Assembly (NCBI RefSeq): GCF_003096355.1
Contig: NZ_QEKI01000008.1
Location: 1-64,000 of the forward strand
DNA: 64,000 nt
DNA from: Pontibacter virosus
GTDB lineage: Bacteria > Bacteroidota > Bacteroidia > Cytophagales > Hymenobacteraceae
Direction of reading: 5' to 3'
Shown: one piece after another, positions 1 to 64,000 of the stretch
Position numbering within the stretch: position 1 is the stretch's first letter
Layout: each line of letters begins with the position of its first letter
Program-made: the position numbers and the translations under genes
Notes under the pieces: generated by a model
The model's database searches: none
The model's input: the letters and a program-made list of their open reading frames with translations, nothing else
What the model was told of the DNA's origin: nothing

Positions 1-92
1 TGAATTTCATAGTTCAAGTGGATAAGTATAGTATTACTTAGCCACTTAGCTTGTGAAAAGTTGCAGGAAGGAAGGTGTTATTAGACAGTCTG

Positions 93-154
93 ACGGTCTC
101 GTACAGGCAACGGGTGAGGCATTAGCCGAACATGCTGCCTGTGCTGTGTTAGGC
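93..154 (-). repeat. Cassette A downstream folded element
   Basis: On the minus strand this lies 9 bases after the stop of the 207-aa gene. It opens with GCCTAAC (148-154), then a stem ACAGGCA/TGCCTGT (arms 136-142 and 103-109) enclosing a mini-hairpin GGCTAATGCC (118-127), and ends with ACGAGACC (95-102). The same architecture follows the gene at 36142: stem ACATGCT/AGCATGT, mini-hairpin GGCTTACGCC, tail ACAAGACC. The stems differ at two pairs and both are compensated. GCCTAAC here is the exact reverse complement of GTTAGGC at the inner end of the upstream element (798-845). It could act as a DNA recombination site or as an RNA 3' structure. Confidence 0.7.
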
Positions 155-163
155 TCAGAAGTT

Positions 164-787
164 TTACCGCTTTTTGACAAACAGTACTGAATCGACAGGC
201 TCCTTGTCCAGCTCTATTTTATATAGAACGTAATCAGAATCAGTTGCTGCACCTATAGGTCGGTCAGGAACAAGACTGGCTTTTTTAACATAAAGCTTTA
301 TTGTATCAACCTTTGTGTGATCTTCTACTCTAAAGCGGTTGCCCTTTTCATCAACCAGTTCATTTTCTAGTGAGTAGAACCTTAACTCAGGCAATCCATT
401 TTTAGCGAAGAACATTTCATTCAATGCCGTATCATTTCTTGCCACAGAAAGTACAAAGTCATTCCCACTCTCCTTTGCTGAATATTTTAAACTTGGTTCT
501 CCATCTGGTTGCTTGCTATAGTAGCTGTCGAAAATGAACAGGCGATGTTTCAATTTGATAGGTTCATGAATCCAAGCACTCCCAAGAACGGCTACTGATT
601 CATCAACCTTCACATAATTTCTTACTGGTACATATTCTGCCGCAAGAAAGCCATTTTCACGTGCCAGTTCCTTGCCTAATGTTATACCTTGACCTTCGGC
701 ATTCTTAACATTTATAATTCTCAGTACTAACAGAACCAGCAGCATAGTTACTGCTACAGCTAAAAGTATCGTCTTAATTTTATTCAT
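164..787 (-). CDS. Hypothetical membrane-anchored exported protein (orphan cassette gene)
   Basis: Protein of 207 aa that I do not recognise. Residues about 5-24 are one strongly hydrophobic segment (LLAVAVTMLLVLLVLRI) preceded by MNKIK, so it is either an uncleaved membrane anchor or a signal peptide. There is no lipobox. The rest (about 30-207) is a soluble, strand-rich, probably extracytoplasmic domain with no cysteines and no obvious catalytic motif. The gene is visibly richer in A+T than neighbouring murA. It is enclosed by two elements (798-845 upstream, 93-154 downstream) that also enclose an unrelated gene at 36142-36510, which suggests acquisition as a cassette. The ATG at 785-787 fits the hydrophobic N-terminus. 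The coding call is fairly safe; the function is unknown. Confidence 0.75.
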   Translation of the reverse strand: MNKIKTILLAVAVTMLLVLLVLRIINVKNAEGQGITLGKELARENGFLAAEYVPVRNYVKVDESVAVLGSAWIHEPIKLKHRLFIFDSYYSKQPDGEPSLKYSAKESGNDFVLSVARNDTALNEMFFAKNGLPELRFYSLENELVDEKGNRFRVEDHTKVDTIKLYVKKASLVPDRPIGAATDSDYVLYKIELDKEPVDSVLFVKKR

Positions 788-797
788 TCATTTTTAA

Positions 798-845
798 GCC
801 TAACTACCTGTTAGCAGGAGTATCTACTCCCACTATCTGCACTAT
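798..845 (-). repeat. Cassette A upstream hairpin element
   Basis: A 48-bp element ending 10 bases before the start of the 207-aa gene. On the minus strand it begins ATAGTGCAG, contains TAGTGGGAG TAGATA CTCCTGCTA, which folds into a GC-rich hairpin with a 6-nt loop, and ends AGTTAGGC. A copy matching at 41 of 48 positions lies at 36072-36119 upstream of an unrelated gene in the opposite orientation. The flanks beyond the 48 bp are dissimilar. It could be a 5' leader, promoter-linked structure or recombination boundary. Confidence 0.75.
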
Positions 846-929
846 ATTTATAGATATGTAAATTTATAGTTACTGATTTATTAACCAATATAAGCAAGAT
901 TCATCTCAGCTTTTGTAATCCGGCAAAAA

Positions 930-960
930 TAAAAGAGCGCCCATTTCTGAGCGCTCTTTC
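930..960 (-). terminator. Rho-independent terminator of murA
   Basis: A hairpin AAAGAGCGC / GCGCTCTTT with a 10-nt loop lies about 25 bases downstream of the murA stop. On the minus strand it is followed by a T-rich run (TTTTATTTTT). Confidence 0.8.
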
Positions 961-982
961 TCTTCAAATCTTAACTAAGAAT

Positions 983-2287
983 TTACATTCTTCTGATCTG
1001 CGCGCCAAGAGCATTCAGACGACCATCAATATTCTGGTAGCCACGGTCAATCTGCTCTACGTTGTCGATGATGCTGGTGCCTTCGGCAGAAAGGGCTGCG
1101 ATGAGCAAAGCAACACCGGCACGAATATCAGGAGACGTCATGCGGATGCCACGAAGTGGGATCTGCTTGTTCTGACCAATCACCGTGGCGCGGTGCGGGT
1201 CACACAGAATGATCTGGGCACCCATGTCGATGAGCTTGTCTACGAAGAACAGGCGGCTCTCAAACATTTTCTGGTGCACAAGCACGGTACCTTTTGCCTG
1301 GGTAGCTACAACCAGGGCAACACTCAGCAGGTCCGGCGTCAGGCCCGGCCAGGTATGGTCGGCGATGTTCAGAATGCTGCCGTCGATGTAGGTGTCCACC
1401 TCGTAGTGGTCCTGCTCAGGTATAAAGATGTCATCGCCACGGAATTCCATTTTGATGCCCAGTCGCTGGAAGGTATCAGGTATAAGACCTAGCTCCGGGA
1501 TCTGGCAATCTTTGATGGTGATCTCCGAACCGGTCATGGCTGCTAGGCCGATGAAAGAACCAATCTCGATCATGTCAGGCAACATGCGGTGTTCGGTGCC
1601 ACCCAGCTGCTCCACACCCTCGATCACGAGCAGGTTGGAGCCGATGCCACTGATTTTGGCGCCCATACGGTTGAGCATGCGGCAAAGCTGCTGCACGTAT
1701 GGCTCACAGGCGGCGTTGTAGATCGTAGTCGTGCCTTCGGCCAGCACAGCGGCCATCAGGATGTTGGCTGTACCTGTCACGGATGCTTCGTCAAGCAGCA
1801 TGTAGGCGCCTTTCAGACCTGACGAGGTGACGGTATAGAAATTATCTTCGGCGCTGTATTCAAAAGAAGCACCCAGTTTTTCGAATCCTGTAAAGTGCGT
1901 GTCCAGTCTGCGACGACCGATCTTATCGCCACCCGGCTTTGGCATTTTTGCTTTGCCGAATCGGGCCAGCATCGGTCCCACGATCATCACGGAGCCTCGT
2001 ATGGCGCGACCAAGCTCTACAAAACGCTCGGAATCCAGGAAATCGAGGTCAATGTCGTCTGCCTGAAAGGTATAGGTGTCCGGTGAAAGGCGCTCTGTTT
2101 TTACGCCCAGCGACCGCAGCAGGTCAATCAGTAGGTTAACGTCCCGGATATCAGGGATATTAGAAATTGTTACTTTCTCGGGGGTAAGAAGCACGGCGCA
2201 CAGGATCTGAAGTGCCTCGTTTTTGGCACCCTGCGGAATGATTTCTCCGCGCAGCTTTGCACCGCCTTTTACTTCAAATGAAGCCAT
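983..2287 (-). CDS. murA: UDP-N-acetylglucosamine 1-carboxyvinyltransferase
   Basis: MurA transfers the enolpyruvyl group of phosphoenolpyruvate to UDP-GlcNAc, the first committed step of peptidoglycan synthesis, in the cytoplasm. The 434 aa match the family length, and the N-terminal KLRGEIIPQGAKNEAL carries the substrate-binding Lys-Asn pair. The flexible active-site loop reads MPKPGGDKIGRRRLDTHF: where Escherichia coli has Cys115 (PGGCTIG), this protein has Asp121 (codon at 1925-1927). Cys to Asp at this position is the known basis of natural fosfomycin insensitivity in some other bacteria, so this enzyme is predicted to be insensitive. It is the second gene after DUF4290 (6-bp gap) and the two are probably co-transcribed, a common Bacteroidota arrangement. 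A terminator follows. Confidence 0.97.
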   Translation of the reverse strand: MASFEVKGGAKLRGEIIPQGAKNEALQILCAVLLTPEKVTISNIPDIRDVNLLIDLLRSLGVKTERLSPDTYTFQADDIDLDFLDSERFVELGRAIRGSVMIVGPMLARFGKAKMPKPGGDKIGRRRLDTHFTGFEKLGASFEYSAEDNFYTVTSSGLKGAYMLLDEASVTGTANILMAAVLAEGTTTIYNAACEPYVQQLCRMLNRMGAKISGIGSNLLVIEGVEQLGGTEHRMLPDMIEIGSFIGLAAMTGSEITIKDCQIPELGLIPDTFQRLGIKMEFRGDDIFIPEQDHYEVDTYIDGSILNIADHTWPGLTPDLLSVALVVATQAKGTVLVHQKMFESRLFFVDKLIDMGAQIILCDPHRATVIGQNKQIPLRGIRMTSPDIRAGVALLIAALSAEGTSIIDNVEQIDRGYQNIDGRLNALGAQIRRM

Positions 2288-2293
2288 TTAGTA

Positions 2294-2965
2294 CTATTTG
2301 TTTCGTTGGTTGGAAGATGGTCTCGTATTTTTGTGGCTACGCTTGTCACCGCCACGGTTTTGCTGCTGTTGCTGCGGGCGGTTGCTGCCACCGTCCTGTG
2401 ACTTGCTGCTTACAGATTCGAACAGGCTATTGCTCTCAATCATAGACGGATCCAGATTCAGCTTTCCTTTGGAGATTTGCTGTATGTCGCTCAGGATCAC
2501 ATCATCTGTAATACTGTCTTTGTTGTAAGACCGGTACAGCGTCTTCATCAGTTTCCCGATGGAAATGGTCGCAGCTTCACGCTCTTTATCGTCCTCAAGC
2601 TCTGTGGCGCGCTGTATGAGCAACTCCACGTTCTGGCCGTAGTGCTTATACCTGGGCGTACTGAGTGGGTACTCCATGCGCTGCGGCTTGTCGTTGAGGT
2701 ACTCCATGGCGCTGAGAGGATAAGGGGCATCCACGTCGAGCTTTGAGCCGGACATCACAAACAGGTGATTCCAGAGCTTTTGCTGAAAATCCTGGGTGTC
2801 GCGCAACTGTGGGTTAAGCTTAGCCATTAGATTGATCAACAGGTAGGACAGGCGGGTGCGCTCTGTTTTGTCCTCAATGCTCAGTATGTGATTGACAAGA
2901 TCCTGTACGTTTCTGCCGTATTCGCGCAGCAACAGGTCCTGCTTAAAGGTAGTACTTGCTTCCAT
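2294..2965 (-). CDS. DUF4290 family protein
   Basis: Protein of 223 aa resembling the Bacteroidota-specific DUF4290 family. It is mostly alpha-helical (for example LREYGRNVQDLVNHIL near the N-terminus) with a low-complexity, glutamine-, asparagine- and arginine-rich tail (about residues 190-223, including a QQQQQ run) that looks disordered and could bind nucleic acid or other partners. There is no signal peptide or membrane segment, so it is cytoplasmic. It sits 6 bp upstream of murA on the same strand, the usual partner of this family, which hints at a link to cell-wall synthesis, but the function is unknown. A TACATTTG -7 box lies 20 bases upstream of the ATG. Confidence 0.85.
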   Translation of the reverse strand: MEASTTFKQDLLLREYGRNVQDLVNHILSIEDKTERTRLSYLLINLMAKLNPQLRDTQDFQQKLWNHLFVMSGSKLDVDAPYPLSAMEYLNDKPQRMEYPLSTPRYKHYGQNVELLIQRATELEDDKEREAATISIGKLMKTLYRSYNKDSITDDVILSDIQQISKGKLNLDPSMIESNSLFESVSSKSQDGGSNRPQQQQQNRGGDKRSHKNTRPSSNQRNK

Positions 2966-2984
2966 TATTTCAATTTATGAATCT

Positions 2985-2992
2985 CAAATGTA
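2985..2992 (-). promoter_or_regulatory. -7 box of the DUF4290-murA promoter
   Basis: On the minus strand the sequence TACATTTG fits the Bacteroidota -7 consensus TAnnTTTG and would place the transcription start about 13 bases before the DUF4290 start codon. A clear -33 TTTG is not seen at the ideal distance. Confidence 0.45.
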
Positions 2993-3015
2993 GGGGTAAA
3001 TTATTTTTGATTTAG

Positions 3016-3210
3016 TGATTTAGTGAATGAGTGATTTTTTTTATTGAGTGCGGTAGTGATTCAGTGAATGAGTGATTTATAAAATGAGTGATTTATAAAA
3101 ATTTATAAAATGGAAAATTTATCCACCAATAAATAATCACTCATTCACCCAACCACCATTCAAAAATAAAAAAAATCACTCCATCACTAACTCACTCATT
3201 CACTAAATCA
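3016..3210. repeat. Intergenic inverted repeat with 19-bp perfect arms
   Basis: TGATTTAGTGAATGAGTGA (3016-3034) is exactly inverted at 3192-3210. Between the arms are further degenerate copies of the unit AGTGAATGAGTGATTT (for example 3063-3078) and its complement (3137-3148), so the whole stretch can fold into a long AT-rich cruciform. The right arm includes the stop codon of the helicase gene. It probably terminates or protects the uvrD transcript, and it looks like a member of a dispersed intergenic repeat family. Confidence 0.75.
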
Positions 3211-5460
3211 ATTATGTATCCGCAGCTTGGCAAAGCTCAACAGCAGGGTTTTTTCGCCTACTTCGTCGAAGTTGATGATGGCCTTGGTGCTATTGCCCTG
3301 TGTGTCCATTTTGGATACTACGCCAAACCCGAATTTAGGGTGCTCTACTTTCATGCCGGCAGCCAGATTCGACGTGTCGCTTGGCTGAAAGTCGGCAGGG
3401 GCGGTATAGGCAGTGGCGGCCTGCTTGCGCGCCGGCTGCTGCACCAGGCTGCTGATGCTGCTCTTGCGCTGCAACACGCGGTCAAACACATTGCCCCCGC
3501 TGGCCGTATTCTGCTCGCCATACTTAAAGTTGAGATACTTCGGATCGATCTCGTCGAGGAAGCGGCTCTTCTCGCAGGCACGCAGGTTGCCCCACTGGTA
3601 ACGGCTGGTGGCGTAGGTCAGGTATAGCTTTTTCTCGGCGCGCGTAATGGCTACATAGAAAAGGCGTCTTTCCTCTTCCAAATCAGCGCGTGAGTTGAGC
3701 ATCATCTGGCTCGGGAAAAGGTTCTCTTCCATACCTACAATGAACACATTCTTGAACTCCAGACCCTTAGCCGAGTGGATTGTCATCAGAGTGACAAACT
3801 CACCGTCCATATCGGCTTTGGTATCGGCATCTGTAATAAGGGCGATGTCCTGCAGAAAGGCCGATAGACTCTTGTCCTCTTTCTCCGGATCATCCACATA
3901 CTCTTTTATACCGTTGAGCAGTTCCTGGATGTTCTCGTAACGGGCCAGGCCCTCCACGGTTTTGTCCTGGTACAGGTCGTCGACGATGCCGGAGTGCTTG
4001 GCTACGTGCTTGGCTACCTCAAAAGCGTCCGTGTTATCGGCGATGCGGGCGAAGTCTTTGATCATGATCGAGAAGTTCTCGATGGCCGTGCCCACGCGGT
4101 TACCCAGGAACTGACCGGCATTCTGGATCACTTCCCATACGCTGTGGTTCGTTTCATCAGCCGTTACAAACAGTTTCTGTTCGGTTGTCTCGCCAATCCC
4201 TCGCTTCGGATAATTGATCACGCGACGAAGTGCCTGCTCATCGTTCGGGTTCACCACTAAACGGAGGTATGCGATCAGGTCCTTGATCTCCTTACGCTGG
4301 TAAAACGACAGACCACCCACAATCTTATATCGGATGTTCATGCGGCGCAGGGCTTCTTCCATGGCCCTTGACTGCGCATTGGTGCGGTACAGGATGGCGA
4401 AGTCGTCGTAGGAGAGGTGGTTGTTCATCTTCTCCTCAAAAATGGTGGTGGCCACAAGCTTGCCTTCCTCGTTATCGGAATTGGCTTTGATTACTTCGAT
4501 CAGCGGTCCCTGCTCATTGTCAGTATAGACGTCCTTCTTGAGCTGCGCCGAGTTGTTTTTAATCACCGAGTTGGCCGCATTCACGATGTTCTTGGTAGAG
4601 CGGTAGTTCTGCTCCAACTTAAACACCTCCAGTTCCGGGTAGTCACGCTCAAAGTTGAGGATGTTCTGTATATCGGCCCCACGGAAAGCGTAGATGGACT
4701 GCGCATCGTCACCCACCACCACAATGTTGCGGTTTTGGGCGGCCAGTTTGCGCGTGATGAGGTACTGCGAGTAGTTCGTATCCTGGTACTCGTCCACCAT
4801 CACGAACTTGAAAATGTGCTGATACTTGTTGAGCGCATCCGGATGGTCACGAAAAAGCACGTTGGTCTGGAACAGCAGGTCGTCGAAGTCCATGGCACCG
4901 GCTTTGAAGCATCGGTTGGCATACTGTTCGTAGATCTTACCGATCTTCGGGCGCATGGCAGCTTCATCGTCGGCCTGAATCACGGCATCATTCAGGTACT
5001 GCTTCACCGAGATCAGCTTGTTCTTGGCGGAGGAAATACGGCCCAGCACCACGTTCGGCTTGTAAAGCTTATCATCCAGGTTCATCTCCTTCACAATGTT
5101 GCGGATGAGCGTCTTGGAGTCATCGGTGTCGTAGATCGTAAAGCTTTTCGGATAGCCGATCTTATCCGCCTCGGCACGCAATATGCGCGAGAACACGGAG
5201 TGGAACGTGCCCATCCAGATGTTTTTAGCCTCGTTTCCGATCACTTTCTCGATACGATGGCGCATTTCCTTGGCCGCCTTGTTGGTAAAGGTCAAGGCCA
5301 GTATGTTGAACGGATCGACCCCCAGACTGATGAGGTGTGCAATCCGGTAGGTGAGTACTCTTGTTTTGCCTGAGCCGGCACCCGCTATGATCATGGCTGG
5401 CCCCTCGGTGTGGAGCACGGCCTTGCGTTGCGACTCGTTCAGTAAACTAATATAATCCAT
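3208..5460 (-). CDS. pcrA: UvrD/PcrA-type ATP-dependent DNA helicase
   Basis: Superfamily 1A 3'-5' helicase of 750 aa, close to the usual PcrA/UvrD length. It unwinds DNA in nucleotide excision repair, mismatch repair and removal of recombinase filaments. Visible motifs are the Q motif LNESQRKAV, Walker A GAGSGKT (about residues 27-33), motif II VDEYQDTNYSQ (about 225), motif III VVGDDAQSIYAFRGA, motif IV EQNYRST, motif V TIHSAKGLEF and motif VI FYVAITRAEKKLYLTYA. The C-terminus (about 690-750) contains the PcrA-type Tudor-like segment VEHPKFGFGVV, which in relatives contacts RNA polymerase. It stands alone; the gap to the divergent gene at 5729 holds promoters for both. uvrD would be an equally good symbol. 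Confidence 0.95.
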   Translation of the reverse strand: MDYISLLNESQRKAVLHTEGPAMIIAGAGSGKTRVLTYRIAHLISLGVDPFNILALTFTNKAAKEMRHRIEKVIGNEAKNIWMGTFHSVFSRILRAEADKIGYPKSFTIYDTDDSKTLIRNIVKEMNLDDKLYKPNVVLGRISSAKNKLISVKQYLNDAVIQADDEAAMRPKIGKIYEQYANRCFKAGAMDFDDLLFQTNVLFRDHPDALNKYQHIFKFVMVDEYQDTNYSQYLITRKLAAQNRNIVVVGDDAQSIYAFRGADIQNILNFERDYPELEVFKLEQNYRSTKNIVNAANSVIKNNSAQLKKDVYTDNEQGPLIEVIKANSDNEEGKLVATTIFEEKMNNHLSYDDFAILYRTNAQSRAMEEALRRMNIRYKIVGGLSFYQRKEIKDLIAYLRLVVNPNDEQALRRVINYPKRGIGETTEQKLFVTADETNHSVWEVIQNAGQFLGNRVGTAIENFSIMIKDFARIADNTDAFEVAKHVAKHSGIVDDLYQDKTVEGLARYENIQELLNGIKEYVDDPEKEDKSLSAFLQDIALITDADTKADMDGEFVTLMTIHSAKGLEFKNVFIVGMEENLFPSQMMLNSRADLEEERRLFYVAITRAEKKLYLTYATSRYQWGNLRACEKSRFLDEIDPKYLNFKYGEQNTASGGNVFDRVLQRKSSISSLVQQPARKQAATAYTAPADFQPSDTSNLAAGMKVEHPKFGFGVVSKMDTQGNSTKAIINFDEVGEKTLLLSFAKLRIHN

Positions 5461-5624
5461 TTCGTCTCTTCCGCGTGCGTCATTAATAATCCATGCAATT
5501 TACACATTCCTATCCGTTTTAGGAACGGCACTTGCACATTTAGAGAACCAGACAGCCCTATCAATTGGTTTCTTATAGAGGAATGCAATTTTGGCCTCTG
5601 ATTTGTGTGTCTTCAGGCAGCGCT

Positions 5625-5657
5625 TTTTAGAGAAACGCCGCATTATCTGTATCTTTG
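5625..5657 (+). promoter_or_regulatory. Promoter of the Sel1/ankyrin gene
   Basis: TTTT (5625-5628, one mismatch to the -33 TTTG) is followed after 21 nt by TATCTTTG (5650-5657), matching the Bacteroidota consensus TTTG-N19-21-TAnnTTTG. Transcription would begin near 5664, which rules out the longer reading frame beginning at 5591 and supports a start at 5711 or 5729. Confidence 0.6.
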
Positions 5658-5728
5658 TAAAGTTAAGAAGGTTGAAGTGGGCATTTGCCTGCTTTATACC
5701 TGAGCAATATATGATCCCTTTACCACGC

Positions 5729-7321
5729 ATGAAGAAACTACTCCTGTTCCTTGCACTGCTCCCGGCCGGGCATCTGGCCGTGGCGCAATCCGATACCAGC
5801 CAGGTTGTCAAGGTTATACCTGACTCCCTGAAACAGGTGAAGGTTCCCCGCTCCGCCAAACAGGTATGGCGCACCCCGGAAATGCAGGAAGGTATGGACC
5901 TCTATATCGGATTAAAATACAACGAGGCTTACGCCAAGTTCCGCCAGGCAGCAGCACGTGACGAAGCAGCGGCCTTTTACTTTATGGGACGCATGCACCA
6001 ATACGGAGAGTTGGTGGAAGACGGAGCGCCGATTGACGATATCATAACATCTGACTCAGTGGCCTATGTGCGCAACCCTGAGAAGTTCTACAAAGCCGAT
6101 CCTGACACCGCCCGCATCCTGTTCGAAAAGGCGCTGGAAGGCAGCAGTCTGTTCGGTAATCTGGGTTTGGCAGAGTTAATGACCATCCGTAACGACGAAG
6201 ATAAGCAGCGCTTTACACGACTCATGCGCAGTGCCGCCCTCGACATCCGCGACATGGCCATAGCAGGCGACGCTTTCAGTAACCGCATTCTGGGTAGTAT
6301 GTATTATACCGGCTACGGCGAAATGGAGGACAAAGGGTATGCCTATACCTATATCAAGCGGGCCGCTGAGCTTAACGACGTGGTAGCCTATACCTCTTTG
6401 GCAAACCTATACCTGAGAGGGGAGGGCGTGAAAGAGAATGTGGCACAGGCGAAGTACTGGCTCGAGAAAGGTGCCGCTGTCGGAGAAAAAGAAGCCCTCT
6501 ATACCTTGGGTCTGCTTTATGAAGAAGGTAACCTGGGAAAGCCTGAGCCTGATAAAGCACGCAAACTGTACCACCAGGCTATCTCGCAGGGCAGTTCCAA
6601 TGCCTTTGAGCAACTCAAGTACCTCAACCAGTCTTCTGACCAGAAATTGGTGCTTGCAGCCATTGAGCGTAACCCCGAAGTAGTGAAGCGGTCGCTGGAA
6701 AGTGGTGCCTACGTCAACACTGTGTCTGTGCCAAACGGTTATGATTTTGACTTCAGGCTGCGCACCCCGCTCATGCACGGCATTTACATTCCGTTGCTGC
6801 TCGAAGACTATGGCGTGATTTACCAGCCTAAAGTTCGACTGGAAGTGGCCAGCCTGCTGCTAGGTGGCGGCGCCGACGTCAATGCGACCGATCAGGATGG
6901 GAAGACCGCCCTGCACTATGCCATGTATGGTGCCCGCATCAATACCGAGGAATTTGAAATTGAGCAGGCTCAGTTGCTGGATACCCTGTTCAAGTACAAG
7001 GCTGATCCGAACATCGTGGACAACAAAGGCAATACCCCGCTCTACTATGCAGTTCGCTTTGCTAACGGTACACACATGATGGAGATGAACCGTTTGCTGA
7101 AAGGAGGTGCCAACCCAAATATACAGAACCTGGAAGGCCTGACGCCACTTATGCTGGCCTGTCAGCTGGACGGTGGCAACGAGGTGATCGTGATGCTGAT
7201 CAATGCCGGTGCTGACCCAAGCCTACGTGACTTCTCAGGCAAAACAGCCATGGACTACACCAAGCGCGAGAGCGTGCAGAATATTCTGACAGCGGCGGGA
7301 GCAAGGGCCCCTAAACGCTAG
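5729..7321 (+). CDS. Exported Sel1-repeat and ankyrin-repeat protein
   Basis: The start at 5729 gives 530 aa beginning MKKLLLFLALLPAGHLAVAQ, a good Sec signal peptide with likely cleavage after AVA. An ATG at 5711 would add only six residues. About residues 45-300 hold Sel1-like helical repeats (for example AYTYIKRAAELNDVVAYTSL and KYWLEKGAAVGEKEALYTLG). About 320-525 hold ankyrin repeats (GADVNATDQDGKTALHYAM, KADPNIVDNKGNTPLYYAV, GANPNIQNLEGLTPLMLAC, GADPSLRDFSGKTAMDYTK). Both are protein-protein interaction solenoids and no enzymatic motif is present. The protein is probably a periplasmic scaffold. The Sel1 plus ankyrin combination in one exported chain is unusual but not unique. No operon partner: the next gene starts 80 bp downstream. 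Confidence 0.88.
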   Translation: MKKLLLFLALLPAGHLAVAQSDTSQVVKVIPDSLKQVKVPRSAKQVWRTPEMQEGMDLYIGLKYNEAYAKFRQAAARDEAAAFYFMGRMHQYGELVEDGAPIDDIITSDSVAYVRNPEKFYKADPDTARILFEKALEGSSLFGNLGLAELMTIRNDEDKQRFTRLMRSAALDIRDMAIAGDAFSNRILGSMYYTGYGEMEDKGYAYTYIKRAAELNDVVAYTSLANLYLRGEGVKENVAQAKYWLEKGAAVGEKEALYTLGLLYEEGNLGKPEPDKARKLYHQAISQGSSNAFEQLKYLNQSSDQKLVLAAIERNPEVVKRSLESGAYVNTVSVPNGYDFDFRLRTPLMHGIYIPLLLEDYGVIYQPKVRLEVASLLLGGGADVNATDQDGKTALHYAMYGARINTEEFEIEQAQLLDTLFKYKADPNIVDNKGNTPLYYAVRFANGTHMMEMNRLLKGGANPNIQNLEGLTPLMLACQLDGGNEVIVMLINAGADPSLRDFSGKTAMDYTKRESVQNILTAAGARAPKR

Positions 7322-7401
7322 TCTAAACTTATTTAACTTGATTTTTGTCTCTTATCTGCCGGTAAGTCCGGTATAAGACTGCTTATTTTACTTTCTATTC
7401 C

Positions 7402-7983
7402 ATGATCGTTCTTCAGAATACTGTCATCAGCGACGACATCCGAGATAATTTCTTTGTCTGCAACCTTGAGAAATGCAAAGGGGCCTGCTGCGTGGAGGGC
7501 GATTTGGGCGCACCGCTGGAGGAGGACGAACTGGCTATACTGGAGCAAAGCTACGAACACATCAAACCCTATATGACGGGAGCCGGCAAACTGGCCGTGG
7601 AGGAGCAGGGGCTGTACATCCAGGATTTTGAAGGTGACTATTCTACCCCAACCATCGAGAACCGGGAGTGTGCTTACGCTATATATGATAACCAGGGTAT
7701 ACTGAAGTGTGCCATCGAACAGGCGTATTACGATGGAAAGATCAGCTGGAAAAAGCCGATTTCCTGTCACCTGTACCCCATCCGCATCACGAAGTACGAT
7801 GACTTTGAAGCACTGAATTATGACCGTTGGAGCATCTGCGCAGCGGCCTGCAACTTTGGAGCGGACCTGGGCGTGAAGGTATACCAGTTTTTGAAAGAGC
7901 CGCTAATACGCAAATACGGGGAGGCTTGGTATGGGGAGCTGACTGAGTTGATCGAGAAAGAAGCACAAGCTGCCACCACTTAA
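7402..7983 (+). CDS. DUF3109 family protein
   Basis: Protein of 193 aa matching the Bacteroidota DUF3109 family, related to YkgJ-type cysteine-rich proteins thought to bind a metal or Fe-S centre. Conserved cysteines include [11 protein letters not shown] near the N-terminus, C in [10 protein letters not shown] in LKCAIEQ, the ISCHLYPIR segment and [10 protein letters not shown]. There is no signal peptide, so it is cytoplasmic. The function is unproven. The stop codon overlaps a tandem motif (TAAGGTATAGGTATA), followed by a strong hairpin terminator. Confidence 0.88.
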
Positions 7984-8006
7984 GGTATAGGTATACTACA
8001 TATAAC

Positions 8007-8044
8007 AGCAAAGCCCGGCCAATTTGGTCGGGCTTTGCTGTTTT
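8007..8044 (+). terminator. Rho-independent terminator after the DUF3109 gene
   Basis: AGCAAAGCCCGGCC and its complement GGTCGGGCTTTGCT pair around a short loop, followed by TTTT. It lies between convergent genes (DUF3109 and the DUF6340 lipoprotein), so it may serve both. Confidence 0.85.
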
Positions 8045-8058
8045 ACAAGCAATTTCGA

Positions 8059-9015
8059 TTATTTGATCAGTCCGGCATTGGCCCAGAGCACCAGCAGTTT
8101 AGTGGCCAGCTTGTCACCTTTGCTTTCAGCCTGCCTTGCCCAATAGGTCGCTTGTTCGTAATCGCCGGCGGCTTCGTAAGCAATGGCCAGGTTGTGGGCT
8201 GCCTTCACACCGGTTTTAGAAGACAGATCCTGTGCCAGGGGTAGTAACGTAGTTATGGCCTGCTGAAACTGCCCCAGAAGCAACATGATATGGGCGTCCT
8301 GCAGCGAACTCGCCATGTGGACCTGGCGCACCAAAAGTGTCGGCTGCGGATAGAACCTATCCCAGTAGCTGTAGCCTGTCTCTACTGCCAGCCGGTTTAC
8401 TACAGGCCCTGCTTTGCCCATAGCCGGTCCGATGGCCAGCAGTCCGCTCACCACGGTCCGTGAATCATAAAATTCCTGCTGCTCCACCGTTGCCTGGTCC
8501 AGCAGCATACCTGTGCTGTCGTATAGCGACCATGTGCTCGCCACGACCAGGTCGTAGTTGGCAATTTTGGTCTTGAAACCGTCTTCATCCTCATAGCTAT
8601 CCATCACTTTCCCGAACCCAGTCTTGAACTTGTCGAGCGTCAGAATCAGGTGCGGGCCATACTGCTTAAAGAGCGCATTAACTTCTTCTCCGTTGAGCCG
8701 ATCCGAGCTAGCAGGCAGACTGATAGCCTGATCCGGGTTGACCAGCACAAAAGTGGAGTCGTTGTAGATGGCACCCATGACACCCCCGGCAGCCTGGTAG
8801 GCTCCGTCGCGCAGTACGGCTGTTACATTCTCGTTTTTATTCGTCGCTTGTGCAGCCGTATCGTAGCGGTTCACGACGAGTACCTTCCACTGCTCAGGGC
8901 TTACACGCACAACAGGTGGTCGCACCGTTTCCATCGTGATCATAGTTGCACAGCCACTGAGCTGCAGGACTAGTACAATCCACAAAAGGGACGCAAAAAG
9001 CTTGCTTGAATTCAT
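8059..9015 (-). CDS. DUF6340-like lipoprotein
   Basis: Protein of 318 aa with a lipoprotein signal peptide: a hydrophobic stretch then LQLSGC (Cys at about residue 22), so it is anchored in the periplasm-facing or outer membrane. The mature part (about 30-200) resembles the Bacteroidota DUF6340 family. The C-terminal 90 residues (SLQDAHIMLLLGQFQQAITT and AHNLAIAYEAAGDYEQATYW) look like a pair of TPR-type helices. No catalytic motif is recognised. Monocistronic. Family assignment is from memory. Confidence 0.75.
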   Translation of the reverse strand: MNSSKLFASLLWIVLVLQLSGCATMITMETVRPPVVRVSPEQWKVLVVNRYDTAAQATNKNENVTAVLRDGAYQAAGGVMGAIYNDSTFVLVNPDQAISLPASSDRLNGEEVNALFKQYGPHLILTLDKFKTGFGKVMDSYEDEDGFKTKIANYDLVVASTWSLYDSTGMLLDQATVEQQEFYDSRTVVSGLLAIGPAMGKAGPVVNRLAVETGYSYWDRFYPQPTLLVRQVHMASSLQDAHIMLLLGQFQQAITTLLPLAQDLSSKTGVKAAHNLAIAYEAAGDYEQATYWARQAESKGDKLATKLLVLWANAGLIK

Positions 9016-9103
9016 TTCTGTTCTTTGTGAGGTGCAAGACTAAGTTAATGCAAATATGATGATTGCTCTATATTTTAAAACCACATATATCGGGCCAAAT
9101 ACA

Positions 9104-9138
9104 AAAAAACCGACCCAGTAGATGAGTCGGTTTTTTAT
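9104..9138 (-). terminator. Rho-independent terminator after accC
   Basis: AAAAAACCGAC and GTCGGTTTTTT pair around an 11-nt loop, 18 bases after the accC stop. The T run follows on both strands, so it is bidirectional. Confidence 0.85.
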
Positions 9139-9155
9139 TTAAGAACTTATAAAGC

Positions 9156-10499
9156 TTATAGGGAGCTGAAGTCGAAATTGTCCAGATAGGCTGTCGTGAA
9201 GTTACCTTCTTTGAAACCCGGGTCATCCATCAGTTTCAGATGGAATGGCACCGTTGTCTTAATGCCTTCGATCACGAACTCGCTCAGGGCGCGCTTCATT
9301 TTTACGAGGGCCTCTTCACGCGTCTGAGCACTCACGATCAGCTTGGCAATCATCGAGTCGTAGTTCGACGGGATGGTATAGCCGGAGTAAACGTGCGAGT
9401 CCACACGAACACCATGTCCGCCTGGCACGTGCAGGTTCGTGATCTTACCCGGTGAAGGGCGGAAGTTGTTCTTCGGATCCTCCGCGTTGATGCGACACTC
9501 AATAGCGTGCATCTTCGGGTAATAGTTTTTACCTGTAATACGCTCACCAGCAGCTACCTTGATCTGCTCTTTGATCAGGTCGTAGTCAATTACTTCTTCC
9601 GTGATCGGGTGCTCCACCTGAATTCGGGTGTTCATCTCCATGAAATAGAACTCACGGTGCTTGTCTACCAGGAATTCAATCGTTCCTACACCTTCGTAGT
9701 TGATAGCCTTGGCACCTTTGATGGCGGCCTTGCCCATGCGGTCACGCAAGTCGTCGGTGATAAATGGAGAAGGCGTTTCTTCCACAAGCTTCTGGTGGCG
9801 ACGCTGGATAGAGCAGTCACGCTCCGAAAGGTGCGCTACCTGTCCGTGCTGGTCACCGATGAGTTGGATCTCAATGTGACGCGGCTCCTCGATGAACTTC
9901 TCCAGGTAGATACCATCGTTACCGAAGGCAGCTTTGGACTCGGTTCGGGCATCGTTCCAGGCCTTATCAAACTCTTCTTCGCTCTTAATGATACGCATAC
10001 CTCGGCCACCACCACCGGCAGTTGCCTTGATGATAACAGGGTATTTGATTTTCTTGGCTAGTTTCTTGCCCTCTTCCGCAGACTTGAGCAAGCCGTCAGA
10101 GCCAGGTATAGTCGGAACGCCGGCCTTCTTCATGGTGTCCTTGGCAGAGGCCTTATCACCCATGGCGTTGATCATCTCCGGAGATGCACCGATGAACTTG
10201 ATGTTGTGCTCGGCGCAAATGCGGGAGAATTCAGCATTCTCGGAAAGGAAGCCATAACCCGGGTGGATGGCGTCGGCATTGGTGATCTCGGCAGCCGAGA
10301 TCAGGTTAGGCATGTTAAGGTATGACTGCGCACTTGGCGGCGGTCCAATGCATACGGCCTCGTCAGCAAAGCGCACGTGCAGGCTTTCCTTGTCAGCCGT
10401 TGAGTATACAGCTACTGTCTTAATGCCCATCTCCTTACAGGTACGAATGATGCGCAGGGCAATTTCGCCTCTGTTGGCGATTAGTATTTTTTTAAACAT
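9156..10499 (-). CDS. accC: Acetyl-CoA carboxylase, biotin carboxylase subunit
   Basis: Biotin carboxylase of 447 aa: it carboxylates biotin on BCCP using ATP and bicarbonate, the first half of the acetyl-CoA carboxylase reaction that makes malonyl-CoA for fatty acid synthesis. Visible are the N-terminal [16 protein letters not shown], the ATP-grasp glycine-rich loop [13 protein letters not shown] (about 160-172), [13 protein letters not shown], the active-site [16 protein letters not shown], and [15 protein letters not shown] with the metal ligands and catalytic Arg. Length is normal. It follows accB on the same strand after a 116-bp spacer that contains an inverted repeat. The block efp-accB-accC is a conserved Bacteroidota order. 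Confidence 0.97.
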
Positions 10500-10520
10500 A
10501 ATGTCAGATTAGGGATTTGT

Positions 10521-10607
10521 AGATTTGAAAATTGTAATCAATGAAAATGGAGACGTTTATCAGACCATCTCCATCTCCAAATTTTCTCATTTTCAAATTT
10601 TCAAATT
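10521..10607. repeat. Imperfect inverted repeat in the accB-accC spacer
   Basis: Left arm 10521-10553 (AGATTTGAAAATT ... GAAAATGGAGA) and right arm 10574-10607 (TCTCCAAATTTTC ... TTCAAATTTTCAAATT) are imperfect complements over about 32 nt. The spacer could form an mRNA hairpin separating accB from accC. It looks like one more member of the AT-rich intergenic repeat families seen in this window. Confidence 0.6.
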
Positions 10608-10615
10608 GAAGAGAA

Positions 10616-11113
10616 TTAACTAGGATCTACCAGGAACAGCGGCTGATCGTATTCTACCGGGTTGGCATTGTCTACCAGCACCTTCACGATCTTACCTGAC
10701 ACCTCTGACTCTATTTCGTTGAAAAGCTTCATCGCCTCAATGATGCAGATTACCTGACCCTTTTTCACCTCGTCGCCTACGTTTACAAACGATGGCTTGT
10801 CCGGGCTGGAAGAGCGGTAGAAGGTACCGATCATTGGGGCTTTGATGGCGATGTATCTGCTATCGTCGCTGGCTGGCGCAGCAGCTGGGGCAGCCGGAGC
10901 GGCTGGGGCTGCAGGAGCCTGCGGTGCGGCAACTGGAGCGGCCGCAGGGGCTGCCGCGTGATGCGCAGCGGCGGACGATTCTTTCACATAGCTCACCTTC
11001 TGGTCTGGGTCGCGCTTCACTGAGATCTTGAATTCTTCTGTCTCAATGTTTACTTTATTCAAACCAGACTTGGCGATAAAGTCAATAAGGTCCTGGATTT
11101 CTTTAGCTTTCAT
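10616..11113 (-). CDS. accB: Biotin carboxyl carrier protein of acetyl-CoA carboxylase
   Basis: BCCP of 165 aa, carrier of the biotin that is carboxylated by AccC. The C-terminal biotinyl domain (about 88-165) contains the biotinylation motif EAMKLFNEI with the acceptor Lys, and ends [12 protein letters not shown]. The middle (about 45-85) is an Ala/Pro-rich flexible linker typical of BCCP. The N-terminal helix ([20 protein letters not shown]) matches the BCCP head. It starts 4 bp downstream of efp, so efp and accB are tightly coupled. Confidence 0.97.
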
Positions 11114-11117
11114 GTTG

Positions 11118-11681
11118 TTATTTTACTCGTTCTGCGTAAGAATAAGTTCGTGTATCTACTTTGATTTTTTCGTCCTGCCCAATAAACAAAGGTACCTGTA
11201 TGGTGGCGCCGGTTTCTACAATGGCTGGTTTGGATGCATTGGTAGCAGTGTCGCCTTTCAGGCCTGGCTCCGTGTAAGTGATCGTCAGTTCCACAAAAGG
11301 AGGGATCTCGCATGTGAGCGGGGCTTCCGTTTCGGCATGGAACAGGATCGTTACTTCCTGGCCTTCTTTCATCAGGTCAGCGAAAGGAACCATCTTTTCG
11401 TCCAGGGCAACCTGCTCAAAAGTATTCATGTCCATAAAGTTGTAGCCCAGGTCGTCTTTGTAGATGAACTGGTGCGGACGCTGCTCCACACGGGCAGTGG
11501 TAATCTTGTGACCAGCAGAGAAAGTGTTATCTAATACTTTTCCGGTTTTGATATTGCGAAGCTTCGTTCTTACGAAAGCCGGGCCCTTGCCTGGTTTAAC
11601 GTGCTGAAATTCAATCACAACATAAAGGTCGTTGTTGAATTCCATGCACAGACCATTTCTGATGTCAGCTGTGGTTGCCAT
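11118..11681 (-). CDS. efp: Translation elongation factor P
   Basis: EF-P of 187 aa relieves ribosome stalling at consecutive prolines. Domain I carries the loop [15 protein letters not shown], whose Lys (about residue 34) is the position modified in other species. OB-fold domains II and III follow, with the characteristic [20 protein letters not shown] and TYSYAERVK at the end. It is first in the efp-accB-accC cluster. An upstream sequence resembling TTTG-spacer-TACTTTTA may be the promoter. Confidence 0.97.
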
Positions 11682-11992
11682 AGTGTGCTGTTGTTACGCT
11701 TGATATTGAATGAAACGATAAAAGTATAGCGCAAATCGCTGTCTTGCAAACAAAGTTAGCTATTATACTCAAATATTGATTAAAAAGCTTAGGGCTTTTC
11801 GCCAGGCGGACAGCAGGCAGGGCCCCGTGCAACAATGGTGAAAGCCTGGCGTGGCAAGTCATTTATTTTATATAATTTAGCTATTATTTTAAAAAATAGT
11901 CTGTACTGACGTGTGCGCTTTCTGTCTTGTTGCGTATGGTTGTATGCTTATAGTACCCGATGGGTACGCTTTTTAATGTAAATCTCTTTTTC

Positions 11993-13255
11993 ATGGATTA
12001 TAAGCTCATCTTCGATAACACCCCTGAAGCCATGGTGTTGCTTGACCCCGATATGAAAATCGTGGGGGCCAACAAGCGCTACCTGGAAGTCACAATGCGG
12101 CAACTGGACAACATTTTGGGGAAACATTTTCTGCTGGAAGCATTTCCGGAACCCAATGTGCCTTATGAAGAGAACCCGGTGCGAATTTCTATTGCAGACG
12201 CCATTCAGCAGGGCCGAAAGGTATACCTCGACGTAATTCGCTACTCGATCGCCCGCCCTGACGGCAGCGGCTACGATGAGCGTTGCTGGGAAGCTTCTCA
12301 TACGCCCATCCTGAATGAGCGGGGCGAATTGTTGTACATGCTACAGGAAACCAAAGATGTAACGGATCGGGAAGAAACCAAGAAGGCCTTGCAGGATATC
12401 GAGCAGAAATTCCGGTTTATGGCTGACTCTATGCCTCAACTGATAGACGCTGATGACGCTGAAGGCAACTCAACCTATTTCAATAAGCAGTGGGAAGCAT
12501 ACACAGGTATACCCATAGAGAAATTAATGGCTGGTGGTTGGAAGGAAGCAATTCATCCGGCGGATCTGCAGAGTGCCGAGCAATACTGGCAGCAGTCGCT
12601 CGAGAAAGGGGAGGCCAGCCAGGTGGAGGTTCGTATACGCGATAAGGACGGTGATTACCGCTGGTACCTGAGCCGTTACCTGCCCATGCGAAATGAAAGT
12701 GGTGAGATCAGGATGTGGCTGGGCAGCTGCAGCGATATTCACGATATGAAGAACCTGGTGCAGGAACTCTTAACGAGTAACGAGCAAATGTCGGAACTGG
12801 CGGACCAGGTACAGCTTGCATTCCGCAAAGTCGAGACCGAGCGTATGACACTAGAGCGTTTGATCATGCAGGCCCCGACTTTCTTTGCTATTCTGAAGGG
12901 TAAGCAACACCGTTATGAACTCGTTAACACAAAATACCAGGAACTGTTCCCGCACATCAACCTTATAGGTAAAACGGTAGCGGAAGCATTGCCAGAAGTA
13001 GCTGAGCAGGGCTATATCGATGTATTGGATAATGTATACCAGACGGGTAAAACTTTTGAAGCCAAAGAGATTCTGGTGCAGCTCTCAACTCCGGAGGGTA
13101 AACTGGAGGACAATTACCTTACCTTTATTTTCCAGCCGCTTTTTGATGAGCATGAGCAAATAATAGGCATTCTGGTCGCGGGCTTTAATGTGACCGACAA
13201 ATATCAAATGAAGAAAAAACTGCAGGAGTTAGGTATAGCAGTAGATGAATTGTAG
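11993..13255 (+). CDS. Multi-PAS sensor protein without kinase domain
   Basis: The start ATG at 11993 (MDYKLIFDNTPEAMVLLDPD) gives 420 aa; an ATG at 11960 is possible but adds an unconserved stretch. Three PAS domains can be seen: about 1-120 (PEAMVLLDPDMKIVGANKRY, with a PAC-like end YMLQETKDVTDREE), about 130-250 (YFNKQWEAYTGIPIEKL, IHPADLQSAEQYW, DGDYRWYLSRYLP) and about 285-410 (QAPTFFAILKG, RYELVNTKYQELF, GFNVTDKYQMKK). There is no histidine kinase, GGDEF or output domain before the stop. A CZB-like ORF begins 22 nt later in the same reading frame, so the two may be halves of one former gene or a two-protein sensor. It is a plus-strand insert in an otherwise minus-strand lipid/translation block. 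Confidence 0.85.
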   Translation: MDYKLIFDNTPEAMVLLDPDMKIVGANKRYLEVTMRQLDNILGKHFLLEAFPEPNVPYEENPVRISIADAIQQGRKVYLDVIRYSIARPDGSGYDERCWEASHTPILNERGELLYMLQETKDVTDREETKKALQDIEQKFRFMADSMPQLIDADDAEGNSTYFNKQWEAYTGIPIEKLMAGGWKEAIHPADLQSAEQYWQQSLEKGEASQVEVRIRDKDGDYRWYLSRYLPMRNESGEIRMWLGSCSDIHDMKNLVQELLTSNEQMSELADQVQLAFRKVETERMTLERLIMQAPTFFAILKGKQHRYELVNTKYQELFPHINLIGKTVAEALPEVAEQGYIDVLDNVYQTGKTFEAKEILVQLSTPEGKLEDNYLTFIFQPLFDEHEQIIGILVAGFNVTDKYQMKKKLQELGIAVDEL

Positions 13256-13276
13256 CAGTAAGTAGGAGAGAAAGAG

Positions 13277-13642
13277 GTGAATTCAGCGCAGGTAGATTTT
13301 CAGCAGATCCGGATTAAGCATATTTTGTTTAAGTCCAAGGTGCGTTCTGTGCTGTATGGAGGGACCCTGGATAGCGTGTTTTTCTCAGAGGCAGGCCCGA
13401 TCAGCCATTGGTTTTCGCAGGTAGGAAAAGTGAAGTATGGAAATGAGCCGGAGCTTTTCGGTCTTCAGAAAACCCATGGGGAACTGCTATCAAGTGCAAA
13501 CCACTTGTTCACACTTTACCGGAACGGCAGCATCGACCAGGCACATGCAGGTATGAAGGAAATAGAGAAGCTTTCTGACCGATTTCAGGAATTGCTCTCG
13601 AAAATAGAAAAGCGACTGGCTTTGAAAACCGATATGGTGTAA
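13277..13642 (+). CDS. CZB-like (chemoreceptor zinc-binding) domain protein
   Basis: A GTG start preceded by AGGAGAG gives 121 aa: MNSAQVDFQQIRIKHILFKS. The pattern of an early His (IKHILFKSKVRS), a GxxxHWF segment (GPISHWFSQVG) and a later THGELLSSANHLF matches a CZB four-helix bundle, which senses zinc or oxidants in other bacteria. The usual Cys of the C-x-F/L-G-x-W motif appears to be Gly here, so metal binding may be altered. The ORF is in the same frame as the preceding PAS gene, separated by TAG and TAA, so the pair resembles a PAS-CZB protein split by stops. Family assignment is moderately confident. Confidence 0.65.
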   Translation: MNSAQVDFQQIRIKHILFKSKVRSVLYGGTLDSVFFSEAGPISHWFSQVGKVKYGNEPELFGLQKTHGELLSSANHLFTLYRNGSIDQAHAGMKEIEKLSDRFQELLSKIEKRLALKTDMV

Positions 13643-13662
13643 GCAGCCTTGCCAAAGCACCC

Positions 13663-13700
13663 TAAACAATAAAAGCGGCACATTAGCCGCTTTTATTGTT
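13663..13700 (+). terminator. Bidirectional terminator between the CZB gene and fabH
   Basis: AACAATAAAAGCGGC and GCCGCTTTTATTGTT form a 15-bp perfect stem around ACATTA. The converging genes end on either side (13642 and 13722). Confidence 0.85.
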
Positions 13701-13721
13701 TAGATATTCAGACGTTATGGG

Positions 13722-14720
13722 TTATTGCGGGTCATAGGCCCACTTCACATAAATGGCACCCCAGGTAAAGCCGCCGCCAAAAGCCGCCAGGATCAGGTTA
13801 TCTCCTTTTTTCAGTTGCTTCTCATACTCCCATAGGCAGAGTGGGATGGTGCCGCTTGTTGTGTTACCATAACGCTCAATGTTAAGCATTACTTTGTCGC
13901 TGCCCACGCCCATGCGGTTGGCGGTTGCGTCGATTATGCGCTTGTTTGCCTGATGCGGCACCAGCCAGGCGACGTCTTCTGCGGTCAGGTTATTGCGTTC
14001 CATCACTTCTGCTGAAACATCAGCCATACCTTTCACGGCGAACTTGAAAACTTGCTGGCCTTCCTGGTATGCGTAGTGCTCACGCGCAAGTATGGTATCC
14101 ATAGTTGCTGGTTTTCGGCTCCCCCCCGCTTTCATGTGCAGGTACTGCGCGCCTGTTCCATCTGACTTCAGAACAGAGTCAAGTATACCGTAGCCCTCTG
14201 TATTAGGCTCCAGCATCACGGCACCGCCGCCGTCACCGAAGATGATACAGGTAGTACGGTCAGTATAATCAATAATAGAGGACATCTTATCGGCTCCTAC
14301 GACAATCACTTTTTTGTACTGACCTGACTCTATAAACTTAGAGGCAGTAGCCAGTGCGTATAGGAAACCGGAGCAGGCTGCCTGCAGATCGTAGCCAAAG
14401 GCATTTACAGCGCCTACCTCCGCTGTGATCAGGTTGGCCGTGGCCGGAAATACCATATCGGGGGTAGTCGTGGCGCAAATGAGGAGTTCTACCTCTTCTG
14501 CTTTTGTATTGGTTTTCTTGAGTAATTCCAGTACTGCCGGTACTGCAATGTGCGAGGTGCCCTTGCCTTCGCCCTTCAGAATGCGCCTCTCTTTAATACC
14601 AGTGCGTGAAAGGATCCATTCATCATTTGTTTCCACCATTGTCTCCAGTTCCTTGTTCGTCAGCACGTAATCCGGAACGTAGCCAGCCACACCTGTGATC
14701 GCGGCAGTAATTTTACTCAT
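13722..14720 (-). CDS. fabH: 3-oxoacyl-[acyl-carrier-protein] synthase III
   Basis: KAS III of 332 aa condenses an acyl-CoA primer with malonyl-ACP to start fatty acid synthesis. The catalytic triad is visible: Cys in [12 protein letters not shown] (about 113), His in [10 protein letters not shown] (about 257) and Asn in YGNTTSGT (about 288). The N-terminal [20 protein letters not shown] is typical. It follows plsX on the same strand, but the 134-bp gap contains a strong hairpin with a T run (14772-14827) that could attenuate read-through. Confidence 0.96.
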
Positions 14721-14762
14721 ATTGTGAAAGGTATAAGTGTTGGAAGTTTAAGACGGCAATAT

Positions 14763-14827
14763 AATAAAAAAAACTTGGCACAAACCGTCGTTACGCAAAA
14801 AGAGTAGGGGGACAGTTTGTGCCAAGA
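14763..14827 (-). terminator. Terminator-like hairpin between plsX and fabH (possible attenuator)
   Basis: CTTGGCACAAAC (minus-strand reading, from 14826) pairs exactly with GTTTGTGCCAAG (ending at 14774), a 12-bp stem with a 29-nt loop, directly followed on the minus strand by TTTTTTTTATTAT. It sits inside the presumed DUF177-rpmF-plsX-fabH transcription unit, so it either ends it after plsX or controls fabH expression. Confidence 0.7.
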
Positions 14828-14854
14828 AATGTGTTTGACCGGAGTCAGCGCCTT

Positions 14855-15799
14855 TTATTGGGCGCCCGTATGCTTTCTAAATCGCTCAGACAGGTTAGTT
14901 GCTACCATTTTCTGAGCCTGTAGTACCATGTTGCAAACCGCAAGGGGGCTTGAAACGCCATGTCCGATAACGGCATTGCCATTTATACCCAGGATCGGGC
15001 TGCCACCTACGGCCTCATAGTTGAACTTGTCGAAAAACGGATCGTGCATGTTCTTCTCGTTGAGGATATCGTAAACAGACTCCGCCATCTTAAGGATGAT
15101 GTTTCCGGTATACCCGTCACAAACGATCACATCCGCTTTGTCGTTGAACATGTCGCGGCCTTCGATATTACCGATGAAGTTGATGTTGGGGTTAACTTTG
15201 AGGCGCTGGTGCGCTGCCTGTGTGTTGACAGTGCCTTTGCCTTCCTCTTCGCCCAGGTTCATCAACCCAACTTTCGGGTTTTCGATCTCCAGTACGTATT
15301 TGGCGTAGATAGAACCGATTTCTCCGAACTGCTCCAGTACTTCAGGTTTGCAGTCGGCATTCGCCCCCACATCCAGTATAATACCGAAGCCACCATTGAG
15401 CTTTGGCACCAAACCGCCGATAGATGGTCTTAAAATGCCTTCTATAGCTTTTACGCTGAACATGGCTCCAACCAGCATGGCTCCAGTATTGCCGGTGCTG
15501 CAAAAAGCATGTGCTTTTCCTGCCTTGAGCATACCGAAACCTACAGCGATACTGGAGTCTGGCTTCTGCGTAAGCGCTTTCGTGGGATGTTCTCCCATGT
15601 CAATCACCTGAGTGGCGTTTACCACCTTTATAACAGAGCCAGTATAACCATATTCTTTTAGCAGCTGATTCAGAATATCTTCCTTGCCAATAAGCAGGAT
15701 TTCATAATCTTCTTCAAGCTGTTCTGCGGCTAACATTGCACCTTTCACGTTTGCTTCAGGTGCATAGTCTCCGCCCATAGCGTCCAGGGCGATTCTCAT
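14855..15799 (-). CDS. plsX: Phosphate acyltransferase PlsX
   Basis: PlsX (314 aa) makes acyl-phosphate from acyl-ACP for phospholipid synthesis at the membrane surface. Recognised by [21 protein letters not shown] at the N-terminus, [22 protein letters not shown], the [11 protein letters not shown] segment and [15 protein letters not shown]. Length is slightly short of the usual 330-340 but complete. It lies 51 bp downstream of rpmF; DUF177-rpmF-plsX-fabH is a widely conserved bacterial order. Confidence 0.97.
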
Positions 15800-15850
15800 G
15801 TACTGGATGAAGTTAAATTATACAGAACTGAAACGGAGTACAGACTTCGA

Positions 15851-16048
15851 TTACTGAGCGTTTGTTGTATAATTTTTGATCGCCAGTTTGCCTTTGTGGT
15901 ACAGGTCGCCTTCTACCACATAAGCATGGTGGAACAGGTGAGGAGTGTCTGTAGTAGGGCAGATTGCAATCGCTTTCTCAGAGAGTTTCTGGTGAGTTCT
16001 TCTCTTATCTCTTCTGGTCTTCGAAATCTTGCGTTTAGGATGTGCCAT
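15851..16048 (-). CDS. rpmF: 50S ribosomal protein L32
   Basis: Small basic ribosomal protein of 65 aa with the L32 signature [19 protein letters not shown] and a middle [20 protein letters not shown]. Only one of the zinc-ribbon cysteines is present (Cys30), so it is probably a zinc-independent L32. It lies between DUF177 and plsX in the expected position. Confidence 0.96.
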
Positions 16049-16118
16049 TTTTAGTTATAAATTTACTTGCTGTTATGTAATACTTTATTATTCTACTGCT
16101 TGTTAGTTCAGGTGCTTG

Positions 16119-16667
16119 TTAGTTCAGGTTTTTCAAGGCATCCCAACGCGGGTCAACGTCATCATCGTCATTTCCATCGTTGTCATCACCTTCACTGTCG
16201 CCCGCCTGGCGCGAAGAGTAAATCAGGATGTCCCTTTCGTCGTCTTCGTCCTGCTCCTCCACAAAACGTGGGTGGAGCTTCTTCATTGGCAGCGATAATC
16301 CAATGTAATCATACAGGTGCTGTGCCACGTTGAGCGTCTGCGTCTCAGGCGTAATCTGCCACAAGTCCTCGTCGAGCTCGGCATTTTCCTCTCCGAACTT
16401 GATCAGCAGTGTCTCTTCTATGTCCACTGGCTGGTCAAACTCCTCCAGACTGCGATCGCAGGTGAGGCGCACGTGCCCTTTAATATCAAAATGCAGCGTA
16501 AGAAGCGACTCGGTTTTATCGAGCGTTACTTTCGCCAGTAGCTTTCCCCCCAATATGATCTCCTGCTCAAACAAAGCAAAGAATGAATCGTCCATCTCAA
16601 ACTCGTAATCATGCTTTCTGTTACTGAGTTTGGCAATGCCGATTTCGTAGTCTCTAAGCTTTTTCAC
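16119..16667 (-). CDS. DUF177 (YceD-like) protein
   Basis: Protein of 182 aa of the DUF177/YceD family, which sits upstream of rpmF in most bacteria and has been linked to 23S rRNA accumulation. The core carries HFDIKGHVRLTCDRSLEEFD, the family's conserved segment around a single Cys, followed by a strongly acidic C-terminus (about 150-175, with GDDNDGNDDDDVDP) that gives the protein a very low pI. Cytoplasmic. A TAATTTTG -7 box lies 24 bases upstream. Confidence 0.88.
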   Translation of the reverse strand: MKKLRDYEIGIAKLSNRKHDYEFEMDDSFFALFEQEIILGGKLLAKVTLDKTESLLTLHFDIKGHVRLTCDRSLEEFDQPVDIEETLLIKFGEENAELDEDLWQITPETQTLNVAQHLYDYIGLSLPMKKLHPRFVEEQDEDDERDILIYSSRQAGDSEGDDNDGNDDDDVDPRWDALKNLN

Positions 16668-16690
16668 TACCGTGTTTTTATTGCAAGACG

Positions 16691-16698
16691 CAAAATTA
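16691..16698 (-). promoter_or_regulatory. -7 box of the DUF177-rpmF-plsX promoter
   Basis: Minus-strand TAATTTTG matches TAnnTTTG and would start transcription about 17 bases before the DUF177 start. It also falls in the short AT-rich gap after pdxA. Confidence 0.45.
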
Positions 16699-16733
16699 GA
16701 ACATTATTTTGACAAATAAAATAGCAGCCCGAT

Positions 16734-17756
16734 TTATAAAACGGGCTTTTGCTCTGTCTGGCGCTTTTTTATGATGTCGCAGGCAAGGAACAACGCTTCC
16801 CTGAAAGAGGTTTCATCGGCTGTGTGTTTGCCGGCTATGTCGTAGGCGGTGCCATGGTCCGGGGAGGTGCGCACGATCGGCAGACCAGCCGTGTAGTTCA
16901 CACCTGTTTCCATAGCCAGCGTTTTGAAGGGGATCAGACCCTGGTCGTGGTACATGCTCAGCACCGCATCGAACTGCTTGTACATGCGCATGCCGAACAA
17001 GCCGTCGGCAGGGTAGGGGCCGAACACCAGGTGCCCTTTCTCTTTCAGATGCATCACAGCCGGACGGATGATCTCCAGTTCCTCGGTTCCCAAAAGTCCT
17101 TTTTCGCCGGCATGCGGATTGAGACCCAGCACAGCGATGCGCGGTTTCAGGATACCAAAATCACGGCGCAGCGACTCCTGCAGGATGGTGATCTTACGGA
17201 TGATCAGGTCGAAGTTGAGTTTGCTGGCTACGTCCTTCACAGGTATATGACCCGTCACAGTGGCAACTCGCAGGTCGTCGGCTACGAGCAGCATCAGGCT
17301 GTCGGCAGCGTCGAAGTAGGAAGTCAGGAACTCAGTATGGCCCGGGAATTTAAACTCCTCAGACTGGATGTTGTCTTTGTCAATCGGGGCGGTCACCAAA
17401 CCATCCAGCAAGCCGGCTTTCAGGTCACGTGCGGCGGCCAGCAACGAGTCAAGTGAGGCCTTGCCGGATTCGGGTTTTGGTGTGCCCGGCTCCACGGCGA
17501 TGTCCTCTTCCCAGCAGTTGATCAGGTTGATCTTTTTAGGTATAAGCTCCTGGGCAGAACCTACTTGCTGGTAATGAAAATGCTCGGCGCTTAGTGCTTT
17601 GCGCACCTGGTTCATAACTGCGGCAGATCCGTAGATCACTGGCGTACAGAAATTCAGAATGCGCTGGTCTGAAAGGGTTTTGACGATGATCTCCGGTCCA
17701 ATGCCGTTTGTGTCGCCGATGCTGATTCCTATTTTTGCTTTGTGTCTGTTATCCAT
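16734..17756 (-). CDS. pdxA: 4-hydroxythreonine-4-phosphate dehydrogenase
   Basis: PdxA (340 aa) oxidises 4-phosphohydroxy-L-threonine in the DXP-dependent pyridoxal 5'-phosphate pathway. Metal-binding histidines are in FPGHTEFLTSYF, LNPHAGEKGLLG and SMYHDQGLIPFK, and the N-terminus IGISIGDTNGIGPEII is characteristic. Length is normal. It lies 7 bp downstream of the leucyl aminopeptidase gene on the same strand, so the two are probably co-transcribed. A small hairpin (AGCCCG/CGGGCT, 16726-16747) overlaps the stop and may be its terminator. Confidence 0.96.
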   Translation of the reverse strand: MDNRHKAKIGISIGDTNGIGPEIIVKTLSDQRILNFCTPVIYGSAAVMNQVRKALSAEHFHYQQVGSAQELIPKKINLINCWEEDIAVEPGTPKPESGKASLDSLLAAARDLKAGLLDGLVTAPIDKDNIQSEEFKFPGHTEFLTSYFDAADSLMLLVADDLRVATVTGHIPVKDVASKLNFDLIIRKITILQESLRRDFGILKPRIAVLGLNPHAGEKGLLGTEELEIIRPAVMHLKEKGHLVFGPYPADGLFGMRMYKQFDAVLSMYHDQGLIPFKTLAMETGVNYTAGLPIVRTSPDHGTAYDIAGKHTADETSFREALFLACDIIKKRQTEQKPVL

Positions 17757-17763
17757 TTTTCGC

Positions 17764-19197
17764 TTAATTAGCCAAAGAGCTAAGGTAGTTGTAAATTAGG
17801 CGCACGCCCGACCCGGTGGCCAGTTTGCCACGGTAAGAGTCTTCGCCCAGCAGGTAGGCCGTGCCGGCGATGTCAAAGTGCACCCATGGGTAGTCGGTGA
17901 AATACTCCAGGAACACACCCGCCGAAATAGCGCCTGCCTCGGCACCGCCCAGGTTTTTGATATCGGCTATATCTGACTCGATGTGTTTTTTGTACTCATC
18001 CCAAAGCGGAAACTCCACAATACGCTCGTGTTCTTCCTCGCCAGCTCTTTTCAAGGCTGTCATCACCTCGTCACCCGCATTGCTCATGGCTACCAAGCCT
18101 TCCTTGCCAATGGCGCGGGCCGCGGCTCCGGTCAGAGTGGCCATATCGATCACCAGTTCAGGCTTATACTTTTGTGCAAAGCTCAGGGCATCGGCCAGGA
18201 TCAGTCGGCCTTCGGCGTCGGTGTTGAGTACTTCTACCGTCATGCCGTTGTGCATGGTGAGCACGTCGCCAGGCGCATAGGCCTTGCCGCCAGGGCGGTT
18301 ATCGGTGGCAGGTATAAGCGCGATAACGTGCAGCTGCACATTGTTTTTTGCCAGCGCGTACATGACACCGGTTACGGCAGCCGCGCCAGCCATGTCGGAC
18401 TTCATATAGTCCATGGACTGTGGTGTCGGCTTCAGGCTGAGGCCGCCAGTGTCGTATACCACGCCTTTGCCCACCAGCACATAGGGTTTGCTGTTGGTGG
18501 CGCCTTCCGGTTTCCATTCCAATATATTAAAGGTTGGCGGCTCCTCGCTGCCTTGGTTCACGGCCAGCAGACCGCCCATCTTCAGCGATTGTATCTGCAG
18601 TTCGTCAAACACCTGCGTGGTAAATCCGGCCTTTTCGCCCAACGCTACCAGCTCCTCGCTGAACTGGGTGGCTGATTGATGACTGTTCGGCTCGTTCACA
18701 AGGTCACGCGTTAGAGTCACAGCATCCAGCACGTTTTGCAGCTCCATCACGTCAAACTCCGACATGTTCTCATCCGTTAGCACAATGGTCTGGAGCGGGC
18801 TTGGTTTGCTGTTTCTGGTCTTGTACTTCTGGAACTGGTAGTTGCTTAGGTATAGCCCCTCGGCCAGGTATGGGCTGACGTCGGTTTTGGTGAGGTCCTG
18901 AATGGCCAGCTCTTCCACTTTGTCGGCTTTGAGCTGCTTAAGCAAGGTATAGCCTGCCTGGCGCAAAGCTTCTCTGGTGGCATTCTGGGTTTTCCCCTCG
19001 CTGTATACCACCACGTATACCCGCTGGGTATAGCGGTTCAGGGAAACGATCTTCGCTTCGGCTTCGAGTTGGCGTTTAACATAGCCGGCTTCATCAGAAC
19101 TGAGTTCTGAGAGGGCGCTGACCTGATCAGCCCGCACAATCAGGGCTACGTCTGTATTTTTACCTACCGATGTATTGTATTTGAGTTGTGTTGGCAT
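17764..19197 (-). CDS. pepA: Leucyl aminopeptidase (M17 family)
   Basis: Cytosolic dizinc aminopeptidase of 477 aa that removes N-terminal residues from peptides. The N-terminal domain is variable. The catalytic domain (about 160-477) shows VGKGVVYDTGGLSLKP, MDYMKSDMAGAAAV and NTDAEGRLILADAL, which supply the Lys, Asp and Glu metal ligands, then MATLTGAAARAIG. The C-terminal VHFDIAGTAYL is typical. First gene of a pair with pdxA. Confidence 0.94.
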   Translation of the reverse strand: MPTQLKYNTSVGKNTDVALIVRADQVSALSELSSDEAGYVKRQLEAEAKIVSLNRYTQRVYVVVYSEGKTQNATREALRQAGYTLLKQLKADKVEELAIQDLTKTDVSPYLAEGLYLSNYQFQKYKTRNSKPSPLQTIVLTDENMSEFDVMELQNVLDAVTLTRDLVNEPNSHQSATQFSEELVALGEKAGFTTQVFDELQIQSLKMGGLLAVNQGSEEPPTFNILEWKPEGATNSKPYVLVGKGVVYDTGGLSLKPTPQSMDYMKSDMAGAAAVTGVMYALAKNNVQLHVIALIPATDNRPGGKAYAPGDVLTMHNGMTVEVLNTDAEGRLILADALSFAQKYKPELVIDMATLTGAAARAIGKEGLVAMSNAGDEVMTALKRAGEEEHERIVEFPLWDEYKKHIESDIADIKNLGGAEAGAISAGVFLEYFTDYPWVHFDIAGTAYLLGEDSYRGKLATGSGVRLIYNYLSSLAN

Positions 19198-19354
19198 TTG
19201 TCATTCGTATCTTTGAGCACGCAATATAGTAAGTATATAGTGTAATGCGAAAAAGCCCCGGCGCAGGTATAGCTATCGGGCGCCGCATCTAAATAAGGTA
19301 TAACGGGTTTCCGGCAAAATTGTCTTAATCAGCCGGCACCATAACGCATAGCAC

Positions 19355-20134
19355 GTGAGCAAAGTAAGTCCGAAGAAGCACCTGGGCCAGCATTTTCTGG
19401 TCGACCAGAACATCGCCCGCAAAATTGTGGAGCAGTTGACCTTGCCCGGTGGGGTGGAGGATGTGCTGGAGATTGGCCCGGGAATGGGCGTGCTTACGCA
19501 GTATATGCTCGAGCACAAGGAGTACCGTACCACCGTGCTGGACATCGACCGCGAGTCTATTGCCTACTTGCAGAAGCATTTCCCTCAACTCGGCGACCGC
19601 ATCATTTCGGCTGACTTTTTGAAGACGGACCTGAGCAAGCTGTTTCCAGGCAAATTTTCCATCATCGGTAATTTTCCTTACAACATTTCGAGCCAAATCT
19701 TTTTTAAAGTGCTCGAACACCGCGATGTGGTGCCTGAGGTAGTGTGCATGATCCAGAAGGAAGTCGCCGAACGACTGGCCTCGCCTCCGGGCTCCAAAGC
19801 CTATGGCATTCTGAGCGTGTTGTTGCAGGCCTTCTATACCATAGAGTATAAATTCACAGTGCATGAAAACGTGTTTCACCCGCCGCCCAAGGTAAAGTCC
19901 GGCGTCATCAGTGTGGTGCGCAACGACCGACAGAGTTTGCCTTGCGATGAGAAGCTGTTTTTCTCTGTCGTGAAGAACAGTTTTGGAACAAGGCGCAAAA
20001 CACTGCGTAACTGCCTCAAAACATATAACCTTCCCCCGGAGGTTACAACACAGCCTGTTTTCGACCAAAGGGCGGAACAGTTGTCAGTAGAGGATTTTAT
20101 AGCTTTGACCCAGCTCGTAGAGCAGAACATATAA
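19355..20134 (+). CDS. rsmA: 16S rRNA (adenine1518-N6/adenine1519-N6)-dimethyltransferase
   Basis: RsmA/KsgA (259 aa) dimethylates two adenosines in the 3' helix of 16S rRNA during small-subunit maturation. It shows the N-terminal KKHLGQHFLVD, SAM motif I LEIGPGMGVLTQYML, and motif IV IGNFPYNISSQI with the catalytic NFPY. The GTG start at 19355 fits the family N-terminus. mgtE follows after 4 bp, so the two are one transcript. Confidence 0.96.
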   Translation: MSKVSPKKHLGQHFLVDQNIARKIVEQLTLPGGVEDVLEIGPGMGVLTQYMLEHKEYRTTVLDIDRESIAYLQKHFPQLGDRIISADFLKTDLSKLFPGKFSIIGNFPYNISSQIFFKVLEHRDVVPEVVCMIQKEVAERLASPPGSKAYGILSVLLQAFYTIEYKFTVHENVFHPPPKVKSGVISVVRNDRQSLPCDEKLFFSVVKNSFGTRRKTLRNCLKTYNLPPEVTTQPVFDQRAEQLSVEDFIALTQLVEQNI

Positions 20135-20138
20135 TACC

Positions 20139-21491
20139 ATGCAGGTAGAGATCACACGCGAATACATAGAACAGGTTGAAGAGGCAATAGCACGCGACGA
20201 CAAGGGGTTCATTCTGGAATCGATGTCCGAAATGTATCCCGCCGACATCACGACGGTGCTCTACGAACTGGACACCAATGAGTCGAAGTACGTGCTGGAC
20301 CTGCTGCCTCCCGAGACCGGCTCGCAGATTCTGAGTGACCTCGACTACGACATCCGCACCGACTTTCTGGCCTATTTCACCAGCCAGGAGATAGCGCGCT
20401 ACGTCAACCTGATGGACTCGGATGACGCCGTGGACATCCTGAACGAGATGAATGTGCAGCGGCGCGAAGAAGTGATCGCCCTGATCGAAAATGAAGAGAA
20501 GGCAGACGACATTCTGGATCTGTTACACTACGAGGAAGACTGCGCCGGCGGTCTGATGGCAAAAGAACTTATCAAAGTGAACATCAACTGGCGTGTGCGT
20601 CAGTGTATTGAGGAAATTCGCCGGCAGGCAGAGGATGTGGAGCGGATCTATACCGTATATGTGGTCGATAACCGTGACATTTTGCTGGGTCGCCTCAGTA
20701 TCAAAGCACTCCTGCTGTCCAAAGACGACAAACTGGTAAAAGACATTTACAGCGAAGACGTGATCTCGATCGAATCGTTCCGGGACGAAAACGAGGTGGT
20801 GAGCGTGATGCAGAAGTACGACCTCGAAGCCATACCTGTCGTGAACATACAAGGCAAATTGCTGGGCCGCATCACGATTGATGACGTGATCGACGTGATG
20901 CAGGAGCAGGCCGAACTCAGCCGCCAGCTCATGACGGGTATCTCCGAGAATGTGGAGGAAGACGACAGCGTGTTCCGTATTTCGCGCTCCCGTATACCCT
21001 GGCTCGTGATCGGGATGGTGGGTGGTTTGCTGGCCGCGCATTTCATGGGCTTTTTTGAAGCCGACATTGCCATGCTGCCTGCCTTGGCCCTTTTCGTGCC
21101 GCTTATTACGGCTACGGGAGGCAACGTAGGTATACAGTCTTCGTCCATCATCATCCAGACGCTCTCATCCAATGCGGTCATTTTCGAAAACTTTGCCCAG
21201 CGTCTACTGAAGCTCATCATGGTGGCCTTTCTGAACGCGCTCATCATTTCAGCGCTTGTTTTTGGCTTCACCTATCTATTCAGGCAGGACCTGAAACTCT
21301 CGACGGTGGTGTCGGTGGCGCTGTTCTCTGTTGTGATGCTGGCCTCCCTGATGGGAACGCTAACGCCGATGCTGCTCGATAAACTGGGGGTGAACCCCGC
21401 CGTTGCTGCTGGCCCGTTCATAACCACTGCAAACGACTTATTGGGTCTGGCAATTTATTTTGGTGTAGCGCATATGTTGTATGAACTCTAG
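20139..21491 (+). CDS. mgtE: Magnesium transporter MgtE
   Basis: Mg2+ channel/transporter of 450 aa. It has the superhelical N domain (about 1-125, LLPPETGSQILSDLDYDIRT), two CBS domains (about 130-255, including GGLMAKELIKVN and ITIDDVIDVMQEQ), a connecting helix, then five membrane segments (about 285-450) with the pore-lining PLITATGGNVGIQSSSIII. The intracellular domains gate the channel by binding Mg2+. It overlaps the following dehydrogenase reading frame by a few bases at an upstream ATG. Confidence 0.96.
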   Translation: MQVEITREYIEQVEEAIARDDKGFILESMSEMYPADITTVLYELDTNESKYVLDLLPPETGSQILSDLDYDIRTDFLAYFTSQEIARYVNLMDSDDAVDILNEMNVQRREEVIALIENEEKADDILDLLHYEEDCAGGLMAKELIKVNINWRVRQCIEEIRRQAEDVERIYTVYVVDNRDILLGRLSIKALLLSKDDKLVKDIYSEDVISIESFRDENEVVSVMQKYDLEAIPVVNIQGKLLGRITIDDVIDVMQEQAELSRQLMTGISENVEEDDSVFRISRSRIPWLVIGMVGGLLAAHFMGFFEADIAMLPALALFVPLITATGGNVGIQSSSIIIQTLSSNAVIFENFAQRLLKLIMVAFLNALIISALVFGFTYLFRQDLKLSTVVSVALFSVVMLASLMGTLTPMLLDKLGVNPAVAAGPFITTANDLLGLAIYFGVAHMLYEL

Positions 21492-21495
21492 CGCT

Positions 21496-22449
21496 ATGGC
21501 AATTACACGCATACTCATCATAGACGAAGTACACGCCAGCCTGTTTTCAATGTTGGAAGGTATAGGTATAGCCTATGACTACCGCCCTGATATCAAGCCG
21601 ATCGAGGTATGCGAGGCACTTGTTGGTTTTGATGGGCTGATTGTGCGGAGCAAAATGCGCATTACGGCTGACACCATTAAGCTGGCTGATAAACTTAAGT
21701 TTGTAGGTAGAGCTGGGGCAGGCCTGGACAACATTGATGCCGAGGCCCTGCAGGAGAGAGGTATAGCACTGTTCGGAGCCAACGAAGGAAACCGGCAGGC
21801 GGTGGGGGAACATGCTTTGGGGATGCTGTTAAGCCTGATGCGCAACATCACCCGCGGTGACCGGCAGGTGCGTGACAAAGTATGGCTGCGTGAAGAGAAC
21901 AGGGGGGAGGAGATCAGCGGAAAAACAGTGGGCATTATTGGCTACGGCCACATGGGGCAAAGCTTTGCCCGCGTACTGCGTGGTTTCGGTTGCCGCCTCC
22001 TGGCCTACGACCGGTTTGCCCCTGAAAAGATCGCTATACCTGCTGAGTCAGTATTGTTGGAGGAACTACAGGCAGAAGCTGACATTGTGAGCCTGCATAT
22101 ACCTTATATACCTGAAAACCGGGCTTTTGCGAATGATGCTTTTTTCCAGGGTTTTAGCAAGCAGATCTGGTTTGTGAACACTTCCCGCGGCGAAGTAGTG
22201 GATCAGACTGCATTGGTACGCCACCTGCAGTCTGGCAAGCTGAAAGGAGCTGCACTTGATGTGCTTGAGAATGAAAAATTAAAAAGTCTGACAGAGGAAC
22301 AAAGTCGCAATTTCTATTACCTGAAATCGGCAGACCATGTCGTGCTCACGCCTCATATCGCGGGCTGGACGCATGAATCTTATGTGCAGATAAACGAGGT
22401 GATGGTACAGAAGATACAGGCCTTGCAGGAGGCTGGCAAACTACCCTAA
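21496..22449 (+). CDS. D-2-hydroxyacid dehydrogenase (phosphoglycerate dehydrogenase-like)
   Basis: NAD-dependent D-isomer-specific dehydrogenase of 317 aa from the ATG at 21496 (MAITRILIIDEVHA). The ATG at 21481 would overlap mgtE by 11 bases and add five residues. NAD-binding motif VGIIGYGHMGQSFARVL, catalytic Arg in NTSRGEVVDQ, Glu in ALDVLENEKL, and His in LTPHIAGWTHES. It is short for SerA and lacks an ACT domain, so 3-phosphoglycerate is possible but other 2-hydroxyacids are equally so. It lies 4 bp after mgtE, apparently in the rsmA-mgtE operon. Codons for Gly-Ile-Gly-Ile at 21559-21570 use tandem GGTATA. Confidence 0.88.
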   Translation: MAITRILIIDEVHASLFSMLEGIGIAYDYRPDIKPIEVCEALVGFDGLIVRSKMRITADTIKLADKLKFVGRAGAGLDNIDAEALQERGIALFGANEGNRQAVGEHALGMLLSLMRNITRGDRQVRDKVWLREENRGEEISGKTVGIIGYGHMGQSFARVLRGFGCRLLAYDRFAPEKIAIPAESVLLEELQAEADIVSLHIPYIPENRAFANDAFFQGFSKQIWFVNTSRGEVVDQTALVRHLQSGKLKGAALDVLENEKLKSLTEEQSRNFYYLKSADHVVLTPHIAGWTHESYVQINEVMVQKIQALQEAGKLP

Positions 22450-22577
22450 GAATACCTGATTTGAAGCTGTACCAAGTTGCCGGGTTTACGTATAGAAGTG
22501 ATACTGGTGCTTTGAACAGGTGTTTTTGATGCAGATAAATAAGTATTGCCGAAAAATTTTGTATTAAAATAAATTTG

Positions 22578-22741
22578 TATATTTGCTCAACACAGTGCCA
22601 ACGGGGGATGCCCGTGCGCATGTGGCTTACCCAGCATCCCCGGCTAGTTTAGATACAGCCTGGCTGAAGAAGAAAAAATAAATCAACTACGTATTAGGCA
22701 AAAAGAACGGTTATGTTTGACATAGCCGTTCTTTTTGTTTT
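22578..22741 (+). ncRNA. Candidate small RNA upstream of greA
   Basis: A TATATTTG -7 box (22578-22585) would start a transcript near 22592. It contains a GC-rich stem CGGGGGATGC (22602-22611) with GCATCCCCG (22634-22642), an AT-rich linker, and ends at a strong intrinsic terminator (AAAGAACGGTTATG ... CATAGCCGTTCTTT, then TTTGTTTTT). It holds no convincing ORF. The transcript would be about 150 nt. I checked it against the conserved core of SRP RNA and did not find it. It might instead be a leader with attenuation of greA. Confidence 0.5.
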
Positions 22742-22745
22742 TGTG
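22697..22745 (+). terminator. Intrinsic terminator upstream of greA
   Basis: A 14-bp stem (AAAGAACGGTTATG / CATAGCCGTTCTTT, one G-T wobble) with a TTTGA loop is followed by TTTGTTTTTG. It ends 22 bases before the greA start. Confidence 0.85.
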
Positions 22746-22767
22746 TTTTAAACGTGAAGACAGTATT

Positions 22768-23241
22768 ATGAGCAACATTTCTTATTACACCGCCGAAGGT
22801 TTACAGAAGCTAAAGGAGGAGTTACACGATCTGAAGACAAAAGGTCGCTCAGAGGTAGCCCGCCAGTTGGCAGAGGCACGCGACAAAGGCGACCTGAGCG
22901 AGAACGCTGAATATGACGCCGCCAAAGATGCACAGGGCCACTTGGAACTGAAAATTGCCAAGCTGGAAGAAGTAGTAGGCAACGCCCGTCTGATAGATGA
23001 GTCGAACCTGGATACGAGTAAGGCGCTGATTCTCTCTAAGGTGAAGATCAAGAACCTGAAAAACAACTTGGTGATGGATTATACGCTGGTGGCGGAAGAG
23101 GAAGCAGACCTGGCCTCCGGCAAGATTTCTGTAAAGTCTCCGATCGGGAAAGGCCTTTTGGGCAAGTCGGTTGGCGAGAAGGCGGAGATTACTATACCTG
23201 CCGGAAAGATCGAATTCGAAATTCTGGAAATCAGCCGCTAA
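22768..23241 (+). CDS. greA: Transcription elongation factor GreA
   Basis: GreA (157 aa) stimulates transcript cleavage by backtracked RNA polymerase. The N-terminal coiled coil (about 10-75) includes GLQKLKEELHDLKTKG and DLSENAEYDAAKDAQG, with the acidic tip residues, and the C-terminal FKBP-like domain ends in SPIGKGLLGKSVGEKAEITI. The start at 22768 (MSNISYYTAEGL) is chosen because the upstream extension runs into the terminator. hit follows after 4 bp. Confidence 0.97.
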   Translation: MSNISYYTAEGLQKLKEELHDLKTKGRSEVARQLAEARDKGDLSENAEYDAAKDAQGHLELKIAKLEEVVGNARLIDESNLDTSKALILSKVKIKNLKNNLVMDYTLVAEEEADLASGKISVKSPIGKGLLGKSVGEKAEITIPAGKIEFEILEISR

Positions 23242-23245
23242 TCTT

Positions 23246-23647
23246 ATGGAGCCTTCTATCTTCACTAAAATTGTAAAAGGCGAGATTCCCGCTTACAAAA
23301 TTGCGGAAGATGATCGCTACCTGGCCTTTCTGGATGTGTTTCCGACCACCAAAGGCCATACGCTTGTGATACCCAAACAGCAGATCGACTACCTGTTTGA
23401 CCTGGACGAACAGCTATACATGGGCCTGATGGCTTTCGCTAAAAAAGTGGCGGCTGCCGTAGAGAAGGCCGTGCCTTGCAAACGCATTGGTGTGGCAGTG
23501 GTAGGACTGGAGGTGCCTCATGCACACGTTCACCTGATCCCTCTTAATAAAATGGCCGATATGAACTTTGCCAACAAGCAGCAGTTCAACAAAGAAGAGT
23601 TTGAGGAAGTGGCTGAGAAGATACGTGAGGTATACAAGACTTTATAA
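23246..23647 (+). CDS. HIT family nucleotide hydrolase
   Basis: Histidine-triad protein of 133 aa: MEPSIFTKIVKGEIPAYKIA at the start, catalytic H-x-H-x-H in VPHAHVHLIPL. HIT proteins of this type (HINT/PKCI-like) hydrolyse adenosine phosphoramidates in the cytoplasm. Start at 23246, 4 bp after greA; the longer in-frame ORF overlaps greA and is not used. The stop overlaps TAAGGTATAG. Confidence 0.94.
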   Translation: MEPSIFTKIVKGEIPAYKIAEDDRYLAFLDVFPTTKGHTLVIPKQQIDYLFDLDEQLYMGLMAFAKKVAAAVEKAVPCKRIGVAVVGLEVPHAHVHLIPLNKMADMNFANKQQFNKEEFEEVAEKIREVYKTL

Positions 23648-23669
23648 GGTATAGCCATACCTACAGCTC

Positions 23670-23714
23670 AACAGAAAGGGGCGCATCTCAATGATGCGCC
23701 CCTTTCTGTTTTTA
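23670..23714. terminator. Bidirectional terminator between the HIT and MlaD-like genes
   Basis: ACAGAAAGGGGCGCATC and GATGCGCCCCTTTCTGT form a 17-bp perfect stem around TCAAT, followed by TTTTT on the plus strand. It separates convergent genes. Confidence 0.9.
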
Positions 23715-24779
23715 GTTCTTTTGTAAGATGGAAGGCTTAAACTCCAGTTGGGTCGTGTCTTTTGGCTGTACCTGCTGCGGTGCTGGCAGGATTTGCTGTT
23801 GCTCTTTTTGCTTGGCTTCTTCCTTAGCCTTGCGTCTGAAGAAGCCTCTGAGCAGGAAATTGTTCTGCAGGGCCTCCATGTTCTGGTCCAGCTTTTCGGT
23901 GCCGGTCTCCAGGTTTTGCATGGTGCTCTGCAACTGCTTTGCAAACTGCTGATCATTGAGGAGTACCCCCACGGCGCTATTATTGTTGTTGAGTCTGCTG
24001 CTGGCTGTGCGCAGGTTCTCGGTTATTTCAGATGTGGAGGCCGTGGCCTCTTCCAACTGCGTCATCGAGTTTTTCAGCTGCTGGAATACTTCCTTGTCAG
24101 TGGCAAGCTGGTTAGCCAGACCGCCCGGTGAATTGAGTTTGTTGGTGAAGGCCGATAGGGAATTGGAGGCATTTACAGTGCTTTGAGAGGTGCGCTGCAG
24201 GTTGGCCACCACATTGCGGAAATCCTGGGCCATGGTAGTGTCAGTCAACAGGGCGCCAACGGTTCCTTCGCCTTTAACCAGGCGGGAGGTCAGCTGCTTA
24301 AAGTCACCGGTGATCGCTACCAGGTTCTCATTGTTCTGCTGCAGCTTTTCCATCAGGTCATCTGTGTTAAGCGGGCTCACGGCTGTTATTCTGTCGCCGT
24401 CCTCAATGGGCGCGGCCGGCTGAGAGCCGCCGTCTATTACGATGTTCTTGTTGCCGATAAAACTTTCGGAGCTGATGCGGGCCGAGGCGTTTTTGCGGAT
24501 GAACTGTTGCACCTTCTCCTCGATGTTCATGACCACCTCCACCTGTGAGTCGCCATACAGGTTAATGGATTTGATCGTACCGATCTTCACACCGGAGAAC
24601 CAAATGTTGTTACCGGTTCGCAAACCAGCTACGTCATCAAAAATGGCTGTAACCGTGATCGTACTGATCAGGCGCTTTTGCTGGCCAGCCAGCATGAAAA
24701 TGCCAGCCACCAAGATCACGATCGCCAGGAACGTGAAAATACCAACTATAACAGTGCGTTTATTATCTGCAGAACTCAT
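23712..24779 (-). CDS. MlaD-type MCE-domain protein
   Basis: Substrate-binding component of an Mla-like phospholipid transporter, 355 aa. One N-terminal transmembrane segment (about 9-30, VGIFTFLAIVILVAGIFMLA) anchors a single MCE domain (about 38-115: VTAIFDDVAGLRTGNNIWFSGVKIGTIKSI). The periplasmic C-terminal half (about 150-310) is a long helical region (ENLRTASSRLNNNNSAVGVL and others) predicted to be coiled coil, followed by a Pro/Gln-rich tail. It is last in the operon permease-ATPase-MCE; its ATG directly abuts the ATPase stop. Confidence 0.9.
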   Translation of the reverse strand: MSSADNKRTVIVGIFTFLAIVILVAGIFMLAGQQKRLISTITVTAIFDDVAGLRTGNNIWFSGVKIGTIKSINLYGDSQVEVVMNIEEKVQQFIRKNASARISSESFIGNKNIVIDGGSQPAAPIEDGDRITAVSPLNTDDLMEKLQQNNENLVAITGDFKQLTSRLVKGEGTVGALLTDTTMAQDFRNVVANLQRTSQSTVNASNSLSAFTNKLNSPGGLANQLATDKEVFQQLKNSMTQLEEATASTSEITENLRTASSRLNNNNSAVGVLLNDQQFAKQLQSTMQNLETGTEKLDQNMEALQNNFLLRGFFRRKAKEEAKQKEQQQILPAPQQVQPKDTTQLEFKPSILQKN

Positions 24780-25559
24780 CTAGTCTATAAAGTTGTAGTT
24801 ATAAAAAGATTGTACGCGCTCGTCATTGCTTTCGAACACCTCGTCAAAAGTACCCTCCCGCTGGAACTGCCCGTCTAGCAGCATCACTACTCTGTCTCCT
24901 ACGGCGCGGGCACAGGTCAGGTCGTGGGTGATAATGATAGAGGAGGTATTGAACTTTTGCTGTACTTCATTGATCAGGCTGTTGATCTCGATACACGTAA
25001 TGGGGTCAAGGCCGGCGGTGGGCTCATCGTAGAGCATGATCTCTGGTTTCAGAATCAACGTGCGGGCAATGCCTATGCGCTTGCGCTGGCCACCAGACAG
25101 TTCAGAAGGCATTTGGTTGATCGCCTGCGACAGTCCCACGGCCTCCAGCACATAGAGGATCAGCTCCTCACGCTCGGCTTCACCCATCTCTTTGGCATGC
25201 CGAACCAGCGGAAACTCGAGGTTTTCGCGCACCGTCATACTGTCGTACAGCGCACTGTTCTGGAACGAGAAGCCGATCTTGAGCCGAAGCGCATCCAACT
25301 CCCGTGGCTTGAGGGCGCCCACTTCCTTGCCCAGCACATTCACCGAGCCTTCATCGCCATAGAGCAGACCGGAGATGATTTTGATCAACACCGACTTACC
25401 CGTGCCGGAGCGGCCGAGCACCACCAGGTTTTCTCCTTTATATAAGTCAAGGTCCACACCTTTTAGCACCTCAAAATCGTCGAATGCTTTTTTGAGGCCC
25501 CGGATAGAAATCACTTTCTCGTTTCTATCGATGTTAGGGTTTATTTCTTTAGCCTCCAT
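24780..25559 (-). CDS. Mla-type ABC transporter ATP-binding protein
   Basis: ATPase of 259 aa (MlaF/Ttg2A type) powering lipid exchange between inner and outer membranes. Walker A GRSGTGKSVLIK (about 54-65), Q-loop FSFQNSALYDSMT, signature LSGGQRKRIGIAR, Walker B EIMLYDEPTAGLDP, H-loop IIITHDLT. It overlaps the permease gene by one base and is followed directly by the MCE gene. Confidence 0.95.
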   Translation of the reverse strand: MEAKEINPNIDRNEKVISIRGLKKAFDDFEVLKGVDLDLYKGENLVVLGRSGTGKSVLIKIISGLLYGDEGSVNVLGKEVGALKPRELDALRLKIGFSFQNSALYDSMTVRENLEFPLVRHAKEMGEAEREELILYVLEAVGLSQAINQMPSELSGGQRKRIGIARTLILKPEIMLYDEPTAGLDPITCIEINSLINEVQQKFNTSSIIITHDLTCARAVGDRVVMLLDGQFQREGTFDEVFESNDERVQSFYNYNFID

Positions 25560-26377
25560 TAAAAAGCTCTGATTGCATTAATGACCTGCATAATGAGCAG
25601 CTCTTCTATAAAAATAAGGAACATGGCCGTTACCACCGACGAGTTGGCGGCCTTGCCCACACCTTCTGTACCCTTAGAAGAATTATACCCCTTGTAGCAC
25701 CCCACCATGCCAATGGTGAAGCCAAAGATAACAGACTTAACCGATGAGGCGATGATATCCAGAAACGTGATGGCATCAAAAACCTGATAGAAAAAGACGC
25801 TCAATGAGGTAAGTTCGTTCTGGTGCACATTCAGGTAACCACCCAGTAGGGATACGAGCGTGGTAAACATCGTTAAGGCCGGAATCATCAGGGTAGATGC
25901 CAGTACCCGGCTCACCACCAGAAATTTAAACGGGTTGGTGGCCGATACCTCCATAGCGTCGATCTGCTCCGTCACACGCATGGAGCCTAACTCAGCGCCA
26001 ATGGCGGAACCTACCCGGCCGGCCGCAATGAGCGCCGTCACCAGTGGGCCGATGGCCCGGATGATGGCCACGGAAATAAGGGCGGGCAGGAGCGAGGTGG
26101 CACCAAAGTCGGCAAGGGAGGGACGCGACTGGTTGGTAAATACGATGCCGATGATGAAGCCCGTGAGGGAGATCAGCGGCAAAGAGCGCACACCGATTTC
26201 GTAACACTGCTTGATAATCTCTCTGAACTCGTAAGGCGGAAACCACACCTCCTTGAAGAACCGCGCATTAAAACGGTATATATTCGCCAACTCAACAAAA
26301 ATCCTGTCGAGCCTGCGTGTTGTTACATACCTGCGCCGGGTTGGAGCAGTTCCCGGTTTATCTTTGTTTAAATCCAT
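25559..26377 (-). CDS. Mla-type ABC transporter permease
   Basis: MlaE-family permease (272 aa) of the lipid transport system. A cytoplasmic N-terminal helix is followed by about five membrane segments; the family-typical segments are LISLTGFIIGIVFTNQS, RAIGPLVTALIAAGRVGSAI, and GAELGSMRVTEQIDAMEVSA, the coupling region for the ATPase. The C-terminal GYNSSKGTEGVGKAANSSV is also conserved. First gene of the three-gene operon; a TAATTTTG -7 box lies 50 bases upstream. Confidence 0.95.
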   Translation of the reverse strand: MDLNKDKPGTAPTRRRYVTTRRLDRIFVELANIYRFNARFFKEVWFPPYEFREIIKQCYEIGVRSLPLISLTGFIIGIVFTNQSRPSLADFGATSLLPALISVAIIRAIGPLVTALIAAGRVGSAIGAELGSMRVTEQIDAMEVSATNPFKFLVVSRVLASTLMIPALTMFTTLVSLLGGYLNVHQNELTSLSVFFYQVFDAITFLDIIASSVKSVIFGFTIGMVGCYKGYNSSKGTEGVGKAANSSVVTAMFLIFIEELLIMQVINAIRAF

Positions 26378-26426
26378 TTATGCTGTTTAGGATTCACCTA
26401 TACACTTGCCTTTGACAAAGCAGCGA

Positions 26427-26434
26427 CAAAATTA
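26427..26434 (-). promoter_or_regulatory. -7 box of the Mla operon promoter
   Basis: Minus-strand TAATTTTG fits TAnnTTTG, giving a leader of about 45 nt before the permease start. No ideal -33 element at the expected spacing. Confidence 0.35.
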
Positions 26435-26639
26435 ACGCAAATTTAAGAATAAGCCTGATGCTAAATTTAACCGCACTTGCAAAAACATGTTTAAACTTTG
26501 TCTTTTGGTAAAACCTATACCTCGAAGCAGGCTAATTTTATTCAAATCCCGGTAAACAATCAGGCAAGCTTATAAGCCTTACGAAAGATAGATGCGATTT
26601 TTTACAAAACTGCGAAATATTTTCAAAAGCTTATACTTG

Positions 26640-27182
26640 GGAGGAGTCTGTTGAATTGATAATTTGTTGAATTGTTAGGTGCAGGATTAATCTGGCCTTC
26701 CCTTTGTTGAGGGTTGGATGGTTAAATGGTTAAATTGTTGATGGTTGAATTATTGGGTGCATGATTAACCTACCCCTCCGAGGTGGGAATTATCCTGTTT
26801 GAATCAGATAAATTTATCAGTCCACGATTCGGGCAGGTCACAATCCAGTACCGTCAACTTAAGCTAATGCTCTTTGGGACATCCATGTCCCGAAGCTGAC
26901 TGTTGGGGATGTCCACATCCCCGTGTGCCGGGTTGCAGGTATACAAGTAGTAAATCCCCTTCTATTTGATTTCGGATTGGTAAATCCGAAAGAGCCTGTT
27001 GCCTATGTGCCTGATTGGAGGGTGTACATGGACGAGGATGTCCCCAGCAGAAATGCTTTCGGACCTGGAAGTCCGGAAGTGCGTGCTAGCGTCCGAAAGA
27101 GCTTCCAGACACAGACGACGTTACAGTGTAACGTCGCTACATTTCAACTTTCTAAATCTTAAACTCCCAAACTCCCAAACTT
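26640..27182. repeat. Palindrome-rich intergenic region between the Mla operon and ruvC
   Basis: No gene is visible from 26378 to 27182. The stretch holds a low-complexity GGTTAAATGGTT/TTGTTGAATTG tract (26640-26760, with a 28-nt stretch 26721-26748 repeated exactly in inverted orientation at 33634-33661). It also holds several separate hairpins: GGGACAT/ATGTCCC (26876-26891), GGGGATGT/ACATCCCC (26905-26922), TTCGGATT/AATCCGAA (26971-26990), GCTTTCGGAC/GTCCGAAAG (27055-27099) and CGACGTTACAGTGTAACGTCG (27116-27136). These look like REP-type extragenic palindromes. Confidence 0.65.
27116..27136. repeat. REP-like palindrome, GTAACGTCG family
   Basis: A 21-bp palindrome CGACGTTAC AGT GTAACGTCG. 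A degenerate relative (CGAGGTTGCATTGTAACGTCG) lies at 46104-46124 in another spacer. Confidence 0.6.
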
Positions 27183-27749
27183 CTACAGCTTTCTTTCAGG
27201 GTTGTCGGTCAGGAAGGCTTTCCAGGAGTTGGCGCCTTTTTTTGCGTTGTTCCCTTTTTGGTAATGGTGACAGAGAGCCACGGACAGGGCGTCGGTAGCA
27301 TCGAACATTTTGGGGTCGGGCTGTATTTTAAGTATCTGCACCAGCATGCTGGCCACCTGCTCTTTGGAGGCGTTGCCATTTCCGGTAACCGATTGCTTTA
27401 CTTTTTTGGGGGCGTACTCCACGTACGGGATGTCGCGGGAGAGGGCGGCTGCGATGGCAACTCCCTGTGCGCGACCCAGTTTGAGCATACTCTGTACGTT
27501 CACGCCAAAGAAGGGCGACTCAATAGCCAGCTCGTCGGGCAGGTATTCGTCGATGAGCTGTATCATGCGGTCAAAAATTTTCTTTAACTTGATGGCGTGG
27601 TTGCTGTAGCTTTTGAGGTGAACCACGCCATACTGCACTACCTTTACCTTCGATCCTGTCACTTCAATCAGGCCATAGCCCATGACTTGCGTGCCGGGGT
27701 CGATGCCAAGAATTAATTTGTTGGGTGGGAGGGCAGAAGAGTAAACCAT
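27183..27749 (-). CDS. ruvC: Crossover junction endodeoxyribonuclease RuvC
   Basis: RuvC (188 aa) resolves Holliday junctions with RuvAB. Catalytic residues are in LILGIDPGTQVMGYGL (first Asp), LAIESPFFGVNVQSML (Glu) and the C-terminal MFDATDALSVALCHHY (Asp pair). Length is normal. Divergent from the membrane-protein gene at 27775 with only 25 bp between starts. Confidence 0.96.
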   Translation of the reverse strand: MVYSSALPPNKLILGIDPGTQVMGYGLIEVTGSKVKVVQYGVVHLKSYSNHAIKLKKIFDRMIQLIDEYLPDELAIESPFFGVNVQSMLKLGRAQGVAIAAALSRDIPYVEYAPKKVKQSVTGNGNASKEQVASMLVQILKIQPDPKMFDATDALSVALCHHYQKGNNAKKGANSWKAFLTDNPERKL

Positions 27750-27774
27750 AAGAGCCGCAATTTAAGACAATATC

Positions 27775-28764
27775 TTGAACATTACCCGCAACAGAAGGTT
27801 CCTTTTAGTTTCCGGCAAGATTGTCGTGGTGCTGCTCACCCTTTATTTTCTGTATCTGGCCATCTTCACAGCGCCCGACACGCTGCTTTCGTGGCGCGCC
27901 ATACTAAGAGCGGCCCGCCAAAGCGATTATACTTTTCTACTGATCCTGAGTGCGCTGCTTATACCTGCCAACTGGGGGCTGGAGGCCTGGAAGTGGAAGA
28001 TCCTGGGACAGAAACTGGAACGCATTTCATACCTGCGGGCGTTTCGTGCCGTCATGGTCGGGCTAACCCTGGGCTTTATCACCCCCAACCGCCTCGGCGA
28101 CTATGCCGGTCGGGTACTGGAGCTCAAAAGCAAAGAAAGGCTGGAAGGGATTGGCGCCGTTTTCATCGGCAGGTTTTGCCAGCTGGTCGCCACGGTACTG
28201 GTGGGTACTTTCGGAATCCTATACTTTGCACTGCTCCTTTACTGGAAAACTTATCCGGCTATCTGCCTGAGCGTGTTCTTCCTGCTGCTCGCGCTAAATG
28301 CTGCCATGCTCTTGCTGATCTTCAATGCCCGCGCCATGGTGGCCCTGGTGTCGGCAGTGGGACCGCTGCGCAAACTCACAAAATACCTGGCCATAATGGG
28401 GCGCTATACCTTCGGTGAAATGAACCGGGTGCTGTTGCTGTCTTTGCTGCGCTACTTCGTTTTTCTGCTGCAGTTTGTGCTGCTACTCTTTTTGTTTGAG
28501 GTGCGGCTGAATCCGGTGGAGTATGTGAGTGGCGTTTCGACTGCTTTTTTTCTGAAGTCGGTGGTGCCGTCGGTGTCGCTGCTGTCCGACCTGGGCGTTA
28601 GGGAGCTGTCGGCCATGTACGTGTTCGGACTGCTAGGGCAGGAGCGCTTGCAAGTGCTGAGTGCCAGCCTGAGTCTGTGGCTGCTCAATATCGTGGTGCC
28701 GAGTGCTGTCGGTCTATTTTTTGTTCTGCGCCTGAAGCTGGGCAGGAAAGGGGGAGGCGCTTGA
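27775..28764 (+). CDS. LPG_synthase_TM / UPF0104-type membrane protein
   Basis: Integral membrane protein of 329 aa with about eight hydrophobic segments (starting IVVVLLTLYFLYLAIF). It resembles the membrane (flippase) part of lysylphosphatidylglycerol synthase and the UPF0104/AglD2-like family; VGLTLGFITPNRLGDYAGR and VVPSVSLLSDLGVRE are the conserved segments. It lacks the cytosolic lysyl-transferase domain. The TTG start is inferred; no better start exists because ruvC diverges 25 bp upstream. It is followed by a glycosyltransferase with a one-base overlap (TGATG), so it probably moves or tethers a lipid-linked glycan intermediate. Confidence 0.85.
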   Translation: MNITRNRRFLLVSGKIVVVLLTLYFLYLAIFTAPDTLLSWRAILRAARQSDYTFLLILSALLIPANWGLEAWKWKILGQKLERISYLRAFRAVMVGLTLGFITPNRLGDYAGRVLELKSKERLEGIGAVFIGRFCQLVATVLVGTFGILYFALLLYWKTYPAICLSVFFLLLALNAAMLLLIFNARAMVALVSAVGPLRKLTKYLAIMGRYTFGEMNRVLLLSLLRYFVFLLQFVLLLFLFEVRLNPVEYVSGVSTAFFLKSVVPSVSLLSDLGVRELSAMYVFGLLGQERLQVLSASLSLWLLNIVVPSAVGLFFVLRLKLGRKGGGA

Positions 28765-29900
28765 TGTTCGGATTACTGCTGCTATCGTTGCTGGCCTATG
28801 GCTGGATCATCCTGCGCTGTTTGTTCTCCTGGAAGCGCCTTCCTACGCCTGCTATACCTGCCGGTTTTATACCTGCCACCAAATTCACGGTAATCATCCC
28901 TGTCCGAAATGAAGCGGGACAAATACTGAATTTGCTGCGCGATCTGGAAAAACAAAGCTATCCGGCTGCGCTCTTTGAAGTGCTGGTGGTAGACGACCAC
29001 TCAAACGACGGTACCGACCAGCTCGTTCAGAACTTTATACCAGAAACCCCGCTCCACCTGCGGCTGATCCGGTTGGCTGAGCACACCGCAGCAACCGGTA
29101 AGAAAGCGGCTATCAAACAAGGTATAGCAGCGGCCAGTGGCGAGCTGCTTGTCTTTACCGACGGCGACTGCCGGGTGCAACCGGACTGGCTGCTGTACTT
29201 TGCCTATACCTATCAATCCCAAAAGCCGGTCTTTATTTCCGGGCCCGTGAGCTTCCACAACACCCATACCTTGCTGGAGCGCATGCAACTGGTCGAGTTT
29301 GCCTCCCTGATCGGAGTGGGAGGGGCCTCCATTGGCTTGCGCCAACCAAACATGTGCAATGGGGCTAATCTGGCCTATACTCGTACTGTGTTTGAGGAGG
29401 TAAATGGCTTTGCCGGAAATGAAGGCATAGCCAGCGGTGATGATGAATTTTTGCTGCACAAAGTAAACCAGCTATACCCGGAGTGCATCGCTTTTCTAAA
29501 GCACCCAGGCGCCATTGTGTATACCGAAGCCCGCAAGTCGATCAGGAGTTTTGTAGCGCAGCGGGTGCGCTGGGCGAGCAAGTGGCGGAGTTACCAAAAT
29601 TGGGATGTGAAGCTGCTGGCTGTCAGTGTGTTCGCTGTCAATCTGTTGCTTTTTATGGCTATACCTGCTGTGCTGCTGGGCTGGCTCACAATTTGGACTT
29701 TCCTGGCGGCTTACGGAGCAAAATTTCTGATCGATCTTCTGTTTTTAAAACGTATACTTGCTTTTATGCGACGGCAAAATTATCTGATTTATATGCTTCC
29801 GCTGCAGCTAGTTTACATTCCTTACGTACTATATACCGCTATCACCGGCCTCTCAGGTCGGTATACCTGGAAAGGACGAACTATCTGTAATCATGACTGA
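28764..29900 (+). CDS. GT2 family membrane glycosyltransferase
   Basis: Processive-type family 2 glycosyltransferase of 378 aa. One N-terminal membrane segment, then the catalytic GT-A fold (about 40-280): FTVIIPVRNEAGQI, VLVVDDHSNDGTDQL, FTDGDCRVQPDWLL (DxD-like), GDDEFLL (acid/base region) and QRVRWASKWRS (Q-x-x-R-W-like). Three to four C-terminal membrane segments follow. It starts inside the stop of the flippase-like gene and its end overlaps the next small gene by 8 bases. Substrate unknown; a cell-envelope glycolipid is likely. Confidence 0.92.
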   Translation: MFGLLLLSLLAYGWIILRCLFSWKRLPTPAIPAGFIPATKFTVIIPVRNEAGQILNLLRDLEKQSYPAALFEVLVVDDHSNDGTDQLVQNFIPETPLHLRLIRLAEHTAATGKKAAIKQGIAAASGELLVFTDGDCRVQPDWLLYFAYTYQSQKPVFISGPVSFHNTHTLLERMQLVEFASLIGVGGASIGLRQPNMCNGANLAYTRTVFEEVNGFAGNEGIASGDDEFLLHKVNQLYPECIAFLKHPGAIVYTEARKSIRSFVAQRVRWASKWRSYQNWDVKLLAVSVFAVNLLLFMAIPAVLLGWLTIWTFLAAYGAKFLIDLLFLKRILAFMRRQNYLIYMLPLQLVYIPYVLYTAITGLSGRYTWKGRTICNHD

Positions 29901-30150
29901 GAATGAATTTGCCATCATGGACGAACTTTATTTCGTAACGTCCTACCCCGACCTCAAAAGCACCAGCGCCCTGTCCGATGCGGAACTCTGTACTACCTTG
30001 CGTGACCTGATCGCCAAAGGGTATGTCCGGATTCTGTACCCTGATCCGGATACCGAGTACGAGTACGACGAAGCTACCTTCGGGAACCACTGCCAGCAGT
30101 ACTACTATTTGGCTACCAAGGCCGGGCTCGTGGTGCATAACTCTATTTGA
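29893..30150 (+). CDS. Small conserved-looking protein, winged-helix-like
   Basis: Protein of 85 aa, acidic, that I do not recognise with certainty. SDAELCTTLRDLIAKGYVRIL followed by YYYLATKAGLVVHNS has the rhythm of a small winged-helix domain (helix, recognition helix, beta wing). Its start overlaps the glycosyltransferase stop by 8 bases in another frame, indicating translational coupling. No signal peptide. Confidence 0.7.
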   Translation: MTENEFAIMDELYFVTSYPDLKSTSALSDAELCTTLRDLIAKGYVRILYPDPDTEYEYDEATFGNHCQQYYYLATKAGLVVHNSI

Positions 30151-30370
30151 TGCACGTATTTCCCGAAGCAGCCCGAAACAAATACCCAACCTACGTAGTT
30201 GCAGTTGAGCGCATGGGATGAATACGTATTATTTGAAAGGATTTGAAGGTGTTGGTAAAGAATGCGACTGAAATTTTGTAAATTTACGTGGTCTATACCT
30301 GCGTGACAGGTATAACTGGTCGGAATATCCCCATGTGCGGACTTTTCGCCAACATAACCTATGAAACCGA

Positions 30371-31594
30371 ATGTCTGATCTAGTCGCACCGAACATACAG
30401 CAAGAGTTAAACCTCAAAAAGCTGGAATTATCGGCCTTGTTGGAAATCACGCAGGCGATCAACGACAACTTGCCCGAAGAGGCGCTCTACAAAATATACC
30501 GCTTTACGCTGCTTGCCCAGTTGCAGATCAACCGACTGGCGCTTTTTGTGCACGACGAAAAGTGGGACTGCAAAGTAAGCTTTGGTACCGACCTGGAGCC
30601 AGCCAAGCAACACCTCCCCGAAGCCATTCTTGAACTCAAGGAAATCACCCGCACCTCCAAGCTGAGCGTGGACAAGAAGTGGCGCAACTTCGAGATCGTA
30701 ATTCCGATTCTGCACAATGGCAAGGTGCTCGCTTTTGTGATGATCGGGAAAATTCAGCCTTACTATACCAATATAGAGGCGCTCAACTTTGTGCAGACGG
30801 TGAGTAATATTATGCTGGTGGCTATTGAGAACCACCGTATGGCCCGTCAGCGTTTGGCGCAGGAGTCCATCCGAAAAGAGATCGAAATTGCCCGTGAGGT
30901 GCAGTCCATGCTTTTCCCGAAGAAGCTGCCCAATGACAAAGATGTGGCCATCCACGCCAGCTACATTCCGCATTCGTCTATTGGCGGCGACTACTACGAT
31001 TATATTGAGATCGACAAAGATCAGTTTCTTTTCTGCGTGGCCGATGTGTCGGGCAAGGGGGTGCCGGCTTCGTTGCTGATGTCTAATTTCCAGGCGGGCT
31101 TGCGCACCATTCTGCGCCAAACAGCCGACTTAAACACGGTGGTGTCGGAGTTGAATCACCTGATCTACCGCAATGCGATTGCCGAGAAATTCATCACCAC
31201 TTTTGTCGCAATTTTTAATCGCAGCACACGCGAGTTGAGTTATGTAAACGCTGGCCACAACGCCCCGATTCTGCTCTACGAAAACGACACGCACGACCTG
31301 CTCAACGATGGTTGCACCATGCTGGGCGTGTTCGATGTACTGCCTTTCATGAACGTAGGCAAGATCCATGTACCACACAATGCCGTACTGCTCTGCTATA
31401 CTGATGGTCTGACCGAGGTGTTTGACGAGGACGAGTCAGAGTTCGGCATTGAAGGCACGATCGACTTCCTGCAGAAAAACCGTTTCCTGAGCTCCAAGAT
31501 GCTGCACCTGCAATTACTCGATGCCATTAACCTCTACAACGAAGAGTCTACCTTCAGCGACGACATCACTTTGCTGTCGTGCAGGTTTAAGTAG
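30371..31594 (+). CDS. GAF-like sensor with SpoIIE/RsbU-type PP2C phosphatase domain
   Basis: Serine phosphatase of 407 aa. A helical N-terminus (about 1-40) and a GAF-like sensory domain (about 40-165: LALFVHDEKWDCKVSF, ILHNGKVLAFVMIGK) are joined by a helical linker (EIEIAREVQSMLFPKKLP, typical of RsbU/RsbP) to a PPM/SpoIIE phosphatase domain (about 190-407). The metal-binding residues are in GGDYYDYIEIDKDQFLFCVADVSGKG (Asp pair), YTDGLTEVFDEDESEFG and DDITLLSC. Such enzymes usually dephosphorylate anti-anti-sigma factors; no partner STAS or anti-sigma kinase gene is adjacent here. Confidence 0.93.
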   Translation: MSDLVAPNIQQELNLKKLELSALLEITQAINDNLPEEALYKIYRFTLLAQLQINRLALFVHDEKWDCKVSFGTDLEPAKQHLPEAILELKEITRTSKLSVDKKWRNFEIVIPILHNGKVLAFVMIGKIQPYYTNIEALNFVQTVSNIMLVAIENHRMARQRLAQESIRKEIEIAREVQSMLFPKKLPNDKDVAIHASYIPHSSIGGDYYDYIEIDKDQFLFCVADVSGKGVPASLLMSNFQAGLRTILRQTADLNTVVSELNHLIYRNAIAEKFITTFVAIFNRSTRELSYVNAGHNAPILLYENDTHDLLNDGCTMLGVFDVLPFMNVGKIHVPHNAVLLCYTDGLTEVFDEDESEFGIEGTIDFLQKNRFLSSKMLHLQLLDAINLYNEESTFSDDITLLSCRFK

Positions 31595-31601
31595 AATTGG
31601 T

Positions 31602-31763
31602 GGTTGAATTGTTATATTGCTAAATTGTTTTTTTAGATAGAAGAGAAGCTCTTTGAGAATAAGGTAAATCTGGTTTCAGTTTATGATTAATCTTAAGATG
31701 AATAGTTTCTTAAAATTCTGGTTAATAATTTAAGTATTAACAATTTAGCAACTCAACCATTTA
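31602..31763. repeat. AT-rich inverted repeat after the PP2C gene
   Basis: GGTTGAATTGTTATATTGC with TGCTAAATTGTT (31618-31629) is matched by the complement AACAATTTAGCA (31739-31750) followed by ACTCAACCAT. The vocabulary (GGTTGAATTGTTAAATTG) is the same as at 26700-26750 and 33620-33670, so it belongs to one dispersed family. Confidence 0.55.
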
Positions 31764-31779
31764 ACTATCAAAAACAAAA

Positions 31780-32415
31780 TTGCTCCGCCTCTACAAGACG
31801 CCCGCCTTGCTTCGCAGACTTTTGCCTGGCTATACCTGGCTGCGGGAGGAGATGGGCAAGGTGCTCTATCTGACCTTTGATGACGGGCCCATACCGGAGG
31901 TGACGCCCTGGGTGTTGGAGCAGTTAAAGCAGTATCAAGTAAAAGCGACATTCTTTGCTGTGGGTGATAACCTGGTGAAGCACCAAGGTATAGCCAGGCA
32001 AATACTGGAGCAGGGTCACCGTCTGGCAAACCATACCCATAACCACCTGCGCGGTTGGGAAACATCGCTGGAATACTACCTCGAAAATGTGCAGCAGTGT
32101 CAGCAGGAACTAGAGCAGCTCAGCCAGAATGCAGCACAGCCGAAGTTGTTCCGGCCACCCTACGGGCGCATCACCGCGAGACAGGCAGCCGCTCTGCGGC
32201 CCGATTACGAACTGGTGATGTGGGACGTGCTTACGAACGATTATGACCGCTCGCTGAGTCCCGAAAAATGTCTCCGGGAATCCATTCGCTGCACCCAAAG
32301 CGGTAGCATTATCGTATTTCACGACAGCTTGAAAGCCCAGCGAAACATGCAATACGCACTGCCCCGTTTTTTAGACCATTTTACCGCACAGGGCTATACC
32401 TTCCAGACCCTATGA
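31780..32415 (+). CDS. Polysaccharide deacetylase (NodB-type, CE4)
   Basis: CE4 deacetylase of 211 aa: TFDDGPIPEVTPWVLEQL carries the catalytic Asp and metal-binding Asp, LANHTHNHLRGWE the two metal His, RPPYGRITARQ motif 3, YELVMWDVLTNDYDR motif 4 and SIIVFHDSLKAQRN motif 5 with the catalytic His. No signal peptide, so it acts on a cytosolic or membrane-bound intermediate. The TTG start at 31780 is the only reasonable one. The end overlaps the next glycosyltransferase by 4 bases (ATGATGG), so it is an operon. Confidence 0.92.
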   Translation: MLRLYKTPALLRRLLPGYTWLREEMGKVLYLTFDDGPIPEVTPWVLEQLKQYQVKATFFAVGDNLVKHQGIARQILEQGHRLANHTHNHLRGWETSLEYYLENVQQCQQELEQLSQNAAQPKLFRPPYGRITARQAAALRPDYELVMWDVLTNDYDRSLSPEKCLRESIRCTQSGSIIVFHDSLKAQRNMQYALPRFLDHFTAQGYTFQTL

Positions 32416-33503
32416 TGGTATCCGTTACCTATTTCATCCTTTATTTTACTGTATTTGGAGCGCTCCTGCTGTTGCTGCTTTTCCATCGCAGGTCTTATAC
32501 CTCGCAGGTTACTGACTTGCCGTATGTCAGTATTCTGATTGCTGCCCGCAACGAAGAGCACAACATACTGGCTTGCCTGCAGGCCATTGCCGCACTCGAT
32601 TACCCATCCGAAAAAATGGAGGTACTGATTGGTGACGATCAATCCACGGACCGCACCCGTACCCTGATAGAAGCATTTATACAGGACAAACCCGGCTATA
32701 CCTGCCTCCCAATAACCGGCATAGTAGGGCGGGCCAAAGGCAAAGCCAATGTGCTGGCTCAATTGGCACGAAAAGCAAACGCTGAAATCTTTCTCTTTAC
32801 CGATGCCGACATAGAAGTGCCTCCTACGTGGGTTAAGGCCATGCTGGCGGGTCTGGATGAAAAGGTAGGCGTCGTGACCGGACTTACGACAGTGACGGGC
32901 AATCGGCTGTTCGACAAAATGCAGCGTATGGACTGGCTGTTTTCCATCGGGCTGATGCAGGTTTTCAGCGACCTGGACATGCCGGTCACGACCATGGGAA
33001 ACAACATGCTGCTTACCCGCAAGGCTTACGAAGAAGTGGGTGGCTTTGAAAACATCCCTTTCTCGATCACAGAAGATATTGCCATTTTCAACCAGATACT
33101 GAAGCGCGGCTACGGTTTCCGGAACCTGTATAACAACGACGTACTGGCCTTGTCAGCTCCTGCCCCTGACTACGGGTCACTGCTGGAACAACGTAAGCGC
33201 TGGATGCGGGGCTCTGTGTTCATGCCCAAGTACATGTTTGCGCTTTTTGTGCTGCACTCTGCCTACTATCCTGTGCTGATCCCTTTCTTTTTCAAGGCCT
33301 CGCTGGGTATAGCGCTCAGCATTGCCGTTGTCAAGCTGCTGCTGCAAAGCGTGTTCATGCATATCTGCCTGAAACGACTTAACCGCAGCGCCCCCTGGTG
33401 GCACTACATCCTCTTCGAGCTATACCTGCTGGTCACCACCTTCATTCTGATCCTCTACTTTTTTCTGCCCACAAAAGTGAAATGGAAGGGGAGGAAGTAT
33501 TAG
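32412..33503 (+). CDS. GT2 family membrane glycosyltransferase
   Basis: Second GT2 enzyme (363 aa): one N-terminal membrane segment (MMVSVTYFILYFTVFGALLL), catalytic domain with VSILIAARNEEHNILACL, VLIGDDQSTDRT, LFTDADIEVPPTW (DxD), ITEDIAIFNQIL and QRKRWMRGSVFMP (QRxRW), and about three C-terminal membrane helices. Together with the deacetylase it forms a two-gene unit likely to make or modify a lipid-linked envelope glycan. Confidence 0.92.
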   Translation: MMVSVTYFILYFTVFGALLLLLLFHRRSYTSQVTDLPYVSILIAARNEEHNILACLQAIAALDYPSEKMEVLIGDDQSTDRTRTLIEAFIQDKPGYTCLPITGIVGRAKGKANVLAQLARKANAEIFLFTDADIEVPPTWVKAMLAGLDEKVGVVTGLTTVTGNRLFDKMQRMDWLFSIGLMQVFSDLDMPVTTMGNNMLLTRKAYEEVGGFENIPFSITEDIAIFNQILKRGYGFRNLYNNDVLALSAPAPDYGSLLEQRKRWMRGSVFMPKYMFALFVLHSAYYPVLIPFFFKASLGIALSIAVVKLLLQSVFMHICLKRLNRSAPWWHYILFELYLLVTTFILILYFFLPTKVKWKGRKY

Positions 33504-33578
33504 GAGTTTGAGAGTTCAGAGGTAGCAGCCTTTTACCTTAATGTAAAGAAGTTACGTAGCACTGCCGTTTTATCGTAA

Positions 33579-33598
33579 GGACGGGTCGCGACCTGTCC
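33579..33598. repeat. REP-like palindrome, GGTCGCGACC family
   Basis: GGACGGGTCGCGACCTGTCC, a near-perfect 20-bp palindrome. The copy at 46029-46048 is perfect (GGACAGGTCGCGACCTGTCC), one base different. Confidence 0.65.
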
Positions 33599-33633
33599 CG
33601 TGCAACGGGAAGCGGTCCTACACAATTCAACCA

Positions 33634-33661
33634 TCAACCATCAACAATTTAACCATTTAAC
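33634..33661. repeat. 28-nt repeat shared with 26721-26748
   Basis: Exact reverse complement of 26721-26748 (GTTAAATGGTT ... GATGGTTGA on the other strand), part of a low-complexity AACCATTTAACAATT tract. Confidence 0.7.
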
Positions 33662-33771
33662 AATTCGACCGGCAAATCCTGCCATATTAGAGGTGATACG
33701 CTGTAGCACTTGCAGCCTTTGCCATAAGTTCGGACCTTTGCACAGAGATAATTTGATTCAAAACGGCACAC

Positions 33772-34539
33772 ATGACATTAATTGATTCGCACGCACACAT
33801 CTATTCAGAGCAGTTTAAGCAGGACCGCGACGAGGCGCTTGCACGGGCGCTGGCCGAGGGGGTTGAGAAGATCTATATGCCCAACATCGACCATACCTCC
33901 ATCGATGTGTTGCTGGAAACGGAGCAGAAGCACCCCGAGCAATGCATTTCCATGATGGGCCTGCACCCGACTTCGGTAAACAAGGATTTTGAGCAGGAGC
34001 TATACCTGGTGGAGGAGTGGCTCGGCAAGCGAAGGTTTGCGGCTGTGGGAGAGTGCGGCATCGATCTGTATTGGGATAAGACTTTTCTGCCACAGCAGCA
34101 GGAGGCGCTGAAAGTGCAGGTGGAACTGGCCAGGAAGTACCAACTCCCGATCGTGCTCCACACCCGCGACTCTTTTGACGAAACCTACGAGATCATCGCG
34201 GCTGCGCAGGATGGCAGTTTGAAAGGTATATTTCACTGTTTTTCGGGCACAGAGGATCAGGCCGCAAAGGTTAAGGAACTTGGTTTTCTGATGGGTATAG
34301 GCGGCGTGTCTACTTTTAAAAACGGTGGCCTTGACAAAGTGCTGCCGCATGTGCAACTGGATGACCTGGTACTGGAAACCGATTGCCCCTACCTGGCGCC
34401 CGTCCCGCACCGGGGTAAACGCAACGAGCCCGTATACCTGCCCTTAGTGGCCCGCCGCGTGGCTGAACTGATGCAGAAACCAGTAGAGGAAGTGGCTGCC
34501 ACCACGACTCGCAATGCCCTCAACCTCTTCAAACTCTAA
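33772..34539 (+). CDS. TatD family hydrolase
   Basis: Metal-dependent hydrolase of 255 aa (TatD/YcfH type), a DNase/RNase or D-aminoacyl-tRNA-related enzyme in other bacteria. Metal ligands: DSHAHIYSEQF, GECGIDLYWDKTF, LHTRDSFDET, IFHCFSGTEDQ and ETDCPYLAPVPHRGKRNEP. Normal length. The L-asparaginase gene follows after 3 bp. Confidence 0.95.
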   Translation: MTLIDSHAHIYSEQFKQDRDEALARALAEGVEKIYMPNIDHTSIDVLLETEQKHPEQCISMMGLHPTSVNKDFEQELYLVEEWLGKRRFAAVGECGIDLYWDKTFLPQQQEALKVQVELARKYQLPIVLHTRDSFDETYEIIAAAQDGSLKGIFHCFSGTEDQAAKVKELGFLMGIGGVSTFKNGGLDKVLPHVQLDDLVLETDCPYLAPVPHRGKRNEPVYLPLVARRVAELMQKPVEEVAATTTRNALNLFKL

Positions 34540-34542
34540 GCG

Positions 34543-35607
34543 ATGAACGTAGTCAAAACCAGCATCGACACTGCCGCACCTGCGCACTCCGATGCCTCCA
34601 TTCTGATCATTTATACCGGTGGCACAGTAGGTATGGTATATGATGAAAAGCATAGCCTGGTGCCTTTCAATTTTAGCCAGATACTGGAGAAGGTTCCTGA
34701 ACTGAGCAATTTTAAGTACCTGCTGACGGTGCTGAGCATCGAACCGGCCATCGATTCTTCTAACGTCGCACTCAGCGACTGGCTGATGCTGGCCAACCTG
34801 ATTCGGGATAACTACGCGGACTATGATGGTTTTGTCGTACTGCACGGCACCGATACCATGGCCTACAGCGCCTCTGCACTCAGCTACCTGCTCGAGAACC
34901 TGGATAAGCCAGTTATCTTTACGGGTGCACAAGTGCCCATCGGTCGTACCCGCACCGACGCCCGCGCCAACCTGATTTCGGCCCTGCAGATAGCGGCTAC
35001 TAAAGTCAACGGCTGGAGCGTGGTGCCGGAGGTCTGTATTTATTTCCACAACCTGCTGATTCGGGGTAACCGGGCCAAGAAGGTAGAGAGCCGCCATTTC
35101 AATGCTTTTAAGTCGGAGAACTACCCGCTGCTGGCCAAAGCCGGTATCAGCATTGATTTTTATGAAAATGCCATGCTTCCGCATCCGGAAAAACCTCTGC
35201 ATGTGCATCAGCATCTGGATGACAATGTGGCCATACTGAAGCTATTTCCAGGTATAACGCCGCAGGTGATACGCGGTGTACTGGAAGCGCCGGGACTGCG
35301 TGGGGTTGTGCTTGAAACATTTGGTGCAGGCAATGCCCCCACAGCAGGCTGGCTGCTCGAGATGCTGCAAGATGCCCTGTCAAAAGGGATTTATATTCTG
35401 AACGTATCGCAGTGCGACGAGGGCAGGGTAGACCAGGGCCGCTATGAAACCAGTAAGTTTTTGCTCAACATGGGTGTGATCGGAGGTGACGATATCACGA
35501 CAGAAGCGGCGATCACGAAACTGATGTTTGTGCTGGGCCTTGACTTGCCGGCCACGCAAACCCGTGAGCTGCTTGCCAGTAACCTGCGAGGCGAGATCTC
35601 CATTTAG
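34543..35607 (+). CDS. ansA: Type I L-asparaginase
   Basis: Cytoplasmic asparaginase of 354 aa hydrolysing L-asparagine to aspartate and ammonia. The two catalytic threonine motifs are IIYTGGTVGMVYDE (about 23-36) and VLHGTDTMAYSASALSY (about 102-118), followed by VIFTGAQVPIGRTRTDARAN. No signal peptide, which fits type I. Co-transcribed with the TatD gene (3-bp gap). Confidence 0.95.
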   Translation: MNVVKTSIDTAAPAHSDASILIIYTGGTVGMVYDEKHSLVPFNFSQILEKVPELSNFKYLLTVLSIEPAIDSSNVALSDWLMLANLIRDNYADYDGFVVLHGTDTMAYSASALSYLLENLDKPVIFTGAQVPIGRTRTDARANLISALQIAATKVNGWSVVPEVCIYFHNLLIRGNRAKKVESRHFNAFKSENYPLLAKAGISIDFYENAMLPHPEKPLHVHQHLDDNVAILKLFPGITPQVIRGVLEAPGLRGVVLETFGAGNAPTAGWLLEMLQDALSKGIYILNVSQCDEGRVDQGRYETSKFLLNMGVIGGDDITTEAAITKLMFVLGLDLPATQTRELLASNLRGEISI

Positions 35608-35645
35608 CCAGACATGATTATTTATCAGGTATAGAAAGGCAAAAA

Positions 35646-35678
35646 TTTGCGATAGTTTAAGTTATTGGCGTATATTTG
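35646..35678 (+). promoter_or_regulatory. Promoter of tRNA-Ser
   Basis: TTTG (35646-35649), 21-nt spacer, TATATTTG (35671-35678): the best match in the window to the Bacteroidota housekeeping promoter. The tRNA begins 11 bases after the -7 box. Confidence 0.8.
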
Positions 35679-35688
35679 CACTCATAAT

Positions 35689-35776
35689 AGAGAGCTGTCC
35701 GAGTGGTCGAAGGAGCACGCCTGGAAAGTGTGTATACCCCAAAAGGGTATCAAGGGTTCGAATCCCTTGCTCTCTG
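35689..35776 (+). tRNA. tRNA-Ser (GGA)
   Basis: 88-nt class II tRNA. The acceptor stem AGAGAGC pairs with GCTCTCT (35769-35775), discriminator G. The anticodon stem CACGC/GTGTG encloses loop CTGGAAA with anticodon GGA (reads UCC/UCU). It has a long variable arm (TATACCCCAAAAGGGTAT) and T-loop GGTTCGAATCC. No encoded CCA. A terminator follows. Confidence 0.95.
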
Positions 35777-35786
35777 CTGCATAACC

Positions 35787-35826
35787 CAAAAGAGCCTGTA
35801 GGTGTGAACCTGCAGGCTCTTTTGTA
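35787..35826 (+). terminator. Terminator after tRNA-Ser
   Basis: AAAAGAGCCTGTAGG and CCTGCAGGCTCTTTT pair over 15 bp (one G-T) around TGTGAA, ending in TTTTG. Confidence 0.9.
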
Positions 35827-36071
35827 TTGGTTGATGTATACCTGCCGTTTACCAACTATTCACATCATACAGCAGTTAAAATCAGCAATAATACCTGGAA
35901 TTTGCAAGCAGCCAAACGTTGCTGCTTCCTGATTATCTATTATTCTTGGATTCGTGTGTTTGCTTTACTTTTTGCTGAAAAGAGGTATATTAGTATTGCA
36001 CTATGAAAGTTACTGAGAGTAATAGCCGTCGCTACCGACACATACTGAAAGGTAGCTAAGATGCTCCACAC

Positions 36072-36119
36072 ATAGTGCAGCTAGTGGGAGAAGATACTCC
36101 TGCTAGCTGATAGTTGGCC
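36072..36119 (+). repeat. Cassette B upstream hairpin element
   Basis: 48 bp matching 798-845 (minus strand) at 41 positions. GCTAGTGGGAG and CTCCTGCTAGC form an 11-bp stem (two G-T wobbles) around AAGATA. It ends AGTTGGCC, 22 bases before the orphan gene's ATG. The mismatch at the base of the stem in copy A becomes a G-C/C-G extension here. Confidence 0.75.
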
Positions 36120-36141
36120 GTGATTGGAGTTATAAATTAAG

Positions 36142-36510
36142 ATGAAGAAAATCCTTTTAGTCGCTGTAGCTCTATCTTTACAATCATATCTGTATGACCA
36201 CACAAATAATATAGAAGAGCTGGGTAGTAACTATTACTATATGGGCGACGGAAGAGAATCTCAAATCTTATTAAGTAGGAATGAAAAGAGAAGCGGTGGA
36301 CAGACTGTAGTTCCTGAAGAAGTGACTCACTACGCTTTTAATTCAGAATATATCATCGCGAGAAACATCCAAAACAGGATTAATAAAGAAGTAAAGTTCT
36401 GGATTATAGACAAAAGGCAAGGAACACAACCTGTTGCACTTGATTCTACAGAGTTTTATATAGAGCTTCAAAAGCTAAACCTTAACCTTAAACTACAAAC
36501 AAGAAAATAA
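36142..36510 (+). CDS. Small exported orphan protein, DUF3997-like
   Basis: Protein of 122 aa. MKKILLVAVALSLQSYLYDH looks like a signal peptide. The mature part (NYYYMGDGRESQILLSR, VVPEEVTHYAFNSEYIIARN, VKFWIIDKRQ, LDSTEFYIELQKLN) resembles small Bacteroidota lipoproteins related to DUF3997, from memory. In those the signal peptide ends in a lipobox Cys; here the corresponding position appears to be Tyr (codon TAT, one base from TGT), so lipidation is probably lost, or the ancestor was different. The gene is AT-rich and framed by the two cassette elements. Function unknown. Confidence 0.7.
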   Translation: MKKILLVAVALSLQSYLYDHTNNIEELGSNYYYMGDGRESQILLSRNEKRSGGQTVVPEEVTHYAFNSEYIIARNIQNRINKEVKFWIIDKRQGTQPVALDSTEFYIELQKLNLNLKLQTRK

Positions 36511-36538
36511 GCCAAAAAGGAAAAACAATTCAAGATAA

Positions 36539-36597
36539 CAAGGCACATGCTCAAGCTACGGCTTACGCCTCGCCACAGCATGTACAAGACCATAACC
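36539..36597 (+). repeat. Cassette B downstream folded element
   Basis: Outer stem ACATGCT (36545-36551) with AGCATGT (36577-36583), inner mini-hairpin GGCTTACGCC (36560-36569), tail ACAAGACC (36584-36591). It is homologous to 93-154 on the minus strand; the stem differs at two base pairs, both compensated. It begins about 30 bases after the gene's stop and ends just before the rlmH stop. Confidence 0.7.
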
Positions 36598-36601
36598 AAA
36601 C

Positions 36602-37075
36602 TCAATCATGATGGTACTTCTCGCCCCTCAGAATCGTAAAACCTCGGTATAGCTGCTCCACGAAAAACAGTCGGACCATCTGGTGCGAAAAAGTCATTTT
36701 AGAAAGTGAGATTTTGTCGTTTGCCCGCTCGTACATGGTGGGGGAAAAACCGTAAGCGCCCCCGATTATGAAGACCAGGTTGGTGGTAACGGAGTTTAGT
36801 TTCTTTTGCAGGAAGTGGGCATACTCACTAGATGTGAAGGTTTTGCCTTTCTCGTCGAGTAGCACTACATGATCACCGTCCTGAATTTTTTGCAGCAGCA
36901 GTTTTCCTTCGGCCTCTTTCAAATTATCGGCTGTGAATTTACCCCCTTGCTTCACGTCAGGTATAATTGTAAACTCGAATGAGTGGTAGTGCTTCAGCCG
37001 CTTCATATACTTCTGTATACCCTCCTCCAGAAATGCCTCGTCTGTTTTGCCGATCGCAATGAGCTTGATTTTCAT
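36602..37075 (-). CDS. rlmH: 23S rRNA (pseudouridine1915-N3)-methyltransferase
   Basis: SPOUT methyltransferase of 157 aa, the exact usual length, methylating pseudouridine 1915 in helix 69 of 23S rRNA. Start at 37075 gives MKIKLIAIGKTDEAF; a longer in-frame ORF has no family support. Conserved features are VLLDEKGKTFTSSEYA, the knotted SAM site VFIIGGAYGFSPTMYERA and the C-terminal FSHQMVRLFFVEQLYRGFTI. Confidence 0.97.
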   Translation of the reverse strand: MKIKLIAIGKTDEAFLEEGIQKYMKRLKHYHSFEFTIIPDVKQGGKFTADNLKEAEGKLLLQKIQDGDHVVLLDEKGKTFTSSEYAHFLQKKLNSVTTNLVFIIGGAYGFSPTMYERANDKISLSKMTFSHQMVRLFFVEQLYRGFTILRGEKYHHD

Positions 37076-37355
37076 GTAGCGCTTTTCCCGCCAATTTCGG
37101 TCTAAATACGCTGTTTTGCAAGCTTGCTCGAATTGGTTCAGGTATAGCAGGGCTTGCAACAGAGACGATTCGATTCTCGATTTATACTAATCAATTAACA
37201 AGCCGCTTATCGAAGGGATTTTTAAAATTCAGAAGGTAACTATTGTTTAGCTTCATTCTAAATTACTGAATAACAGCGCTCGTATGCAAACTGTTGTGGG
37301 TAAAGGCAGGTAAAAAGGTATAGTAAAACAATGTGAGACTTTAAACTTTTTAGAT

Positions 37356-37592
37356 ATGGAAGCTATATGCAATAACTGCAATCACTGGGAACAAGACCAA
37401 AACAAAGTTCAACTTCAAAGCAATGAATTTGGCCTGTGTGACGAGCTAACCGGGCAACACGCCCTGGAGCCTTCTTACGTACTGCCATTGGTGCACGAGG
37501 GACCGGAAGACAAAAAACCTAGAAGATTCGAAATGATCACAGGCGCACAGTTTGGTTGCAATCATTTCACCGAGCGCAAAGGGTGGGTATAA
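37356..37592 (+). CDS. Small cysteine-containing protein
   Basis: Protein of 78 aa that I do not recognise. CNNCNHW at the N-terminus and two later cysteines (GLCDEL and FGCNHF) could form a four-Cys zinc or Fe-S site with the local histidines. No signal peptide. A perfect hairpin terminator follows at 37619-37642. AT content is moderate. Confidence 0.7.
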   Translation: MEAICNNCNHWEQDQNKVQLQSNEFGLCDELTGQHALEPSYVLPLVHEGPEDKKPRRFEMITGAQFGCNHFTERKGWV

Positions 37593-37616
37593 ACGTACTT
37601 TTAGGCCTAAAAACAA

Positions 37617-37645
37617 ATGCCCTGCAGGAGACTGCAGGGCAAATG
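37617..37645 (+). terminator. Hairpin after the small cysteine-protein gene
   Basis: TGCCCTGCAG and CTGCAGGGCA pair around GAGA, 27 bases after the stop. No long T run, so it may be a weak or Rho-assisted terminator. Confidence 0.6.
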
Positions 37646-37741
37646 CCTAATCTAAACACAAACAACCAACACTAATATTATCTACTCAATCTTATTCTAT
37701 TCTATTCTATTATCGAGGTGTAGTCGCCTTGACGGCTGATA

Positions 37742-37990
37742 TTAGTAGCGTAGGTAGGGCACGTTGCTCATTCCTGAGAGCGAGTCAAGTATACCTACAA
37801 AATAATCGCCTATAAATAGACCAGTTCCCTTCTTTACCGCATCTGACCCTAACGTCGAATTGATTACCTCCCCATCAATAGTAGAGTACTCAATCGATTC
37901 CTCGTTTTGGGTAATGGGTTTCGATGATTTTAAGTGGTTGCGACTACCAACGTTAGTTGGCGTAGACGCAGAGTTTTCATAGGTTTTCAT
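37742..37990 (-). CDS. Hypothetical small protein
   Basis: The start at 37990 (MKTYENSASTPTN) gives 82 aa; a longer frame to 38035 is possible. Polar N-terminal half, then a C-terminal half (VKKGTGLFIGDYFVGILDSLSG) with alternating hydrophobic residues. No family recognised and no neighbours in operon. Coding status is plausible from the clean frame but not certain. Confidence 0.5.
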   Translation of the reverse strand: MKTYENSASTPTNVGSRNHLKSSKPITQNEESIEYSTIDGEVINSTLGSDAVKKGTGLFIGDYFVGILDSLSGMSNVPYLRY

Positions 37991-38194
37991 ATGACAGGTT
38001 GTGGTTTGGTTTAGTATGATACAATGATACAGCACATCCTTATCCTAACACAGGAAACATAATTGTAATAAGTAACTTGTATTTAATGTTTATTTAATAT
38101 GAATAAAATTAAATAAAATGAAATCATATAGCCCTTGTGTCTTTAAGTAGAGATATACTGGGAGCTAGATCTGATAAAAAGTAACGTGTGTTGA

Positions 38195-39280
38195 TTACTT
38201 TTTATTCTGAAGAGAACGGAGCACATAATAACTGCAAGTCTGCAGGGCTAACACGGTCAGCGAGAGTAAGGCGCCAGGTATAACCACCAGCCACCAGGCG
38301 GCAGTATTGGTGCGTATACCTGCTATCATTCTTCCCCAACTCACCAAGTCGGTACTTACGCCAATGTTCAGGAATGATAGTGTGGACTCCAACATCAGCA
38401 AACCTGCCAAGCCGAATGAAAATGCAACCAGTACTGGCCCCAGCAGGTGCGGAAGTGCATGGCGAACTAAGAGGCGCCTTTGCGTAAATCCCAGACTGGT
38501 TGCAGCCTCGAAAAAGGGCAGCTCTCTGATACGCAGCATTTCCGCTCTGACCAAACGCGCTGTTCCTGTCCAGAAGGTGAGCACCAGCAGCACAGACAAG
38601 GCCGGCAGGGTAGGAGGCACGATGGCTGCCAATACTAGTATCAGCACCAGTCTTGGAATGCTGGTCTGCACCTCAATCAGTCTCAACAACAGCTCGTCAG
38701 TAGGAAAAAAAGTTTTTTTGTTTAGCAGAGGGAGCCGTCTGAAAAGTGTTGTTAAGACAAATACCAGGACTAAGCTTACTAACACAGCCACTATACTTGT
38801 CAGAATGAAGTCAGCATAGGTTGCGCCCTGGCTGCTTAGCAGGGCCGGAAGGTAGATGCCATAATAGGCTATGGGTATCAAACCGAAAAGCAGAGCTGCC
38901 AGCAGGGCCCGGCCCATCTGCAGTCGGCGGTTACCATAAAGTCCTGCCATGGCTCCAAGTGTCAAACCAATCAGGCTGGCGATCGCCATCACAGGCAGAC
39001 TGATAGCAAATGCTGTACGGGCTCCATAAAGTGTATTGGCCAGTACATCACGTCCCAGCCCATCGGTACCGAGCCAGTGCCTGGCTTTGCCCGCATCAGC
39101 CCCCCACTCAAAAGGCGCTTGGTAAATTTGCTCCAGATCCAGTTCGTTTGGTCCATAGGCAAGCGGTAGCCAGGGTAACGCCAATGCAACTGCTGTCAGT
39201 AAAGCGAGGTATAGCAAAGCCAGTCGGAAGGCGGGTGCCGCTTGCCACAGATCATGCGCTATGTGCCACAGGTTTTTCAT
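38195..39280 (-). CDS. Peptide-type ABC transporter permease (OppC/DppC-like)
   Basis: Inner-membrane permease of 361 aa. It has an N-terminal OppC-like segment, the periplasmic sentence ARHWLGTDGLGRDVLANTLYGA typical of DppC/OppC, and about six membrane helices, including two additional hydrophobic segments between the usual ones (about 140-175). The coupling loop is FFEAATSLGFTQRRLLVRHALPHL (EAA motif). It overlaps the OppB gene by 4 bases (ATGA). Forms a heterodimer with it; no ATPase gene is adjacent. Confidence 0.92.
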   Translation of the reverse strand: MKNLWHIAHDLWQAAPAFRLALLYLALLTAVALALPWLPLAYGPNELDLEQIYQAPFEWGADAGKARHWLGTDGLGRDVLANTLYGARTAFAISLPVMAIASLIGLTLGAMAGLYGNRRLQMGRALLAALLFGLIPIAYYGIYLPALLSSQGATYADFILTSIVAVLVSLVLVFVLTTLFRRLPLLNKKTFFPTDELLLRLIEVQTSIPRLVLILVLAAIVPPTLPALSVLLVLTFWTGTARLVRAEMLRIRELPFFEAATSLGFTQRRLLVRHALPHLLGPVLVAFSFGLAGLLMLESTLSFLNIGVSTDLVSWGRMIAGIRTNTAAWWLVVIPGALLSLTVLALQTCSYYVLRSLQNKK

Positions 39281-40659
39281 GTGGCGTGCGTGCGTATGCG
39301 TGGGTCAGCCAGGGCGTAAAGCAGGTCAGACACTAGGTGCGACAGCAACCTGAAGACCGCGACAATAACGACGATGCCCACTATAATGGGGTAGTCACGT
39401 GCCAATACCGCATCGATAAGCAAACGTCCTACACCAGGTATAGCAAAAATAGTCTCGATGATAACTGCACCCGCTACCAGGGCGGGCAGAAAATCAGACA
39501 GAAGCGTGATGACAGGCAGCAGGGCATTGCGTAACATGTGGCCGCGAATGACGCGGTGCTCTGAAAGTCCTTTTGCCCGAGCCGTTCTGATGTAATCCTG
39601 ACCAGCAACTGCTACTACAGCCTGGTAAAACTGATTGGTGAGATAGGGCAAATTGGCCAGCACCAGGCAAATCATCGGGAGTGCCATAAACTGCAGCCAT
39701 TGACCGAGTTGCTCCAGCCAATTCTGGTCGTAGGCACTGTAATAACCCATACCGTAAACGGGGAAGAGCTGCAGAAAAGCTGGGCTCGCCAGCAGCACCA
39801 GCAAGAGCATCGCCAATACAAAGAGCGGAATGCTATCCAGTAAGAAGAGGGAAGGCAGAAGCGTGCTGCGCCAGATGCGGCCTGAGCGTCTTACCATCAG
39901 GATGGCCAGTTCCATGGCCAGCAAGGTGGCGAGTAGCACACTCACCAACAGCAGCCACCAGGTGTTTCCGATCGCTTCGCCCAGCACGGTGGCCACCGGA
40001 CGGCCATCTCGCAGCGAAGTGCCCAGGCTGCCTTTGAGCAAACCGGACAGCCAACGGTGGTACTGGTTTTGAGAGCCATGCCACTGCACCGACGGAAAAA
40101 GATAGGTATAGCCTGGAGAACTTGCCAGCAACTGGGCACTACTCTCCAGAAAATGGCTTTCTAAGAGTTTAGTCGTAGACAGTTGATCTGCTATACCTGC
40201 TGTGGCCTGCTCAAGTTCGGCAGCGTCTTTGTGGCTGTAAATCGTGTAAAGTTGTTCCTGTACCTGCAGGCGTTCTGTTTCGGACAGGCTTGCCTCTAAG
40301 GTCTTTGTGCTTCGGAAAAAACGGGTGGCCGCATCGGGGTCGCCATACTGCCAGGAAAGTTTTGCCAGGAAGGCACGATCGCGCTCCGGAAATACCCGGT
40401 GCAGGGTGTCGGGCAAGGCCGCAGACGTGATGCTGAAATAGAAGAGCGGGAGGTCCTGTCCGGTTGTTTTTAAAAACTGGCGATAGCTGTGTTCGCGTGA
40501 GGCTGCATCGCTGCGGCTAAAGTAGCCAGCTTCCTGCTGTGCCAGGTATGCGCTTCCAAATGCGCCAGGCATCAGTTTACTCAGCAAGAATATGGCCGAA
40601 GCAATGAACCAAAGTGTGGGTATAGCCAAAAGCAGCCGCCTGAATACAAAACTGGCCAT
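39277..40659 (-). CDS. Peptide-type ABC transporter permease (OppB/DppB-like)
   Basis: Permease of 460 aa, longer than usual OppB (about 310-340) because a helical periplasmic insertion of about 130 residues (about 60-190) follows the first membrane segment. The core contains GSLGTSLRDGRPVATVLGEA, the EAA-type loop YIRTARAKGLSEHRVIRGHMLRNALLPVI and GAVIIETIFAIPGVGRLLI. Middle gene of SBP-OppB-OppC; the stop overlaps the next start. Confidence 0.92.
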   Translation of the reverse strand: MASFVFRRLLLAIPTLWFIASAIFLLSKLMPGAFGSAYLAQQEAGYFSRSDAASREHSYRQFLKTTGQDLPLFYFSITSAALPDTLHRVFPERDRAFLAKLSWQYGDPDAATRFFRSTKTLEASLSETERLQVQEQLYTIYSHKDAAELEQATAGIADQLSTTKLLESHFLESSAQLLASSPGYTYLFPSVQWHGSQNQYHRWLSGLLKGSLGTSLRDGRPVATVLGEAIGNTWWLLLVSVLLATLLAMELAILMVRRSGRIWRSTLLPSLFLLDSIPLFVLAMLLLVLLASPAFLQLFPVYGMGYYSAYDQNWLEQLGQWLQFMALPMICLVLANLPYLTNQFYQAVVAVAGQDYIRTARAKGLSEHRVIRGHMLRNALLPVITLLSDFLPALVAGAVIIETIFAIPGVGRLLIDAVLARDYPIIVGIVVIVAVFRLLSHLVSDLLYALADPRIRTHAT

Positions 40660-40666
40660 GGCATGT

Positions 40667-42391
40667 TTAAGGCTTAAGCATAAACGAACTCAGGTCATAG
40701 TGTGGGCGTATGCCTGACACTTTAGTATCCGTGAACCTGCTGTGTATGGCAATCCTCTCTTTTCTGAAATAAAGCGGCACAAAGGCAGCTTCTTCCTGAA
40801 TAATTTCCTGTAGCCTGTGCAACAGTCGGGCCTTATCTGTTTCGTTTTCAGCTTCGTTGATCTGGTTCAGGAGCTGATCGCTTTCTGGTGTGCCAAACCC
40901 CGTCGTGTTGAATCCGCCCGGTCCGGCAAAGCTGGTGTGAAACAGCGGTTTGAAATTAAAAACGAAGGGGTTCCCGGATATCCCCCTGAAGTGCATGTCG
41001 TAGTCCCGTTGGTCTATCCTCTGGTTGTAGACATTTCCCTCAAGTGGCAGCAAGGTAACAGGTATGCCAGCTTGTGCCGCGTGTTGCTGAAAGATAAGGG
41101 CCATTTGCTCATACATCGTATTACCGGCTCTGTAAAGCAACTCAATGCGCAGGTCCTGCCGTTGACCATCTATGTTGCGGTACCAACCTTTTTGTTCCTG
41201 AATCCAGCCGGCTGATTTCAGCAGGGTAGTGGCCTGCCCGGGATCGTAACTGCGCGGCTGTAACTGTGGGTGATACAGTTCTTTCCGGTCAGGAGGTATA
41301 GGGCCCACCGTCGGTGTCGCGTACGACTGCTGGCTAACCCGGATCATGCCGGGTATGTCCATCAGGTGGGCAATGGCCTGCCGGGTGCGCTTGTCACGTA
41401 ATTTTGGCTTGCGCGTGTTGATGGCGGCGTAGATCAGATCATAGCCTTGTGGGGTATGGAGCTCGTAGTTTTTCAGGAAGCCTTCATCTTGGCGGAGCTT
41501 TTCGAAGTCATTGACAGGTATATTGTCCAGTACATCAAGCTGTGCGTTTTTGAGGGCGAGAAGGGCGGTGGTATTGTCCGGGATGATCTGAAAATTTATC
41601 TGGTCCGGATTGGCCGTGAGGTAGCCGGTGGTGCTGCCCGTGTTTTTCCCCCACCAATTCTCTTTCCGCTTTAATACAACGTACTGGCCCGTAGCCCACT
41701 CCGCTAACTGGTAGCCGGCGCTTCCCTGCAAAATATCTTTACTTTCAGGAGATCCCAGCTTGTTGCAGCGCGCCGCCACAGCCCGCGTACGGTCCGTGTT
41801 ATACCGGGAGCTGTCAGCCGTGGACCAGGCTTGTAAAGGTATAGTAGCAAATGCCTGTTGTGGATCGAGGAGATAGGAGGGTAGGATGAAAAAATCTCCT
41901 GTTAGCAATTGCATTTCAGGCGTAAAGCCCTGGCATATCAGCGTGAATTTTTTGGGATCAGATGCGTCGAGTTGTATATCGTGTATAAACTCAATCTGTG
42001 ACCGTATATTCTCGTTTCGGATGAAAGGAGACTTGAGCACCTTCAGGGTGAAGGCCACGTCTTGTGCAGTTACCGGGCTGCCATCAGACCACTCAGCTTC
42101 GGGGCGCAGCTGGTAATGGAAAAAAGTAAGCGAGTCCTTGCGCTCCACTTCCGGAAAAGCGGAGGCAAGACCCGGCTTCAATTCGTTATCTTCAAGATCT
42201 ACAGTCAGCAGACTCTGGTAAAGCAGGTTGATTATCTGCAAGGCTTCCTGAGAGTTATAGCTGATGGGGCTAATGTTCCCAGGATCTATAGCCAAACGCA
42301 GACGGACTTCGTCTGGCTGCCGTGCCGGCTGACCGCAAAAATTTAATAGTAGTAAGAGTAAGCTTATTAGGAATGCTTGAGTTCTCCGCAT
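40667..42391 (-). CDS. Peptide-type ABC transporter substrate-binding lipoprotein
   Basis: SBP_bac_5 family lipoprotein of 574 aa from the ATG at 42391. The signal peptide MRRTQAFLISLLLLLLNFC has its lipobox Cys at residue 19. The binding domain shows DPGNISPISYNSQEALQIIN, AEWSDGSPVTAQDVAFTL, a central lobe with RQAIAHLMDIPGMI, and ends RFTDTKVSGIRPHYDLSSF. It captures peptides or other solutes for the two downstream permeases (7-bp gap). Confidence 0.92.
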   Translation of the reverse strand: MRRTQAFLISLLLLLLNFCGQPARQPDEVRLRLAIDPGNISPISYNSQEALQIINLLYQSLLTVDLEDNELKPGLASAFPEVERKDSLTFFHYQLRPEAEWSDGSPVTAQDVAFTLKVLKSPFIRNENIRSQIEFIHDIQLDASDPKKFTLICQGFTPEMQLLTGDFFILPSYLLDPQQAFATIPLQAWSTADSSRYNTDRTRAVAARCNKLGSPESKDILQGSAGYQLAEWATGQYVVLKRKENWWGKNTGSTTGYLTANPDQINFQIIPDNTTALLALKNAQLDVLDNIPVNDFEKLRQDEGFLKNYELHTPQGYDLIYAAINTRKPKLRDKRTRQAIAHLMDIPGMIRVSQQSYATPTVGPIPPDRKELYHPQLQPRSYDPGQATTLLKSAGWIQEQKGWYRNIDGQRQDLRIELLYRAGNTMYEQMALIFQQHAAQAGIPVTLLPLEGNVYNQRIDQRDYDMHFRGISGNPFVFNFKPLFHTSFAGPGGFNTTGFGTPESDQLLNQINEAENETDKARLLHRLQEIIQEEAAFVPLYFRKERIAIHSRFTDTKVSGIRPHYDLSSFMLKP

Positions 42392-42472
42392 TATATCTTG
42401 TCTCCCTTTGGCTAAAATCGGGTAAAGGCAAGTTATGGAAAATATAGCAATTCCCAAGTACGACCAACAACC

Positions 42473-42643
42473 CTATTTTTCGATGTTAGTCCAGGTGCCT
42501 GAACCACCCATGAGTTTCATGGTATCTTTAGATTTGTCAGTTGTAGTGGTTGTGTTGTTTGTTTTCTTGTCCTGCTCTTTAGTAGTATCAGTAGGAGTGC
42601 CGAGCAAAAGGTTCAGAATGATTGTGATGATGATAGTTGCCAT
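42473..42643 (-). CDS. Small hydrophobic-leader protein (56 aa)
   Basis: A 56-aa frame: MATIIITIILNLLLGTP is a hydrophobic leader, followed by a Thr/Lys/Asp-rich segment (DTTKEQDKKTNNTTTTTDKS) and MKLMGGSGTWTNIEK. It starts 250 bp upstream of the SBP gene on the same strand but ends before it. The balanced amino acid use and clear hydrophobic-polar partition favour a real gene over the antisense frame at 42435-42719, but no homologue is known to me. Confidence 0.45.
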   Translation of the reverse strand: MATIIITIILNLLLGTPTDTTKEQDKKTNNTTTTTDKSKDTMKLMGGSGTWTNIEK

Positions 42644-42954
42644 GGTTTCTAGGGTTAAATCGGTTTATAGTGTAACAAAGATTCACATAGATAGAATGAA
42701 AAGAAAAGAAAGTTTTTAAACAAAAGTAACTATTAATATATTAATTTTAATTATTACTTAATTTATAACAAACATAAAATTATTGGTTTTATGATTAATA
42801 TATATATATTGCTATCTAATATATAGTTAAAAGGTAACGCGCACACGTAGCTTTGGGTCTAAAATTAGGAGCAAATAGTAGTTATCGACGCTCCATAAAC
42901 GTTGTTGAGAGCTAATGTATTTCTAATTTATAACATTCTTAGTTGATCTTTTGC
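42644..42954. other. AT-rich spacer upstream of the 502-aa gene
   Basis: 311 bases with no visible gene, hairpin or repeat, very AT-rich (runs such as TTAATATATATATATTGC around 42792-42811). Probably holds divergent promoters for the genes on either side; no clear TAnnTTTG box at a fitting distance was found. Confidence 0.4.
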
Positions 42955-44463
42955 ATGAAGGAAATTAAAAAACTGATTGAGATCGTTCTTTCCTGTAGCC
43001 AGGCAGAAACTGCTTTGCTGGATGTACCTAAGCAGAGTATAAAGGAGAAAAAGTTTATCCAGGGAATAGAACTTGGGCATTACACTTCTGACGAACAGGC
43101 AGCAAAAGACCTTTATGATACTAACCCAAATGATGTGAGGTATAAAATGCTAAAGCATCGGGTGAAGAAGAAGCTCTTCAATGAATTGAATTATGTAAAC
43201 GCCGAAAAAGTGACGACAAACTTTGTCCGTCAAAAGGAAATACAATGCAATAGCTTGATTTATCAGGCGAATATTGTGCGTGCACGCTATGAGTTTGATC
43301 TGGTAATCAGTCTGGCCAATAAAGCATTGGGTATGGCGCAGGAGTTTGATTTTATCGACTTAAAAGTATCCTCACTGGAACTGCTTACCCTTAGCTATGC
43401 TGAGCAGGGACTGGTCAAAAAGTTCACGGCAGCGCAGGACGATTTGAAAATGACGATGCAACGTTTTGTAAAGGAACGAGAAGCGATTTCGCTGTTTCAG
43501 CACATTAACATGCAACTCCGCAAATCAACTAAAACCAGAAAGGAGTTTTTGCCTCAGCTACCACTCTTGATAAAACAGTTGGAAAAGCTCTGGGAGGAAT
43601 CAGGCACCTTTAGCGCCTATTACGCCTATTACAGAACGTATATCTGGTACCACGAACTGGAAGGTAATTTTAAGGATATTATTGCGATTACGGTGGATGC
43701 TCTCAGGTTGGTAGAGCAGAATAAAATCAATGCGCATCGTTTTGATCTCACATACAACAACTTCATCATGGTTTATGCCCACTTAAGGGGAAAACAGTTA
43801 AGCGATGGATTGATGTATGCGCAGGACAACCTTGAGCTCTACCAGCCCTCGACCCGAAACTGGTTCGCTTACATGGAAAACTACTTCCTGTTGGCGGTGC
43901 ATGCGCGCAGGTACGACCTGGCAGATATGTTACTGCTGCAGGTGTTCGAAAACAGCGGCCTGCAGACGATCCCAACTATTGCGAAAGAGCGTTGGATGCT
44001 GTACCGTTCCTATTTCAGACTGATTTATCCGCAGGCGACTGTTCCGGAAGGAGAGGCCAACAATCCTTACCTACTATCGCTGCCGGAGTATAGCAAAGAT
44101 AAGCTGGGCTTCAACGTGGCTATTCTTACGCTGCAGTTCATCTATTTGCTAGAGAAAGGCGAAACGGAGGCCCTCCTTTACCGCATTGAGAGTATCAAGA
44201 AGTATGTATCCACACACTTAAAAGACGCCTTCAGTCTGCGTAGTAAACTATTTTTGAAACTGCTGGTACTAACCGTGACCGAGGATTATGATGCGGTGGT
44301 TTGCCAGACAAAAGGCGAATCGCTTTACAAAAAACTGCTGGATACGCCCGCTCCCGGCGATGCTTACGCTGAGATCGAGATTGTGCCTTACGAGCATTTA
44401 TGGGACCTGATCCTGCAGATTTTGACAAAAGCCGAAGCGAACACCAAGGTACGCGTACGCTGA
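42955..44463 (+). CDS. Uncharacterised helical-repeat protein
   Basis: The start at 42955 (MKEIKKLIEIVL) gives 502 aa; a TTG four codons earlier also fits. It is almost entirely alpha-helical with degenerate TPR-like pairs (SLIYQANIVRARYEFDLVIS, LELLTLSYAEQGLVKKFTAA, NYFLLAVHARRYDLADMLLL). No membrane segment, signal peptide, catalytic motif or DNA-binding domain is visible. Two short low-GC stretches at the 5' end. I do not recognise a family; it resembles long helical Bacteroidota orphans sometimes annotated as TPR proteins. It lies 25 bp upstream of the UMF1 transporter gene and is probably co-transcribed. Confidence 0.78.
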   Translation: MKEIKKLIEIVLSCSQAETALLDVPKQSIKEKKFIQGIELGHYTSDEQAAKDLYDTNPNDVRYKMLKHRVKKKLFNELNYVNAEKVTTNFVRQKEIQCNSLIYQANIVRARYEFDLVISLANKALGMAQEFDFIDLKVSSLELLTLSYAEQGLVKKFTAAQDDLKMTMQRFVKEREAISLFQHINMQLRKSTKTRKEFLPQLPLLIKQLEKLWEESGTFSAYYAYYRTYIWYHELEGNFKDIIAITVDALRLVEQNKINAHRFDLTYNNFIMVYAHLRGKQLSDGLMYAQDNLELYQPSTRNWFAYMENYFLLAVHARRYDLADMLLLQVFENSGLQTIPTIAKERWMLYRSYFRLIYPQATVPEGEANNPYLLSLPEYSKDKLGFNVAILTLQFIYLLEKGETEALLYRIESIKKYVSTHLKDAFSLRSKLFLKLLVLTVTEDYDAVVCQTKGESLYKKLLDTPAPGDAYAEIEIVPYEHLWDLILQILTKAEANTKVRVR

Positions 44464-44488
44464 GTAAATATTTTGCTATATTTCAGCT

Positions 44489-45817
44489 ATGCAAAAAAAC
44501 AACCCCACCATCACCAGAGCCTGGTGCGTGTATGACTGGGCCAACTCGGTGTATTCGTTGGTCATTATCTCTACGATCTTTCCGATCTATTACAGTGCGG
44601 TGTCCAAGCATCCTGAAACGGGCGATACCTTGGTCAACTTCTTCGGGTTAGAACTTCAGAGCTCCGTGCTATTCTCGTATGCCGTCTCGGGCTCTTTTTT
44701 GCTGATCGTGCTCATGAATCCCTTCCTGACGGCCATAGCTGACTACAGCGGGCGCAAGAAGCTGTTTATGCAGCTGTTCTGTTATGTGGGTTCGATTTCC
44801 TGTGCCAGCCTGTTTTTCTTTACAAGGGAAACGTTTTCGATCTCGGTTGTACTATTCATGCTGGCATCCATTGGTTTCACAGGAAGTATTGTATTCTACA
44901 ACTCATACCTGCCAGAGATCGCCACCGAAGACCAGTATGACCGGCTGAGTGCCCGCGGATTTGCCATGGGGTATGTGGGCAGCGTGCTTTTACTTCTCTT
45001 CAATCTGGCCATGATCCTGCAGCCGGGGTGGTTCGGCATCGCGGCAGACAACACCAGCCTGGCACCCCGCATTGCCTTCCTGACCACCGGCCTGTGGTGG
45101 TTTGGCTTTGCGCAGTATACCTTCTACCACCTACCTGCCAATGTCTATCAGAAAAATCCGCAGGGCAGCTGGGTATTGAATGGCGTGAAGGAACTGAAAA
45201 AAGTGCTGAACCAGGTGAAGGAACTGCGCCTGCTGAAACGCTACCTGTTGGCCTATTTTTTCTTTAACATGGGGGTGCAGACGGTGATGTACGTGGCCAC
45301 TATTTTCGGAATAGAGGAATTGAAACTGCCTAGTGACAACCTGATCATCACCATCCTGATCATTCAGCTGGTAGCCATTGCCGGTGCTTACGGCTTTGCG
45401 GCACTTTCTGCCAGGTATGGCAATATCAGGGCTTTAATCGTTGCGGTAGTTATTTGGATCGGCATTTGTATCGCTGCCTATTTTACGACTACTGCCCTTG
45501 AGTTTTATGTACTAGCTGCTGTAGTTGGTTCTGTGATGGGAGGAATCCAGTCACTTTCACGCTCTACCTACTCTAAACTAATTCCGGCCACCACGAAAGA
45601 CCACGCATCCTATTTCAGTTTCTATGACATCACGGAAAAGGTCTCTATCATGCTTGGCACGCTGGCCTATGGCGCTATTGCCCAAATAACCGGCTCTATG
45701 CGCTACAGCATACTCGCCCTGATCATCTTCTTCGCTCTCGGGTTGATCTTCCTGTCGCTGATCAAAGGCAAAAGATCGCTGGAGCCGCAAGGTGAAGCAG
45801 AGGCAGTAGCAAGCTAG
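44489..45817 (+). CDS. UMF1/Atg22-family MFS transporter
   Basis: MFS permease of 442 aa with about 12 membrane helices. The start NPTITRAWCVYDWANSVYSL and NPFLTAIADYSGRKKLFMQL (loop 2-3 MFS motif) are typical of the UMF1 (Atg22-like) group, as is GGIQSLSRSTYSKLIP in the second half. Members export or exchange amino acids in other organisms. The stop codon is embedded in TAGGTATAG; a strong terminator follows. Confidence 0.92.
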   Translation: MQKNNPTITRAWCVYDWANSVYSLVIISTIFPIYYSAVSKHPETGDTLVNFFGLELQSSVLFSYAVSGSFLLIVLMNPFLTAIADYSGRKKLFMQLFCYVGSISCASLFFFTRETFSISVVLFMLASIGFTGSIVFYNSYLPEIATEDQYDRLSARGFAMGYVGSVLLLLFNLAMILQPGWFGIAADNTSLAPRIAFLTTGLWWFGFAQYTFYHLPANVYQKNPQGSWVLNGVKELKKVLNQVKELRLLKRYLLAYFFFNMGVQTVMYVATIFGIEELKLPSDNLIITILIIQLVAIAGAYGFAALSARYGNIRALIVAVVIWIGICIAAYFTTTALEFYVLAAVVGSVMGGIQSLSRSTYSKLIPATTKDHASYFSFYDITEKVSIMLGTLAYGAIAQITGSMRYSILALIIFFALGLIFLSLIKGKRSLEPQGEAEAVAS

Positions 45818-45844
45818 GTATAGCAGTTTGCTTGAAAGGTACAG

Positions 45845-45882
45845 ATAAAAAAACGGCAGCCTGATCGGGCTGCCGTTTTTGC
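45845..45882 (+). terminator. Terminator of the UMF1 transporter gene
   Basis: AAAAACGGCAGCC and GGGCTGCCGTTTTT pair around TGATC, followed by the T run. Confidence 0.9.
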
Positions 45883-45885
45883 TTT

Positions 45886-46010
45886 GTCTGAATCAGGATT
45901 TATAGGATTTTAAGATTTACAGGATTTCCGCATAGAGAATTTAAACCGAATCCTTAATTATAAATCCTGAATCTTGTTAATCCTTTAATTCTGTAAATCC
46001 TGATTCAGAC
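45886..46010. repeat. 125-bp element with 15-bp perfect terminal inverted repeats
   Basis: GTCTGAATCAGGATT (45886-45900) is exactly inverted as AATCCTGATTCAGAC (45996-46010). The interior repeats the words AGGATT and AATCCT so that the whole element can form a long imperfect hairpin. It has no coding capacity. It looks like a MITE-like or intergenic hairpin repeat, of the AATCCTGTAAATCCTG style known from Bacteroidota spacers. Confidence 0.7.
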
Positions 46011-46156
46011 TATTCTGTTGCTCGATTCGGACAGGTCGCGACCTGTCCCTACGAGAGGTTGCTTTTTTATACCTGTCTCTGAAGTCGTTTTCCATTCCGG
46101 CACGAGGTTGCATTGTAACGTCGCTATCTTCTAACTCCTTAACTCCCCAACTCAAT
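46011..46156. other. Spacer with two REP-like palindromes upstream of the amidohydrolase stop
   Basis: Beyond the 125-bp element this spacer contains GGACAGGTCGCGACCTGTCC (46029-46048, perfect 20-bp palindrome, relative at 33579) and CGAGGTTGCATTGTAACGTCG (46104-46124, relative of 27116). No gene is visible. Confidence 0.6.
46029..46048. repeat. REP-like palindrome, GGTCGCGACC family
   Basis: Perfect 20-bp palindrome GGACAGGTCGCGACCTGTCC. One-mismatch copy at 33579-33598; a decayed relative may lie near 26828 (GATTCGGGCAGGTC). Confidence 0.7.
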
Positions 46157-47818
46157 TTACTTTTTGTATACCTGCACGCCGTTCACGTAGGTGCGGAGTA
46201 CCTGCAGGCCGCGCATCTGGTCGTTAGGCACTTTCATAAGGTCGCGGTCTAAGATGATGAAGTCGGCAAACTTTCCGGGCTCGATGCTGCCTTTTTCATT
46301 TTCCTCGAAGGCGGCTTTCGCAGGCCAGATCGTCATGCCACGCAGGGCTTCTTCACGGCTCAGGGCGTTCTCCATCTGGAAACCACCTTCCGGCCAATTC
46401 TCACCATCCTGACGCGCTACGGCGGCATGGAAGCCGAAAATCGGGTTGATGTCCTCTACCGGGAAGTCGCTGCCCAGTGGGATGTAGCCGTTCTGATCCA
46501 GCAGTTGCTTGAAAGGGTAGGCATGAGCGATGCGTTCTTTGCCCAGGCGGTCACCGGCCCAGTACATATCCGAAGTAGCATGCGTCGGCTGTACCGATGG
46601 CAGGACGCTATACCTGCCAAACTTGTCCATATCGGCAGGGTTGATGATCTGGGAGTGCTCTATGCGCCAGCGCTTGTCATTTTTTTCTTTCAGCACTTCT
46701 CCGTAGATGTCGAGCAGCAGACGGTTGGCCGAGTCACCAATGGCGTGGGTGTTCATTTGGAAACCATGCTGGTTCATCAAAACTGCCAAATCACGGAACT
46801 CCTGTTCTGATGCCAGCAGGAAGCCATAATGGCCATGCTTATCGCTGTAAGGTTTGAGAAGGTTAGCACCACGCGAACCAAGTGCTCCATCGGAGTATAC
46901 CTTAAAAGAGCGAACGTTCAGTCGATCGGTCTTATAAGGTCCGTTCGCAAAATAATGGTCCTGGTTTGCCTTACTCGGGTTCATCATGGCGTACACGCGC
47001 ATGCGCAACTCGCCGCTCTTATGCATGGCATCCATCAGGTCAACGGTGGACTTGTCCAGTCCGGCATCGGCTACGGAGGTAAGGCCCACGGCAAAGCAGT
47101 TATTCTCGGCATTGATCAGTGCCTGTCGCTGCTCCTGCTCGTCAGCCTCCGGTATTTTAGCCGTCACTAGGTCAATGGCGTTGTCGATCAGGATACCGGT
47201 CATTTTGTCGCCTTCCACTTCAACCAGGCCACCCACCATTTTAGTCTGTGGGGTAATGCCAGCCAGGTCCAGGGCTTTCTGGTTCACCAGCGCGGCATGG
47301 CCGTCAATGCGGGTGAGGATGATGGGGGTGTCCGGAAAGAGTTGGTCCAGCGTGTCCTTGGTTGGGAATTCCTTCACCGCCCAGTCGTTTTGGTCCCAGC
47401 CGCGACCCGTGATCCAGTCCGCCTCCGGGTAGGCTTTCTGCTGGGCAACCACCTTCTGCACTACTTCTTTGAACGAGGTCGTGCCCACCAGGTCAGCCGA
47501 CTGCAGGGCCAGACCATAGCGAAAAAAATGGGCGTGTCCGTCGATCAGACCAGGGTAGATGGATTTGCCCTCAGCATCGAGTTCTTCGGTGGCGCTATAC
47601 TTGCCCCGGATGTCAGCAGTTGTGCCCACGGCCACGATCTTGCCGTCTTTCACAGCAAAGGCCTCTGCCCGGTCGAAGTTCTCGTTCACGGTGTACACGT
47701 TGCCGTTGTACACGATCAGGTCAACCGACTCGCTGCCGGAAGTACTGGTGTTGCAGCTACTCAGGAGGGTGAGGCCCAGCAGGGCGGCAGCTGCAAAGGA
47801 GCGTAGTGTTTTTTTCAT
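46157..47818 (-). CDS. YtcJ-like amidohydrolase lipoprotein
   Basis: Metal-dependent amidohydrolase of 553 aa (amidohydrolase_3, YtcJ type). The signal peptide ends LTLLSSCNTSTS with the lipobox Cys at about 22, so it is an exported lipoprotein. Metal site: GLIDGHAHFFRYG (about 96). Other conserved segments are WITGRGWDQNDW, RIDGHAALVNQKAL, FQMNTHAIGDSANRLLL, WRIEHSQIINPADM and PLGSDFPVEDINPIFG. Ends EPGKFADFIILDRDLM. Substrate unknown. The AMP nucleosidase gene is 8 bp upstream, so the pair is co-transcribed. Confidence 0.92.
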   Translation of the reverse strand: MKKTLRSFAAAALLGLTLLSSCNTSTSGSESVDLIVYNGNVYTVNENFDRAEAFAVKDGKIVAVGTTADIRGKYSATEELDAEGKSIYPGLIDGHAHFFRYGLALQSADLVGTTSFKEVVQKVVAQQKAYPEADWITGRGWDQNDWAVKEFPTKDTLDQLFPDTPIILTRIDGHAALVNQKALDLAGITPQTKMVGGLVEVEGDKMTGILIDNAIDLVTAKIPEADEQEQRQALINAENNCFAVGLTSVADAGLDKSTVDLMDAMHKSGELRMRVYAMMNPSKANQDHYFANGPYKTDRLNVRSFKVYSDGALGSRGANLLKPYSDKHGHYGFLLASEQEFRDLAVLMNQHGFQMNTHAIGDSANRLLLDIYGEVLKEKNDKRWRIEHSQIINPADMDKFGRYSVLPSVQPTHATSDMYWAGDRLGKERIAHAYPFKQLLDQNGYIPLGSDFPVEDINPIFGFHAAVARQDGENWPEGGFQMENALSREEALRGMTIWPAKAAFEENEKGSIEPGKFADFIILDRDLMKVPNDQMRGLQVLRTYVNGVQVYKK

Positions 47819-47826
47819 GTATCTGC

Positions 47827-48600
47827 TTATTCGAAACGCATGTGTTTCACTGATTCACCGGAGTTGATCAGTTCGATCAGGGAGTCTATACCGATGCTCA
47901 GGTGTTTTTCTACATAATTAGTAGTCACCAGTTTGTCGCTTTCCGAGGTTTTCACGCCTTCCGGAATCATCGGGTTATCCGACACGAGCAACAGGGCGCC
48001 GTGGGGAATTTCATTGATAAAGCCCACGGTAAAGATCGTAGCGGTCTCCATGTCGATGCCCATGGCACGGATCTGGCGCAGGTATTCTTTGAAGTCCTCG
48101 TCGTGCTCCCATACCCGGCGATTCGTAGTATATACAGTGCCGGTCCAATAGTCCATCTCGTGCTTCTTGATCATGGACGAAACGGCACGCTGCAGGCGGA
48201 ATGAAGGCAAAGCCGGGATTTCTGGTGGCAGGTAGTCATCGGATGTACCCTCGCCACGAATAGCCGCGATCGGCAGGATCAGGTCGCCGATGGCTGTTTT
48301 TCGTTTCAAACCACCGCACTTACCCAGGAAAAGGGCTGCCTTTGGTTTAATGGCGGAAAGTAAATCCATCACCGTGGCGGCCATGGCACTACCCATACCG
48401 AAGTTGATGATGGTGATGTTATTGGCCGTAGCCGTCTGCATGGGCTTGTCCAGGCCCTTTATCTCCACGCCGAAGCGGTCGGCGAACATACGCACGTAGT
48501 TGATGAAGTTGGTGAGCAGAATGTACTCGCCGAATTCGTTTAAAGGCACTCCGGTATACCGTGGTAACCAGTCGCCTACAATCTCTTCTTTGCTCTTCAT
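47827..48600 (-). CDS. amn: AMP nucleosidase
   Basis: Nucleosidase of 257 aa hydrolysing AMP to adenine and ribose 5-phosphate. The PNP/UDP fold shows ITIINFGMGSAMAATVMDLL, ALFLGKCGGLKRKTAIGDLI, and the catalytic region MGIDMETATIFTVGF followed by LLLVSDNPMIPEGVKTSES. Shorter than the E. coli enzyme (no N-terminal extension), as usual for the Bacteroidota form. First gene of a pair with the amidohydrolase. Confidence 0.9.
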   Translation of the reverse strand: MKSKEEIVGDWLPRYTGVPLNEFGEYILLTNFINYVRMFADRFGVEIKGLDKPMQTATANNITIINFGMGSAMAATVMDLLSAIKPKAALFLGKCGGLKRKTAIGDLILPIAAIRGEGTSDDYLPPEIPALPSFRLQRAVSSMIKKHEMDYWTGTVYTTNRRVWEHDEDFKEYLRQIRAMGIDMETATIFTVGFINEIPHGALLLVSDNPMIPEGVKTSESDKLVTTNYVEKHLSIGIDSLIELINSGESVKHMRFE

Positions 48601-48689
48601 GTTTTAAATATAAGTAATTAGGTATAAAAAAGCCGCCTTGGCAAGGGAGAGTTGCTGGGGCGGAGGCTTTAAAATTGGTAAATTGCCGT

Positions 48690-49142
48690 ATGGAAATGCT
48701 CAACTTACCGAAGTTTGATTACAAAATTAAGCATTCTGGCGCTAATATCATGATTTTTGATGCGCTACGCCGCAAATATGTGCTGCTGACGCCCGAAGAA
48801 TGGGTCCGGCAGCATTTTGTGCATTTCCTGATCGGCACGCATCGCTATCCGAAAAGCCTTATCAGTATTGAACGGGGCACCACCTATAACAAGTTGCAGA
48901 AACGCACTGATATGTGCGTATACGATCAATCGGGCAAGCCATACCTGCTGGTGGAATGCAAAGCCGCGCGTGTGCCCATCACGCAGGAGGTAGTGAAGCA
49001 AGTATCGGTTTACAACCAGGTGCTGCAGGCTAAGTATGTGGTGATTACCAACGGCCTGGAGCACTACTGCTGGGAAGTGGATTTCGAAACCCGCCAATTC
49101 ACACCACTACAAGGTATACCGGCATTCGGCGCGAATGTATAG
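48690..49142 (+). CDS. Orphan HsdR N-terminal-domain (PD-(D/E)XK-like) protein
   Basis: Protein of 150 aa of the HSDR_N type: only the nuclease-like N-terminal domain of type I restriction endonucleases. RTDMCVYDQSGKPYLLVECKAARV carries the D...E-x-K active-site pattern. No methylase, specificity or helicase gene is nearby, so it is not part of a restriction system. Common as a single gene in Bacteroidota. The ATG at 48690 (MEMLNLPKFDYK) is chosen; five more in-frame residues exist upstream. Confidence 0.88.
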   Translation: MEMLNLPKFDYKIKHSGANIMIFDALRRKYVLLTPEEWVRQHFVHFLIGTHRYPKSLISIERGTTYNKLQKRTDMCVYDQSGKPYLLVECKAARVPITQEVVKQVSVYNQVLQAKYVVITNGLEHYCWEVDFETRQFTPLQGIPAFGANV

Positions 49143-49191
49143 ATACTTTGCCTTTACAAGGTATACCTACTGTTTAGCCTGAGACTTAGGT

Positions 49192-51069
49192 TTAATGCTT
49201 CTGCTGCCAGAAGTACAGGTCATTGGCTAGCATCTTGTTTTTAAAGTACTGCACGTATGCCTTCAGTGTCTGTTCCTGTGTTACATGCACTTTGTCGGTT
49301 GCCATCAGTTCCGGGAAGGTATAGGAGCGCACCTCATCCCTTGCCGTTAGCTCAGTTACTCCATCCTGCTGTACCATATAATACGACACACCATTGTAAA
49401 GCAGCGCATGACCGGTAGCAGCGCTATCAAGTACTGACTGTCCAAAGAGCATCAGTTTATCGGTTGGGAGTTGCAGGTAATCTACCATGGTGGGCAGAAT
49501 ATCAGTATGCTGCGTTACCTTTTGCACATCAGCCTCCAGCTTTTTGGCCGGATGGAAAAGGAGTAGCGGTACCCGGTGATAGCCCAGTTCGTTTTGGTAC
49601 TCCGGCCGGATACTTTTTTGGGTGTGGTCGGCTACAATGATGAATAAGGTGTTTTCGTACCAAGGCTGCTTAGAGGCTGTGCTGAAGAACTCACGCAAGG
49701 CATGATCGGCATAGCCCACTGACTCGTGTATCTCCAGTTCGCCCTTTGGGAATTTACCCTTGTACTGGGCAGGAACGGTATAGGGCTGATGGGAGCTGAG
49801 CGTGAAAACCGTACTAAAGAAAGGCTGCGAAAATTTGTTCATCTCCTGCACCGTGTACTGCAGGTAGGGCTCGTCGAAGATCCCCCAGTTACCATCAAAA
49901 TGCGCTGCCCGGAGTTCCGAAGGATATTCATCCAGACCATAATAGTGTTGTATACCTGCCATTTGGGTATACTGATTAAAGCCCATCGTGCCATTGGTCG
50001 CGCCATGGAAAAAGGCGGTCGTATAGCCGGCACTCCGTAGCAGGTGCCCGGCACTGTATATCGTGTTGGACTGGTAGGGCGAGGTGATGTAAGGATCGGG
50101 CAGGAGCGAGGGCAGACCCGATAGTATAGAAGGCAGCGCCTCGATGGACTTGCGGCCATTGGCAAAGCTGTTTCGAAACAGAAGTCCCTTACTGGCCAGC
50201 GAATCAAGAAACGGGGTATAGCCTTCGCCATTGTTCAGAGCGCCTATATACTCAGAAGCAAAGCTCTCCAGAACGATCAGCACCACATTTTCCTGAAGCG
50301 GCTCTCCGGTAGGTGTATCATACCTGCCCGGCTTTACGGGCAGATTGGCCAGCAATTCCTCATCCGAAGTAAAAAAGTGCTTTTCTTCCAAAGTAGTCTT
50401 GCCGATGCTCTTGATAAAGGTGAAAGGTGTGTTGAGCGACAGGTGCCCCAGCGAAGCATGCTCGTGCACGAAGGCATGTGCCGGACGCAGGGGTTTGAGC
50501 TGTATGCCGCCTCGTATACCCAGCACTACAAAGCCGGCAACCAGGAGCAGGCGCAGGTATCGCTGCCACAGCACAGGCTTCCGCTCAGGTATAGCATCTG
50601 ACTTTGGGTATAGCTTGATGATCGCAATAACCAGACCCACAAATCCAATACCCATGTACCAGTAGTAACCAGCCAACTGCCCGAGTTGCCCCATCACATC
50701 GCCCGTAATGGTGAGCACCTCGTTACCTGAGCGGCGTCCGATGAATTTAAAGAACTCTACATCGACCAGCGCCAGTGCGATAAAAGGGGCATTGGTGAGC
50801 ACAAAGAGCCACTGGAGTGTTTTCTGGTAACCTGGGTGCTGCAGATTGCCATGCGGCAGCAGCGAAAGGAGTATAAAGAGCGAGTTAATGCTAACGAGCG
50901 CCGCTACATCGAAGCGGAGGCCATGCACAAATGCCAGCGCCACCTGCCCGGCAGAAGCCTCGGCAAAGTGATCGGAATTGAAGGCAAAGAAAACGGCGCG
51001 CAGCAAGGTATAGAGCAGAAAAACCAGCCCTAAACGGCGCAGCAGCAGTTGAAATGAACTGTCAAACAT
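49192..51069 (-). CDS. LtaS-like membrane sulfatase-fold transferase
   Basis: Lipoteichoic-acid-synthase-like protein of 625 aa. Five membrane helices occupy about residues 1-190, then an extracytoplasmic alkaline-phosphatase/sulfatase-fold domain (about 250-560). The metal site begins NVVLIVLESFASEYIGAL (Glu), with the nucleophile region NGRKSIEALPSILSGLP, AFFHGATNGTMGFNQY, PFFSTVFTLSSHQPY and IVADHTQKS (Asp-His). In Gram-negative Bacteroidota such proteins probably transfer phosphoglycerol or phosphoethanolamine-type groups to envelope glycans. Substrate unknown. Confidence 0.92.
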   Translation of the reverse strand: MFDSSFQLLLRRLGLVFLLYTLLRAVFFAFNSDHFAEASAGQVALAFVHGLRFDVAALVSINSLFILLSLLPHGNLQHPGYQKTLQWLFVLTNAPFIALALVDVEFFKFIGRRSGNEVLTITGDVMGQLGQLAGYYWYMGIGFVGLVIAIIKLYPKSDAIPERKPVLWQRYLRLLLVAGFVVLGIRGGIQLKPLRPAHAFVHEHASLGHLSLNTPFTFIKSIGKTTLEEKHFFTSDEELLANLPVKPGRYDTPTGEPLQENVVLIVLESFASEYIGALNNGEGYTPFLDSLASKGLLFRNSFANGRKSIEALPSILSGLPSLLPDPYITSPYQSNTIYSAGHLLRSAGYTTAFFHGATNGTMGFNQYTQMAGIQHYYGLDEYPSELRAAHFDGNWGIFDEPYLQYTVQEMNKFSQPFFSTVFTLSSHQPYTVPAQYKGKFPKGELEIHESVGYADHALREFFSTASKQPWYENTLFIIVADHTQKSIRPEYQNELGYHRVPLLLFHPAKKLEADVQKVTQHTDILPTMVDYLQLPTDKLMLFGQSVLDSAATGHALLYNGVSYYMVQQDGVTELTARDEVRSYTFPELMATDKVHVTQEQTLKAYVQYFKNKMLANDLYFWQQKH

Positions 51070-51180
51070 CAGTCAGATACGAGAGTCGTGGTATACGGGC
51101 TAGCTCTGAAGAGGAGGCAGACCGGCATTAAAACACAAAGATATTGAAATTGGTGCGCTTTTGGTAAACCGGCCAAAACA

Positions 51181-51218
51181 AGAGCGCCTTCCCGATCAGA
51201 TCAGGAAGGCGCTCGTTT
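51181..51218 (-). terminator. Terminator of the alanine dehydrogenase gene
   Basis: GAGCGCCTTCC and GGAAGGCGCTC form an 11-bp perfect stem around CGATCAGATCA, 22 bases after the ald stop. Confidence 0.8.
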
Positions 51219-51239
51219 ATAAATCAGGCTATTCCTTAA

Positions 51240-52352
51240 TTATAGCACAGTATCAACTTCTGTATACTCCAGGTTGAAGGCTTCCGCCACACCTTTGTAC
51301 ACCACTTTGCCCTGTACCACGTTCAGGCCTTTTTTCAACTCTTCGCTGTCGGAGCAAGCTTTCTTCCAGCCCTTGTTAGCGAGTTGGATCGCGTAAGGCA
51401 GGGTAGCATTGGTAAGTGCCAGCGTGGAAGTGTAAGGTACGGCACCCGGCATGTTGGCTACACAGTAATGCACCACATCGTCGATGATGAATGTCGGATT
51501 TTCGTGCGTTGTCGGCTTGCAGGTTTCAATGCAACCGCCCTGGTCAACGGCAACGTCTACCACCACAGTACCCGGACGCATTTCCTTCAGCATTTCGCGT
51601 GTGATCAGGCGAGGAGCTTTCGCACCTGGGATCAGCACGGCACCGATAATCAGGTCGTGCGTAGGAAGCAGTTCGCGGATGTTGTATTCGTTCGACATGA
51701 AGGTGTTCACGTTCGCTGGCATGATATCATCCAGGTAACGCAGACGGGCCAGGTTCGTGTCCAGAATCGTCACATCAGCACCCATACCTGCTGCCATCTT
51801 GGCTGCGTTGGTACCTACGATGCCACCACCCAGGATCATTACTTTGGCAGGGCGCACACCCGGTACGCCACCCAGCAAAATGCCACGGCCTTTCAGTGGT
51901 TTCTCCAGATACTTGGCCCCCTGCTGAATGGACATACGGCCAGCAACTTCAGACATAGGAACCAGCAGTGGAAGGCTTCTGTCAGCACGCTCTACCGTTT
52001 CGTATGAAAGGCAAACGGCTTTTTGCTTGATCATAGCGTGCGTAAGCGGCTCGTAAGAAGCAAAGTGGAAGTAAGTGAACAGCAACTGGTCTTCTTTGAT
52101 CAGGTTATACTCCGACTCGATCGGCTCTTTCACCTTGATGATCATCTCCGCGATGCCGTATACCTCATCAATGCTTGGCAGGATTGTAGCGCCAGCCTGG
52201 GTATACATATCGTCTGGAAAACCGCTGCCTTCGCCGGCGGTCGCCTGTACGTACACGGTGTGGCCATTGCGCACCAGTTCCACCACGCCGGCAGGAGTTA
52301 CGCCTACGCGGTTTTCATTATTCTTGATTTCCTTTGGAACACCAATAATCAT
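51240..52352 (-). CDS. ald: Alanine dehydrogenase
   Basis: NAD-dependent L-alanine dehydrogenase of 370 aa interconverting alanine and pyruvate plus ammonia. N-terminal MIIGVPKEIKNNENRVGVTP, substrate Lys in IIKVKEPIESEY, catalytic His in TYFHFASYEPL, NAD motif VMILGGGIVGTNAAKMA, and the conserved ending GAVPYTSTLALTNATLPY. Monocistronic with promoter TATATTTG 40 bases upstream and a terminator. Confidence 0.97.
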   Translation of the reverse strand: MIIGVPKEIKNNENRVGVTPAGVVELVRNGHTVYVQATAGEGSGFPDDMYTQAGATILPSIDEVYGIAEMIIKVKEPIESEYNLIKEDQLLFTYFHFASYEPLTHAMIKQKAVCLSYETVERADRSLPLLVPMSEVAGRMSIQQGAKYLEKPLKGRGILLGGVPGVRPAKVMILGGGIVGTNAAKMAAGMGADVTILDTNLARLRYLDDIMPANVNTFMSNEYNIRELLPTHDLIIGAVLIPGAKAPRLITREMLKEMRPGTVVVDVAVDQGGCIETCKPTTHENPTFIIDDVVHYCVANMPGAVPYTSTLALTNATLPYAIQLANKGWKKACSDSEELKKGLNVVQGKVVYKGVAEAFNLEYTEVDTVL

Positions 52353-52392
52353 GTCGTTATTTCTTATAGTATTAGTTATTGGAAAAGCTGCG

Positions 52393-52400
52393 CAAATATA
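52393..52400 (-). promoter_or_regulatory. -7 box of the ald promoter
   Basis: Minus-strand TATATTTG fits TAnnTTTG and gives a leader of about 34 nt. Confidence 0.5.
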
Positions 52401-52674
52401 CCATATCTATCTTGAAATAAAAGGCTAAACATAAAACCAGTTCTAACAATGTTAGAGCAACTGCAGTTGACTGATTTAAAGTGCCTTGTAAAATCAGAAG
52501 GGGGAGTTGAAGGGGCTGAGCAGCAGCGTGTTTGGGGTTATGCCTGGCTGCAGGTGTCCGGATGCTTGAAAATTGTATCGTACTACGCTGCCAGACTTTT
52601 GTAGAAAGGTATTAAATGAAAAAAGGCAGTGATAAAATCACTGCCATTAGTACAAAATAAAACTATGAAAAAAA
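52401..52674. other. Spacer between ald and the DUF1573 gene
   Basis: No convincing gene. A 51-codon plus-strand frame (52449-52604) exists but has no recognisable features. At 52625-52645 a perfect hairpin GGCAGTGAT/ATCACTGCC, followed on the minus strand by TTTTTTC, terminates the DUF1573 transcript. Confidence 0.5.
52613..52647 (-). terminator. Terminator of the DUF1573 gene
   Basis: GGCAGTGAT and ATCACTGCC pair around TTT, followed on the minus strand by CTTTTTTCATTT. Confidence 0.85.
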
Positions 52675-53457
52675 CTATCTGAAAGGTATCGGCTGATTGC
52701 CCTCCCTTAACATATTCTTTTGAGCCAGACTCTCTACTACATTTGCCTTCAGCGTGAACTTCAGGTCTGGCATTACGATATCATTTGAAACGATGGTTAC
52801 CACCTCATTTTGCTCCTTTAACATTGTAGGAATATAGGTTAGTTCCAAAGTTGCCTGCTGTCCTGGTTTTAATGCTGGTTCCGAAACTTTATAGGTTACG
52901 CAGTTGCAGTTTGACTTCACGCCCTGCACCACCAGGTCCTGCCGACCTGTGTTTTTGATTGTGAACTTCGCTACGGATTTTTGTCCTTTTTCAAGTTTTC
53001 CGAAGCTTTGTGAAGTAGTTCCAACAGCCAAACGCGGCGAATTTGCTTTTTGTTCCGGAGTGTAACTAGTTTTTAAATCTTTTGGTCCAACCTCTCCCTT
53101 AATGAAGATAACGGCCTGAGGCGTAGCAGCATTAGAGATCACAGAAATGGACTTATGAAACGGACCAGGACGGCCGTTGCTGTTATACAACGCCTTGATC
53201 ACACCTGTTTTACCCGGCATAATCGGGTCTTTGGTCCATTCTGGTGTGGTGCAGCCGCAAGAAGGCTGTACCTGGGCTATAACCACAGGCTTGTCGCCTA
53301 CGTTCTTCACTACAAACTCATAAGAAGCGATCACGCCCTCGGCAAATGTTCCAAAGTCATGGGTTTCTTTCTCAAACTTGAGTTCGCCCTGCGCCTGGGC
53401 AGTAAAACCAGCCAATAGCAGGCTAAGTACGGTAAGTAGGTAAAATTTTCTGTTCAT
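52675..53457 (-). CDS. Exported DUF1573 protein with two Ig-like repeats
   Basis: The ATG at 53457 gives 260 aa with signal peptide MNRKFYLLTVLSLLLAGFTAQA. Two DUF1573/ASPM-SPD-2-like beta-sandwich repeats follow: about 30-125 (THDFGTFAEGVIASYEFVVKN, QPSCGCTTPEWTKDPIMPG) and about 150-245 (SQSFGKLEKGQKSVAKFTIK, VKSNCNCVTYKVSEPALKPG). Each repeat carries a Cys-x-Cys pair typical of the family. Probably a periplasmic or surface structural protein. A TATCTTTG -7 box lies about 54 bases upstream of the start. Confidence 0.9.
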   Translation of the reverse strand: MNRKFYLLTVLSLLLAGFTAQAQGELKFEKETHDFGTFAEGVIASYEFVVKNVGDKPVVIAQVQPSCGCTTPEWTKDPIMPGKTGVIKALYNSNGRPGPFHKSISVISNAATPQAVIFIKGEVGPKDLKTSYTPEQKANSPRLAVGTTSQSFGKLEKGQKSVAKFTIKNTGRQDLVVQGVKSNCNCVTYKVSEPALKPGQQATLELTYIPTMLKEQNEVVTIVSNDIVMPDLKFTLKANVVESLAQKNMLREGNQPIPFR

Positions 53458-53510
53458 AATGCTAATTAAAGAAATTTTGCGACTTGTAAAAAGGAGGTTG
53501 AGCAAACAAA

Positions 53511-53518
53511 CAAAGATA
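53511..53518 (-). promoter_or_regulatory. -7 box of the DUF1573 promoter
   Basis: Minus-strand TATCTTTG; the start codon lies 54 bases downstream, and an AAGGAGG-type purine stretch is on the other strand, so no strong Shine-Dalgarno site is seen. Confidence 0.4.
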
Positions 53519-53583
53519 TAAAATCTTTTAACAAAAAGACAAGCCAAAGTGCAGGAGAGTGCCGGCCTGTACAGTGCCTCAAA

Positions 53584-53614
53584 TTTTATTTTAGGCTAAT
53601 TTTCTGTACTTTTG
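53584..53614 (+). promoter_or_regulatory. Promoter of the E1 alpha/beta gene
   Basis: TTTT (53584-53587), 19-nt spacer, TACTTTTG (53607-53614). Transcription near 53620 would lie downstream of the TTG/ATG at 53612 and 53615, so the ATG at 53651 is the likely start. Confidence 0.5.
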
Positions 53615-53650
53615 ATGATAAATTCCACAACAAGCTTTTACAGACCAGAC

Positions 53651-56059
53651 ATGCAAACTGCTGAAGCATCTATAACTCAACGACTAAGCACCCAGGAAAT
53701 CTTAAACGACTACCGCCTTGCGTGGGAGAGCCGACATGCGAGCCTTGCCGGTCGCAAAGAGGTTTTCATGGGCAAAGCCAAGTTCGGTATTTTCGGCGAT
53801 GGTAAAGAAGTAGCCCAGTTGGCCATGGCCAAGTTTTTTCAGAACGGCGATTTTCGCTCTGGCTATTACCGTGACCAGACTTTTATGTTTGCCATTGGTG
53901 AGCTGACGCTCCAGCAGTATTTCGCTCAATTATATGCCCATACCGATGTGGAGGCAGAGCCTTCCACGGCGGGCCGCGCCATGAACGGTCACTTCGGTAC
54001 CCGCCTGCTCGACGAGGAGGGGAATTGGAAGAACCTGATGGAGCAGAAAAACTCCAGCTCTGACATTTCGCCTACCGCCTCCCAAATGCCCCGTTTAGTT
54101 GGACTGGCCTACGCTTCCAAGCTATATCGCCAGAACCCTGATCTGCAGCACTTGCAGCAGTTTTCGGTGAACGGCAACGAGGTGGCTTTTGGTACCATAG
54201 GCAACGCCTCAACTTCTGAAGGGATGTTCTTCGAGGCCATAAACGCAGCCGGTGTGCTGCAGGTGCCAATGCTGGTATCGGTATGGGACGATGGCTACGG
54301 TATTTCGGTGCCTGCTGAATACCAAACCACGAAAGGCAGTATTTCTGAAATTCTGGCCGGTTTCCAGCGCAACAGCCGCGAGGAGCAGGGCTACGAGATA
54401 TTTAAAGTAAAGGGATGGGACTATGTAGCCCTTTGCGAAGCTTACGAAGCAGCCGTAAAGGTATGCCGCGAAGAGCATGTGCCGGTGCTGGTGCACGTAG
54501 AAGAGGTGACACAGCCCCAGGGCCACTCTACCTCGGGTTCGCATGAGCGCTACAAGTCGAAAGACCGTCTGGCTTGGGAAGCAGAGTATGACTGCCTGGT
54601 GAGGATGCGTGAGTGGATGATGAACGCAGGTGTAGCAACTACTGATCAGCTAGACCAAATCGAGGCGGAAGCCAAAGAGGCGGTACGCCAGGCCCGGACT
54701 GCCGCCTGGACGGCCTTTGCGGAAGGTATTAAAGCTGACCACGATGAGGCGCTGAAACTGATGGATAACCTGGCGGCTGCCAGTGAGCATATCACCGAAA
54801 TTGCCACCATCACCGAAGAGCTTCGCAAAACGTCGACTCCTATCCGCAGCGACGCGGTGAGAGCCGTACGCAAGGTGTTGCGCTATGTACGCGATGAAAA
54901 CAACCAGGCCAAACGCGAATTGGTGGGTTGGTTGGAGCAGACCATGGGTGAGAACGCTGACCGTTTTAACTCCTATTTGTATAGCCAGTCGGAAGAGGCT
55001 GCCTTATTGGTAGAGGAAGTGAAGCCTGAGTTTGCCGAAGACGCTCCATTAGTGGATGGTCGTGAAGTTTTGCAGGCCTGCTTCGATTCCATGCTGTCCC
55101 GTGATCCGCGTGTGTTCGCCATTGGTGAGGACGTAGGCCGCATCGGGGACGTAAACCAGGCTTTTGCCGGATTGCAGGAGAAGCATGGCGAATTGCGTGT
55201 AACAGACACAGGTATACGCGAGTGTACGATCATTGGGCAAGGTATAGGTGCCGCCCTGCGCGGTCTTCGCCCGATCACCGAAATACAGTACCTCGACTAC
55301 TTATTATATGCCATCCAGATCCTGTCTGATGACGTGGCCTGCTTGCAGTACCGTACTAAGGGTGGCCAAAAGGCCCCACTGATTGTGCGCACGCGCGGCC
55401 ACCGTCTGGAGGGTATCTGGCACTCCGGTTCCCCGATCGGTATGATCCTGCACAGCATCAGAGGCATGCACGTGCTCGTGCCGCGCGATATGACGCAGGC
55501 AGCAGGTTTCTACAACACGCTGCTCAAGTCTGACGAGCCGGCGCTGGTGATCGAGTGCCTGAACGGCTACCGCCTGAAAGAGCGTATACCTAGCAACGTG
55601 GGTGAATTCACGGTTCCACTAGGCAAGCCGGAAATTTTGAAAGAGGGTACAGATATCACGATCGTAACCTACGGCTCTATGTGCCGCATTGTGATGGAAG
55701 CCGCACGACAACTGGAGGATTTTGGCATATCCGCTGAGGTGATTGACGTACAGTCACTGCTGCCGTTTGACTTGGAGCACACGATCACCGACTCGATCCG
55801 CAAGACTAACCGCGTGTTGTTTGCTGACGAAGACGTGCCGGGAGGCGCCACCGCTTACATGATGCAGCAGGTAATAGACGAGCAAGGTGCCTGGCGCTAC
55901 CTCGATTCCAAACCGCAGTGCCTGTCAGCGCACGCGCACCGTCCGCCGTACTCATCCGATGGCGACTACTTCTCCAAACCAAACTCGGAGGATGTATTCG
56001 AAGCGGTATACGAGATCATGCACGAGGCTGACCCAAAGACTTATCCGGTCATATACTAG
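53651..56059 (+). CDS. 2-oxoacid dehydrogenase E1 component, fused alpha and beta subunits
   Basis: Fused thiamine-diphosphate E1 of about 802 aa (start at 53651, MQTAEASITQRLSTQEIL). The alpha part (about 1-380) contains FGTIGNASTSEGMFFEAINA and VSVWDDGYGIS (ThDP-binding region), and HSTSGSHERYK. A helical linker follows, then the beta part (about 460-802): ACFDSMLSRDPRVFAIGEDVGRIG, GQGIGAALRGLRPITEIQYLDYL, and the C-terminal ThDP-associated domain EGTDITIVTYGSMCRIVMEA. It decarboxylates branched-chain 2-oxoacids or pyruvate for a lipoamide E2. The fused form is common in Bacteroidota. E2 and E3 genes are not in the window. Confidence 0.93.
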   Translation: MQTAEASITQRLSTQEILNDYRLAWESRHASLAGRKEVFMGKAKFGIFGDGKEVAQLAMAKFFQNGDFRSGYYRDQTFMFAIGELTLQQYFAQLYAHTDVEAEPSTAGRAMNGHFGTRLLDEEGNWKNLMEQKNSSSDISPTASQMPRLVGLAYASKLYRQNPDLQHLQQFSVNGNEVAFGTIGNASTSEGMFFEAINAAGVLQVPMLVSVWDDGYGISVPAEYQTTKGSISEILAGFQRNSREEQGYEIFKVKGWDYVALCEAYEAAVKVCREEHVPVLVHVEEVTQPQGHSTSGSHERYKSKDRLAWEAEYDCLVRMREWMMNAGVATTDQLDQIEAEAKEAVRQARTAAWTAFAEGIKADHDEALKLMDNLAAASEHITEIATITEELRKTSTPIRSDAVRAVRKVLRYVRDENNQAKRELVGWLEQTMGENADRFNSYLYSQSEEAALLVEEVKPEFAEDAPLVDGREVLQACFDSMLSRDPRVFAIGEDVGRIGDVNQAFAGLQEKHGELRVTDTGIRECTIIGQGIGAALRGLRPITEIQYLDYLLYAIQILSDDVACLQYRTKGGQKAPLIVRTRGHRLEGIWHSGSPIGMILHSIRGMHVLVPRDMTQAAGFYNTLLKSDEPALVIECLNGYRLKERIPSNVGEFTVPLGKPEILKEGTDITIVTYGSMCRIVMEAARQLEDFGISAEVIDVQSLLPFDLEHTITDSIRKTNRVLFADEDVPGGATAYMMQQVIDEQGAWRYLDSKPQCLSAHAHRPPYSSDGDYFSKPNSEDVFEAVYEIMHEADPKTYPVIY

Positions 56060-56331
56060 GCACTTCAGCTGTTCTTTAATAAAAAGTTAGATAGACGACT
56101 AGTTGCTATACCTATGGTAAATAGCAACTAGCCGTTTCTTTTATACCACAGCGTAATTCATGGATATATGTTAGGTATAGAAGCGGGGCAGGTATAGCCG
56201 TGATCTGGCTGATCTGATTTAATCATTCGGATCGGATGCCTTTGCCTAGAAATCTTAAGCCTTGCAGTACATAAAAACAAGGCCCTGTACCGAATGATAC
56301 AGGGCCTTGTGCTTTATATACCTTGTTCTTT
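56060..56331. other. Spacer with terminator between E1 and the lipoprotein gene
   Basis: No gene visible. The hairpin ACAAGGCCCTGTA/TACAGGGCCTTGT (56277-56310) serves the minus-strand lipoprotein gene. Another small palindrome GCTAGTTG...CAACTAGC (56097-56131) with loop TATACCTATGGTAAAT serves the E1 gene, followed by TTTCTTTT. Confidence 0.55.
56275..56312 (-). terminator. Terminator of the 204-aa lipoprotein gene
   Basis: 13-bp perfect stem ACAAGGCCCTGTA/TACAGGGCCTTGT with loop CCGAATGA, followed on the minus strand by TTTTTATG. Confidence 0.85.
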
Positions 56332-56946
56332 CTAACCTTCTGCTGGCTGAAACAGGGTTATTTCGTCTGTCGTCACGATATTGCTGCGATTAGGAACAGG
56401 TGTACTGCGGTCATAAATATAAATATCAAACTTGATGACACTTCCGGGCTGCAGCAACGGGAATTCTGATGCGTTAATTTCATTGATGCTATACTTGATC
56501 TCACCTTCCAGAGGTTCCGGACGCTCGTCTGAGGAAAGTCGCTGAAACCGTCCGGAGAACTGAAAGCCTGGAACCGGGAAAGGGTAGGGCTCAAAACGAG
56601 AACTGCCCGGGTTGTTCGGGTCCTGCACCTTGATGTACATCACCGTATGGAAGTTCTGCTCAAACTCAGAACCTTCGTTGAAAGGGGGCCGAAAGTCTTC
56701 AGATTCCCGGTTGCTGGAAAGGCCCAGGTTTCCGTCGCCGTCTTTGAAGCCGATGACCAATACGATCGAATCCCGTAGAGAGGTAATATCCGGTCTCTGA
56801 GGAAAAGGGGTGTCCACAAAATGGTACTGCTCCACGCGCCTGAATTCAATTTCTGGCACCAGGTCGTACACAGGTTCTTTGCGGCAGGAGCTAAGGGCTA
56901 GCAGCAACAGCAGGCAGGCCGCACCATACTTTAGCATGTATCTCAT
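56332..56946 (-). CDS. Hypothetical lipoprotein
   Basis: Lipoprotein of 204 aa with LLLLLALSSC and Cys at about residue 21. The mature part has an Asp/Gly-rich calcium-like loop FKDGDGNLGLSS, seen in many Bacteroidota surface lipoproteins, and a beta-rich remainder (VMYIKVQDPNNPGSS, VIKFDIYIYDRSTP). Function unknown; it could be an outer-membrane or surface accessory protein. An alternative start three codons later (MLKYG) exists. Confidence 0.82.
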   Translation of the reverse strand: MRYMLKYGAACLLLLLALSSCRKEPVYDLVPEIEFRRVEQYHFVDTPFPQRPDITSLRDSIVLVIGFKDGDGNLGLSSNRESEDFRPPFNEGSEFEQNFHTVMYIKVQDPNNPGSSRFEPYPFPVPGFQFSGRFQRLSSDERPEPLEGEIKYSINEINASEFPLLQPGSVIKFDIYIYDRSTPVPNRSNIVTTDEITLFQPAEG

Positions 56947-57020
56947 GTGGGATCTCAGAAAATGAAGCTAAATTTACTAAATCAAACGAACAGATACAGG
57001 AATTGTTATAAATAATTTGG

Positions 57021-58016
57021 ATGGATTTCAAAGCCCGACACCTGCAGCTTTTACTGGCTGATCAGCCCTTTGATTTTACAGAAACCGCCCTGGCATTATT
57101 CAGGTACCAGGCCGAGCATAACTCGGTGTACCGTGACTATTTGCAACACTTGAGCCGAGATCCGAAGCAGCTAAGCCGACTGGAGGACATTCCTTTCTTA
57201 CCCATTGAGTTCTTCAAGACGCACGAGGTGAAAACAGGTTCGTTTGAACCTGAAGTAACCTTCTACAGCAGCGGTACTACTCAAATGTCGCGCAGCCGCC
57301 ATCAGGTGGCTAGCCTGGACTGGTATCTGCGCACCACACAGCGTATTTTCGAATCGTTCTACGGGCCCATAACTGACTACGTTGTACTGGCACTGCTACC
57401 CTCATACCTGGAGCAGGGCGGTTCGTCGCTCGTGGCCATGGTCGATTATTTTGTGAAGCAGTCCGGACAGCAGGAGGAAGGCTTTTACCTCCGAAACCAC
57501 GACCAACTCTTGCAAACTGTCAAAGGAGCCCGGCAAAAAGGAAAGAAAGTCCTGCTGATCGGTGTATCCTATGCCCTGCTCGACTGGGCCGATGAACTGA
57601 AGGGGCAGGAGGACTTCAGTGGTGTTATGATCATGGAGACCGGCGGCATGAAGGGGCGTCGCCGGGAGATGATCCGGGAGGAGCTGCACGCCTACCTCAA
57701 GCAGGGCTTTGGGGTGGAAGCGATTCATTCAGAGTATGGCATGACCGAGCTCTTGTCGCAGGCTTACTCGCTGGGCGATGGCTTTTTCCATCCGGGCTAT
57801 ACCCTGCGCGTGCTCTTGCGCGACCTCAATGATCCCTTTGATATCCGGCCTGACATACGCTCGGGAGGTATCAATGTCATCGATCTGGCCAACGTAGACT
57901 CCTGTGCTTTTATCGAGACAAAAGACATCGGTCGCCTGAAGCTGGACGGCACCTTCGAAGTATTGGGCCGGTTCGATAATTCTGATATACGTGGCTGCAA
58001 TCTGCTAATTGCCTGA
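57021..58016 (+). CDS. LuxE-like acyl-protein synthetase
   Basis: Protein of 331 aa of the LuxE/acyl-protein synthetase family (adenylate-forming enzymes that activate a fatty acid and load it on a Cys). Conserved segments are LEDIPFLPIEFFKTHEV, FYSSGTTQMSRSRHQ (phosphate-binding SGTT), ALLPSYLEQGGSSLV, MIMETGGMKGRRREM, HSEYGMTELLSQAYS (the A5-like motif) and FIETKDIGRLKLDG. There are no luxC or luxD homologues nearby; the gene pairs with an MtfA-like peptidase, a combination found in other Bacteroidota as well. A role in modification of envelope or fatty acids is only a guess. Confidence 0.88.
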   Translation: MDFKARHLQLLLADQPFDFTETALALFRYQAEHNSVYRDYLQHLSRDPKQLSRLEDIPFLPIEFFKTHEVKTGSFEPEVTFYSSGTTQMSRSRHQVASLDWYLRTTQRIFESFYGPITDYVVLALLPSYLEQGGSSLVAMVDYFVKQSGQQEEGFYLRNHDQLLQTVKGARQKGKKVLLIGVSYALLDWADELKGQEDFSGVMIMETGGMKGRRREMIREELHAYLKQGFGVEAIHSEYGMTELLSQAYSLGDGFFHPGYTLRVLLRDLNDPFDIRPDIRSGGINVIDLANVDSCAFIETKDIGRLKLDGTFEVLGRFDNSDIRGCNLLIA

Positions 58017-58050
58017 CATCCAAAACACCAATTCACCGTTTAAGCTGCCC

Positions 58051-58977
58051 ATGGGTTACATATTTTTTATTGCACTGGTGGCAGGCATGCTACTGCTATT
58101 TTACAGGTGGGCTACCCGTGGGGAGCGCTACCGAAAAGAAATTCTAAAAAGAGGCTTTCCGGTGGAGTGGCGAAAGATTCTACAGGACAGGGTAGGCTTT
58201 TACCACACGCTCAAAACCGAAGAAGAGAAAGAGCGCTTTGAGCGGAAGCTCCTGCTTTTTGTATCCGAAAAGCGCATTACAGGTATAGACACGGAGATAG
58301 ACGACACGACCAAAGTGCTGGTGGGCTCGAGCGCCATCATCCCGATCTTTGGCTTTAAAGACTGGGAGTATCATAATCTGGGAGAGGTACTGGTGTTTCC
58401 GGGCAGCATCCACAGGTATAAGAATGAGGACAACGAAGCCGTATCGGAGGTGCTGGGGCGCGTGAATCCTTTTCAGAACGATCATTATGTAACCTTGTCC
58501 AAGCCGGCGCTGGAGCAGGGGTTCAATGACATGGCCGACCGCAAAAACGTAGGTATACACGAGTTTGCGCACATGCTCGACCAGGCTGATGGCGAGATAG
58601 ACGGTATACCCAAAGCCTACCTGCCGGAGGACCTGGTGCGGCCTTGGGAAGAGCTTATGTACCGCAAGATCAGCCAGATCGAAAAAGGCAAGTCGGATAT
58701 AAACGACTATGGCGCAACCAGTGAAGCGGAGTTCTTTGCGGTAGTAACGGAGTACTTCTTCGAGAAGCCCGACCAATTGGCTGAGAAGCACCCGCGCCTT
58801 TATGAACTGCTGACCAAAGTATTTCAGCAAAACCCTAAAAGAAGGTTTCGCATCAACTTCCGGGAACTCCTTAACCCCTACGGCAAACGCCTAGGCCGCA
58901 ACGAGCCCTGCCCGTGCGGGAGTGGAAACAAGTACAAGCAATGCTGTATGCTGAAACAGGGCAAAGCAGCTGCCTAA
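58051..58977 (+). CDS. MtfA-like zinc peptidase with C-terminal SEC-C motif
   Basis: Start ATG 58051 gives 308 aa; a TTG at 58009 overlapping the LuxE gene by 8 bases is possible. One N-terminal membrane segment (YIFFIALVAGMLLLFYRW), then an MtfA-type (peptidase M90) domain with zinc motif GIHEFAHMLDQADG (HExxH) and the third ligand region EAEFFAVVTEYFFE. The C-terminus ends with the SEC-C zinc-binding motif RNEPCPCGSGNKYKQCC, a SecA-type tail not found in E. coli MtfA. It may use this tail to recognise the ribosome or SecB-like partners. The stop overlaps TAAGGTATA. Confidence 0.88.
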   Translation: MGYIFFIALVAGMLLLFYRWATRGERYRKEILKRGFPVEWRKILQDRVGFYHTLKTEEEKERFERKLLLFVSEKRITGIDTEIDDTTKVLVGSSAIIPIFGFKDWEYHNLGEVLVFPGSIHRYKNEDNEAVSEVLGRVNPFQNDHYVTLSKPALEQGFNDMADRKNVGIHEFAHMLDQADGEIDGIPKAYLPEDLVRPWEELMYRKISQIEKGKSDINDYGATSEAEFFAVVTEYFFEKPDQLAEKHPRLYELLTKVFQQNPKRRFRINFRELLNPYGKRLGRNEPCPCGSGNKYKQCCMLKQGKAAA

Positions 58978-58987
58978 GGTATAAAAC

Positions 58988-59022
58988 AGAAACGCCCCAG
59001 CCAGCAGGCCGGGGCGTTTTGC
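58988..59022. terminator. Terminator between convergent MtfA and regulator genes
   Basis: AAACGCCCC and GGGGCGTTT pair around a 12-nt loop containing GCC/GGC pairs; T runs lie on both sides. Confidence 0.85.
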
Positions 59023-59062
59023 ATAGGTGAGAACAGTTTGATAATGGGGAACAGTATATCGA

Positions 59063-60229
59063 TTAAGCCACAGCCGGACGGGCATAGGCCTTGGCATCTT
59101 CCAGTGTCACTTCCTGGCCGCTCATAATGACCAGGCGCTCCACCACGTTGCGCAGTTCACGCACGTTTCCGCGCCAATCAAGCTGCTTCAGGTATTCGAG
59201 CGCATCTGCTGTGATGGTCTTGGGCTTGTTGCCGTAGTCGTTGGCAATGTCCTGGAGGAACTTCTGCACCAAATCAGGTATATCTTCCCGTCGCTCGTTC
59301 AGCGGCGGCACGTGCACCAGGATCACGCCCAGACGGTGGTACAAATCTTCGCGGAATGTCTTGGCCTCGATCTCCTCCAGCAGGTTCTTGTTCGTTGCAG
59401 CCAGCACGCGCACATCCACTTGAATGTCCTTGTCGCCGCCCACGCGGGTAATCTTGTGCTCCTGCAAGGCGCGTAGCACCTTGGCCTGCGCCGACAGACT
59501 CATATCACCTACCTCATCCAGGAAGAGCGTGCCGCCGTTGGCCTGCTCAAACTTTCCGATGCGCTGCTTCACGGCCGAGGTAAAAGAGCCCTTTTCGTGG
59601 CCAAACAGTTCACTCTCGATCAGTTCGCTGGGTATAGCGGCGCAGTTTACCTCGATCAACGGACCATTGGCGCGGTTGCTGTGTTCGTGTATGGCGCGTG
59701 CCACCAGTTCCTTACCAGAGCCATTTGGACCTGTGATCAGTACGCGGGCGTCGGTCGGGGCTACCTTTTCGATCGCCTGCTTCACGCGACCCAGTGCTTC
59801 CGAAGTGCCCACCATTTCGTAGGTCTTCGATATCTTCTTCTTCAGGATCTTGGTTTCGGTCACCAGATTCGACTTGTCCAGGGCATTGCGCACCGACACC
59901 AGCAGGCGGTTGAGATCCGGTGGCTTCTGGAGAAAGTCGTAGGCACCTTTTTTGGTGGCCTCCACGGCCGTGTCGATGGTGCCGTGTGCCGATATCATGA
60001 TAAAAGGAGTGTCAGGTGCCATTTCCATGGCTTTTTCCAGCACCTCTATACCATCCATACCTGGCATTTTGATGTCGCAGAGCACCACGTCGTACTTTGT
60101 TTTACCGATGTGCTGCAATCCTTTCTGGCCATCTTCGGCTTCGTCTACAGTATAGTTTTCAAACTCCAGGATTTCTTTCAGGGTGCTGCGAATGGCCCGT
60201 TCGTCATCTATAATCAGGATTTTGGGCAT
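59063..60229 (-). CDS. NtrC/NtrX-like sigma-54-type response regulator without HTH
   Basis: Response regulator of 388 aa. Receiver domain (about 1-120) with phospho-Asp in VVLCDIKMPGMDG. AAA+ sigma-54 activator domain (about 140-370) with Walker A GPNGSGKELVARAI, Walker B GGTLFLDEVGDM, arginine-finger region and RLGVILVHVPPLNERREDIP. The canonical GAFTGA loop that contacts sigma-54 reads GSFTSA here. The chain ends soon after NVVERLVIMSGQEVTLEDAK with no Fis-type HTH, unlike typical NtrC proteins of about 450 aa. It may act by protein contacts only. No histidine kinase gene is adjacent. Confidence 0.9.
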   Translation of the reverse strand: MPKILIIDDERAIRSTLKEILEFENYTVDEAEDGQKGLQHIGKTKYDVVLCDIKMPGMDGIEVLEKAMEMAPDTPFIMISAHGTIDTAVEATKKGAYDFLQKPPDLNRLLVSVRNALDKSNLVTETKILKKKISKTYEMVGTSEALGRVKQAIEKVAPTDARVLITGPNGSGKELVARAIHEHSNRANGPLIEVNCAAIPSELIESELFGHEKGSFTSAVKQRIGKFEQANGGTLFLDEVGDMSLSAQAKVLRALQEHKITRVGGDKDIQVDVRVLAATNKNLLEEIEAKTFREDLYHRLGVILVHVPPLNERREDIPDLVQKFLQDIANDYGNKPKTITADALEYLKQLDWRGNVRELRNVVERLVIMSGQEVTLEDAKAYARPAVA

Positions 60230-60276
60230 ATGTTTTTCGTTCTTTTTTTGCTGTAAATGGTAAGTATAGAAAATAA

Positions 60277-60304
60277 ACAGCCGCTAATCAAGCGGCTGCA
60301 GCAT
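60277..60304 (-). terminator. Hairpin between transglutaminase and regulator genes
   Basis: CAGCCGC and GCGGCTG pair around TAATCAA (60278-60299), followed on the minus strand by TTTATTTTC; probably ends the transglutaminase-like gene. Confidence 0.6.
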
Positions 60305-60354
60305 TTGTACGATAAATCCAAAAATTAAGCTGTCTGGTCAGGTATAGGCCGGCC

Positions 60355-61251
60355 TTAGGAGTTGGTGAAGTTGATCACGCTATACAGTTCAGGCTCCAGG
60401 AAAGGGCCGCCCGGGTAACCGGCCGTGTAATCGAAGTTGATCCAAAGCTCCCCGTTGGTCTCGTGGAAGTGAATCTTGCCGCCCGTTACCTCATCCGGGA
60501 AAAGCGAGCGCACAGCATAGCTTACCTTGTCCAAGTCCTCTACGGTGCCCATCTTCACCTCGGTATACATGTGGTTGGGCGAGATCACGATGCGCGCCTC
60601 TCCGCCAATGGCCATAATGGAGGAGGCCATCAGAATGGCATAGTCGTCGCAGTCGCCGGCAAGCAGCTGGATGCTCTCGGTAGGAGGAGAGTAGTAGTCG
60701 AGGCCGAGCGGGTCGTTTACGTAGCGCCAGCTGTTGCGCACATGTTTGAAGAGGGAGAAGTAGCGTACCATTTTGCCATACTTGCGGTAGTACTCGTCAT
60801 GAAAATAACGGGTGGAGTTCTCTACGGCAAAAGATCGCACAGCCGGGTGGGTGGGCTGCATGGCGCTCTTCACACGGCGCTCCTGAAAATAAGTGCCTTT
60901 TACAGGCTTGAAGTAAGACACCTTGCTGGAGTTGCTGGTCATGTTCACCAGCATGGCGTTGTAGTCAGCGTAGAGGTTCTCTACGGTATAGTCGTCGAAT
61001 GTGCTGTTGAAGAACATGGCGCCCATGATGCCCACGAAAGCCAGCAGGATCAGTTTCTTGTTAATGCTGGTAACAATGACAGAAATAATGGCCGCCAAGA
61101 TAACACACAGCAGGAAATTCAGCTCATAGTCGATGAAGCTGATGGGTGGTAGGTAAAAACTAATCAGAACCGCCATCGGGAACACGATGATGATCTGGAT
61201 AAACCGAACTAAGAACGTAGTCAGATTAGAGAGCTTGAACAACTGCGTCAT
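60355..61251 (-). CDS. Membrane protein with transglutaminase-like domain
   Basis: Protein of 298 aa with three to four membrane helices in the first 80 residues (FIQIIIVFPMAVLISFYLPP, LNFLLCVILAAIISVIVTSI, LILLAFVGIMGAMFF), then an extracytoplasmic transglutaminase-like fold. The catalytic Cys lies in LLAGDCDDYAILMASSIMA (about 205), followed by His in ISPNHMYTEVKMG and Asp/Glu in ELWINFDYTAG. Such domains act as proteases or as non-catalytic protein ligands. Monocistronic. Confidence 0.82.
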   Translation of the reverse strand: MTQLFKLSNLTTFLVRFIQIIIVFPMAVLISFYLPPISFIDYELNFLLCVILAAIISVIVTSINKKLILLAFVGIMGAMFFNSTFDDYTVENLYADYNAMLVNMTSNSSKVSYFKPVKGTYFQERRVKSAMQPTHPAVRSFAVENSTRYFHDEYYRKYGKMVRYFSLFKHVRNSWRYVNDPLGLDYYSPPTESIQLLAGDCDDYAILMASSIMAIGGEARIVISPNHMYTEVKMGTVEDLDKVSYAVRSLFPDEVTGGKIHFHETNGELWINFDYTAGYPGGPFLEPELYSVINFTNS

Positions 61252-61754
61252 GATTCCCTGCTTTTGTGGTTTCTGGCGCCTATAGCCCTTCTGGCTTTAT
61301 AAGTGCATTGGCTTGAATTATCTTATACCTGTAACGCAAAATCCGCGCCTTTTTACTCACTTGCAATCCCGAAAATTTTAAATTTTTCACTTGCGTGCCG
61401 GTATGCTGATAATTTCGGCAATATTTTCCATATTTTGAAAGCCTTTTTAGACAAGAGGGCAAAATTTAGTTTCAGCAATGCTGTAGCTTTTCTCTTGTCG
61501 AAGTGTCATCCCGCCCATACTTTCCATTAATTGCTGCCAGGTTTAGACTAGCGCTTTATAGAAGAGGGTATAATCCTGTAATCCTGGGTACCCCATACTA
61601 TTTTATGTCATCCTAAAAGTTGAAAATCCCGAGCTAGTTTCGGGGGACATTGGTAGCATGTAGCATCGGCTTAACCAGAACTAATGGAACTGCCAGACTC
61701 CTAAGGGGAAGGCAAAATAAAAAGAGCGTAGCCGGCAGCCACGCTCTTTTTATT
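61252..61754. other. 503-bp spacer upstream of the transglutaminase-like gene
   Basis: No gene visible; the region is AT-rich between 61350 and 61460 (AAATTTTTC, TTTTCCATATTTTG) with a likely minus-strand promoter. At its right end is the hairpin AAAAGAGCGT/ACGCTCTTTT (about 61720-61750), which terminates the 61755-62819 gene. Confidence 0.5.
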
Positions 61755-61757
61755 TTA
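61716..61757 (-). terminator. Terminator of the 354-aa lipoprotein gene
   Basis: AAAAAGAGCGT and ACGCTCTTTTT pair around an 11-nt loop (AGCCGGCAGCC), overlapping the stop codon; T runs on both sides. Confidence 0.85.
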
Positions 61758-62819
61758 CTGGTACTGTATGTACAGTGGTTTCGGGTCAAGCTTGAGAATT
61801 TCCTCCGGTGTCATCAGGCGGGAGTTGTTGCGCGTGTCGTTCTTGTAAAACACTTTGAAGCCCGTAAACTGTACCGGCTCTTTAACTATGAAGCGGCGGT
61901 AAGTGTCTCTCTTGAGCGCCGGTGGTCCCCAGCCGTCCATGTGCATCACCACCTGTACTTCTGGCCTTAGTTTAATGTCTTGGGAGTTCTGAATCATACG
62001 TTGCGTGAAGCGGTGCACGATCAGCAATTTAGGTGGCAGGTTATACTCCTTGGCAATATCAGCCAGCAGCCCGGTGGCGTAGTTGATGTCCTCGGCGTCA
62101 AAGCTACCGATTTTCTTACCAGGCACTTCGCCTTCTTTCATGGCAAACTCGGCGTCTATGCCCAGGTGCACGTTCGGTAGCTTCAGAAATTGCGTCAGAC
62201 GAGGCAGTTCCTCGGGCAAGGTGCTGCGGCCCACCTGCACATCCAGAAACACAATGGCGTTACGCTGTTTGGCCATCTCCAGCACATCCTCGATCATTTT
62301 GTCGGTCATGCGCAGGCGGTATTTGTCACCACGACCCGGGTGGCCCTGTGCTGTTACCACAATGGCGTGCAGGGCGGGCTGCACTGGCGTAAGCGAGTCG
62401 GCTTTGGTCCAGTTCGCGACTTCCTCGTCCAGGCGGCTAAGCATTTCCTCTACCGGGTACTCGCCCAGTATACCCATGCGCTTCGACAGTGGGTTGCCAT
62501 AGTAGGCCAGTATGCGCTTGTGTGGCAGGATGGCGCCCGGCAGTGGTGCCGGACCCGGGTATACGGTAGGTGCCTCAGCAGTCGCGGATGCGGCAGGAGT
62601 AACGGTTGGTGACTGTGCTGCCAGCGTGTCCGAAGAGGCTGTGCTGGTGCTATCGGTTGGCTGCGCAGGCATCGTATACTTTTCTGTCGTGGCTGGCAGT
62701 GCGGCTGAGTGGGCTTCTTTGTCCTGGGTGCAGGAAGCCGAGCCGAACAGCAGGGTGGCCGCCAGCAGGGCAGGTTTCAGGCGTGTTTTTAGGTAATGGG
62801 GTGGTAAATGATTCAGCAT
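61755..62819 (-). CDS. Hypothetical lipoprotein with TIM-barrel-like domain
   Basis: The start at 62819 (MLNHLPPHYLKTRLK) gives 354 aa; an ATG at 62864 would add 15 residues. LLAATLLFGSASC places the lipobox Cys at about residue 30. A Ser/Thr/Ala/Pro-rich linker (about 35-85) precedes a folded domain: RILAYYGNPLSKRMGILGEY, LHAIVVTAQGHPGRGDKYRL, AIVFLDVQVGRSTLPEELPR, VHLGIDAEFAMKEGEVPGKK, LLIVHRFTQRMIQNSQDI and VVMHMDGWGPPALKRDTY. The alternating strands ending in charged residues suggest a (beta/alpha)8 fold. Similar proteins occur in Actinobacteria; function unknown. Confidence 0.82.
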   Translation of the reverse strand: MLNHLPPHYLKTRLKPALLAATLLFGSASCTQDKEAHSAALPATTEKYTMPAQPTDSTSTASSDTLAAQSPTVTPAASATAEAPTVYPGPAPLPGAILPHKRILAYYGNPLSKRMGILGEYPVEEMLSRLDEEVANWTKADSLTPVQPALHAIVVTAQGHPGRGDKYRLRMTDKMIEDVLEMAKQRNAIVFLDVQVGRSTLPEELPRLTQFLKLPNVHLGIDAEFAMKEGEVPGKKIGSFDAEDINYATGLLADIAKEYNLPPKLLIVHRFTQRMIQNSQDIKLRPEVQVVMHMDGWGPPALKRDTYRRFIVKEPVQFTGFKVFYKNDTRNNSRLMTPEEILKLDPKPLYIQYQ

Positions 62820-62956
62820 AAAGCTTTTGATCGCTTCATGCGTACGTGGTAAAAAGGAGTTCATGGCCAGGAATAGGTATTCGGTGTAAATAGTCTATTA
62901 AAGTATAGATATTTCGTGAGGATACAGCGCCTGAGCCGCCTTTTTTAGTAAAAAAC

Positions 62957-63748
62957 TTATTCGTGGGTATAGTGGCGCTTCAGCCATTGACTCAGACCTT
63001 GCAGACCCGGAAAGAGTACACGCTCGGTGATATTGGCCTGGTCCAGCTTGTCCCGGATCTCCCACTTTAATCCGGCCGGTATGATGATCTTAAAATACAA
63101 CTCCGGGTGCTGTTCCAGCCAGCGGCTCATGTTGGCCTGCGCATTCGACATAAGCGAAAATAGGGCGTACTGGTGTACGATGCGTTCGTCCAGCGACGGT
63201 GGCTCCAAAAACACCACAAATTCTTCTTTCTGCAGCAAAGCCAGCTCTTTAAGGGAAGAACAGACGGGCTGCAGAATCTCAGGCGTAAACACGTTGGAGC
63301 CTTCCTCTTTGATAGCAGTCTGAAGCTTGAGCGGCAGGAAGTCGTTGGCCTTTACATAATCCACGCACCAGATAGCCCCATCTTCGTGGTAGCTGTCCAG
63401 GTTTTGGGTGGCAAAGTGCAGGGCCACGTAGGGGGAGTAAGTCCAGTCCAGCAGGCGGGTTGGGAGGCCATGGTGCTGCGCTACGGCCAACCAGTTCCAG
63501 ACGGAGTCGCCGGGCGCGGCGTTGCTGTGAGCGTACTTCCGAAAGTTTCGCAGAATGTGAGGCTCCAGTTCGTAGTAGCGGCTCCCGAGTCGGGTCAGGC
63601 TGGTACTCAGGTCATAGCCCTTGCTCCAGCTGCCACGGTATACGTATGAGGAGCGAAATCGCTTGATGTGCTCGTTCCAACTGTGGTCAAATAAGGCAGA
63701 CTGCACCTCCGCCCAGCTGTTCACTATGATGTCATTTTTGTGTTCCAT
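62957..63748 (-). CDS. FRG domain-containing protein
   Basis: The ATG at 63748 (MEHKNDIIVNSWAEVQSALF) gives 263 aa. The FRG domain (about 20-135) is clear: FRSSYVYRGSWSKGYDLSTSL, the central AVAQHHGLPTRLLDWTYSP with the family's H-x-G-x-P-T-R-L-L-D-W core, and VALHFATQ. The second half is a variable helical region (SSLKELALLQKEEFVVFLEP). FRG domains occur in stress, toxin and defence contexts, but the activity is unknown. It stands alone, with a low-complexity upstream region at the end of the window. Confidence 0.87.
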   Translation of the reverse strand: MEHKNDIIVNSWAEVQSALFDHSWNEHIKRFRSSYVYRGSWSKGYDLSTSLTRLGSRYYELEPHILRNFRKYAHSNAAPGDSVWNWLAVAQHHGLPTRLLDWTYSPYVALHFATQNLDSYHEDGAIWCVDYVKANDFLPLKLQTAIKEEGSNVFTPEILQPVCSSLKELALLQKEEFVVFLEPPSLDERIVHQYALFSLMSNAQANMSRWLEQHPELYFKIIIPAGLKWEIRDKLDQANITERVLFPGLQGLSQWLKRHYTHE

Positions 63749-64000
63749 GCAATCGTTTTGCTGTCTAGAAGTAGCAGGCGGCGGGGTTGTCGTAAGCGTA
63801 TACCTGACTGGCGGTTTAAATGTTATACCTATCAATAATAGGGAGGATACACTACAATTACAAGCAGACAGGATGATACTTTCGCGGCAAATTGGTTGTC
63901 TGCCTTATTTGGTGAAATGCGCGTAATAGTATCTTCAACTTTTAAAAGAGGTTTATTTGTATACCTGCCCTGGTACAGAAGTAGTTATAGTTGTATGGCT
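63749..64000. other. Window end, no supported gene
   Basis: Four copies of the GGTATA/TATACC motif but no convincing ORF; any gene starting here would run off the window. Confidence 0.4.

Follow-up and report, generated by a model that had tools for sequence, protein, structure and literature searches.

Canonical integrons, both class 1 and the chromosomal type of Vibrio, collect one-gene cassettes whose attC sites have an R''/L''/L'/R' architecture, a bottom-strand bias and a G|TT crossover, and they carry attI beside the recombinase gene with arrays in one orientation; the I2 helix, part of the additional domain of their integrase IntI, reads the folded attC. This helix is held to be the innovation by which a recombinase of double strands came to act on folded single strands, a step whose study has been described as limited by the absence of intermediates (PMC7790495). 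Clusters of attC sites lacking an integrase are known as CALIN (IntegronFinder, PMC9024848). Cassette recombination outside the main attI has been described for attG sites and delta-attI cassettes, the described delta-attI cases being resistance cassettes moved by IntI1 (PMC12901181), and pdif modules consist of genes flanked by recombination sites (PMC7399989).

The window analysed here, the first 64 kb of contig C8 in a 4.88 Mb Pontibacter virosus assembly of 42 contigs, contains two cassettes that we attribute, with a probability of about 0.86, to an integron-like cassette system comprising attC-type sites, dispersed attI docking and an adjacent tyrosine recombinase, the role of the recombinase and present activity being inferred. 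The system has in common with canonical integrons all the features of cassettes, attC, attI and arrays listed above. It differs in that its recombinase lacks the additional domain, bears an N-terminal extension of ~190 residues and is read towards attI, in that its attC sites appear, from predicted folds, to lack regular extra-helical bases and our attC models (R1 and R2, below) gave no match to class 1 integron attC sites, and in that attI-like sites are scattered over the chromosome. As in CALIN, cassettes bearing attC lie distant from a recombinase gene, whereas every dispersed group in Pontibacter is equipped with an attI-like site of its own and in many cases a promoter-like motif, and the sites keep their place between species. 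Recombination of cassettes outside the main attI is likewise common to attG and delta-attI; attG sites, as far as we know, do not form a conserved 44-bp element. Neither folded sites of the attC type nor cassette arrays are known to us among Xer/XerA systems or pdif modules. Among solved structures, those closest to the catalytic domain by sequence are of the Xer/XerA type (4a8e, 5hxy). Canonical integrons are the nearest known kind, yet one of their defining features, the additional domain, is missing. We found no paper on a Pontibacter cassette system in the open-access literature, most subscription papers and preprints lying outside the search.

On the evidence of sequence, the hairpins of the window are attC-type recombination sites, placed at the 3' ends of putative mobile gene cassettes. 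Copy 1 (minus strand, 95-142) reads ACAGGCA-GCATGTTC-GGCTAATGCC-TCACCCGT-TGCCTGT-ACGAGACC and copy 2 (plus strand, 36545-36591) reads ACATGCT-CAAGCTAC-GGCTTACGCC-TCGCCAC-AGCATGT-ACAAGACC. The preliminary description had reported both hairpins, compensated differences between them at stem pairs 4 and 7, and a spacing of 8-10-8 in copy 1 against 8-10-7 in copy 2, all of which are present in the sequence; the locations it gave were right, but the true elements are slightly longer (89-153 and 36534-36597). Compensation in two copies alone is weak evidence. Two covariance models were built, R1 from 44 long (~65 nt) and R2 from 18 short (~52 nt) sites; neither window copy was among the 44 R1 training sites, which did include an intact, near-identical counterpart of copy 1 from contig C31. 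R1 matched copy 1 at C8:89-153(-) with 59.2 bits (E 1.6e-10) and copy 2 at C8:36534-36597(+) with 41.8 bits (E 3.8e-6), and the search recovered ~75 attC-type sites in this genome, both window copies included. In loci that carry attI, from this genome and related ones, R1 and R2 gave 206 and 75 matches, respectively. Contig C31 itself carries small genes arrayed in a single orientation, with sites of the form GCCAAC...GTTAGC between them.

Covariation within the seed set is biased, since the seeds were picked for pairing, and a fairer test was made on 130 sites from a sequence-only profile, none of them used in training. The claimed pairing holds in this larger set: 86.2% of L-arm cells were paired, against a shuffled mean of 57.7% (maximum 60.7% over 500 shuffles), and sliding the L arms by 1-3 columns left only 24-44% paired. 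The R'' and R' boxes end in AAC and GTT, and the bottom strand was the more stable in 165 of 173 attC sites, by predicted energies only. A one-sided extra-helical base on the L'' arm appeared in the minimum-energy folds of 32/173 and 1/18 sites, compared with 6/6 class 1 sites; as far as such predictions can be relied on, this irregularity would count against our explanation. At the most distant recombinase loci, in metagenome assemblies, R1 found no match except at L063. Long (~128 nt) attC-like sites, some of them repeated, adjoin recombinase relatives of other families in the order (L241, L243, L244, L247, L250, L251, L252 and L254). The assembly breaks at attC arrays (contigs C27, C28, C30 and C31; ends of C3, C6, C8, C13, C14, C18 and C20), so the number of cassettes is a lower bound.

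A cassette was defined as one small gene together with its attC site. Among 206 cassettes, the start was complementary to the cassette's own R'' in 79.6% (shuffled 11.1%, maximum 17.5%), rising to 88.4% in the 69 that start at attI. Within single attC sites as they stand in arrays, R'' matched R' in only 10.3% (shuffled 8.8%), and the 130-site alignment held no R''/R' covariation, because R'' matches the start of its own cassette instead. Starts that match their own R'', with the ends of a single attC not matching each other, point to an integron-like cut of the units at G|TT; insertion of circles cut there would leave such an end pattern. A ~590-nt cassette that lacks a clear ORF and ends in an attC-like site is repeated with 86-93% identity where full length (G000:C8:162281-162870 and 175009-175608; also on C6, C3, C18 and C13, loci L177, L180, L178 and L181), and in two instances is the leading cassette behind an attI that adjoins a recombinase gene. 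In one C8 array, two cassettes (G000:C8:163513-164774 and 167593-168829) encode an identical 193-aa protein, and a transposase-like gene lies in unit 168827-170161.

Both window cassettes lie downstream of a conserved ~44-bp attI-like site. On the minus strand, docking site 1 (ATAGTGCAGATAGTGGGAGTAGATACTCCTGCTAACAGGTAGTT, 802..845) stands downstream of a gene that we take, from our own reading of the sequence, to encode a UDP-GlcNAc 1-carboxyvinyltransferase-like protein (murA), and is preceded by a promoter-like TATATTGG (885..892), inferred from its sequence and from motif enrichment upstream of attI sites. Cassette 1 (94..803) has its TTAGGC start after the attI G, ends at the attC G and encodes a 207-aa protein (164..787) with no Pfam match. 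It fits the expected end pattern exactly, its start GTTAGGC being the complement of its own R'' GCCTAAC (148-154, minus strand; L arms ACAGGCA/TGCCTGT); the 3' R box is decayed or chromosomal, with a boundary at about 94|93. On the plus strand, docking site 2 (36072..36115, ending in GCTAGCTGATAGTT) has a tRNA-Ser(GGA) gene to its left (35689..35777, plus strand) and a promoter-like TATATTAG (35986..35993), common to sequence following integrase genes. Its cassette encodes a 122-aa protein (36142..36510), DUF3997-like below the cut-off. The start, GTTGGCC, does not match R'' GATAAC, which counts against our explanation, and the terminal R' box of its attC is replaced by ATAACC (boundary about 36591); this cassette may have arisen by fusion or have decayed. 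To the right lies what we presume, from its translation, to be an RlmH-type rRNA methyltransferase gene (36602-37159, minus strand).

The upstream element, whose attI-like character goes beyond the preliminary description, has eight high-similarity copies in this genome, and a looser attI pattern occurs in all 50 Pontibacter genomes searched with 1-11 dispersed copies each, a reversed-pattern control being near zero. It also stands beside the recombinase gene and is followed there by an array, a feature of integrons. Of 83 dispersed copies lacking a full recombinase gene, 65 had an attC site within 1.6 kb on the same strand and one had it on the opposite strand. The promoter-like motif TAnnTT[AGT]G was found in 43 of 87 stretches upstream of attI (shuffled mean 18) and in 6 of 85 further upstream. 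Docking sites occupy orthologous chromosomal places common to 2-5 species: the place after the murA-like gene is common to window site 1 and four other species, that after a gyrB-like gene to five species, and further places exist; the gyrB-like and murA-like names at these places are our own readings of sequence. Across 14 orthologous groups, no cassette ORF was common to species at the same place, and two cassette ORF pairs were common to species at different places. The ortholog of window site 2 in a second genome (G003) holds three other cassettes, with homology resuming at the end of the last attC, which in the window is the attC of cassette 2.

Full recombinase copies are encoded at C3:826-2205 (minus strand) and C8:160757-162136 (plus strand), the latter followed by 16 cassettes up to the contig end. 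Full genes end 99-111 nt before attI and are read towards it. Both copies match the integron integrase model TIGR02249 with model positions 180-241 skipped; 202.8 bits were reached, against a cut-off of 265, and the C3 copy scores under this cut-off. In an alignment that took in IntI1, IntI4 and canonical IntI of other Bacteroidota, residues 209-249 of IntI4 have no counterpart, and the additional domain, which places the I2 helix near patch III, is missing from every clade member and present in every canonical IntI aligned. Again beyond the preliminary description, the recombinase is thus not a classical IntI. The catalytic residues are invariant in the clade, the catalytic tyrosine being Y467 in the L046 protein. 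For the L046 protein, the predicted structure (mean pLDDT 81) places two similar repeats in the N-terminal extension (L046 9926-10489, plus strand), then SAM-like and catalytic domains, with no helix where I2 would be. Foldseek returned nothing for the repeats at E <= 0.001, and the similarity to XPB N-terminal domains (VIA-align Z 6.3, rmsd 2.1 over 56 residues) was too low to claim. In a 61-sequence tree the clade joined IntI, apart from Xer (95/80), a grouping that must remain tentative given thin sampling of Xer-like sequences, long branches and the retention of additional-domain columns. The recombinase occurs in 41 of 50 Pontibacter genomes; across the order, 77 of 291 genomes have relatives, some beside attC-like sites. 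It is present on plasmids of Pontibacter kalidii and Rufibacter tibetensis; catalytic-domain relatives also reside on many unrelated plasmids whose cassette content was unchecked, which counts against our explanation, as do the nine of 50 genomes with dispersed attI sites and no recombinase at E <= 1e-80, and the 17 of 83 dispersed sites without a detectable cassette.

The preliminary description had left two readings of the hairpin, an attC-like recombination site or a functional RNA 3' end. The second, including a terminator of the small gene, accounts for a hairpin that folds and comes after a gene, but is hardly tenable. Against it stand the absence of an Rfam match in the window at gathering score, which by itself does not exclude an undescribed RNA, and the next cassette directly following many sites; it is contradicted by the letters flanking the invariant AAC and GTT boxes, whose changes go together with those at the cassette's opposite end. 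The attC-like reading draws support from the R''/R' boxes, the covarying L arm and the bottom-strand bias, and further from ends consistent with G|TT, arrays adjoining a tyrosine recombinase, and cassettes that differ at conserved attI-like sites. An ordinary integron, with a classical IntI acting from outside or since lost and the neighbouring recombinase a mere passenger, would explain why attC topology and G|TT crossover follow the classical integron pattern, and canonical IntI is common among other classes of Bacteroidota (105 of 395 genomes exceed the cut-off). We consider this improbable: no protein of this genome exceeds the IntI cut-off, none was found among the sampled, listed genomes of the order, and among the matches listed only one canonical IntI is from the same class as Pontibacter. 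Moreover, every Hymenobacteraceae locus examined with a full copy has the recombinase ~100 nt before an attI-like site, attI arm type tracks recombinase clade, and R1 and R2 do not detect class 1 attC.

The dispersed sites might instead be relics of whole integrons that inserted repeatedly at favoured places and lost their recombinase, with little or no present capture. Recombinase C-terminal remnants of 15, 24 and 175 residues lie just upstream of three dispersed sites, truncated copies exist in the genomes searched, 17 of the 83 sites have no detectable cassette, and a given place sometimes has different attI types in different species, which is compatible with descent followed by replacement as well as with repeated insertion there. 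Against this reading, which we regard as possible but rather unlikely, complementarity of start and R'' peaks (88%) precisely in attI-adjacent cassettes, and different cassettes occupy the same place in different species with both flanks conserved; capture or exchange therefore followed the origin of the site, unless whole units were inserted there independently.

Under the integron-like reading, the cassettes are probably moved by a recombinase without the domain thought to define integrons. The tyrosine recombinase beside attI would recombine attC sites folded as single strands, thereby releasing circular cassettes, and would insert these at attI, where an upstream promoter would express them. 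That it moves these cassettes is inferred from linkage, co-occurrence and matching attI types, with no recombination, expression or binding data, and its lack of the additional domain, which is said to be required for recombining attC, counts against our explanation. Since I2 is absent, another part, perhaps the N-terminal repeats, would have to read folded attC, or the reaction may run differently. We judge it fairly likely that this is a second integron lineage in Bacteroidia, whose recombinase never had or has lost I2: a 'distributed integron' that keeps cassettes in arrays and also at numerous stable attI docking sites, which have promoters of their own.

According to a published survey, integrons in Bacteroidetes are very few (PMC9024848), and a genus-wide system may therefore have escaped searches requiring IntI. 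If true, natural cassette systems without I2 would make the question of the I2 innovation testable, and dispersed docking sites would alter the picture of the integron as one array with one promoter.
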